From an uncultured Ruminococcus sp. (GTDB lineage Bacteria; Bacillota; Clostridia; Oscillospirales; Ruminococcaceae), in contig CAMWVV010000005.1 of assembly GCA_947177755.1 (NCBI GenBank), forward strand, positions 1 to 34,838: a DNA stretch of 34,838 nt, read 5' to 3'. Below, one piece after another: positions 1-34,838 of this stretch. A program made the translations under genes and the position numbers. The notes beneath the pieces were generated by a model. That model made no database searches. It saw only the letters and a program-made list of their open reading frames with translations, and was not told the origin of the DNA. Every line of letters begins with the position of its first letter. Position 1 is the stretch's first letter.

Positions 1-40
1 ATATAATTCTATATAACAGTTTTTGGTTTCATTTAATTCT

Positions 41-76
41 ATAAAAAAGTCCCCTGAAGTTTTTTCAGGGGAAGTC
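41..76 (-). terminator. Rho-independent terminator of the peptide cassette
   Basis: On the minus strand a CCCCTGA/TCAGGGG stem with an A-rich loop is followed by ACTTTTTT. It lies about 75 bases past the stop of the 143-residue membrane protein gene. It is a near copy of the asnA terminator at 947-978, so the cassette appears to use a duplicated asnA terminator. Confidence 0.85.
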
Positions 77-98
77 TCTTGTATTTAGCTTATTAATC

Positions 99-140
99 TT
101 AAAGAAATGTTATACCGTTTTCAGCACACTTTTCAATCAT
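99..140 (-). pseudogene. asnA 3'-end remnant
   Basis: Read on the minus strand, these 42 bases encode MIEKCAENGITFL and a stop. This matches the last residues of the intact asnA (MIEKCAENGITLL) with one amino-acid change. No upstream part of asnA is attached: at 141 the sequence switches to the 3' side of the membrane protein gene. It is therefore a duplicated scrap, not a gene. It indicates that the neighbouring cassette arrived with, or caused, duplication of the asnA end. Confidence 0.9.
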
Positions 141-150
141 AGGGATTTTT

Positions 151-582
151 TTAGTTTTTGGTCAATCTTACTGTTTTGTCAGGGGATACTTCTATGGTAT
201 AATCTTTGAGTACAGCTATAATCAGTGTAGCTCCGAAAGAGACTGCCAATATAATCATACTTACAGCCTGTGCAGTTTCGATTGAAAGTTCAGTTGAGAC
301 AGCAGTAACAGCAGGCACAACACCAACTATACCCATAATATTGCTTGTCCCACCAGTTAATGAAGTGGCAACAAGAGCAGTACCTGATAATGTAAGAGCA
401 GTGATTACAGCTCTTTTGGATTTTTTGGAAACTTTTGATAATTTTTCTAATTTTGCAAGTTTATGTGCTAATGGTTCTTTAACAACAATATTCTTTTCGC
501 CTCTGTTACAAGCGAACCTAAGTTCCTGCTTAGTACTTACATAAACTGCTGTATCTTTTTTGTTTTTTTTGATAAAACCCAT
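151..582 (-). CDS. Unknown 143-residue membrane protein, last gene of the peptide cassette
   Basis: I do not recognise the family. The N-terminal ~55 residues are basic and soluble, and include the stretch STKQELRFACNRGEKNIVVK. Residues ~58-78, 82-98 and 104-125 are hydrophobic and rich in Gly, Ala and Val, which gives two or three membrane segments. A short charged tail (KDYTIEVSPDKTVRL) follows. The start is supported by TAGGAG seven bases upstream. It lies 14 bases after the 38-residue peptide gene on the same strand and ends at a duplicated asnA terminator. Being third after two tiny hydrophobic peptides, it could be an immunity, export or partner membrane protein. That role is inference from context only. 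Confidence 0.75.
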   Translation of the reverse strand: MGFIKKNKKDTAVYVSTKQELRFACNRGEKNIVVKEPLAHKLAKLEKLSKVSKKSKRAVITALTLSGTALVATSLTGGTSNIMGIVGVVPAVTAVSTELSIETAQAVSMIILAVSFGATLIIAVLKDYTIEVSPDKTVRLTKN

Positions 583-596
583 ATGTTATCTCCTAT

Positions 597-713
597 TTAG
601 CATGATAAGCACACATTATCAGACATCATTATTTCAAGTATCTGATTAACTGCTTCAATAATTATTGAAGAGATTTTTACAATCTTTGAAACAAAGTTAA
701 AAATGTTTTCCAT
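597..713 (-). CDS. 38-residue amphipathic peptide
   Basis: A short open frame starts MENIFNFVSKIVKISSIII and ends in DNVCLSC. A strong AAAGGAG site lies 10 bases before the ATG, as good as those of the large genes around it. Residues 2-30 alternate Ile, Val and Phe with Lys, Asn, Ser and Glu as expected for an amphipathic helix. The two cysteines lie at positions 35 and 38. No signal peptide or double-glycine leader is seen. It lies between the 25-residue peptide and the 143-residue membrane protein with gaps of 33 and 14 bases, so the three are probably co-transcribed. The function is unknown; a membrane-active peptide is one possibility. Confidence 0.6.
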   Translation of the reverse strand: MENIFNFVSKIVKISSIIIEAVNQILEIMMSDNVCLSC

Positions 714-746
714 AAATTTCACACTCCTTTCGTAAAAATTTTAAAT

Positions 747-824
747 TCAGTCATCTTTGAACAACGCTAAAAGAGCCAATAAACAAGTACAGATTGCAAT
801 TATAGCTTCGAGAGTTTTTGACAT
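747..824 (-). CDS. 25-residue hydrophobic peptide, holin-like/type I toxin-like
   Basis: The frame begins MSKTLEAIIAICTCLLALLA and ends LFKDD. It has a short polar N-terminus, one hydrophobic helix of about 16 residues and a charged tail. AAAGGA precedes the ATG by about 11 bases. The layout resembles small holin-like or type I toxin peptides of Firmicutes, whose pattern is a polar start, the EA motif and then a Leu/Ile run. The resemblance is by eye only. It is the first gene after the promoter at 866-871, ahead of the 38-residue peptide and the 143-residue membrane protein. I saw no antisense RNA promoter on the opposite strand. Confidence 0.55.
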   Translation of the reverse strand: MSKTLEAIIAICTCLLALLALFKDD

Positions 825-865
825 AATATTTCAATCCTTTCAAATAGTTATTGTTTTTCATACAT

Positions 866-890
866 ATTATACAATATTTTTATTTGAACG
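866..890 (-). promoter_or_regulatory. Promoter of the peptide cassette
   Basis: TATAAT lies at 866-871 on the minus strand, about 42 bases ahead of the 25-residue peptide. The best -35 is weak: TGACGT at 888-893 with a 16-base spacer, overlapping the start of an (AT)n run. It lies just inside the right-hand repeat, so the cassette carries its own promoter. Confidence 0.5.
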
Positions 891-906
891 TCATATATAT
901 ATATAT

Positions 907-1045
907 ATATAATTCTATATAACAGTTTTTGGTTTTATTTAATTCAATAAAAAAGTCCCCTGCAGTTTTTTCAGGGGAAGTATTTTATATTAGCTTATTA
1001 ATCTTAAAGAAGTGTTATACCGTTTTCGGCACACTTTTCAATCAT
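907..1045. repeat. Right copy of ~140-base direct repeat (functional asnA 3' end)
   Basis: This is the partner of 1-140. Here the asnA codons continue into the intact gene, so this is the original copy or an equivalent one. An (AT)n run at 893-910 abuts its left edge. The repeat covers the last 14 asnA codons including the stop, the terminator and about 40 bases beyond it. Confidence 0.9.
947..978 (-). terminator. Rho-independent terminator of asnA
   Basis: A CCCCTG/CAGGGG stem with an A-rich loop is followed on the minus strand by ACTTTTTTA. It begins 26 bases after the asnA stop. Confidence 0.88.
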
Positions 1046-2017
1046 TTCGTCGCTCCATATTGAAGACTGTACTTCACCTATGTGTGCTTTTTCGAGCAGG
1101 AACATACAAAGTCTTGACTGTCCGATACCTCCGCCGATTGTGAGAGGAAGTGTGCCGTCTGCAATCATCTTGTGGTAGTCGTACTGCATTCTGTCCTCCG
1201 CACCTGCTTCAGCAAGCTGTTTTTTAAGGGAAGTTTCGTCAACACGTATACCCATTGAAGAAATTTCAAGGGCATTGTCAAGAACGTCGTCCCACACGAA
1301 AATATCGCCGTTAAGTGACCAGTCGTCATAGTCGGGAGCTCTTCCGTCGTGTTTCTGACCGCTTGCAAGCAGTCCGCCAATCTGCATTATGAAAACGGTC
1401 TTGTGTTCCTTGGTTATGAGGCGTTCACGTTCTCTTGGTGTTTTGTCGGGGAACATATCTTCAAGTTCCTGAGTGGTGATAAAGAAAACATCTTTACATA
1501 CATCTCCTGCAATAACAGGATAACGCAGACCAACCTTTCTTTTTACGTAAGCAACAGCCTTTACAACGCTTTTTACTGTCTCTTTAAGAAACTCAACGTT
1601 GCGTTGTTCACGGGTGATAACCTTTTCCCAGTCCCACTGGTCAACGAAAATCGAATGAGTGTTATCTGTGTCGTCGTCACGTCTTATAGCGTTCATGTCG
1701 GTATAGATGCCCTCGCCTGCGTTGTAGCCGTAACGGTAGAGAGCCATTCTCTTCCACTTTGCGAGTGACTGGACAACTTCAGCTTCACTTCCGCCGATTT
1801 CCCTGATAGTAAAATCAACTTTTCTTTCAACGCCGTTGAGGTCGTCATTGATACCGCTTCCTTTTCTTACGATAAGCGGAGCGGACACACGGTCAAGAGT
1901 AAGGGCAAAAGAAAGTGCCTGCTGGAAAACGTCCTTGATGTACTTGATAGCGTGCTGGGTTTCTCTTAAATTGAGGGCTGGTTTATAACCCTCTGGAATA
2001 TACAGCGATTTTGACAT
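1004..2017 (-). CDS. asnA: Aspartate--ammonia ligase
   Basis: AsnA makes asparagine from aspartate, ammonia and ATP in the cytoplasm. The 337-residue length fits the family (E. coli AsnA is 330). The sequence is family-like throughout: YIPEGYKPALNLRETQHAIK near the start, LDRVSAPL, the GVERKVDF segment, VDQWDWEKVI, and the C-terminal GGGIGQSRLCMFLLEKAHIG typical of class II aminoacyl-tRNA-synthetase-like folds. AAAGGA precedes the ATG. It follows asnS by 105 bases on the same strand with no strong promoter between them, so the T-box ahead of asnS probably controls both. Its 3' end is duplicated at 99-140. Confidence 0.96.
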   Translation of the reverse strand: MSKSLYIPEGYKPALNLRETQHAIKYIKDVFQQALSFALTLDRVSAPLIVRKGSGINDDLNGVERKVDFTIREIGGSEAEVVQSLAKWKRMALYRYGYNAGEGIYTDMNAIRRDDDTDNTHSIFVDQWDWEKVITREQRNVEFLKETVKSVVKAVAYVKRKVGLRYPVIAGDVCKDVFFITTQELEDMFPDKTPRERERLITKEHKTVFIMQIGGLLASGQKHDGRAPDYDDWSLNGDIFVWDDVLDNALEISSMGIRVDETSLKKQLAEAGAEDRMQYDYHKMIADGTLPLTIGGGIGQSRLCMFLLEKAHIGEVQSSIWSDEMIEKCAENGITLL

Positions 2018-2122
2018 AAAATATCATTCCTTTACTGTTTATTTAATCAGGAAACAGCGTCATTGATGCTTCCCGATGCTGTCATATTTATATTTTGCGG
2101 AACTATGATTTATTCGGAAAAA

Positions 2123-3496
2123 TTATCTGATACTGCCGACTGTTCTCGGATAAAGAATAACGTCACGGATATTTGACATACCTGTTGTATACATGATAAG
2201 TCTTTCAAATCCGAGACCGAAACCGCCGTGCGGTACAGAGCCGAATTTTCTTAAATCAAGATAATCTGAATACAAATCAAGATTCATATTTCTTTCGTTC
2301 ATTGCGGCAACAAGCTTGTCGTAATCTGCCTCACGTTCACTTCCGCCGATAATTTCGCCGACCCCTGGGACGAGAAGGTCAACAGCTGCAACAGTTTTTC
2401 CGTCGGGATTCTGTTTCATATAGAAAGACTTGATTTCTTTCGGATAGTCTGTAACGAAAACAGCCTTTCTGAAAACTTTTTCAGAAATATATCTTTCGTG
2501 TTCTGTCTGGAGGTCACAACCCCATTCAACAGGGTAAACAAAGTTTTCGCCTGACTCCTGAAGAAGCCTGATAGCCTCTGTGTATGTTACTTTTCCGAAA
2601 TCGTGTGAAATGAGTTCTTCAAGACGTGCAACAAGACCCTTTTCAAAATGTGCGTCAAAGAATTTCATATCATCGGGACAGGTGTCAAGAAGTTCACGGA
2701 TAACAGTTTTCAGCATATCTTCGGCAATTTCAATAACGTCGGGAAGTTCGGCAAAAGCTATTTCGGGTTCAATGTGCCAGAACTCAGCAAGATGTTTGGG
2801 GGTGTTGCTGTTTTCCGCACGGAAACTTGGTCCAAACGTATAAATTTTACCCATAGCCATAGCAGCCACTTCACCCTCAAGCTGTCCCGAAACGGAAAGT
2901 CCTGCACGTCTGCCGAAAAAGTCGTTTGAATAGTATTCCTCTTCGTTCTTGTACTCGTCTGAGTAACCTATTGTTGTTACATTGAACATTTCTCCTGCAC
3001 CCTCGCAGTCACTACCTGTGATAAGGGGAGTGTTTACATAGACATAGTTATTGTTCTGAAAATATTTGTGTATTGCCTGTGCAAGTACCGAACGCACACG
3101 CCATACAGCATTGAATGTGTTTGTACGTCCTCTGAGGTGTGGCATTGAACGCAGGTACTCCATTGAACAGCCTTTTTTCTGTAACGGATAGTCTGACGGA
3201 CAAACTCCGAGAATTTCAACGCCTGACGGTACAGTGTTGATTTCAACAGTGTTGTTTCTTCCCTCAACAACAGTACCTGTTACTTTTACGGCAGTTCCCA
3301 CACGTGGCTCTTTATAATCAGCGTCAGCCGACTTTTCAACAACTACCTGAATGTTTTTGAGTGAAGTTCCGTCATTTACCTCAACGAATGCAACACTCTT
3401 TGAGTTTCTGGAAGTACGCACCCAGCCGCATACAGTAATTTCCTTGCCTGTAAAATCGTGATTGTTCAGAAGTACTTTGATATCAGTATGTTTCAT
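2123..3496 (-). CDS. asnS: Asparaginyl-tRNA synthetase
   Basis: This 457-residue class II synthetase charges tRNA-Asn. The N-terminal OB-fold anticodon-binding domain includes TVCGWVRTSRNSKSVAFVEV. The catalytic domain shows motif 2 (FRAENSNTPKHLAEFWHIEPE) and motif 3 (GGFGLGFERLIMY). I chose the ATG at 3496 because GGAAG lies upstream and the next residues are the usual KHTDIKVLL start. A frame extending to 3577 only reads through the T-box terminator hairpin and is not protein. Transcription starts upstream of a T-box with an Asn specifier, so expression should rise when tRNA-Asn is uncharged. asnA follows in the same unit. Confidence 0.96.
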   Translation of the reverse strand: MKHTDIKVLLNNHDFTGKEITVCGWVRTSRNSKSVAFVEVNDGTSLKNIQVVVEKSADADYKEPRVGTAVKVTGTVVEGRNNTVEINTVPSGVEILGVCPSDYPLQKKGCSMEYLRSMPHLRGRTNTFNAVWRVRSVLAQAIHKYFQNNNYVYVNTPLITGSDCEGAGEMFNVTTIGYSDEYKNEEEYYSNDFFGRRAGLSVSGQLEGEVAAMAMGKIYTFGPSFRAENSNTPKHLAEFWHIEPEIAFAELPDVIEIAEDMLKTVIRELLDTCPDDMKFFDAHFEKGLVARLEELISHDFGKVTYTEAIRLLQESGENFVYPVEWGCDLQTEHERYISEKVFRKAVFVTDYPKEIKSFYMKQNPDGKTVAAVDLLVPGVGEIIGGSEREADYDKLVAAMNERNMNLDLYSDYLDLRKFGSVPHGGFGLGFERLIMYTTGMSNIRDVILYPRTVGSIR

Positions 3497-3520
3497 AAAA
3501 ATCTTCCTTTCGTCTTTAAA

Positions 3521-3553
3521 ATAAAAAACCGTCCTGCATAAAAAACAGGACGG
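3521..3553 (-). terminator. T-box terminator hairpin of asnS
   Basis: CCGTCCTG/CAGGACGG stems with a T-rich loop are followed on the minus strand by TTTTTTAT, about 25 bases before the asnS start. The 5' arm lies just after the AGGTGGTACCACG antiterminator element, so the two structures compete in the usual T-box way. Confidence 0.88.
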
Positions 3554-3779
3554 GAATAAAAATTCTCGTGGTACCACCTGAATTACCGCCTTGAAAAGAC
3601 AGTCACTCCTGACCGTTTAACGCACGGAAAACGTTTCACCTACTCGCTTCTAAGCTTTCAGGTCACTGCTCGGGAGTGTTATTCACACGGCTTCTGATAT
3701 GCGGATTTCAGCATTTTCCGCACTCTCTGGGAACGTCTGACCGTGTTACTTCTCTCCGTCAAGGCATTTACTGTAATTC
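3521..3779 (-). promoter_or_regulatory. T-box riboswitch, tRNA-Asn specific
   Basis: The conserved T-box sequence AGGTGGTACCACG lies at 3567-3579 on the minus strand, followed by the terminator at 3521-3553. Upstream is a long leader with an AGAGAGTG-type bulge near 3730. A Stem I arm reads GTGTGAATAACACTCC, where AAC (3678-3680) is in the expected specifier position for asparagine. Uncharged tRNA-Asn should stabilise the antiterminator and allow asnS and asnA transcription. Confidence 0.93.
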
Positions 3780-3808
3780 ATTCTAACATTTTTCTGAGAA
3801 TATGTCAA
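3780..3808 (-). promoter_or_regulatory. Promoter of the T-box-asnS-asnA unit
   Basis: On the minus strand TTGACA (3803-3808), a 17-base spacer and TAGAAT (3780-3785) form a strong SigA-type promoter just ahead of the T-box leader. The stretch 3809-3915 back to the hsdS stop holds no gene and no clear terminator. Confidence 0.85.
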
Positions 3809-3915
3809 TAGGAAATAAATTTAAAATTATTTTAACTTATATTCTGTGATATGACACTTCTTTAATTGATATATACCAGTTTATTGACTTCACTTCTGTT
3901 TTGTTACATTCATAA

Positions 3916-5100
3916 CTACGAACTTTTAATTTTAAATTGTAAAAGTTTGTCTCTGTAGTATTCGTATTGTTTTTGTCTTGCGTTTATTTCGGCAGGGAGT
4001 CCGCTTGTGAGGTCGTTGCAGAGGGTATCAAAGCGGTCAAGTATTTTTACTATTCGCTCCTGCTCCTCTATCGGCGGTACAGGAATTTTTATTTTTGCTA
4101 AATCATCATTATACAACCTTGCTATTGTACCACCTTCAGAAATTTTCCACGGATTTGTCTGATAAAAATAATATAGATATTTATTTAATACAATTTTTTC
4201 ATCATTATCAATCCAAACTATATTTGAATCCTGAAAATATGCAGGTTTTCCATCAAATATGACTGTTCTGCCGATTGTACCAGAAGCTGAAATAAGAACA
4301 TCACTTTTTTTAGGATATGAATATTTTTGTTTGTACTCGTTGAACAAGTCAGAAGAAATATAGGCGTTGGCTGTTTTTCCGAATGTTCCTATTTTGTAAA
4401 ATGGTACTCCGCTTTCAGAATTAGTCTGATTTTTCATAATTCGTTTGCACATTGAAACTCTGCCAATTTCTCCCAGTGTTTTTAATTCAACATCATCACC
4501 AAAATCCAATAGCTTATTACGATAATATGAATACTGTTTTTTGCGGAGCGTAATTTCTTGATTAAGTTTCTCTATAAGTTCCGTAAAATTGCCAAGTATC
4601 CTGACAATTTCACGCTGTACCTCTAACGGCGGAAGTTTTATCATTATTTTACCTATATCAACTAAATTAATTTTAATTGGCACAGCATTTACAAGTGTTC
4701 GTTTATATAACTCTTTTCTGCCATATTTACTTTCAATATAATATTTTAAATATTTGCTATTCAATACCTCAGTATTTGGACGTAACAAGGCAAGTGAAAC
4801 ATAATAAGCAACAGAAATATTCTTTTCAACTACTGAACAAGTGCCAATATTTCCTATTCTTGTCATAAAAATATCATTTATCTGAGGCTTTATTTTATAT
4901 TTATTATAGTCGTCCTCAGAAATGTATTTTTCTGTCGCATAAATATTATTTATATTTTCTACACTTATAAATTTAACTCCATTTTCTGTATAATTCGGAG
5001 TCTGATGTGTTCCGTCATAAATATTACATATTGTATTTAATCTGATATACTCCACACCGTCGGGACAAAGTTCATTTATCAAATCATTAAGTCTACTCAT
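3916..5100 (-). CDS. hsdS: Type I restriction-modification specificity subunit, last gene of the thi operon
   Basis: HsdS sets the DNA target of a type I restriction-modification complex. The 394-residue protein has the two-domain layout. Target-recognition domain 1 covers about residues 15-160, with a central helix region from about 165 (EIVRILGNFTELIEKLNQEI). Target-recognition domain 2 covers about 205-345, with a C-terminal helix region (IVKILDRFDTLCNDL). Both helix regions end in YYRxKLL(D/Q)F repeats. Only six bases separate it from the thiC stop. No promoter is visible, and its only SD-like bases (AGAGAAG) lie inside the thiC end, so it is probably transcribed with the thi operon. The recognition domains are clearly more AT-rich than thiC, which suggests transfer. 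No hsdM or hsdR lies in the window. Confidence 0.92.
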   Translation of the reverse strand: MSRLNDLINELCPDGVEYIRLNTICNIYDGTHQTPNYTENGVKFISVENINNIYATEKYISEDDYNKYKIKPQINDIFMTRIGNIGTCSVVEKNISVAYYVSLALLRPNTEVLNSKYLKYYIESKYGRKELYKRTLVNAVPIKINLVDIGKIMIKLPPLEVQREIVRILGNFTELIEKLNQEITLRKKQYSYYRNKLLDFGDDVELKTLGEIGRVSMCKRIMKNQTNSESGVPFYKIGTFGKTANAYISSDLFNEYKQKYSYPKKSDVLISASGTIGRTVIFDGKPAYFQDSNIVWIDNDEKIVLNKYLYYFYQTNPWKISEGGTIARLYNDDLAKIKIPVPPIEEQERIVKILDRFDTLCNDLTSGLPAEINARQKQYEYYRDKLLQFKIKSS

Positions 5101-5106
5101 TTAATC

Positions 5107-6420
5107 TTACTTCTCTGAGCAGAATTCTACTTTTTCGCCGTTGAGAATCATATTAGTTGTACGGACTGCACACATCTTTCCGCACATTGAACACGTGTGG
5201 CGGTCTGACGGCGGTGTACTTTCAAAGTATTCACGAGCCTTGTCGCCGTCAATGGCAATATCAAACATTTTTTTCCAGTCAACCGCATGACGTGCTTCTG
5301 CCATAGCGTTGTCGGGGTCTGTTGCGTGCGGAATACCTTTGGCAATATCTGCGGCGTGTGCAGCAATACGGCTTGCAATAATACCCTCTTTAACGTCGTT
5401 TATGTCGGGAAGTCTGAGATGTTCGGCAGGAGTTACATAACAAAGGAAGTCTGCACCGCTTGCCGCTGCTATTGCACCGCCTATTGCAGAAGTTATGTGG
5501 TCATATCCTGGAGCGATGTCCGTTACAAGAGGTCCTAACACATAAAACGGTGCATTATGACAGATTCTCTTCTGGATTTTCATATTTGCGGCGATTTCAT
5601 TCATTGCCATGTGTCCAGGACCTTCAACCATTACCTGCACTTCCTTAGCCCACGCACGTTCAGTCAAAGCACCAAGTTCAATAAGTTCGGAAATCTGTCC
5701 TGCGTCTGTCGAGTCGTCAATACAACCTGGACGGAGAGCGTCGCCAAGACTTATTGTACAGTCGTATTCACGGAGAATGTCAAGAACATCATCATAGTAT
5801 TCATAAAACGGATTTTCGTTGCCTGTCATCATCATCCATGCAAACAAAAGTGAACCGCCCCTTGAAACAATATTCATTTTACGCTTGTCACGGCGGAAAG
5901 CCTCAACAGCACGGCGGTTTATTCCTGCATGAATGGTCATGAAGTCCACACCCTCTTCCGCATGGGCTTTAACGACTTTCAGAAAATCTTCCGCAGTAAT
6001 TTCCAGCAGGTCTTTTTCAAGATAACCGATAGCGTCGTACATCGGAACAGTTCCAATCATAGCAGGCGACTTTTCTATAAGCTGTTTACGGAAAGTATTT
6101 GTCTTGCCGTAATTGCTCAAATCCATAATCGCTTCCGCACCAAACTTTATAGCCATGTCAACTTTTTTCATTTCGTTTTCATAGTTGTTGCAGTCTCCTG
6201 AAATTCCTAAATTAACATTTATTTTAGTCCTCATGCGTGAACCTATTCCCTCAGGTGAAATTGACTTATGATTCACGTTGCATGGTATACATACCTCACC
6301 TTTTGCAACAAGTCCGCAGAGTTCCTGCTCACTGATATACTCTTTCTTTGCAATTATTTTCATTTCGGGGGTAATTATGCTTTTTTTTGCAGCTTCCATT
6401 TGTGTACTGTAATTTCTCAT
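5107..6420 (-). CDS. thiC: Phosphomethylpyrimidine synthase
   Basis: ThiC converts aminoimidazole ribotide to HMP-phosphate, the pyrimidine of thiamine, using a [4Fe-4S] cluster and S-adenosylmethionine. At 437 residues it is the short form without the long N-terminal extension of proteobacterial and plant enzymes. Recognisable blocks are [58 protein letters not shown] and [21 protein letters not shown]. The cluster motif near the C-terminus reads CSMCGKMC (Cys410, 413, 417), so the last spacing is three residues where the textbook motif is CX2CX4C. The gene starts directly after the thiD stop and is followed six bases later by hsdS. Confidence 0.97.
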
Positions 6421-7206
6421 TTATTCAGTTCCTTTCATGTGATTTAAAGGTCCGTTTCCGTGACCTATATCAAGCATTGCACTAAGACAGGAAGTTATAT
6501 ATTCCTTTGCAAGTCTTACGCTTTTTTCAAGTGTATATCCCTTTGCAAGATTCGATGCTATCGCACTTGACAACGTACAGCCTGTACCGTGTGTATTAGG
6601 GTTATTAATTTTTATGCCCTCAAACCATATTTTACTTTTATTTTTCGTATACAGAAAATCGTCTGCTGTATTCAGACTGTGACCGCCTTTTACAAGCACC
6701 GCACAACCGTATTTTTCATATATGAATTTAGCTGTCTGCTCCATATCTTCCGCACATGATATTTTTATTCCTGTTATAAGTTCGGCTTCCGGAATATTAG
6801 GAGTTACAAGCGTTGCAATCGGTAAAAGCATATTTTTTATCATTTCATAGGCTTCTTTAGTGCTTAAACTGCTTCCACTCGTTGCAACGTATACAGGGTC
6901 AACAACTATATTTTCTGCTTTCCAGTATTTAAGACGTTCTGCAACAACTTCTGCCGTTTCAGCATTCGGAATCATTCCTGTTTTTACGGAATCGGGGCGT
7001 ATATCACTGAAAATCATATCAATCTGCTTTGCTGTAAAATCAGTCGGAATTTCGTGTATACCCATTACACCTGTTGTATTCTGTGCCGTAAGTGCAGTTA
7101 TCACACTCATTGCATAAACTCCGTGTATTGTCATTGTTTTAATGTCCGCTTGAATACCTGCTCCGCCGGAGCTGTCACTTCCTGCTATTGTAAGTACCTT
7201 TTTCAA
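6421..7206 (-). CDS. thiD: Hydroxymethylpyrimidine/phosphomethylpyrimidine kinase
   Basis: ThiD phosphorylates HMP and HMP-phosphate to HMP-pyrophosphate, the substrate of ThiE. The 261-residue ribokinase-fold protein begins MKKVLTIAGSDSSGGAGIQA, the family signature. It continues with the GVYAMSVITALTAQNT segment and the C-terminal anion-hole motif NPNTHGTGCTLSSAIASNLA. Length and ends are normal. It lies three bases after the 85-residue membrane protein gene and abuts thiC, so it is tightly within the operon. Confidence 0.97.
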   Translation of the reverse strand: MKKVLTIAGSDSSGGAGIQADIKTMTIHGVYAMSVITALTAQNTTGVMGIHEIPTDFTAKQIDMIFSDIRPDSVKTGMIPNAETAEVVAERLKYWKAENIVVDPVYVATSGSSLSTKEAYEMIKNMLLPIATLVTPNIPEAELITGIKISCAEDMEQTAKFIYEKYGCAVLVKGGHSLNTADDFLYTKNKSKIWFEGIKINNPNTHGTGCTLSSAIASNLAKGYTLEKSVRLAKEYITSCLSAMLDIGHGNGPLNHMKGTE

Positions 7207-7209
7207 TTA

Positions 7210-7467
7210 TCATACTCCTTTCTGTTGCGGAGGCAGAATAAATTTCGGATAATCGCTGTACACATCAAAACAAAGTATTCTGACAGTTATTCCGGTATTG
7301 TAGCCATATCTTCCTTCCGAATCAAATGCTATTGAGTGATGTTTTGTTACACTCCATAATACAGCATTATATTTGATTGTTCCACCGTCTCTGTAACATT
7401 CTTTAATCGGTACAAGCAGAACTATCGCAATAATCAAAGGAATAATTATTTTAAGTTTCTTTTTCAT
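7210..7467 (-). CDS. Small membrane-anchored or secreted protein inside the thi operon
   Basis: This 85-residue protein has a basic start (MKKKLK), one hydrophobic segment (IIIPLIIAIVLLVPI, residues ~7-21), and an exported soluble part beginning KECYRDGGTIKYNAVLWSVT. The DGGT-x-YxAxxxxVxKxH pattern recalls a set of short uncharacterised clostridial proteins with one membrane segment and a small beta-rich domain. I cannot name it. Its ATG overlaps the thiE stop in an ATGA arrangement, and its stop lies three bases before thiD. It must therefore be co-expressed and translationally coupled with thiamine synthesis. No transport or catalytic motif is visible, so a thiamine role is unproven. Confidence 0.75.
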   Translation of the reverse strand: MKKKLKIIIPLIIAIVLLVPIKECYRDGGTIKYNAVLWSVTKHHSIAFDSEGRYGYNTGITVRILCFDVYSDYPKFILPPQQKGV

Positions 7468-8087
7468 AACTTTGTCCTCAGATGTTCCGCTGAAAGCCTT
7501 ATATCTTCCTGTGCAAACAATGCTGATACTACTGCTATCCCAGATTGTCCGCAGTCTTTTATTTCGTGGAGATTTTCAAGACTTATTCCGCCTATCGCAA
7601 CAACAGGGATGTCAACACTGTTACAGATTTGTGTCAGTTTTTCTGGTGTAATGCGTATAGCATTGGTTTTGGTAGGCGACGGGAAAACTGCTCCAACACC
7701 TAAATAGTCCGCACCGTCTGCCTGTGCTTTCTGTGCCTGTTTAACGGTCTTTGCAGTTGCACCTATTATAAAATTACCGCTGACGTGTTTTCTTATTTCC
7801 GCAACTTCTGTGTCCTCGATTCCCACGTGTACACCGTCAGCACCGCTATCTAATGCCACTCTGTAATCATCATTAATTATAAGCGGTACACCGTACTTAT
7901 GACAGACTTCACATATTTTTTTTGCCCTTGAAACGTACTCATCAAAGCTTATATTTTTTTCACGCAACTGAACGCACGTTACACCGCTCTGTATAGCCTG
8001 TTCAACTGCTTCGGTCAGACTTTTTCCTTTTAAATACGTTCTGTCTGTAACTGCGTAAAGACTAAGCATATCTTTATTAAACTTCAA
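7464..8087 (-). CDS. thiE: Thiamine-phosphate synthase
   Basis: ThiE couples HMP-pyrophosphate to thiazole phosphate to give thiamine phosphate. The 207-residue TIM barrel shows the expected motifs: YAVTDRTYL, VQLREKN, LIINDDYRVAL, DGVHVGIED, IGATAKT, GVGAVFPSPTK and VVAIGGI. All pyrophosphate and thiazole-phosphate binding blocks look intact. Its start overlaps the end of tenI by 11 bases, and its stop overlaps the next small gene, so it is part of a coupled series. Confidence 0.96.
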   Translation of the reverse strand: MKFNKDMLSLYAVTDRTYLKGKSLTEAVEQAIQSGVTCVQLREKNISFDEYVSRAKKICEVCHKYGVPLIINDDYRVALDSGADGVHVGIEDTEVAEIRKHVSGNFIIGATAKTVKQAQKAQADGADYLGVGAVFPSPTKTNAIRITPEKLTQICNSVDIPVVAIGGISLENLHEIKDCGQSGIAVVSALFAQEDIRLSAEHLRTKL

Positions 8088-8676
8088 TGTCTGTCACTTC
8101 CTTTCTTAACTGCTTTATATATTCGTCAGGATTTTCGCAGGTCATTAATCCACTCATTATGCAAGCACCGTCAGCACCTGCCTTTGCCACCTGATTAATG
8201 TTTTTACTGTTTATTCCACCAATTGCGTACACGGGAATTTTTACCGCATTACACACCTGACTTAAAAATTCAAGCCCACGAGGTGCAAGACCTTTTTTGC
8301 AGTCTGTTTCAAAAATATGACCAGCTATAACATAATTTACACCCATTTTTTCAGCCTCTACAGCTTCTTCAACCGAATGAACAGAAGCACCTACAAGATT
8401 AATAAAATTCATATCTTTCAGACTGATATGCTGTAACATTGGCATTGTCATATGAATATTGCTGAAAATTTCAGGGTGAAAATACATACTGCACGGCACG
8501 TTGTATTTATTGCTTATGTCAAGAACTTTAAACGCAAATTTCACATATTCCCCGTCACTGCAATTTTTGTCACGGAATATTATCCTGTCAGGCTTTGCAG
8601 AGGCTATTTTTTCGATTCTTGTCAGAAAATCTTCCTTACAAAGTTTTCTGTCCGTAACGCATATAATCTTAAACAT
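8077..8676 (-). CDS. tenI: TenI-type thiazole tautomerase
   Basis: This is a 199-residue ThiE-superfamily TIM barrel. It lacks the ThiE QLREK and GAVFPSPTK motifs and instead has IIFRDKN and GHIFETDCKKGLAPRGL. The latter is close to the TenI signature, where the His belongs to the thiazole tautomerase site. TenI aromatises the ThiG product for use by ThiE. Having it next to a complete thiE supports division of labour rather than redundancy. The ATG at 8676 (MFKIICVTDRK) fits the family start better than one four codons upstream. Either start overlaps the thiH end, and no good ribosome site is visible, so translational coupling is likely. It could be a second ThiE, but the motif argues against that. 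Confidence 0.85.
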   Translation of the reverse strand: MFKIICVTDRKLCKEDFLTRIEKIASAKPDRIIFRDKNCSDGEYVKFAFKVLDISNKYNVPCSMYFHPEIFSNIHMTMPMLQHISLKDMNFINLVGASVHSVEEAVEAEKMGVNYVIAGHIFETDCKKGLAPRGLEFLSQVCNAVKIPVYAIGGINSKNINQVAKAGADGACIMSGLMTCENPDEYIKQLRKEVTDIEV

Positions 8677-9919
8677 AAATATAATCATTCAGCACAGGTT
8701 GTAAACCCTCATCGGACATATCCTTATACATCTGCTGAAAACTTCTGCCGTCGTTTATTTCAAACTGTTCATCACCTGCTGAATCGTTCTCCTTTCCGTT
8801 GTACTTACTTTCATGGTCGCCGATACCCGTCGAAACCCCAGCCGACACCTTTGTTGCACATATCTTTACTATACCGTTTCTGAAACTCTCGCTTTCCCTC
8901 GACGATACAGTAATATTACAGAACGGCAGAAAAATTCTGTAAGCACAAAGTACCTGACAAAGCTGTTTTTCATGAACATCAAGCGGATTTATTTCGCCGT
9001 TGTTTATAATGGGTCGCAGTCTCGGACATGAAAGGGATATTTCGGCATGGGGATATTTTCGCTGTAAATGATAAACGTGCAATGCACTTGCGAAAGCATC
9101 TTTTCTGAAATCGGAAAGCCCGAGCAGTGCAGAACAGGCTATACCTCTCATACCGCCCATTAATGCACGTTCCTGTGCCTCGAAACGATATGGGAATACT
9201 CTTTTATGTCCCATAAGGTGTAACTGTTCATAACGGTCACTGTCATATGTCTCCTGAAATACTGTAACATAATCAACACCGCATTCGTGGAGATATTTAT
9301 ATTCATCAGTATTGACGGGGTAAATCTCAACGCCTACCATGCGGAAATACTTCATTGCAAGTTTACACGCCTCTCCTATATACTTCACTCCGCTCTTTGA
9401 ACGGCTTTCACCTGTAAGTATCAGAATTTCTTCCATACCGCTCTCCGCAATGACCTGCATTTCCCTTTCAATCTGTTCCATACTTAGTTGCATACGCTTT
9501 ATATCATTGTAGCAGTTGAAACCACAGTATACACAGTAATTTTCACAATAGTTCGCAATATACAAAGGTGTAAACAAATACAAAGTATTCCCGAAATGCT
9601 TTCTTGTTTCAAGTCTTGCACGTTCCGCCATCTGTTCAAGAAAAGGCTCTGCCGACGGTGACAAAAGTGCTTTGAAGTCCTCAACCGTACAGCGTTCATG
9701 TTCAAGAGCAGATTTAACATCATTAGCCGTATATAAATTATAGTCGTAGTCATTCATAGCGGTTATTACTTTTTCACGCATATCGGAATCAATCTTCTCC
9801 ATGCCGTCCATGTACTCCATGTGGTTTGTACGGACAGACGGATTATTTTCAAGTTCATGTTTTTTCTTTAAAGCTCTTTCGGAAAGTTTGTCAGAATCCA
9901 CAAAATAATTATTTTCCAT
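8669..9919 (-). CDS. thiH: 2-iminoacetate synthase (tyrosine lyase)
   Basis: ThiH is a radical SAM enzyme that cleaves tyrosine to dehydroglycine (2-iminoacetate) for the thiazole ring, the oxygen-independent alternative to ThiO. The CX3CX2C cluster motif is Cys125, Cys129 and Cys132 (NYCENYCVYCGF). Further family blocks are ILILTGESRSKSG, VGVEIYPVNTDEY, TVFQETYDSDRYEQLH and GLSDFRKDAFA. At 416 residues it is longer than E. coli ThiH (377); most of the difference is N-terminal. The gene follows thiG by six bases and overlaps tenI. Confidence 0.96.
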   Translation of the reverse strand: MENNYFVDSDKLSERALKKKHELENNPSVRTNHMEYMDGMEKIDSDMREKVITAMNDYDYNLYTANDVKSALEHERCTVEDFKALLSPSAEPFLEQMAERARLETRKHFGNTLYLFTPLYIANYCENYCVYCGFNCYNDIKRMQLSMEQIEREMQVIAESGMEEILILTGESRSKSGVKYIGEACKLAMKYFRMVGVEIYPVNTDEYKYLHECGVDYVTVFQETYDSDRYEQLHLMGHKRVFPYRFEAQERALMGGMRGIACSALLGLSDFRKDAFASALHVYHLQRKYPHAEISLSCPRLRPIINNGEINPLDVHEKQLCQVLCAYRIFLPFCNITVSSRESESFRNGIVKICATKVSAGVSTGIGDHESKYNGKENDSAGDEQFEINDGRSFQQMYKDMSDEGLQPVLNDYIYV

Positions 9920-9925
9920 ATTATT

Positions 9926-10696
9926 TCACCTCAGAAATCCCGTAAGCGAATCAGATGCAGAAGCTCCCCTTGTGAGAACACGTCCAAGTCCCGACAGATA
10001 CGCTTTTCTTCCTGCTTCCACTGCCTGTCTGAATGCCTCAGCCATTACAGGCAAGTCACCTGCTGTCGCAAGGGCAGTATTGCACATTACAGCCGCCGCA
10101 CCCATTTCCATAGCTTCACAAGCCTGTGACGGTCTGCCTATTCCTGCATCGACTATAATGGGCAGGTCGATTTCGTCAATAAGAATCTGTATGAAGTCCC
10201 TTGTTGAAAGTCCCTTGTTTGAACCTATCGGCGAAGCCAACGGCATTACGGCAGACGCTCCTGCGTTTACAAGGTCACGAGCGGTGTACAAATCAGGGTA
10301 CATATACGGCATTACTACAAAACCATCTTTCGCAAGAATTTCAGTAGCCTTTACTGTTTCCTGATTGTCGGGAAGAAGATATTTACTGTCACGCATAATT
10401 TCTATTTTTACAAAGTCACCGCACCCCAGTTCTCTTGCAAGACGTGCGATTCTTACAGCCTCGTCAGCGTTTCTTGCTCCCGAGGTGTTCGGAAGAAGCG
10501 TAACACCTGACGGGATATAGTCAAGAATATTTTCATGTTCCTTTGAGTTGGCACGACGTACAGCAAGCGTTATTATTTCCGCACCTGCATATTTAACCGC
10601 CGATTCAATAAGATTAAGTGAATATTTTCCCGAACCCAGTATAAATCTTGAATTAAATTCATGTCCGCCGATTATAAGCTTATCACTGTTATTCAT
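9926..10696 (-). CDS. thiG: Thiazole synthase
   Basis: ThiG assembles thiazole phosphate from 1-deoxy-D-xylulose 5-phosphate, dehydroglycine and ThiS-thiocarboxylate. The 256-residue TIM barrel has the N-terminal FILGSGKY, the ITLAVRR strand, [16 protein letters not shown], the catalytic lysine Lys97 in [16 protein letters not shown], and [20 protein letters not shown]. The [15 protein letters not shown] end is typical. It lies 12 bases after thiF with GGAGA ahead of the ATG. Confidence 0.97.
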
Positions 10697-10708
10697 AAAA
10701 AAATCTCC

Positions 10709-11344
10709 TTATACATCATATTTTCCCGAAATTATTCTTATTATTGTATGTGCCTGATGACCTGCACATACCATTACCCTTGACGAATAAAGTCCTGTTC
10801 CGTCGGAAACGTCGCTTTCACCGTCACCGCAGATATATAACTTTTTCATAACCCTGCGTGTTTTTATAGTATTCGCTGAATCAATTCCAGCCATTCCCGA
10901 ACCCGATACAAGATATTTTTCAGGAAGCTTCTCCAGTACACAGTTGACCAGCACCGCTTTTGCCTCGGCACTGTCAAATGCTTCACAGATAATATCATCA
11001 TCTTTCAGAAGTTCGGATATATTTGTTTCGTCAAGCCTTACACAGTCCGTAACAATTTCACAGTACGGTGCAATATGTGACAACGTTTCTTTGAGAGCAT
11101 CGGTCTTGTACATTCCGAGCTGTTCGGGAAAATACTGCTGACGGTTAAGGTTTGAGATGTCAACTCTGTCAAAGTCAACTATGTGAATACGTCCCACTCC
11201 TGCACGTGCCAATGCTATAGCGATATTTGAACCAAGTCCGCCTATTCCGCACACCGCAACAGATGCGGATTTTACTTTTTTCTGGAAATCTGCTCCGTGA
11301 CGTTCCGCAAGTGCATTGTACATTTCAGATTCTGAAGGTATCAT
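10709..11344 (-). CDS. thiF: ThiS adenylyltransferase, short ThiF form
   Basis: ThiF activates the C-terminus of ThiS with ATP before sulfur transfer. The 211-residue E1-like protein has the nucleotide-binding GIGGLGSNIAIALARAGVG, the D-x-D-x(3)-N-x-NRQ block (DFDRVDISNLNRQQYF), and GSGMAGIDSANTI. It lacks the CXXC zinc pairs of MoeB and E. coli ThiF, which fits the short thiF subfamily found beside thiS, thiG and thiH in anaerobes. It lies five bases after thiS. Confidence 0.93.
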   Translation of the reverse strand: MIPSESEMYNALAERHGADFQKKVKSASVAVCGIGGLGSNIAIALARAGVGRIHIVDFDRVDISNLNRQQYFPEQLGMYKTDALKETLSHIAPYCEIVTDCVRLDETNISELLKDDDIICEAFDSAEAKAVLVNCVLEKLPEKYLVSGSGMAGIDSANTIKTRRVMKKLYICGDGESDVSDGTGLYSSRVMVCAGHQAHTIIRIISGKYDV

Positions 11345-11349
11345 AATTA

Positions 11350-11541
11350 TCAGCCTCCCCCGACAAAACGTACTATTTCAAGCTTGTCGCCGTCATCAAG
11401 CAAAGTATTTTCATACTCTGCCTTTGATACTATATTTTCGTTGAGTTCCACTGCAACACGTTTTCCGTTATACTCCATAACGGCAAGCAGTTCTGAAACC
11501 GTTCCCGAAAAATCAAGTTTTTCGCCGTTTACTGTTATCAT
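11350..11541 (-). CDS. thiS: Thiamine biosynthesis sulfur carrier protein
   Basis: This is a 63-residue ubiquitin-like protein beginning MITVNGEKLDF and ending DKLEIVRFVGGG. The C-terminal Gly-Gly is adenylated by ThiF and converted to the thiocarboxylate that supplies sulfur to ThiG. A GAGGGA site precedes the ATG. It starts only 18 bases after the restored-frame stop of the upstream hsdS (11560), so hsdS occupies the position right after the riboswitch that would normally belong to the first thi gene. Confidence 0.95.
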   Translation of the reverse strand: MITVNGEKLDFSGTVSELLAVMEYNGKRVAVELNENIVSKAEYENTLLDDGDKLEIVRFVGGG

Positions 11542-11559
11542 TTTTTCCCTCCTGAAAAA

Positions 11560-12830
11560 TCAAAGTTCTTTCTTTCCTGTCACATACTCAAAGATAAGTG
11601 ACTTCTTGTATTCTTCAATAATTTTAATTTGTTGTTTTTTTCAGAAATAATTTTGTCAATTGTTTTGCATTTTTTGTCAAGATAATCTGCTATTTGTTGT
11701 TGTTCTTCAATTGGTGGCAATACTATTGACAAATTATTTATAAACTGAGAGGGTACTCTTTTTAAACCTCCCATTCCTGTCATGCTAAAAACAGCTTTTT
11801 CTATAAATCCACTATTTTGCAACCAATAAAATATGAACATACAATTTATTGCAAACGGTCTTATAACATAAAGTTCAGAACTTCCTAACCCAATACCTGA
11901 TGTAATGTTATCCATAATTGCAATATTTCCATTTTCAAAACATGGGGTAACTTTGGCAAATACAATATCTCCCGATTGAAAAGGTGTAAGTGGCTTAGGA
12001 ATTTCAGAATATTTTTTAGAGTTAGAAATATAATGTCCATTTTTTATATATTCCATGGGCAGATATTCAATTATTGTTTCATCAGAAATTTTTGAAAAAT
12101 CACAATATGGTGATAGTTTAGCAATATACTTTAATTTTTGTATTTCCCAGTGTTCTGGAATATCACCTATCCATTCAATCCCGCTGTCCTTCATCTCCAC
12201 ATCAGGATTAAGTCCCTTTGTTACTGCTTCGGTAATGACAGAACGCTTGTATTGTTCAAGGATTTCGATTTGTTTTTTCAGCTTTGATATAAGAGAGTCT
12301 ATTTCGGTGCATTTATCGTTAAGAAAAAAGGCTATTTTTTGCTGTTCTTCAATCGGTGGTTCAAATATCATAAGTTTAGAAAATTCTGAAAAATTCAATC
12401 CTTGCCGAACACCATTTCCCATATTATAAAATACTTTCATAACATCATATGTGTGCAATAAATAATAAAAATATTCAGAATTTATATTTTTAATTGTTTT
12501 CATAGCAATATATGCAGAAGTAATAATACCATGTTCTTTAGAAATTGCTGTCCTTAGACTTTTTTTGTCATTCTGTAAGTCTGTAGGACGAATAATAATA
12601 TCGTCTTTTTCAATAATGTTATACGTATTAAAACTTTCAGGTAGTAAACCGTTATTTGAATTTATATTTTTTCTGACAATTTTTCCATAGCTTAAAGAAA
12701 GCAGATTTTTTTCAAGTCCTAAGAAATTTTTATTTTTTCGTTCTGTAAAATAAGAACAAATCGGGTGAACATTCCAATGTTCCGGAATTTCTCCTATCCA
12801 CTCAATACCGCTATCTTTCATTTTTCCCAA
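11560..12830 (-). CDS. hsdS: Type I restriction specificity subunit with a frameshifted C-terminus, first gene after the TPP riboswitch
   Basis: This is a two-domain HsdS with tandem halves. Each half begins MKDSGIEWIG(E/D)IPEHW and ends in an EEQQ(K/Q)IA-type helix. As the bases stand, the frame ends at 11580 with an atypical tail (KLKLLKNTRSHLSLSM). Shifting by one base at the A7 tract (11635-11641) instead reads KIIEEYKKSLIFEYVTGKKEL and stops at 11560, which is the canonical family ending. Thus the gene is one A short of the usual frame at a slippage-prone run. The start is probably the TTG at 12830, preceded by GAGGTGA; ATG at 12821 is the alternative. It lies between the riboswitch terminator and thiS, with no own promoter. 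Its sequence is AT-rich relative to the thi genes. Confidence 0.88.
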
Positions 12831-12845
12831 AATATCACCTCTTTA

Positions 12846-12877
12846 AAACAAAAGGAACTGCAATAAACGCAGTTCCT
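12846..12877 (-). terminator. TPP-riboswitch-controlled terminator
   Basis: On the minus strand GGAACTGC/GCAGTTCC stems are followed by TTTTGTTTT, ahead of hsdS. The TTCAGG at its 5' foot (12875-12880) is complementary to CCTGAA at the 3' side of the aptamer (12918-12923), giving an antiterminator when TPP is absent. Confidence 0.88.
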
Positions 12878-12917
12878 GAATTAAATACATAAAAGTATAT
12901 ACTTATACAAATATATT

Positions 12918-13013
12918 TTCAGGCTTCCTACGTTGGCATTATCCAAATCAGGTCAAAGGGTCGGAACGCATAGTCCCCTCTCAGTGTGTCTGCACGCTCC
13001 CCTGTCTTGAAAT
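12918..13013 (-). promoter_or_regulatory. TPP (thiamine pyrophosphate) riboswitch
   Basis: The conserved core is clear on the minus strand: ACAGGGGAGC, then CTGAGAGGG, then GACCCTTTGACCTGATTTGGATAATGCCAACGTAGGAAGC. P1 pairs TTTCA at the 5' end with TGAAA at the 3' end. The terminator at 12846-12877 follows, so TPP should switch off transcription of everything downstream, including the two hsdS genes that flank the thi genes. Confidence 0.96.
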
Positions 13014-13014
13014 C

Positions 13015-13043
13015 ATAATATCATATTTTTTCAGAAAAGTCAA
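13015..13043 (-). promoter_or_regulatory. Promoter of the thi operon
   Basis: On the minus strand TTGACT (13038-13043), a 17-base spacer and TATTAT (13015-13020) form the promoter. The -35 box overlaps the metG stop codon, and the predicted start falls at the first bases of the riboswitch. No terminator separates metG from it, so some read-through from metG is possible. Confidence 0.85.
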
Positions 13044-15037
13044 GTTTCAAACTGGCTTTCGTGACGTGTAAAAAAATCCGTACGTGGCGGTAAGAATTTA
13101 AGCTTATGTTTTTCGCCCGTGAAATAAGTCAGCGGTTCAAGGATAGTTTCCCATGACCATATTCTTTCGTCTACCTGCAAATACTCACGGAGTTTTTCAG
13201 TTCCGAAAGGTGCAAGAGGATGAAGAAGTATACCTGTAATTCTAATCATATAGAAAAGATTAGCGAGTGCCTGAGCGAGTTTTTCCTTGTCCTCTGCATC
13301 GGCCATGACGTTCTTTGACATATATTTACTGCCGTTTCTGATATAGCTGTCAAGAACATACGTACACTGGTGGAACGCAAATTTTGACATATGTCTTTCA
13401 AATTCAAGCACAGCCTTTTCCGCTTCCTTTATAAATTTTTCTTCAGGTGCAACAGACGGCATTATTCCGTCAAATTCTTTCTGTGTTGTGTAGAAAGCTG
13501 TGCGAATCATTCTGTTGAAAACGTTCGATAATAACAGACCGTCTTTTACAACGGGGTCGCTGTCTTCGGGTTTTGCAAGCGGATTATAAGGCTTTGGCAT
13601 AAAGCTTACCGAACGCTGTCCGAGACCGAGACCGAGCCAGTGCATACGGAGCTGTTCGGGGGTATAGTGATTTAATAAATCATCTGCCATAGGCGGTTTG
13701 ACATCACCTGAACTTGATGCCTTTTTGTCAAGGAAAAGAATGTGATGATTTGCGACAATAGTCGGCATCTGTAACTCACCGTCGGGAACGTCGGAAGTCT
13801 TTTCACTGCTTTCCTGCTGTGCAATCCACATGGCAGGTTCTGCAATTCCGTAGAAATAAATATTGTCCTGTCCGATAAACTGGTAAACTTTAGCGTCCTT
13901 ACTGCACCAGTAATCTTTCCACTCGTCACGGTTTCTGCCTGACTTTTCAAGATAAGTCTGTGTGAAAGATATGGGAGCCCAGAGCGATTCAGGCCATACC
14001 CATACAGTAAGACCTTCTGCACCCTCCATGACAGGTGCAGGCACTCCCCACTCAATATTACCTGTAAGACGGAACGGAACAAGAGTTTTTCCCGTACGGT
14101 AACGGATTCCGTTTTCAGTAAGAATTTTACAGGCTTCGTCACAGTCGGAAAGTTTTTCAAACTCTATAGTGAATGACGGCTTTTTCTTTTCCTCAATGTA
14201 ATTATGTTCGGGAAGAGAGTTTTTAAGTTCGCTGTATTTTTCTTCAAACTCACGCTTTACATAAATTACAGGCGGTTTCAGAAATTCGGAAATAGTTTTC
14301 CAGACAACAGGACGGATTGACTTGTCCTTCTTCATGTCTTCAACCCATTCCTGCAAAAGCTTTTCATAGTCACGTAATTTGAAATACCAGTTTGTTACAG
14401 GTTTCATTGACGGTGTTTCACCTGTCAGTGTACTTACTGGATTAATAAGATTTTCGGGCATATACTGATGACCCAAATCACATTCGTCCGCATAGCCCTT
14501 TTCAGACGTACAGCCCTCAACGGGACATTTTCCTATAACCTGTCTGCCGTTGAGAAAAACACCTGCTTTTTCGTCAAAAAACTGCATTGTGGTTATGCGG
14601 TTCAACTGTCCCTTTTTGTAGAGAGAACTTATAAACCAGTCCGTAACTTCTGCGTGGATTTCCTTTGAACGTCCGAGACCCGAAGCTGCGAACAGGTCGG
14701 GTGAAATACCATAAGCATCAAGAGTTGCCTGCTGTTTGTCATGATTACACTGTACAAATTCCTCAAGAGTACCGTCAAATTCACCATTTTTTACTTTAAC
14801 TCTCCAGCCCTCCGCAATCGGTGAGCCATAACAGTCCGTACCGCCCACGAATATAACATTTTCCTTACCAATACGGTCACGCAGAAATCTTGCGAATGTG
14901 TCCGCAAAAACGAACATTCCGCCGACATGACCGAAATGAAGTTCCTTATTTCCATAAGGCATTCCGCCCGTAATAACCGCACGTTTTGGAAACTGCGGAC
15001 GTGGTATCACAAAATCTTTATTTTTCTTATCTGCCAT
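13040..15037 (-). CDS. metG: Methionyl-tRNA synthetase-like class I tRNA ligase
   Basis: The 665-residue protein matches MetRS along its length: VITGGMPYGNKELHFGHVGG carries the HIGH-type motif (HFGH, 34-37), FVGGTDCYGSP follows, and Cys171, Cys176 and Cys186 resemble the zinc knuckle. GNIEWGVPAP, FIGQDNIYFYGIAEPAMW and the C-terminal helical domain are also recognisable. Two things are odd. The KMSKS loop reads KASSS (439-443). Residues ~262-318 form an insertion between the knuckle and the second half of the catalytic domain. There is no C-terminal Trbp111-like domain. It may be the working MetRS of this lineage or a paralogue; the sequence alone does not decide. It lies 15 bases after gltX. 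Confidence 0.8.
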   Translation of the reverse strand: MADKKNKDFVIPRPQFPKRAVITGGMPYGNKELHFGHVGGMFVFADTFARFLRDRIGKENVIFVGGTDCYGSPIAEGWRVKVKNGEFDGTLEEFVQCNHDKQQATLDAYGISPDLFAASGLGRSKEIHAEVTDWFISSLYKKGQLNRITTMQFFDEKAGVFLNGRQVIGKCPVEGCTSEKGYADECDLGHQYMPENLINPVSTLTGETPSMKPVTNWYFKLRDYEKLLQEWVEDMKKDKSIRPVVWKTISEFLKPPVIYVKREFEEKYSELKNSLPEHNYIEEKKKPSFTIEFEKLSDCDEACKILTENGIRYRTGKTLVPFRLTGNIEWGVPAPVMEGAEGLTVWVWPESLWAPISFTQTYLEKSGRNRDEWKDYWCSKDAKVYQFIGQDNIYFYGIAEPAMWIAQQESSEKTSDVPDGELQMPTIVANHHILFLDKKASSSGDVKPPMADDLLNHYTPEQLRMHWLGLGLGQRSVSFMPKPYNPLAKPEDSDPVVKDGLLLSNVFNRMIRTAFYTTQKEFDGIMPSVAPEEKFIKEAEKAVLEFERHMSKFAFHQCTYVLDSYIRNGSKYMSKNVMADAEDKEKLAQALANLFYMIRITGILLHPLAPFGTEKLREYLQVDERIWSWETILEPLTYFTGEKHKLKFLPPRTDFFTRHESQFET

Positions 15038-15052
15038 AATAATTACCTCTGT

Positions 15053-16690
15053 TTATAACCATTTTTCAAGTCTTTTTCTCACAATATCTTCACCAAGTAC
15101 ATGGCATACTTCCCATATATCAGGAGCGTTTGCACGTCCTGTAAGGGCAATACGGAGCATATTTGTTATGTTAACTATACTTCCCTTATACATATCGGGA
15201 TTCTTTTTGAAGTCTTTCGGTTTTACCGCAAAACCCAGCTCCTGTGTAAGTTCCTTTACCTTTGCAAACCATGCGGACGAATCGTCTTCATGATTATAAG
15301 TTGCAAGATATTTTTCAAAGAAGATTTTTCTTGTTTCGTCGTCGCACTCTGCTGACATTTCGTCATTTATTTCAAAAGTCTCGTCATAGTAGAAACTCAT
15401 GAAATCACAAGCCTGTTTCCATGTTTCAATATCCTTACGTGGCTTGTTACCGCCCTTTCCGACGTTGAGAGCTGAAACAGTCCTTTCAGGATATTTCTTT
15501 ATAAGCTGTGCAAATTCTTCATTGTAGCTTTCACACCATTCAAGCCACTTTTCGCAGACCTGCTCCGCACTCATGCGACATATAACGTTCTTTGATATGT
15601 CACGGAGTTTGTCGAGGTCAACCAACGCACCCGAAATAGACATTTTTTCAAGAGAATAAGGAAATTCCCTGTAATCTGTATCGGGGTTGGCAATTCTCCA
15701 TTCCTCAAAGTTTGAATTGAGAATAGTAAGCAGAAATTCCCAAACAGCGTCCTGAGAGATACCCTCCTGCTGATAATATGATAAAGCAAGTTCGGGGTCT
15801 TTTCTCTTTGAAAGCTTACGCTTGCTTGTACCCTCCATTTTCATAAGTGTAGCCGTATGGCAGTAAACAGGCTGATTCCAGCCGAGAATATTAAAGAGTT
15901 CAACGTGCATCGGCAGTGACGAGAGCCATTCTTCACCTCTGATAACGTGAGTTGAATGCATGAAATGGTCGTCAATGACATGGGCAAAGTGATACGTGGG
16001 GATTCCGTCACTTTTGAGAAGAACAAAATCCATATTGTTGCGTGGCATTTCAAGCTTACCCCTTACAGCGTCCTCAACTGTTATATATTCGTCTGTTTCA
16101 ACGCCCATATAACGCAGTACCCAAGATTTGCCCTGAGCAATATTTTCCTTAATCTGTTCTATTGTAAGACTCCTGCTCTTTTCAGCATACTTGCCATAAA
16201 TTCCAGGGTTTTCCTTATTTTCGGTCTGCTGTTCACGGATAGCGTCGATTTCCTCAGCAGTCAGAAAACACGGATAAGCCTTTCCCTGCTGAACAAGATA
16301 CTTTGCAAATACCTGATATATTTCCTTACGCTGTCGCTGACGGTAAGGTCCGTAACTGCCGTTGTCGCCGTCAACAACCGCACCTTCGTCAAATTCAACG
16401 CCGAAATAAGCCATAGCATTTATAACCGTCTCGACCGCACCTTCAACTTCACGTTTATTGTCGGTGTCCTCAATACGCAGATAGAAAACGCCGTCTGACT
16501 GATGTGCAAGACGTTCGGCGATAATTGCATTATAGAGATTTCCGAGATGGACAAAACCCGTCGGGCTTGGTCCTATACGTGTAACACACGCACCAGCCTT
16601 AAGAACTCTGTCCGGAAAACGTCTGTCAATATCATTCGGAGTTTCTGAAACGTTCGGAAACAAAACCTGTGCAAGTAAATTAAAGTCCAT
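15053..16690 (-). CDS. gltX: Glutamyl-tRNA synthetase
   Basis: This 545-residue class I synthetase has RIGPSPTGFVHLGNLYNAI (HIGH motif region), FYLRIEDTDNKREVEGAVE, the glutamate/ATP-site region THVIRGEEWLSSLPMHVELF, and KRKLSKRKDPE as the KMSKS equivalent. It could charge tRNA-Glu only or also tRNA-Gln in organisms with amidotransferase. I chose the ATG at 16690 because AAAAGGAC lies about 10 bases upstream; an ATG at 16711 lies before that site. It is the first gene of a unit with metG. Confidence 0.95.
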   Translation of the reverse strand: MDFNLLAQVLFPNVSETPNDIDRRFPDRVLKAGACVTRIGPSPTGFVHLGNLYNAIIAERLAHQSDGVFYLRIEDTDNKREVEGAVETVINAMAYFGVEFDEGAVVDGDNGSYGPYRQRQRKEIYQVFAKYLVQQGKAYPCFLTAEEIDAIREQQTENKENPGIYGKYAEKSRSLTIEQIKENIAQGKSWVLRYMGVETDEYITVEDAVRGKLEMPRNNMDFVLLKSDGIPTYHFAHVIDDHFMHSTHVIRGEEWLSSLPMHVELFNILGWNQPVYCHTATLMKMEGTSKRKLSKRKDPELALSYYQQEGISQDAVWEFLLTILNSNFEEWRIANPDTDYREFPYSLEKMSISGALVDLDKLRDISKNVICRMSAEQVCEKWLEWCESYNEEFAQLIKKYPERTVSALNVGKGGNKPRKDIETWKQACDFMSFYYDETFEINDEMSAECDDETRKIFFEKYLATYNHEDDSSAWFAKVKELTQELGFAVKPKDFKKNPDMYKGSIVNITNMLRIALTGRANAPDIWEVCHVLGEDIVRKRLEKWL

Positions 16691-16728
16691 GAAAAAACCA
16701 GTCCTTTTCATAAAATTATCAATTATAA

Positions 16729-16757
16729 ATTATATCATACATGACATTTTTTGTCAA
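16729..16757 (-). promoter_or_regulatory. Promoter of gltX-metG
   Basis: On the minus strand TTGACA (16752-16757), a 17-base spacer and TATAAT (16729-16734) form a consensus promoter about 39 bases before the gltX ATG. Confidence 0.9.
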
Positions 16758-16786
16758 CAATACCATTTGCGGAAATTATAAAACAG

Positions 16787-16815
16787 TAGACAAATATATA
16801 ATTACGTGCTATAAT
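16787..16815 (+). promoter_or_regulatory. Promoter of the M42 peptidase operon
   Basis: TAGACA (16787-16792), a 17-base spacer and TATAAT (16810-16815) lie about 57 bases ahead of the first peptidase start. It diverges from the gltX promoter, with only 29 bases between the two -35 boxes. Confidence 0.85.
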
Positions 16816-16872
16816 AAAAGTATAAAGACACTTCTATAATATTTTTTCATAATGAAAGGAAATTTTTTTATA

Positions 16873-17883
16873 ATGAATATCAAAGATACACTATTCACAC
16901 TTTCCGAAACCTGCGGAGCTTCAGGCAGTGAAAGTCCTGTTTCGGAAACCGCACTCAGTATGCTGAAAAAATACTGTCCCGACGCTCATATAAAAAACGG
17001 AAACGTCATCGGAAATTTCGGTGAATTTAAAGAAGGACTTCCCCTGCTGGTTCTTGATGCACATATTGACCAGATAGGTATGATTGTTACATATATAACG
17101 GACGACGGTTTTATAAAAGTCGGAAATCTCGGCGGTATTGACCGTAGGTTACTGCCTGCACAGCCTGTTGTCATTCACGGAAAAAAAGACATAAAAGGCG
17201 TTATATGTTCCGTTCCGCCTCATCTTACTGCAAATGGAAGTGAAGTTCTTTCATTTGACGATACCGCCATTGATACAGGTATGACAAAAACCGAACTTGA
17301 AAAAATTATTTCACTCGGCGATACAGTTACTTTTGATGTTAAATACCGTGAACTTCTTAACGGTCGTGTGACAGGCGGTGCGTTCGACGACAGAAGCGGT
17401 ATGGTTTCAATTCTGTACACCCTCGAACTTCTCAAAGACAAAAAAACCGCATATAATGTCACTGTTATTTTCTCGGCTCAGGAAGAACTCGGCGAACGTG
17501 GTGCAAAAATCGGTGCATTTGAAATAAATCCTGATATAGCTTTAGCGGTAGACGTAAGTTTTGCGTATGCTCAGGGTGAAGACGAACAGAAGTGCGGTTA
17601 TCTCGGCAAAGGTGCTATGATAGGTATTTCACCGTCGCTTTCAAGGGAAATTTCTGATAAATTAATAAATACAGCAAAAGAAAATAATATACCGTATCAG
17701 ACTGAAGTAATGAACGGTCTTACTTCCACAAATGCAGACCAGTATTCAGTAAGCCGTGAGGGTGCAAAAGCCTGCACTGTATCAATTCCCCTACGGAATA
17801 TGCACACACCCGTTGAGGTAATAGACCTTAAAGACGTTGAACTTACAGGAAAACTTATTGCTGAATTTATAAAGGGAGAATAA
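16873..17883 (+). CDS. M42 family metallopeptidase (first of tandem pair)
   Basis: M42 enzymes are cytoplasmic, dinuclear-metal aminopeptidases or endoglucanase-like peptidases. This 336-residue copy has the metal-ligand motifs LDAHIDQIGMIV (His), GGAFDDRSG (bridging Asp), SAQEELGERGA (Glu pair) and a C-terminal NMHTPVE (His). The ligand after the Glu pair falls in LAVDVSFA. The ATG at 16873 is preferred because AAAGGA lies 12 bases upstream; an in-frame ATG at 16852 would place that site inside the gene. It is followed three bases later by a second M42 gene. Substrate cannot be told from sequence. Confidence 0.92.
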   Translation: MNIKDTLFTLSETCGASGSESPVSETALSMLKKYCPDAHIKNGNVIGNFGEFKEGLPLLVLDAHIDQIGMIVTYITDDGFIKVGNLGGIDRRLLPAQPVVIHGKKDIKGVICSVPPHLTANGSEVLSFDDTAIDTGMTKTELEKIISLGDTVTFDVKYRELLNGRVTGGAFDDRSGMVSILYTLELLKDKKTAYNVTVIFSAQEELGERGAKIGAFEINPDIALAVDVSFAYAQGEDEQKCGYLGKGAMIGISPSLSREISDKLINTAKENNIPYQTEVMNGLTSTNADQYSVSREGAKACTVSIPLRNMHTPVEVIDLKDVELTGKLIAEFIKGE

Positions 17884-17886
17884 TTT

Positions 17887-18906
17887 ATGAAAAATCTGTT
17901 GAAAGAACTTTGTCTTATTGACGGCGTTTCAGGTGACGAAAACGCCGTGCGTGATTTTATTATCGAAAAAATAAAGGACTTCTGCGAATACAGGGTCGAC
18001 CCTCTCGGAAATCTTATATGTTTCAGAAAAGGTAAAAATACACCCGACAAAAAACTTATGATTTGCGGTCATATGGACGAAGTAGGTTTTATTGTAACTG
18101 CAATACGTTCTGACGGTACACTTTCTTTTGATATGGTCGGCGGTGTTGACCCGTCTGTAACAATCGGCAGACAGGTTAAAGTAGGAAAAAATCATCTTAA
18201 CGGTGTTATCGGTTCTACTGCTGTACACAATCTCTCAAAAGAACAGCGTGAAAAAGCACCTAAAATGAACAGTCTGTATATTGACATCGGTGCAGAAAAC
18301 AAGGAAGATGCCGAAAAATACATAAATCTCGGCGACTGCGTTTATTTTGAATCCGAATTTACTGAACTCGGTGAAAACAGAATCAAGTCAAAAGCAATTG
18401 ATGACCGTGCAGGCTGTGCAATGATGATAAGACTTATACGTGAAGAACCTGAATACGATACATATTTTGTATTTAATGTTCAGGAAGAAATAGGTCTTAG
18501 AGGGTCAAGAGTTTCCGCTTTTTCCGTCCAGCCCGATTTTGCAATAGTTCTTGAGGCAACTACGGCTTCCGACATTGACGGCGTTTCAGGAGCAAAAAAA
18601 GTCTGCGAACTCGGTAAAGGTGCTGTAGTTTCGTTCATGGACAGAAGCACGGTTTATGACAGACAGCTTTATAACCTCGCCTTTGATATTGCAAAGGAAG
18701 AAAATTTACCGTGTCAGACAAAAACAATGATTGCAGGCGGTAACGATGCAGGTGCTATTCACATTACTGGCAAAGGAATACGCACTATTGCGGTATCCGT
18801 GCCGTGCAGATATTTACATTCCGCATCGTGTGTAATAGAAACAGACGATTTTGAAAATTCATACAGACTTGTAAAAACTCTCTCAAAAAGGATTCCCGAA
18901 ATATGA
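17887..18906 (+). CDS. M42 family metallopeptidase (second of tandem pair)
   Basis: This 339-residue paralogue of the preceding gene keeps every ligand motif: ICGHMDEVGFIV, KAIDDRAGCAMM, VQEEIGLRGSR, VLEATTASD and CRYLHSASCV. AAAGGGAG precedes its ATG and overlaps the end of the first gene. The pair has clearly diverged, which suggests two substrate ranges or a mixed oligomer rather than a recent duplication. Its stop overlaps the GNAT start (ATGA). Confidence 0.93.
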   Translation: MKNLLKELCLIDGVSGDENAVRDFIIEKIKDFCEYRVDPLGNLICFRKGKNTPDKKLMICGHMDEVGFIVTAIRSDGTLSFDMVGGVDPSVTIGRQVKVGKNHLNGVIGSTAVHNLSKEQREKAPKMNSLYIDIGAENKEDAEKYINLGDCVYFESEFTELGENRIKSKAIDDRAGCAMMIRLIREEPEYDTYFVFNVQEEIGLRGSRVSAFSVQPDFAIVLEATTASDIDGVSGAKKVCELGKGAVVSFMDRSTVYDRQLYNLAFDIAKEENLPCQTKTMIAGGNDAGAIHITGKGIRTIAVSVPCRYLHSASCVIETDDFENSYRLVKTLSKRIPEI

Positions 18907-19703
18907 TTAAACTTATTGAACAGGAAAAGGAATTTGACCGTGAACTTCTCCTCAAATCCCTTTCCGGACGTAAAATGCTTGCATACATAAGAGCGTACGG
19001 CACAGGTTACGACTTCTGTCGTTTCTATAAAGTAACCGACGGAAACGGTACAGGGTTTATGTTCATGATAAACTCAACTCTTATCATCTGTGCGGACGAC
19101 AATCTTGAAACTACAGAAGAAATTGACCTTTTTGTAAGCATGAACCTGCCTTTCAGAATAGAAGGCACGCAGAAAATTCTTAACGGAATTAAAATTCCTG
19201 AACGCTATCAGAAACTTAACCGCACAATATTTGAACTCGTTCCCGACGAAAAACCGCTTGAATCAATCGAAGAATTTGTTGACCTCAATCCAAAGCTTCC
19301 CGACGTTTACAAGATTCTCAGTGAAGGATTTCCTAATATAGCAGACTTTTCACTTTGGTACACAGATACATCACACCGCTGTCGTCATGGCGTAAGCCGT
19401 ACATTTACATACAGAAATTCCACAACCGCATCTGCAATATATAACATAGACGGCGTTGTTCTTATCGGACAGGTGGCTACTACCGAGACGGCAAGAGGTC
19501 GTGGCTATGCAAGGGAATTTCTCAAGTGGCTCGCACAGTTCTTTAACGGACTCGGCAAAAAAGCCTATCTTATGGCACTTGATGTACGTGTAAGTTTCTA
19601 CCGTGAAATAGGATTCCGTGAAATTGAACGTGAAATAGTTCTTGAACGTATCGACGTTGAAAAAGAAAATGTAATGAAAGGAAAACTGACTGATGAACAG
19701 TAA
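18903..19703 (+). CDS. GNAT-family acetyltransferase
   Basis: The 266-residue protein carries a C-terminal GNAT domain (about residues 125-250). The acetyl-CoA loop is QVATTETARGRGYAREFLKW, and the end ALDVRVSFYREIGFREIERE is typical. The N-terminal ~120 residues resemble no fold I can name. The start is coupled to the upstream M42 gene by an ATGA overlap, and the end overlaps the next gene by 11 bases. The acceptor is unknown; peptides or amino acids would fit the two peptidases upstream, but that is inference. Confidence 0.88.
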   Translation: MIKLIEQEKEFDRELLLKSLSGRKMLAYIRAYGTGYDFCRFYKVTDGNGTGFMFMINSTLIICADDNLETTEEIDLFVSMNLPFRIEGTQKILNGIKIPERYQKLNRTIFELVPDEKPLESIEEFVDLNPKLPDVYKILSEGFPNIADFSLWYTDTSHRCRHGVSRTFTYRNSTTASAIYNIDGVVLIGQVATTETARGRGYAREFLKWLAQFFNGLGKKAYLMALDVRVSFYREIGFREIEREIVLERIDVEKENVMKGKLTDEQ

Positions 19704-20973
19704 AATAAATGAAATATACAACATTGACAGCCGTATAATCGAACTCGCCGAAAAGGCTGAAAAAAACTGTGCGGAGGCTTTCCGCAGAATTGAAGAAACC
19801 GCTGAATACAACGGTGCAAAAGTTCTGAAAGCTTTTTCCGACAACAAGGTAAGTGAACCGTGCTTTTACGGCTCTACAGGCTACGGTTACGGTGATATAG
19901 GACGTGATGTTATTGACAAGGTTTTTGCCCAGTCTCTCGGTACAGAGGACGCTCTTGTAAGGTTTAATTTCGTTTCGGGAACTCATGCACTTTCTGTTGC
20001 TCTTTTCGGCGTACTCCGCACAGGTGACAAAATTGTTTCAATTACGGGAAAGCCTTACGACACTCTTGAAGAAGTAATAGGCATTGCAGGAAACAAGGGC
20101 AACGGCTCTCTTATGGACTACGGTGTTAAATATGGTCAGGTTGACTTGTTGCCTGACGGTACACCCGATTTTGACGGAATAACAAAAACAGTAAAAGACG
20201 CAAAAGTTGCCTATATACAGCGTTCAAGAGGTTATTCCCTTCGTCCTGCCTTTACAGTGGACGACATTGAAAAAATGATTAAGTCCGCAAAAAAAGGAAA
20301 TCCTGATGTTATTATTATGGTTGACAACTGTTACGGCGAATTTGTCGAGGAAAGAGAACCGTCCCACGTCGGTGCTGATATAATAATAGGTTCTCTTATA
20401 AAAAATGCGGGCGGTGGTATCGCACGCACAGGCGGTTATATTGCAGGACGTGCAGACCTCGTTGAACTCTGCTCCTATCGCCTTACCTGCGTAGGAATGG
20501 GAAAGGAAGTCGGCTGTACTCTCGGCATGAACCGTGAAATTCTGCTGGGTTTTTTCTTTGCTCCCGACGTTGTTTCAAACGCCATAAAAACTTCCGCTTT
20601 TGCAAGCGAACTGTTTACCATGCTCGGCTTTGAATGTTCACCACGCAAGAACGACAAAAGAGGCGACATTATAACCGCTGTGAAACTTGGCGACGAACAG
20701 CATCTCACCGCTTTCTGCCGTGGAATACAGAAAGGAGCTCCCGTTGATTCGTTTGTAGTTCCTGAACCCTGGGATATGCCGGGATATTCAGACAAAGTAA
20801 TCATGGCAGCAGGTGCGTTCACCAACGGTGCTTCAATAGAACTTTCGGCAGATGCTCCCATTCGTGAACCGTTTGCGGTATGGATGCAGGGCGGTATCAC
20901 ATATACAAGCGGTAAACTCGGTGTTATGCTTGCTGTTCAGGAAATGCTTGACAGCGGACTTTTATCATTATAA
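19693..20973 (+). CDS. Methionine gamma-lyase family (aluminium-resistance family) PLP enzyme
   Basis: This 426-residue fold-type I PLP protein belongs to the group often labelled aluminium resistance protein or methionine gamma-lyase family. Its features are RFNFVSGTHALSVALFGVLR, the cofactor-ring segment VDNCYGEFVEEREPS, the probable Schiff-base lysine in IIGSLIKNAGGGIARTGGYI, and the closing GGITYTSGKLGVMLAVQ. The start overlaps the GNAT gene, with AAGGAAAA upstream. The enzyme may break down sulfur amino acids released by the peptidases, but its real substrate is not settled for the family. No terminator was found in 20974-21082, which holds no gene. Confidence 0.9.
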   Translation: MNSKINEIYNIDSRIIELAEKAEKNCAEAFRRIEETAEYNGAKVLKAFSDNKVSEPCFYGSTGYGYGDIGRDVIDKVFAQSLGTEDALVRFNFVSGTHALSVALFGVLRTGDKIVSITGKPYDTLEEVIGIAGNKGNGSLMDYGVKYGQVDLLPDGTPDFDGITKTVKDAKVAYIQRSRGYSLRPAFTVDDIEKMIKSAKKGNPDVIIMVDNCYGEFVEEREPSHVGADIIIGSLIKNAGGGIARTGGYIAGRADLVELCSYRLTCVGMGKEVGCTLGMNREILLGFFFAPDVVSNAIKTSAFASELFTMLGFECSPRKNDKRGDIITAVKLGDEQHLTAFCRGIQKGAPVDSFVVPEPWDMPGYSDKVIMAAGAFTNGASIELSADAPIREPFAVWMQGGITYTSGKLGVMLAVQEMLDSGLLSL

Positions 20974-21082
20974 AATATCAGAATTTACAGGGTGCTTTTT
21001 ACAGTTTACTACAAATAAGTAAAAAAAATGTTACAGAAAAAATACAAATTCCGACGATTCTGTAATAAGATGCTTTCAGCAG

Positions 21083-21111
21083 TTGACATTTCACAAAAAT
21101 GCTGATAAAAT
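21083..21111 (+). promoter_or_regulatory. Promoter of the PASTA pseudokinase gene
   Basis: TTGACA (21083-21088), a 17-base spacer and TAAAAT (21106-21111) lie about 41 bases before the TTG start. Confidence 0.85.
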
Positions 21112-21152
21112 AGATTAGATGAATCTTAATATTAATAAAAGGAGGAGCTGCT

Positions 21153-23243
21153 TTGGGAGAACGTAAAATATGTTACAAATGCATGGTAAAATACGACAGC
21201 GGACTTAATATATGCCCGTCATGCGGATATGCCGAAAATACCCCGTCAAATCCCATGTATATATCTCCAGGAACAATACTCCATGACAGATATCTTGTCG
21301 GTGTTCTGCTTGAATATAACGGTGAGGGTGCTACCTATATAGCACACGATACCTCAACGGAATGTACTGTTCTTATAAGGGAATATATGCCTGTAAATCT
21401 GTGTACACGTATCAAAGACCAGCCTGATATAAGTGTAAGTTATGAAAATCTTGCCAAATATAAGGCATTCATGGCTGAATATACCGAGCTTAATAAATCC
21501 CTTGCACGTCTTAGAAACAATTCAAATATAAATCCTGTCCTTGATATGTTTGCGGAAAACAATACAACGTATACTGTTTTTGAACACATCGACGGAGTTA
21601 AAATGCTTGACTATCTGAAAGACAATGCAGGTGAACTCAGCTGGGAACAGATTTCAAAACTCTTTCCGCCTATGTTCACAACACTCGGTATTCTTCACAA
21701 TGCCGGAATTATACACCGTGCAATAAGTCCCGATACAGTATATATAACAAATAAAGGTGAACTGAAACTGACAGGCTTCTGTATTTCTGCCGTAAGAACA
21801 GCGGACGCTTGTCTTGAATATGAACTTTTCAAGGGCTATGCCGCTCCCGAGCAGTATTCCTCAAGCAGTAACAGCCGACAGGGTTCGTGGACTGATGTTT
21901 ACAGTGTCTGTGCCTTGATGTACAGGGCTTTGACGGGGTGTATGCCTGTTGACTCAATGAGCCGTCTGAAATCAGACGAAATATGCGAGCCGAGAATGTT
22001 AAGTGCAAAAATTCCACGGAATGTTTCAAAAGTCATTATGGAGGGAATGACCCTCTCAGGCTGTGACCGTATACAGACTATAACGGAACTTGTTACAAAG
22101 CTTTTTGAACAGCCTGTCCCGAAAACCATACAGAATACAGCACAAAGACGCAAAGTCAGTACTGAAACTAACGGCAATAAAAATTATCAGAAACAAGCAC
22201 CCGTAAACAACAGTCACAATGACAGAAATTATCCGCCTCCGCATGACGACTATTACGGAGAATATGAACCTGAAAGCGAAAGCCGTGGAAATAATTACAA
22301 GTACGAAACGGTTGACAGACTGAAAGTTCCTGTAATTATCGGTATACTGCTTGTTGCAATACTGATGATAATAGCGGTTTTCATAATAAACATGATTACC
22401 GACACAAAACAAAGCCGTGAAAACAATGCAAACAGACACAATAATTCAACGTCTGCTTCCGATAACGTCGTTTCGGGCGATTCCGAACCTGAAGAAGAAA
22501 CAGAAACACTTGATACAATTATGCCCGACCTTGTGGGAAAATTCTATGAGTTTACAGCCGACAAATACAAGGATTATTTCACTCTTGACGCTGAATACGA
22601 ATACAACGACGACTATGAAGTTGACATGATTTTCTGGCAGAATATCGAACCTGGCGAACAGCTTGTAGGCGGTCGTGCAACTATCAAGGTAAAAGTAAGC
22701 AAGGGAAAAGAAACGGCTGAAATTCCCGAATATAAAGACCTGACTATAAAGGAATATGAGGCAAAGCTTAAGGAAGCAGGAATTTTAAATTATTCCGTAC
22801 TCGCAACCAAAAGCACAAATGTAAAACCTGATGTTGTAATAGGACTTCAGGTTGAAGGAAAAGACGTAAAACCAGGCTCGGTTTTCAGCAACAAAGAAGG
22901 CAAAAAACTGATAGTTTACTACTACTCAGAAAACGTTACAACAGATAACAGCAACCTTTTTATAAGCGACGGAAACGGATTTGAAGCTGAAGAGGAAACA
23001 ACTTCCGAAAGTCAGCAGACTACAACAAAATATGTAGCACCCTCCACAACAGCTCCTGTATATACTGAAGCTCCCACAACAGAGCCTGTCTATACAGACC
23101 CGCCTGAAACTCAGCCTCCTGTTGTGACAAGTCCGCCTGAAACTCAGCCTCCTGTAGTAACAAGTCCGCCTGAAACTCAGCCTCCTGTCGTTGAACCCGA
23201 CCCGCCTGTTGATATAAGCGGAGACGATACAGGCGTTATATAA
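21153..23243 (+). CDS. Zinc-ribbon / kinase-like / PASTA transmembrane protein, probable pseudokinase
   Basis: This is a 696-residue membrane protein. Domain order: zinc ribbon (Cys7, 10, 21, 24); kinase-like domain ~45-320; low-complexity linker; one membrane helix ~391-415; two PASTA-like domains (~455-518 and ~522-593); and a Pro-Thr tail with PPETQPPVVTS repeats. The kinase fold is recognisable, including APEQYSS and DVYSVCALMYRALTG. The catalytic sites are not: the VAIK lysine is Arg76, HRD is HRA (188-190) and DFG is TGF (207-209). That argues for a signalling scaffold or sensor of cell-wall muropeptides rather than an active kinase. The start is TTG with GGAGGAG upstream. It stands alone between its own promoter and terminator. 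Confidence 0.9.
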   Translation: MGERKICYKCMVKYDSGLNICPSCGYAENTPSNPMYISPGTILHDRYLVGVLLEYNGEGATYIAHDTSTECTVLIREYMPVNLCTRIKDQPDISVSYENLAKYKAFMAEYTELNKSLARLRNNSNINPVLDMFAENNTTYTVFEHIDGVKMLDYLKDNAGELSWEQISKLFPPMFTTLGILHNAGIIHRAISPDTVYITNKGELKLTGFCISAVRTADACLEYELFKGYAAPEQYSSSSNSRQGSWTDVYSVCALMYRALTGCMPVDSMSRLKSDEICEPRMLSAKIPRNVSKVIMEGMTLSGCDRIQTITELVTKLFEQPVPKTIQNTAQRRKVSTETNGNKNYQKQAPVNNSHNDRNYPPPHDDYYGEYEPESESRGNNYKYETVDRLKVPVIIGILLVAILMIIAVFIINMITDTKQSRENNANRHNNSTSASDNVVSGDSEPEEETETLDTIMPDLVGKFYEFTADKYKDYFTLDAEYEYNDDYEVDMIFWQNIEPGEQLVGGRATIKVKVSKGKETAEIPEYKDLTIKEYEAKLKEAGILNYSVLATKSTNVKPDVVIGLQVEGKDVKPGSVFSNKEGKKLIVYYYSENVTTDNSNLFISDGNGFEAEEETTSESQQTTTKYVAPSTTAPVYTEAPTTEPVYTDPPETQPPVVTSPPETQPPVVTSPPETQPPVVEPDPPVDISGDDTGVI
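23101..23190 (+). repeat. 33-base coding tandem repeat, about 2.7 copies
   Basis: Units start at 23101, 23134 and 23167 and encode PPETQPPVVTS. They differ only at a few third-codon bases. They form the extracellular tail of the PASTA protein, and copy number may vary between strains. Confidence 0.85.
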
Positions 23244-23252
23244 AAAAATTAA

Positions 23253-23284
23253 AAGACTTCTGTTTTTGGCAGAAGTCTTTTTTT
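23253..23284. terminator. Bidirectional terminator
   Basis: AAGACTTCTG/CAGAAGTCTT stems with a T-run on the plus side serve the PASTA gene. The A-run before the stem gives a U-run for the 84-residue gene on the minus strand. Confidence 0.9.
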
Positions 23285-23285
23285 A

Positions 23286-23540
23286 TTATTCACTGTATTT
23301 TGTTTCAAGCCATTTTATAAGTTCGTCAAAACCCTGCTGGGTGTTATCAAAATCCTGCTCATGTTCTATAACGGCTTTCATAGAGCAGAGTTTTCCGTGC
23401 CACGTAAGACATTTTATCTTTTCGCCGTTTATAATCTTGTACGAAAAATCACCCTTGCTTCCCGAGTAGTCATTTCCGCTTTCAAAATAATAAAACTTAG
23501 GTATATCAAAAATTTCCGATACGCTTGTTTTTACGGACAT
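23286..23540 (-). CDS. Unknown 84-residue protein
   Basis: A small soluble protein begins MSVKTSVSEIFDIPKFYYFE and ends LIKWLETKYSE. It has no signal peptide, membrane helix or metal motif. The mixed strand pattern around KGDFSYKIINGEKIKCLTWH followed by a C-terminal helix suggests a compact alpha/beta fold. I do not recognise it. Its ATG overlaps the end of the HAD phosphatase gene by 10 bases, and it ends two bases before the shared terminator, so it is the last gene of the glgA-HAD unit. Coding is supported by position and amino-acid composition. Confidence 0.7.
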   Translation of the reverse strand: MSVKTSVSEIFDIPKFYYFESGNDYSGSKGDFSYKIINGEKIKCLTWHGKLCSMKAVIEHEQDFDNTQQGFDELIKWLETKYSE

Positions 23541-24205
23541 ATCTGCACCAGCCTTTCAAAAAAATCAACCGCCTTGTCAAGACTTTCATAAACACCGCTT
23601 AAAAACGGTTTTATTTCGTCGTCGGGCTGAGTAAGGTCGGGAATCATTATAACGTGACAGCCTGCCGAATACGCTGATTTAATGCCGTTCGGAGAATCCT
23701 CAAAAGCCACACATTCCTGTGGAAGAAGTCCGAGCTTTTCGGAAGCGGTAATATATATATCAGGTTCAGGCTTGCCGTTCGTGACCATATCACCGCATAT
23801 AACAGCGTCAAAATATTTATATGCGTCAATTTTTTTCAGATAACTTTCAGCACGTTCACGGTCTGTAGCAGTTGCAACGGCTATACGGTAATTATTATTT
23901 TCAAGATAGTCAAGCAGTTCAAAAAGACCTTTTTTCACATCAAAGCCGTATCTGTCTATATAGTCGTTCATAAGTGAAATACGCCTGCTCCTTACTTCGT
24001 TAAAAGGAAAATCTTCACCGAAAATTCCCTTGAGAAACGGGACAGAATATTTTCTTGAAAGACTTCTTATCTCAAAAACGTTTTCGTCGGTCATATTATA
24101 ACCGAAATCCGCAGCCGCTTCCCTCCAGAAACGCACAAGAAGTTTTTCGGTATCAAGCATAAGACCGTCCATGTCAAAAACTGCACCTTTAATTTTTCTG
24201 TTCAT
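23531..24205 (-). CDS. HAD-superfamily hydrolase (beta-phosphoglucomutase/phosphatase type)
   Basis: The 224-residue HAD protein has motif I AVFDMDGLMLDTE with both Asp, a helical cap domain, motif II VATATDRE, the lysine in GKPEPDIY, and motif III VAFEDSPNGIKSAYSAGC. This subgroup includes sugar-phosphate phosphatases and beta-phosphoglucomutases. The ATG at 24205 is chosen because AAGGGA lies upstream; an in-frame ATG at 24250 has no such site. It follows glgA by 58 bases, so a sugar phosphate is a reasonable but unproven substrate. Confidence 0.9.
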   Translation of the reverse strand: MNRKIKGAVFDMDGLMLDTEKLLVRFWREAAADFGYNMTDENVFEIRSLSRKYSVPFLKGIFGEDFPFNEVRSRRISLMNDYIDRYGFDVKKGLFELLDYLENNNYRIAVATATDRERAESYLKKIDAYKYFDAVICGDMVTNGKPEPDIYITASEKLGLLPQECVAFEDSPNGIKSAYSAGCHVIMIPDLTQPDDEIKPFLSGVYESLDKAVDFFERLVQICP

Positions 24206-24263
24206 TTTTATATCCCTTAAAAACCGCATGGACGGACACAGTCCGCCCATACATAAATTTTTA

Positions 24264-25718
24264 TTACCAGTTAATCATCCAGTTATACATACCTTCATAC
24301 TGTCTTGTGGAGCTGTTCCATGAATAATCAGTGGTCATTCCTCTGTACACCATATTGTCCCACTGGTCACGATGATTGAAATAAATATGCTTTGAATAAT
24401 TGATAACACCAAGCATTTCATCACCGTTATAGTTTGCAAATGAGAAACCTGTACCTGTTCCGTCAAATTCGTTGTAAGGCATAACCGTATCTTTAAGACC
24501 GCCTGTTTCTCTTACAATCGGAACTGTGCCGTATCTGAGTGAGATAAGCTGAGTAAGTCCGCACGGTTCAAAGAGCGACGGCATAAGCATAGCATCGGCG
24601 GCGGCATAGAGTTTGTGGGCGAGAGGGTCGGAATAGAGAATATTTGCGGAAACTCTTTCAGGATATTTCCACTGATAGTGTCTGAACATATTTTCATACT
24701 TCTGGTCACCTGTACCGATTACAACGAACTGTGTGTTTTCATCGCAGATTCTCTCCATTGCATAGCTTACAAGGTCAAGACCTTTCTGGTCAGTAAGGCG
24801 TGAAATAATAGCTATCATGTACTTGTTTTCATCAACAGGGAGTCCGAGTTCCTTCTGAAGTGCAGTTTTGTTCTGAGCCTTTTTCTTCTTGAAGTTCTTT
24901 GCATGGTATTCCTTATAAATATGCTTGTCGTTGTTCGGGTCAAAAACATTATAGTCAATACCGTTTACAATACCTCTGAGTGAAGCAGACCTTGCTCTGA
25001 GAAGTCCGTCAAGCTGTTCGCCGTAGAAAGGATTTTTTATTTCTTCAGCATATGTTTCACTTACGGTTGTGATATAGTCCGCATAGACGAGACCGCCTTT
25101 TAACATATTAGCGTCCTTTTTAAATTCAAGCTTGTCAGGAGTAAACATATAGCCCGGGAGTGCCGTATTGTACTTGAAAGTATCGATATTCCATACGCCC
25201 TGAAATTTGAGGTTATGAATAGTCATGATTGTCTTTGTTGAGCTGTAAAACGGATGTGTTGCAAAAGTAGAGTGCAGGAAAACAGGAATAAGCGAAGCCT
25301 GCCAGTCGTGACAGTGAATGATGTCGGGACGGAATCCAATTACAGGCAGAATGGCAAGTACTGCCTTACAGAAGAAAGTATATCTTTCGATGTCCCACTT
25401 CAAATCAGCCGAATAAGGCGTATCGCACTTGAAATAGTATTCATTGTCAACAAAATAGAACTTTATTCCGTTATATTCATACTCCATAATTCCGACGTGT
25501 ACATTGTCTTTTCTCATACCGTAGTCCATGTAGAAATGCTGGACATACCTGAAGTTGTCCCTGAATTTAGCAGGAATGCAGGTATAGTAAGGCATAATAA
25601 CCCTTACATCAAAATCGTTCTTGTTAAGGTACTTTGGAAGTGCGCCGACAACGTCAGCAAGACCGCCGGTCTTGATAAACGGCACACATTCAGAGGCAGC
25701 AAATAAAATATTGTTCAT
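24264..25718 (-). CDS. glgA: Glycogen synthase (ADP-glucose)
   Basis: GlgA extends alpha-1,4-glucan chains from ADP-glucose. The 484-residue GT5-family protein begins MNNILFAASECVPFIKTGGLADVVGALP, containing the KTGGL ADP-glucose motif. It shows HCHDWQASLIPVFL, the ISRLTDQKGLDLV start of the C-terminal Rossmann half, and MPSLFEPCGLTQLISLRYGT with the E-x7-E type donor site. Length is normal. AAGGAG precedes the ATG. It is the first gene of a unit with the HAD phosphatase and the 84-residue gene; no other glg genes are present. Confidence 0.95.
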   Translation of the reverse strand: MNNILFAASECVPFIKTGGLADVVGALPKYLNKNDFDVRVIMPYYTCIPAKFRDNFRYVQHFYMDYGMRKDNVHVGIMEYEYNGIKFYFVDNEYYFKCDTPYSADLKWDIERYTFFCKAVLAILPVIGFRPDIIHCHDWQASLIPVFLHSTFATHPFYSSTKTIMTIHNLKFQGVWNIDTFKYNTALPGYMFTPDKLEFKKDANMLKGGLVYADYITTVSETYAEEIKNPFYGEQLDGLLRARSASLRGIVNGIDYNVFDPNNDKHIYKEYHAKNFKKKKAQNKTALQKELGLPVDENKYMIAIISRLTDQKGLDLVSYAMERICDENTQFVVIGTGDQKYENMFRHYQWKYPERVSANILYSDPLAHKLYAAADAMLMPSLFEPCGLTQLISLRYGTVPIVRETGGLKDTVMPYNEFDGTGTGFSFANYNGDEMLGVINYSKHIYFNHRDQWDNMVYRGMTTDYSWNSSTRQYEGMYNWMINW

Positions 25719-25774
25719 TGCTATTAACTCCTTGCTTTGTAAATTACTGCAATTCGGCAGTTTAGGATATTTAT

Positions 25775-25803
25775 ATTATACACCAAAAACTGATATAAGT
25801 CAA
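25775..25803 (-). promoter_or_regulatory. Promoter of glgA
   Basis: On the minus strand TTGACT (25798-25803), a 17-base spacer and TATAAT (25775-25780) lie about 57 bases ahead of the glgA ATG. Confidence 0.88.
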
Positions 25804-25833
25804 TACCGAAAAATGTTAAATCTAACAAAAAAT

Positions 25834-25862
25834 AAGAGGACGGATTTTGTCCGTCCTCTTTA
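25834..25862 (-). terminator. Terminator of purL
   Basis: AGAGGACGGAC/GTCCGTCCTCT forms a long GC-rich stem just after the purL stop, followed on the minus strand by TATTTTTTG. Confidence 0.9.
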
Positions 25863-25867
25863 TAATA

Positions 25868-28800
25868 TTACTTGAAGTAGTTGACACCGCTTTCAAAGAT
25901 TTTCTGGTCTTTTTCACCTGCAACGTTCTTGCATATATAACTGCCCTTACGTTCGGAATGACCCATTTTGCCGAAAACACGACCGTCGGGTGAAGTTATG
26001 CCTTCAATGGCTTCAATGGAAGTATTCGGGTTGTAACGTATATCCATAGTGGGATTACCGTCAAGGTCAACGTACTGTGTAGCAATCTGACCGTTGTTGG
26101 CAAGTCGCTGGATAAGGCTCTGAGGAGCAACGAAACGACCCTCACCGTGTGAAATCGGAACATTATGAATGTCGCCTACCTCACAGCCGTAAAGCCACGG
26201 AGACTTATTTGATGCGATTCTTGTATTTACCATCATTGACTGATGACGTGCAATAGTATTGAATGTAAGTGTAGGTGATTCGTCAGTCATATCGGTAATT
26301 TCACCAAAAGGCACAAGTCCGAGCTTTATTAATGCCTGAAAACCGTTGCAGATACCGAGCATAAGACCATCACGATTTTTAAGCAGGTCATGAACTGCAT
26401 CCTTGATTTTAGGATTGCGGAAAAATGCCGTAATAAACTTACCGCTTCCCTCGGGTTCGTCACCACCGCTGAAACCACCCGGAATCATAATAATCTGTGA
26501 TTCCTTTACAGCGTTTTCAAAGTAGTTTACAGAATCTTCAAGGTCTGATGCGGAAAGATTCTTTATAACTACAGTTTCAGCTTTTGCACCTGCCTTTTCA
26601 AAAGCTCTTGCCGTATCGTATTCGCAGTTAGTACCAGGGAATACAGGTATAAGTACTTTAGGCTGTGCAACCTTTATTGATGCAGACTTCTTTTTGGTAT
26701 TTTCGTGAGAGTAAGTCTGCGGAGTAGTGTCTGTAGTTCTGATTCTGCACGGGAATACAGGTTCAAGCTTGCCCTCCCATACTCTCTGTAAACTGTCAAG
26801 ACTTACTGTGTACTTCTGAGTGTAAATCTTATAGTCGGAAATAGTCTTACCTATAACAAATTCATCATTATGTGCATTTCCGAGAACTTCAACAATGAAA
26901 GCACCGTAACGTGACTTATAGAGTTCGGAAGGAGTGAGATGAGCGGAGAACTCAAAACCAAGTCTGTTTCCGAAACACATCTTTGCGATACCCTCGGCAA
27001 CACCGCCGTAACCGATTGTCCATACAGCATTTGCACGTCCCTCTGCAATAAGCTTTTCAACCTTGTCAAAACAGTTTTTCAGACTTGCAAATACAGGAAG
27101 ACCGTTTCTGTCGTATTCGGGAACAATCATAATAACATCTTTGTCTGCTTCCTTGAACTCTGTGGAAACAACCTTGTTAGCCTGTGCCGTTGAAACTGCA
27201 AACGATACAAGAGTAGGCGGAACGTCGATATTTTCAAAAGTACCCGACATTGAGTCCTTACCACCTATTGAACCGCAGCCCATTTCAAGTTGTGCCTTGA
27301 ATGCACCGAGAAGTGCGGCAAGAGGCTTGCCCCAGCGTTTCGGGTCGTTCTGTGTACGTTCAAAATATTCCTGAAAAGTCAGCCAGCAGTGCTTATATGA
27401 ACCGCCTGCACCTACAATCTTTGCAATTGATTCAACTACCGCAAGCATTGCACCATGATACGGACTTCTTGATGATATATCAGGATTGTAACCCCAGCCC
27501 ATAAGTGAACAAGTGTTAGTTTCACCCTTAAGTACAGGAATTTTTGCTGCCATAGCCTGTGAAGGTGTCATCTGATAAACACCGCCGAAAGGCATAAGCA
27601 CCGTACCTGCTCCTATAGTGGAATCGAACTTTTCAATAAGACCTTTCTGTGAACATACATTCAGATTCGACATGAGTTCAGTCCACGTTTCAGCGTTATC
27701 AATGAAAACTTCGTCATCTGTGAATACAGGTTCTTCAACGACAATATCAGTATACTTGACAGCACCGTTTGAGTTAAGAAAATCCCTTGAAAGATTTACA
27801 ATTGTATTTCCGTTCCAGTTCATTTTAAGACGTGGTTCTTCAACGACATCGGCAACAACAGTTGCTTCAAGGTTTTCCTTTTTAGCCTCTGCCATGAATT
27901 TCTCAACGTCCTCGGGAGCAATAACCACAGCCATTCTTTCCTGTGATTCACTGATAGCAATTTCAGTACCATCAAGACCGTCGTATTTCTTCGGTACTGC
28001 ATTGAGATTTATTACAAGACCGTCTGTAAGTTCTCCGATAGCTACCGACACACCGCCTGCACCAAAATCATTACAGCGTTTAATCATCTTGGTTACTTCG
28101 GGGTTTCTGAAAAGTCTCTGCAATTTTCTTTCTTCGGGCGGATTACCTTTCTGAACTTCTGCACCACAGTTTTCGAGTGATTCAAGAGTATGCGACTTTG
28201 ACGAACCTGTAGCACCGCCACAGCCGTCACGTCCTGTCTTTCCGCCAAGAAGTACGACAATATCACCTGCAACAGGTCTTTCACGTCTGATATTTTCAGC
28301 AGGAGCAGCACCTACTACTGCACCGATTTCCATTCTCTTTGCAACATATCCTGGGTGATATACTTCGGCAACGTGTCCTGTGGCAAGTCCAATCTGGTTG
28401 CCGTATGAACTGTAACCGTTAGCAGCACCTACCGTAATTTTTCTTTGCGGAAGTTTGCCTGCAATAGTATCTTCAACGGGTACAAGCGGATTTGCCGCAC
28501 CTGTAACACGCATAGCCTGATAAACATATGAACGTCCTGAAAGCGGGTCACGGATTGCACCGCCAAGACAGGTAGCCGCACCGCCGAAAGGTTCGATTTC
28601 TGTCGGGTGGTTGTGTGTTTCGTTCTTGAACATAAGAATCCAGTCCTCAGGCTGACCGTCAACATCTACCTTTATTTTTACGGAACAAGCGTTTATTTCT
28701 TCACTTTCGTCGAGGTCGTCAAGAAGTCCGTCAGCCTTGAGTTTTCTTGCGGAAATGGTTGCCAAATCCATAAGTGTAACGGGCTTCTGGGAGCGACCGA

Positions 28801-29572
28801 GTTCGTCACGGACATTAAGATAATTGATATAAGTATCTCTGATATATGGAGTATCTATGCTGACATCTTTTACATTTGTAAGGAAAGTAGTATGACGGCA
28901 ATGGTCAGACCAGTAAGTATCAATCATTTTTATTTCTGTTATGGTAGGGTCACGCTGTTCGTCATTTAGGAAATAATCCTGACAGAATTTAATGTCGTCA
29001 TAGTCCATAGCAAGACCGTATTTCTTTATAAAATCATGAAGTCCGTCGGAGTCAAGGTCTGTAAAACCTTTAAGAATCTCGACTGTTTCGGGAATTTCAT
29101 AATTTGTATCAAGAGTTTCGGGCTTTTCAAGTGAAGCCTCACGGCTTTCGACGGGGTTGATGATATATGATTTGAGTTTGTCAAAATCCTCGTCTGTGAT
29201 ATTTCCTGAAACAATATAAATACGGGCATTTCTTACACGGCATCTCTCGCCCTGACGAAGAATCTGAATACACTGCTCACAACTGTCTGCACGCTGGTCA
29301 AACTGCCCTGGCAGATACTCAACGGCAAAAATTCTGTCGTCTGATGTAAGCATGGGAAGCTCGTCATAGACAACATCAACGGCAGGTTCTGAAAATACAG
29401 TGCTTATTGCTGCCTTGAAATCTTCTTCACTGAGCTTATCGGCATCGTATCTGTTAAGAATACGCAGACCGTTTATATTCAGTCTGAGGGCTGTACGCAC
29501 ATCGCTGAGTACAGACTGTGCCTCAACAGCAAATTCCGACTTTTTTTCGGCATAAATTCTAAATACGGACAT
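25868..29572 (-). CDS. purL: Phosphoribosylformylglycinamidine synthase, single-chain form
   Basis: PurL makes FGAM from FGAR, glutamine and ATP in purine synthesis. The 1234-residue protein is the large fused type. It has an N-terminal PurS-like part, two AIRS/FGAM catalytic repeats (FKNETHNHPTEIEPFGGAATC; GGKTGRDGCGGATGSSKSH; MGCGSIGGKDSMSG), and a C-terminal glutaminase with PVFPGTNCEYDTA, IPGGFSGGDEPEGSG, the nucleophile Cys in LGICNGFQALI, and PISHGEGRF. The ATG at 29572 has GGAGA upstream; an in-frame ATG at 29596 lies before it. It follows mtaB by 64 bases, with no clear promoter between and no other pur genes beside it. Confidence 0.96.
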   Translation of the reverse strand: MSVFRIYAEKKSEFAVEAQSVLSDVRTALRLNINGLRILNRYDADKLSEEDFKAAISTVFSEPAVDVVYDELPMLTSDDRIFAVEYLPGQFDQRADSCEQCIQILRQGERCRVRNARIYIVSGNITDEDFDKLKSYIINPVESREASLEKPETLDTNYEIPETVEILKGFTDLDSDGLHDFIKKYGLAMDYDDIKFCQDYFLNDEQRDPTITEIKMIDTYWSDHCRHTTFLTNVKDVSIDTPYIRDTYINYLNVRDELGRSQKPVTLMDLATISARKLKADGLLDDLDESEEINACSVKIKVDVDGQPEDWILMFKNETHNHPTEIEPFGGAATCLGGAIRDPLSGRSYVYQAMRVTGAANPLVPVEDTIAGKLPQRKITVGAANGYSSYGNQIGLATGHVAEVYHPGYVAKRMEIGAVVGAAPAENIRRERPVAGDIVVLLGGKTGRDGCGGATGSSKSHTLESLENCGAEVQKGNPPEERKLQRLFRNPEVTKMIKRCNDFGAGGVSVAIGELTDGLVINLNAVPKKYDGLDGTEIAISESQERMAVVIAPEDVEKFMAEAKKENLEATVVADVVEEPRLKMNWNGNTIVNLSRDFLNSNGAVKYTDIVVEEPVFTDDEVFIDNAETWTELMSNLNVCSQKGLIEKFDSTIGAGTVLMPFGGVYQMTPSQAMAAKIPVLKGETNTCSLMGWGYNPDISSRSPYHGAMLAVVESIAKIVGAGGSYKHCWLTFQEYFERTQNDPKRWGKPLAALLGAFKAQLEMGCGSIGGKDSMSGTFENIDVPPTLVSFAVSTAQANKVVSTEFKEADKDVIMIVPEYDRNGLPVFASLKNCFDKVEKLIAEGRANAVWTIGYGGVAEGIAKMCFGNRLGFEFSAHLTPSELYKSRYGAFIVEVLGNAHNDEFVIGKTISDYKIYTQKYTVSLDSLQRVWEGKLEPVFPCRIRTTDTTPQTYSHENTKKKSASIKVAQPKVLIPVFPGTNCEYDTARAFEKAGAKAETVVIKNLSASDLEDSVNYFENAVKESQIIMIPGGFSGGDEPEGSGKFITAFFRNPKIKDAVHDLLKNRDGLMLGICNGFQALIKLGLVPFGEITDMTDESPTLTFNTIARHQSMMVNTRIASNKSPWLYGCEVGDIHNVPISHGEGRFVAPQSLIQRLANNGQIATQYVDLDGNPTMDIRYNPNTSIEAIEGITSPDGRVFGKMGHSERKGSYICKNVAGEKDQKIFESGVNYFK

Positions 29573-29636
29573 AATAAAATCTCCATTTCTCCGCAAAGGG
29601 ATTTTTTATTGACCTGTATAAAAAACAAGTCTTATA

Positions 29637-30944
29637 TTATTCGTTCACGATTCTGCCTATGCAGAAATCAGAACGGCTTTCTTCTATTGTAACACAAAAT
29701 ATCTTATTACGCAAACTTTTTTCAGAATTTTCACGTGGAATTTTTATTAATGTGTAATCTGCTGAATATCCTCTGTGGAAATCTGTGCAGTTTTCACGTT
29801 CAAAAAGGACTTTTACAGTCTTTCCGACAAGCGAACACATATACTCCCCTTCCGACTGTGCAGAAATTTCGGACATTTCAGCAGCACGCAATGTCTTTAT
29901 ATTTTCGGGAATCTGACCCGCCATTCTGTCGGCAGGCGTTCCCTTGCGTCTTGAATACCTGAAAACATGAACACGGCTGAATCCGACTTTTCGGACAAAT
30001 TCAAGCGATTGTCTGAAATCTTCGTCAGTTTCCGACGGAAAACCTACCATCACATCAGTCGTGAAAGAACAGTCAGGAAAAAAGCTCCGTATTCTTTCCG
30101 TAAGACTTAAATATTCCTCCGCAGTATAATGGCGGTTCATGGCTTTGAGGGTTTTATTGCAACCGCTTTGCAGGGACAAGTGAAAATGCGGACAAAGTTG
30201 TGATACTTCTGAAAGTCTTTTCAGTAAATCGTCGGACATTTTTTCAGGTTCAAGAGAACCGAGCCTTATACGCTCAATACCTTTAACGTCCGCACACACT
30301 TCAACAGCGTCGGCAAGATTCAGACCGTATTCCATACCATAAAAAGCGAGATTTATTCCAGTCAGAACAATTTCCTTTTTTCCCATAAGAGCAGACTTTT
30401 CCGCTTCCTCACCGATTGATTCCAAAGTCCTTGAACGACAACGCCCCCTTGCATACGGAATAATGCAGTAAGTGCAGAACTGATTACAGCCGTCCTGAAT
30501 TTTCATAAAAGTACGGGTGTTATTGTCAAACGACGGAGATTCAAGATATTCAAAAGGGTCGTCTTTCGAGTAATCCGCAATCATAATTTTTCTTGAACGT
30601 CTTTGCAGGCATTCCGTGACAAGCACGACAATCTCCGAACGATTCTTAGTACCCGTGATAATATCGGCTTCAGACATCTTTTCCGCCTCTGTGCTGTTAG
30701 CCTGAGGATAACAGCCTGTAAGTGCAATAACAGCATCGGGAAGATTATGTCTTATTTTACGCAGTGCGGATAAAACTTTGCTGTCACCCGACGACGTAAC
30801 AGTACACGAATTTATAACAACAGCATCCGCACCGTTCCATGAATCAGCAATTTCATAGCCATGACTGCGAAAACCCGATTTCATGCACTCCGTTTCATAT
30901 TGGTTGACTTTACAACCAAAAGTAATAAAAAATACTTTATACAT
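29637..30944 (-). CDS. mtaB: tRNA threonylcarbamoyladenosine methylthiotransferase
   Basis: MtaB converts t6A37 to ms2t6A37 in tRNA. The 435-residue protein has the N-terminal cluster-binding domain (Cys11, Cys47, Cys78 in TFGCKVNQYE, NSCTVT and TGCYPQ). The radical SAM motif CNQFCTYC uses Cys153, 157 and 160, in the DGCNQFCTYCIIPYARG block. RLGSLEP, HFHLSLQSGCNKTLKAMNRHY and VMVGFPSETDEDF follow, with a C-terminal TRAM-like region. KVNQYET separates it from MiaB and RimO. AAGGTGA precedes the ATG. The 274-base gap to the next gene holds a weak minus-strand TATAAT (31074-31079) and the divergent promoter at 31108. Confidence 0.93.
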   Translation of the reverse strand: MYKVFFITFGCKVNQYETECMKSGFRSHGYEIADSWNGADAVVINSCTVTSSGDSKVLSALRKIRHNLPDAVIALTGCYPQANSTEAEKMSEADIITGTKNRSEIVVLVTECLQRRSRKIMIADYSKDDPFEYLESPSFDNNTRTFMKIQDGCNQFCTYCIIPYARGRCRSRTLESIGEEAEKSALMGKKEIVLTGINLAFYGMEYGLNLADAVEVCADVKGIERIRLGSLEPEKMSDDLLKRLSEVSQLCPHFHLSLQSGCNKTLKAMNRHYTAEEYLSLTERIRSFFPDCSFTTDVMVGFPSETDEDFRQSLEFVRKVGFSRVHVFRYSRRKGTPADRMAGQIPENIKTLRAAEMSEISAQSEGEYMCSLVGKTVKVLFERENCTDFHRGYSADYTLIKIPRENSEKSLRNKIFCVTIEESRSDFCIGRIVNE

Positions 30945-31107
30945 ATTTCACCTTATTAACACAAATTATTCTTTAATTCGTCATGTTCATACTGTACAAA
31001 AACTGCCAGTCATTTTTATGCACTATATATAATTATTCGTTCTGAATAAAAAGACGTTTATATTGCATACTGAATTATACCAAATTAACGAAAATGCCCG
31101 AAACTCC

Positions 31108-31136
31108 TTGACATTCTGCGGAATACGTGATATTAT
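31108..31136 (+). promoter_or_regulatory. Promoter of the HPr-like gene
   Basis: TTGACA (31108-31113), a 17-base spacer and TATTAT (31131-31136) lie 82 bases before the start. The leader holds a short GCGG/CCGC hairpin near 31144-31161. Nothing else is seen in 30945-31107. Confidence 0.88.
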
Positions 31137-31218
31137 ATATTTGCGGTCGGGAAAAGCCGCTGAAAAAGCAATAAACAGTAAAAAACAAACCCATATCCTA
31201 AACAGGAGGTAAATTTTT

Positions 31219-31449
31219 ATGACAAAGACAAAGGTTTTTCTTCAGGCAATCAACGATGTCAAGGAATTTGTTACTATCGTAATGCGTTACGATTTTGACA
31301 TTGACCTTGTTTCAGGAAGATACGCTGTTGACGCAAAGTCAATCATGGGTATTTTCAGCTTAGACCTCTCAAAGCCGATTGAACTCGACGCTCACACAGA
31401 CGATGCAGAAGACTTCATGAAAGAGATTGAAAAATTCATTGTAAAATAA
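31219..31449 (+). CDS. HPr-like protein lacking the phosphorylatable histidine
   Basis: The 76-residue protein aligns with HPr along its length. The best match is the YAVDAKSIMGIFSLDLSKPIEL region, equivalent to HPr around the regulatory serine (here Ser41), followed by the C-terminal helix DAEDFMKEIEKFIVK. The active-site segment GLHARPA is replaced by AINDVKEFV, so the phospho-accepting histidine is absent; the only His is at 59. It therefore cannot carry phosphate in the PTS way, though Ser phosphorylation or partner binding remains possible. It has a strong promoter, a consensus AGGAGG site and its own terminator, the pattern of a well-expressed single gene. Confidence 0.88.
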   Translation: MTKTKVFLQAINDVKEFVTIVMRYDFDIDLVSGRYAVDAKSIMGIFSLDLSKPIELDAHTDDAEDFMKEIEKFIVK

Positions 31450-31466
31450 ATTTTATCATACATATC

Positions 31467-31506
31467 AAAGGGATTCGGTTTTTTCGGAAGCCGTGTCCCT
31501 TTTTTT
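31467..31506 (+). terminator. Terminator of the HPr-like gene
   Basis: AAGGGA..CGG/CCG..TCCCTT stems are followed by TTTTTTT, 18 bases after the stop codon. Confidence 0.9.
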
Positions 31507-31574
31507 ATCGGTATATTTCCATAATTTACTCCCTAAACGCTGAATATTTCAGTTTCTTCATGCAATAATAAATT

Positions 31575-31635
31575 CAGACGCTTGATTCTGTTGGCGAATG
31601 TTTTATAAAGCGGTTTGCCAATGAAAAAACGTCTG
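31575..31635 (+). promoter_or_regulatory. Promoter with nested inverted repeats ahead of the DUF378 gene
   Basis: TTGATT (31582-31587), a 16-base spacer and TATAAA (31604-31609) form a plausible promoter. It lies inside symmetric arms: CAGACG (31575-31580)/CGTCTG (31630-31635) and TTGGC (31591-31595)/GCCAA (31617-31621), around a TTTATAAA centre. This could be an operator or a leader hairpin. Confidence 0.5.
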
Positions 31636-31666
31636 TAAAAATCCCGAATAAAGAGGTGTTCTCAAT

Positions 31667-31882
31667 ATGTGGGACAAACTTGCACTTATTCTCCTGATAA
31701 TCGGGGGAATAAACTGGGGACTGGTCGGTATTTTTGAATTTGACCTTGTTGCATGGCTTTTCGGCGGTGCGGGAAGTCTTTTAAGCCGAACCGTCTATAT
31801 TCTTGTAGCAATATCGGCTGTATGGTGCATATCACTTCTTTTCAGAAGAGATGAGGCAATAGCATACAACGGAAGCCGGTAG
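31667..31882 (+). CDS. DUF378 family membrane protein
   Basis: A 71-residue protein with two membrane helices, beginning MWDKLALILLIIGGINWGLVG, a good match to the DUF378/YuzA pattern (GG-x-NWGL-x-G). The second helix is VYILVAISAVWCISLLF. A short charged tail follows. AGAGGTG precedes the ATG. The role of the family is unknown. The gene stands alone. Confidence 0.9.
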   Translation: MWDKLALILLIIGGINWGLVGIFEFDLVAWLFGGAGSLLSRTVYILVAISAVWCISLLFRRDEAIAYNGSR

Positions 31883-31894
31883 AAAAATCCCCTG

Positions 31895-31922
31895 ACGCTC
31901 CTTTGATGCCGCAGGAGCGTTT
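31895..31922 (+). terminator. Possible terminator of the DUF378 gene
   Basis: ACGCTCCT/AGGAGCGT is an 8-base stem 13 bases after the stop codon. The following T-run is weak (TTTACAT), so it may terminate poorly. Confidence 0.45.
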
Positions 31923-31934
31923 ACATATGAAAAA

Positions 31935-31964
31935 CAAAAAGGAGAGGCAAAAACCTCCCCTTTA
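31935..31964 (-). terminator. Terminator of rpsF-ssb-rpsR
   Basis: On the minus strand GGGGAGG/CCTCTCC stems with a T-rich loop are followed by TTTTTGTTTTTC. Confidence 0.88.
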
Positions 31965-31973
31965 TTTTTATAA

Positions 31974-32216
31974 TCAGTCGCTGATATAAGGGAGAAGAGC
32001 GATTTGTCTTGCTCTCTTTACGGCTACTGTAAGTTCACGCTGATGGTATGCACAAGTACCTGTTACACGTCTGGGAAGAATCTTAGCTCTCTCAGTCATG
32101 CACTTTCTAAGCTTTGCAAGGTCCTTATAGTCAATTCTCTCAATTCTGTCCGCACAGAACATACAAACTTTCTTGCGGGGTTTCTTTGAGGGACGGGAAT
32201 TTCTTTCCTTTTCCAT
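31974..32216 (-). CDS. rpsR: 30S ribosomal protein S18
   Basis: This is the 80-residue S18 protein, which pairs with S6 on the 30S platform. Recognisable parts are [16 protein letters not shown] (with a CXXC pair), [30 protein letters not shown] and the basic end [13 protein letters not shown]. The ATG at 32216 gives the usual length; a TTG two codons upstream is also in frame. No ribosome site lies directly ahead. AAAGGAG is about 35 bases upstream, separated by a CACGTC/GACGTG hairpin. Confidence 0.97.
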
Positions 32217-32222
32217 ATTCAA

Positions 32223-32262
32223 ACTCGCACGTCGTTAAGGACGTGATACACTCCTTTCGTAA
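32223..32262 (-). promoter_or_regulatory. Hairpin between a strong ribosome site and the rpsR start
   Basis: On the minus strand AAAGGAGTG (32251-32259) is followed by CACGTC-CTTAAC-GACGTG, then 11 bases, then the rpsR ATG. Folding the hairpin would bring the SD sequence near the start. A translational control element is possible. Confidence 0.45.
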
Positions 32263-32279
32263 ATAGTTGATTCGTTCAC

Positions 32280-32798
32280 TCAGAACGGAACATCTCCGTC
32301 GCTGAGAATTTCCTCGTAATCGTTAATATCGCCATAAGACATATTGTCATTATTCGGTGCAGATGCCTGCGGAGGAGCAGAATTATTGCTGTTATAATTA
32401 TTGGACGGTGCGGAATAGCTGTTATTATTATAATTGTTATTACCATAATTGCCACTGTTTCCGCCACTTTCGGCTTTTGAACCGACAAACTCAACATTTT
32501 CAACAAAAACATCTGTTGTATAATGTGTAACATCAGGGTGGTTCTTATCTTGATAACTTCCAGACCTCAACTGACCCTCAACGCCAATCAACTTTCCTTT
32601 GCTGAAATAGCGATTTACAAACTCTGCTGTCTGTCCCCATGCGGTACATCTGATAAAATCAGATTCTCTTTCACCAGTCTGTTTATTCACAAATTTACGG
32701 TCCATAGCTACACTAAATCTACATGAAGTAGTTCCGCCTGTAGTCTGTCTAAGTTCTGGGTCGGCAGTAAGTCTGCCCACTAAAATAACCTTATTCAT
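32280..32798 (-). CDS. ssb: Single-stranded DNA-binding protein
   Basis: SSB coats single-stranded DNA during replication and repair. The 172-residue protein has the OB fold, starting MNKVILVGRLTADPELRQT, with FIRCTAWGQTAEFVNRYFSKG and VGRL/VEGQLRSGSY-type strands. A flexible Asn- and Gly-rich linker (~110-155) follows, and an acidic tip ending DGDVPF that binds partner proteins. AAGGAG precedes the ATG. The position between rpsF and rpsR is the usual Firmicute order. Confidence 0.97.
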   Translation of the reverse strand: MNKVILVGRLTADPELRQTTGGTTSCRFSVAMDRKFVNKQTGERESDFIRCTAWGQTAEFVNRYFSKGKLIGVEGQLRSGSYQDKNHPDVTHYTTDVFVENVEFVGSKAESGGNSGNYGNNNYNNNSYSAPSNNYNSNNSAPPQASAPNNDNMSYGDINDYEEILSDGDVPF

Positions 32799-32830
32799 TT
32801 AAACGCTCCTTAAAAAATAAAAACAAATAA

Positions 32831-33130
32831 TCATTCAGCAATAACAGTAACGAGTGAACGGAGAACGCCATCAGTAATATTGAGACGTCTTGAAAGTTCA
32901 GCCGGATAATCGGGCTTGGACTCAAAAGTATAGATTACATAGTAACCTTCTGTTTCGTCCTCGATAGGATATGCAAGCTTACGCTTACCCCAATCTTCAT
33001 TGACTTCAACAGCTTCTGCGTGTCTTTCAATTCTCTGCTTGAACTTTTCAACAAGAGCTTTCATAGGTTCTTCACCGTTCTTGAGGCTGAAAACAACCAT
33101 TACTTCATACTTAGCGGATACCTTTGCCAT
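32831..33130 (-). CDS. rpsF: 30S ribosomal protein S6
   Basis: The 99-residue S6 protein begins MAKVSAKYEVMVVFSLKNGE and includes VNEDWGKRKLAYPIEDETEGYYVIYTFES. It binds S18 in the small subunit. The ATG at 33130 is set by AAGGAGGTG nine bases upstream; an open frame running back to 33223 is leader RNA. It is the first gene of rpsF-ssb-rpsR. Confidence 0.97.
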   Translation of the reverse strand: MAKVSAKYEVMVVFSLKNGEEPMKALVEKFKQRIERHAEAVEVNEDWGKRKLAYPIEDETEGYYVIYTFESKPDYPAELSRRLNITDGVLRSLVTVIAE

Positions 33131-33141
33131 TTCAGATACAC

Positions 33142-33213
33142 CTCCTTCTGGATTCTGCCCGTCAACTTCCTGCGGGCAAGGATAACTTGTACCATTCGTC
33201 ACGATACTTTTCA
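33142..33213 (-). promoter_or_regulatory. rpsF leader with hairpin, possible S6:S18 autoregulatory site
   Basis: On the minus strand TGCCCG (33173-33178) pairs with CGGGCA (33156-33161) across an 11-base loop, ending about 9 bases before the rpsF ribosome site. The S6:S18 complex is known to bind a hairpin in rpsF leaders of many bacteria. I cannot confirm the consensus here. Confidence 0.5.
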
Positions 33214-33242
33214 AGTATATCACATATTTTGTCAGTTGTCAA
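33214..33242 (-). promoter_or_regulatory. Promoter of rpsF-ssb-rpsR
   Basis: On the minus strand TTGACA (33237-33242), a 17-base spacer and TATACT (33214-33219) form a strong promoter. Confidence 0.9.
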
Positions 33243-33343
33243 GAGATTAGGAAAAAAATTTCAGAAAAAATTGTATCATCACTAAAACGAAACGATATCT
33301 TTGCTTTTTTTAAGATATAGCAAAGTGTTGAAAATTATGTCAG

Positions 33344-34546
33344 TCAGTTATTTATTGTACTTAACTCTTTCAGTCTTGTAAGAATAATATCAGCCACTTC
33401 TGATTTTGACATAATTTCAAGCTGCTCAGTATTGTCGGGAGTTATCAGCGTTACTATATTGGTATCAGTTCCGAAACCTGCACCGACGGTTTTCAGCGAA
33501 TTTGCACAAATCATGTCGCATTTTTTGTCTGTAAGCTTTCTGCGTGAGTTTTCGATAACGTTTTCTGTTTCCATTGAAAAACCGCAGATAACCTGTCCGA
33601 CGGGCTTATGTTCGCCGAGATATTTAAGAATATCTTTAGTGCGTTTAAGCGGAATACTCATGTCACTGTCTGATTTTTTAATTTTATTGTCAGCTGTCGT
33701 AACGGGTGTATAGTCGGCAACAGCAGCGGATTTTATTATAATATCAAAATCTGCCTGTCGTTCTGTCACTGCCATGAACATATCTTCTGCGGTTTCCGCC
33801 TTTACCACATCAACGAACATAGGCGGTTTAACGTCGGTATGTCCTGCAATCACAGTCACGTCCGCACCTCTCAGCATTGCATTTTCTGCAATGGCAAACC
33901 CCATTTTTCCGCTTGAATGATTGGTTATGAAACGTACAGGGTCAATATTTTCACGGGTCGCACCTGCCGTCACAAGAATTTTCTTTCCCTGCAAATCCTT
34001 TTCAAAGGCTATTTCACGGACTATATATGCAAGTAACGTTTCTTCGTCTGGAAGTTTTCCGTCACCTGTATCACGGTTGGCAAGCATACCATTTACCGTG
34101 GGAACTATTTCATAGCCGAATCTTTTCAGTTTTTCAATATTGTCCTGTACTATCGGATTATGCAGCATATTGTGATTCATTGCAGGAGCGATAATCTTTT
34201 TGCAGGTACACGCCATGACCGTTGTTGTAAGCATATCGTCGGCAATACCGTTTGCTATTTTTCCAATGACATTAGCTGATGCAGGTGCAATCATAACCAC
34301 ATCAGCCTTTTTTGCAATTGAAACGTGTTCCACGCTGTACTCAAAATTTCTGTCAAAAGTGTCTATAAGGCATTTGTGCTGGGTGAGTGTTTCAAAAGTC
34401 AAGGGGTGTACGAAATTCGTTGAATTGGGTGTCATTGCAACATGAACGTCCGCACCGAGTTTGGTCAGCATTCTTGCGAGGTTGCATATTTTGTACACTG
34501 CTATAGAGCCTGATACTCCGAGCAGTACTGTTTTTCCTGTAAGCAT
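33344..34546 (-). CDS. coaBC: Bifunctional phosphopantothenoylcysteine decarboxylase/phosphopantothenate--cysteine ligase
   Basis: CoaBC joins cysteine to 4'-phosphopantothenate and decarboxylates the product on the way to coenzyme A. The 400-residue protein has the flavin domain first: GVSGSIAVYKICNLARML, the His in VEHVSIAKKADV, IAPASANVIGKIANGIADDML and IAPAMNHNM. The ligase domain starts at about 185: ILVTAGATRENIDPVRFITN, SSGKMG, SAAVADY and KIKK. AAAAGGAG precedes the ATG. It stands alone between rpsF-ssb-rpsR and a divergent hsdS. Confidence 0.96.
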   Translation of the reverse strand: MLTGKTVLLGVSGSIAVYKICNLARMLTKLGADVHVAMTPNSTNFVHPLTFETLTQHKCLIDTFDRNFEYSVEHVSIAKKADVVMIAPASANVIGKIANGIADDMLTTTVMACTCKKIIAPAMNHNMLHNPIVQDNIEKLKRFGYEIVPTVNGMLANRDTGDGKLPDEETLLAYIVREIAFEKDLQGKKILVTAGATRENIDPVRFITNHSSGKMGFAIAENAMLRGADVTVIAGHTDVKPPMFVDVVKAETAEDMFMAVTERQADFDIIIKSAAVADYTPVTTADNKIKKSDSDMSIPLKRTKDILKYLGEHKPVGQVICGFSMETENVIENSRRKLTDKKCDMICANSLKTVGAGFGTDTNIVTLITPDNTEQLEIMSKSEVADIILTRLKELSTINN

Positions 34547-34588
34547 ATTATTATAATCTCCTTTTTAATCAAGAATCTATATATTAGT

Positions 34589-34617
34589 ATTTTACTTTAT
34601 ATTTACATTTTTGTCAA
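34589..34617 (-). promoter_or_regulatory. Promoter of coaBC
   Basis: On the minus strand TTGACA (34612-34617), a 17-base spacer and TAAAAT (34589-34594) lie about 43 bases ahead of the coaBC ATG. Confidence 0.88.
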
Positions 34618-34660
34618 TTGCAATTATTTTTGTAAATATATAGATTTTTTTCTGAAAGTA

Positions 34661-34669
34661 TGTTATAAT
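34661..34669 (+). promoter_or_regulatory. Extended -10 promoter of the third hsdS
   Basis: TGTTATAAT is an extended -10 with no good -35 at the right spacing. The predicted start falls close to the GGGAGG ribosome site, which implies a very short leader. Confidence 0.6.
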
Positions 34670-34687
34670 TGTTCGGGAGGCGTATAA

Positions 34688-34838
34688 ATGAGTAAGATAG
34701 ATGATTTAATAAATAAGCTTTGTCCGAATGGTGTGGAGTATATGGAACTTTCGGAAATATTAAAAATCAAGAATGGTAAAGATTATAAAGGATATTCAAA
34801 TGGTAATATTCCTGTTTACGGTTCAGGTGGTATAATAG
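34688..34838 (+). CDS. hsdS: Type I restriction specificity subunit, N-terminal part only (cut by window end)
   Basis: The first 50 codons begin MSKIDDLINKLCPNGVEYME and continue through GKDYKGYSNGNIPVYGSGGI, a typical first target-recognition domain with the YGSGG motif. The first 18 residues closely match the hsdS at 3916-5100 (MSRLNDLINELCPDGVEYI); after that the two diverge, as expected for different recognition domains. GGGAGG precedes the ATG. It diverges from coaBC and continues beyond the window, where hsdM or hsdR might lie. Confidence 0.88.
   Translation, partial: MSKIDDLINKLCPNGVEYMELSEILKIKNGKDYKGYSNGNIPVYGSGGII

Follow-up and report, generated by a model that had tools for sequence, protein, structure and literature searches.

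A three-gene small-peptide cassette between copies of the asnA tail in a Ruminococcus genome: probable scars of recombination resembling an insertion footprint

In an uncultured Ruminococcus sp., a short cassette encoding two tiny peptides and a membrane protein lies behind asnA, between two copies of the asnA 3' end and its terminator. Did the cassette bring the second gene tail with it as it was inserted, or was the tail copied by recombination after the cassette was already in place? The window, which is the whole stretch of DNA analysed (34,838 nucleotides), is the whole of contig C5 of the source genome (G000), a 2.6-Mb draft in 239 contigs, and position 1 is therefore a contig end. The features at this end, with the basis of each, are as follows.

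1 to 140, minus strand: left copy of the asnA 3' end (13 codons and the stop), terminator and cassette-side spacer (repeat alignment, sequence)
50 to 72, minus strand: left-copy terminator hairpin (fold of -16.5 kcal/mol, z -3.8)
141 to 150, minus strand: what is left of the cassette's own terminator, its left arm, abutting the asnA tail (alignment to the sister species L005, folds)
151 to 582, minus strand: gene 3, predicted membrane protein of 143 amino acids, phrog_25580 family (ORF, profile match, low-confidence model)
597 to 713, minus strand: peptide 2, 38 amino acids, amphipathic, with a C-terminal NVCxS (ORF, L005 comparison)
747 to 824, minus strand: peptide 1, 25 amino acids, with one hydrophobic segment, ending in KDD (ORF, sequence)
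866 to 894, minus strand: promoter-like ATGACG-17-TATAAT, with -35 at 889 to 894 and -10 at 866 to 871 (sequence)
907 to 1045, minus strand: right copy, with the true asnA 3' end, terminator and spacer (repeat alignment, folds)
1004 to 2017, minus strand: asnA, aspartate-ammonia ligase, intact (Pfam AsnA, E 7.7e-104)

The direct repeat consists of two blocks, positions 1 to 85 against 907 to 991 (93% identity, spacing of 906) and positions 85 to 140 against 990 to 1045 (96% identity, spacing of 905). A global alignment over 140 columns contained eight substitutions and one 1-base gap. In each copy, the last 13 codons of asnA and the stop are followed by a hairpin and then by a T run. None of 200 shuffles folded as well as the left-copy hairpin, and none of 200 folded as well as the right-copy hairpin (-13.0 kcal/mol, z -4.5). 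A whole asnA continues from the right copy only. Both the pair of repeats of about 140 bases with asnA tail and terminator, and the joining of the intact gene to the right copy, were thus as the original prediction had described them. Since the cassette precedes the left copy, the possibility that the left repeat is a piece of a second complete asnA was ruled out.

The 766-base segment between the repeats (141 to 906) contains the promoter-like sequence and open reading frames of 25, 38 and 143 amino acids, each preceded by a purine-rich ribosome site as read by eye. This supported the view that the segment is a self-contained unit with its own promoter, genes for two tiny peptides and one for a membrane protein. 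Peptide 2 is counted here from the ATG at 713; the ORF list gives 41 amino acids from a GTG at 722. The G+C content of the cassette is 31%, compared with 45% for asnA and 40% for the window. The hydrophobic segment of peptide 1 has a mean KD of 2.4 over 19 residues. The gene 3 protein is predicted to consist of a strand-helix-strand N terminus, a basic stretch, hydrophobic helices and C-terminal strands. In the sequence to the right of position 1, none of the three cassette ORFs matched a recombinase or integrase, or a transporter or exporter, in Pfam or NCBIfam, and no integrase was recognised by eye among window ORFs of at least 100 amino acids. Rfam searched at E values up to 1 over positions 1 to 5200 returned only a T-box and a U7 match below the gathering score.

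A search with gene 3 placed the cassette in 2 of 125 genomes of the genus. This count was reached after a third, weak match (G038) had been set aside as chance (37% identity over 57 amino acids, with an internal stop, in a repetitive stretch). Peptide 2 gave strong matches in the same two genomes and weak ones, with E of about 0.07, in G015 and G045. asnA itself was found in 110 of the 125 genomes at E up to 1e-50, and the asnA regions compared were those of 20 further relatives plus G095 (n = 21). In 12 of the 13 closest relatives asnA is directly followed by orf104 or at least its start, with one of the 12 (G122) counted on 69 matched amino acids only; the exception, among the matches listed, is G116. 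A further close genome (G072), whose asnA runs off its contig, was left out. These comparisons supported the conclusion that the cassette is accessory.

The second carrier is the sister species L005 ('MAG: Ruminococcus sp. isolate SC0360_S7_1', apparently the same record as G095). Its order is asnA, orf104, terminator, TTGACA-17-TATAAT, peptide 1, peptide 2, gene 3, the cassette's own terminator, a kinase-like gene (named by eye) and, on the opposite strand, thiC. Between the window and L005, identity is 77% for gene 3 and 55% for peptide 2; the peptide 1 homologue (4726 to 4836 in L005) has ATT/ATA at the expected ATG start. The block of terminator, spacer and promoter behind asnA matches between the two, with orf104 intervening in L005. 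Alignment with the window revealed no asnA-tail copy at the L005 cassette. A 20-nt direct repeat of 90% identity, beginning from the orf104 stop and with a spacing of 903, flanks the cassette in L005, and this short two-copy repeat may be a chance match. The original prediction had read the asnA-tail repeats as a product of insertion or recombination at the asnA 3' end. Recombination at that site was upheld, but a footprint of cassette insertion was not, since L005 has the cassette without the tail copy. Related strains all carrying the cassette at this site without the duplication had been named in advance as evidence against the predicted history; one such relative, L005, was found, and the prediction was contradicted in part.

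The cassette terminator points the same way. Its hairpin is whole in L005 (-13.9 kcal/mol), while the junction in the window folds at 0 kcal/mol. The left repeat cuts the cassette terminator in half, and the asnA terminator takes its place. Since the cassette terminator is reduced to its left arm and the junction is unfolded, the left asnA terminator now probably ends the cassette transcript. The repeat also holds cassette-side spacer, so the duplication would have reached from asnA into the region upstream of the cassette. With its junction inside the cassette terminator hairpin and the cassette-side spacer included, the tail copy looks like a later duplication. That this was a tandem duplication, with a second cassette beyond position 1, is a serious possibility that we place somewhat below an even chance. 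Such a duplication would put a second promoter and cassette just past position 1. The assembled source genome yielded no second cassette. Three high-numbered contigs of that genome are 2531, 2611 and 2862 bases long, and if contig numbering follows size, the assembly may have dropped an isolated unit shorter than 1 kb.

Copied gene tails were also seen elsewhere in the group. In G005 (L043, reverse complement of 8436 to 9052), there are three copies of the thiC tail with its terminator, one of them the real end, and CRISPR-like repeats (named by eye), also three in number, lie around these copies. Copying of a gene tail together with its terminator is therefore not special to the cassette.

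We then compared synonymous divergence between the window and L005. Gene 3 had a dS of 0.40, below the values of asnA (0.81; Fisher p 0.003), asnS (1.18; p 1e-6) and thiC (1.48; p 1e-8). The dN/dS of gene 3 was about 0.35. In the same comparison, a dN of 0.26 and a dS of 0.20 did not show purifying selection on peptide 2. The low dS of the cassette points to horizontal exchange, and the simplest reading is that the cassette was transferred after the two species had parted; codon-use effects may contribute to the contrast. This reading rests on two carrier genomes.

On the other side of asnA, the window contains the following features.

2123 to 3496, minus strand: asnS (the ORF extends open to 3577, with 3496 read as the likely start)
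3543 to 3771: T-box leader ahead of asnS (Rfam)
3847 to 3866, plus strand: stump of an asnA 3' end in inverted orientation, lying between asnS and hsdS (similarity to asnA ends)
3916 to 5100, minus strand: hsdS, type I specificity subunit, flanking the inverted block (profile match, E 6e-97)

In all 12 relatives having both genes on the examined stretch, asnA and thiC are convergent; nine of the 21 relatives had no thiC on that stretch. In the window, thiC, hsdS, asnS and asnA all run in the same direction. The block of asnS, asnA and cassette is thus inverted relative to all 12 comparable relatives, an inversion that adjoins the tail copy and is additional to the account given in the original prediction. 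Both the inversion and the repeats come from a single assembly, a fragmented draft.

The stump at 3847 to 3866 probably marks the inversion boundary. It is identical at 18 of 20 positions to the asnA end of L005 and lies in the orientation expected of an original asnA. Against the L005 tail, 0 of 2000 mononucleotide shuffles scored as well, and against the window's own tail 1 of 2000 did; in the opposite orientation there was no signal (342 and 1178 of 2000 shuffles). A 16-nt pattern of the asnA end, allowing at most one mismatch, had three matches in the window compared with a mean of 0.01 in 100 shuffles. By plain BLAST in a wider search, the stump reached an E of only 0.067. In relatives, a gene for an ADP-ribosylglycohydrolase (Pfam ADP_ribosyl_GH) lies upstream of asnS, and the alignment of L005 with the window starts at the extreme end of this gene and runs through asnA. 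In the source genome the ADP-ribosylglycohydrolase gene is on another contig (C43), where the roughly 145 bases after it, at the contig end, do not match the asnS leader.

Relatives differ in what the gap between asnA and thiC contains: a kinase-like gene, hsdS, CRISPR-like repeats, or a regulator together with a nitroreductase-like gene (all but hsdS named by eye, among the matches listed). In G115, hsdS lies beside thiC in the gap, an order that fits the state before the inversion. The window has a second hsdS at 11580 to 12830, and neither hsdM nor hsdR was recognised by eye in its ORF list. Several other contigs of the source genome carry sequence matching an L005 hsdS, as if hsdS genes were being shuffled. 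A TPP riboswitch (12908 to 13013) shares its strand with the thiamine genes (5107 to 11344, named by eye), with the second hsdS separating the two.

The history that we consider probable starts with an exchanged small-peptide cassette lying in a gap prone to recombination; duplication of the tail and an inversion came later. It joins what was observed: the repeats, a cassette free of the duplication in L005, a dS that is lower in the cassette, a terminator cut in two and, in this assembly, an inverted gene order. The order in which the events fell is one that we infer. In this group of Ruminococcus, the asnA-thiC gap would be a site of accessory genes that recombines readily, and the three-gene cassette would have arrived behind asnA through horizontal exchange. 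The lineage of the window would have lost orf104 and duplicated a stretch that runs from the asnA tail across the terminator and into the cassette, leaving the cassette to end in a second asnA tail and terminator instead of its own. The block of asnS, asnA and cassette would also have been inverted, with a third asnA tail left as the stump at 3847 to 3866.

Two other histories were weighed. The left repeat and the inverted order could be an assembly artefact, produced by mis-joined strain variants in the draft. The large number of contigs and the position of the left repeat, at the contig end within a TA run, would suit an artefact. However, the eight substitutions and the gap between the repeat copies mean that one sequence was not simply read twice, the stump lies at the place and in the orientation expected from a real inversion, and the contig with the ADP-ribosylglycohydrolase gene independently lacks the asnS leader. 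We consider an artefact unlikely. Alternatively, the cassette could be an insertion unit that travels with the tail and terminator of a host gene, inserts at a gene 3' end and so re-creates the tail; such a unit would need no integrase of its own and could form tandem units. The long direct repeats around the window cassette are what it would leave, the 20-nt repeat in L005 also flanks a cassette (if it is not chance), and a gene tail with its terminator is repeated in G005 too. But the L005 cassette has no asnA-tail copy, the window repeats include cassette-side spacer and so are no plain target duplication, and the cassette ORFs gave no recombinase match. Such a unit is improbable, and the further proposal that an integrase-free unit of this kind spreads itself, re-creating host gene tails and building tandem arrays with an undescribed system of two peptides and a phrog_25580 membrane protein, is very improbable indeed. 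We retain exchange followed by tail duplication and inversion.

To approach the function of the cassette, we analyzed the family of gene 3. Its product matched phrog_25580 over nearly the full length (E 2.4e-11; residues 13 to 140, profile positions 4 to 122 of 128), and the L005 homologue matched at E 4.2e-9. Four aligned family members share T17, E20, L38, K50, L125, D127 and Y128 among other residues; gene 3 is 22 to 23% identical to two aligned clostridial relatives. The profile was found in 3 of 125 genus, 2 of 396 family, 2 of 394 order and 3 of 391 class genomes, counts that include the source genome each time and, at genus level, a match in G083 that was set aside as chance (a match of 48 profile positions, with surrounding ORFs that look unrelated by eye). 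A match in G1004 covers profile positions 22 to 95 within a 990-amino-acid frame. Relatives were found in two other clostridial genomes and in Treponema, Citrobacter, Klebsiella and other enterobacterial plasmids. The plasmid relatives look alike by eye and three match the profile; for the Klebsiella one, no PHROG matched at E up to 0.01. Plasmid searches returned four records for the L076 relative and five, its own included, for the Citrobacter protein. Neither of these matched phages, gene 3 itself matched no phages, plasmids or viral contigs, a further search with the alignment in place of the single protein was also without a match, and peptide 2 matched no viral contigs. A literature search for phrog_25580 by name found no paper.

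The neighbours of the phrog_25580 relatives differ from those in the cassette, and no peptide 1 or 2 was seen beside them by eye; one plasmid member comes after a very hydrophobic ORF of 70 amino acids. Near distant gene 3 relatives in two clostridial genomes there is a similar protein of 107 amino acids (L075, 2200 to 2523; L076, 1958 to 2281), which in one of them had a weak Pfam YibX match below the cut-off (E 0.003). The structure model of gene 3, of low confidence (mean pLDDT 61.2), suggests a strand-helix-strand unit, hydrophobic helices and a C-terminal strand pair. It matched no PDB fold at E up to 0.001, and no solved relative was found by sequence (best E 0.27). Neither peptide had a significant family match, the best being VEGFR-2_TMD (E 0.035) and phrog_27976 (E 0.068).

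Our tentative view, which we hold as a possibility and not as an expectation, is that peptides 1 and 2 act in the membrane with the gene 3 product as their membrane-bound partner, either an immunity protein or a modulator. More specific versions are more doubtful. In type I toxin-antitoxin systems, an antisense RNA represses a small membrane toxin. The cassette could be a module of this type, or an anti-phage one, whose target is the membrane of its own cell. In favour are peptide 1, which consists of one short hydrophobic segment, the hsdS in the gap of G115, the hsdS flanking the block in the source genome and the plasmid relatives of gene 3. On the other hand, the JukA match of gene 3 (PADLOC) is weak (E 0.013, 13.1 bits) and absent from L005 and the five other family members scanned, and JukA and LeoBC assignments (E 0.006 to 0.16) were rejected. 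Apart from the sub-threshold U7 match, no Rfam family was found in the cassette, a search that an undescribed RNA would escape. We regard a role of this kind as rather unlikely.

A comparably doubtful version is a leaderless-bacteriocin-like system of two peptides, with gene 3 as the immunity protein. The peptides are short, with no leader recognised by eye, and they precede a membrane protein with a net charge of +11. PMC13262744 gives a similar description of DdD, the immunity protein of enterocin DD14, as cationic, membrane-bound and without homologues of defined function. The cassette peptides, however, have net charges of -1 (peptide 1) and -2 (peptide 2) in the window and of 0 and +2 in L005, they belong to no significantly matched family, and no exporter gene was found among the cassette ORFs. 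The cassette resembles leaderless bacteriocins of the enterocin DD14 type in that a cationic membrane protein accompanies two short peptides, but no sequence relation was found, and transporter genes such as those of the enterocin DD14 cluster (PMC13262744) were not found among the three cassette ORFs.

Short peptide operons such as this one are easily missed in annotation. The presence of the cassette in two species, with synonymous divergence below that of its neighbours, suggests that it spreads, and a phrog_25580-type protein of unknown function gains context from its two peptide partners. The asnA-thiC gap also exemplifies how gene tails and terminators copied during chromosomal rearrangement can mimic an insertion footprint.

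Elements that integrate at gene ends contain an integrase or recombinase and duplicate the gene tail at every insertion. Among the three cassette ORFs no recombinase match was found, and in the one relative available for comparison, L005, the cassette is present without a duplicated tail. We consider the feature real and its history ordinary, with recombination scars in place of an insertion footprint. Compared with SGI1-type elements, the cassette has no integrase match and no identified attachment site, and the sister species has no tail copy. What it shares with the SGI1 variants, which are described as integrating at the trmE 3' end, is the 3' end of a host gene on both sides.
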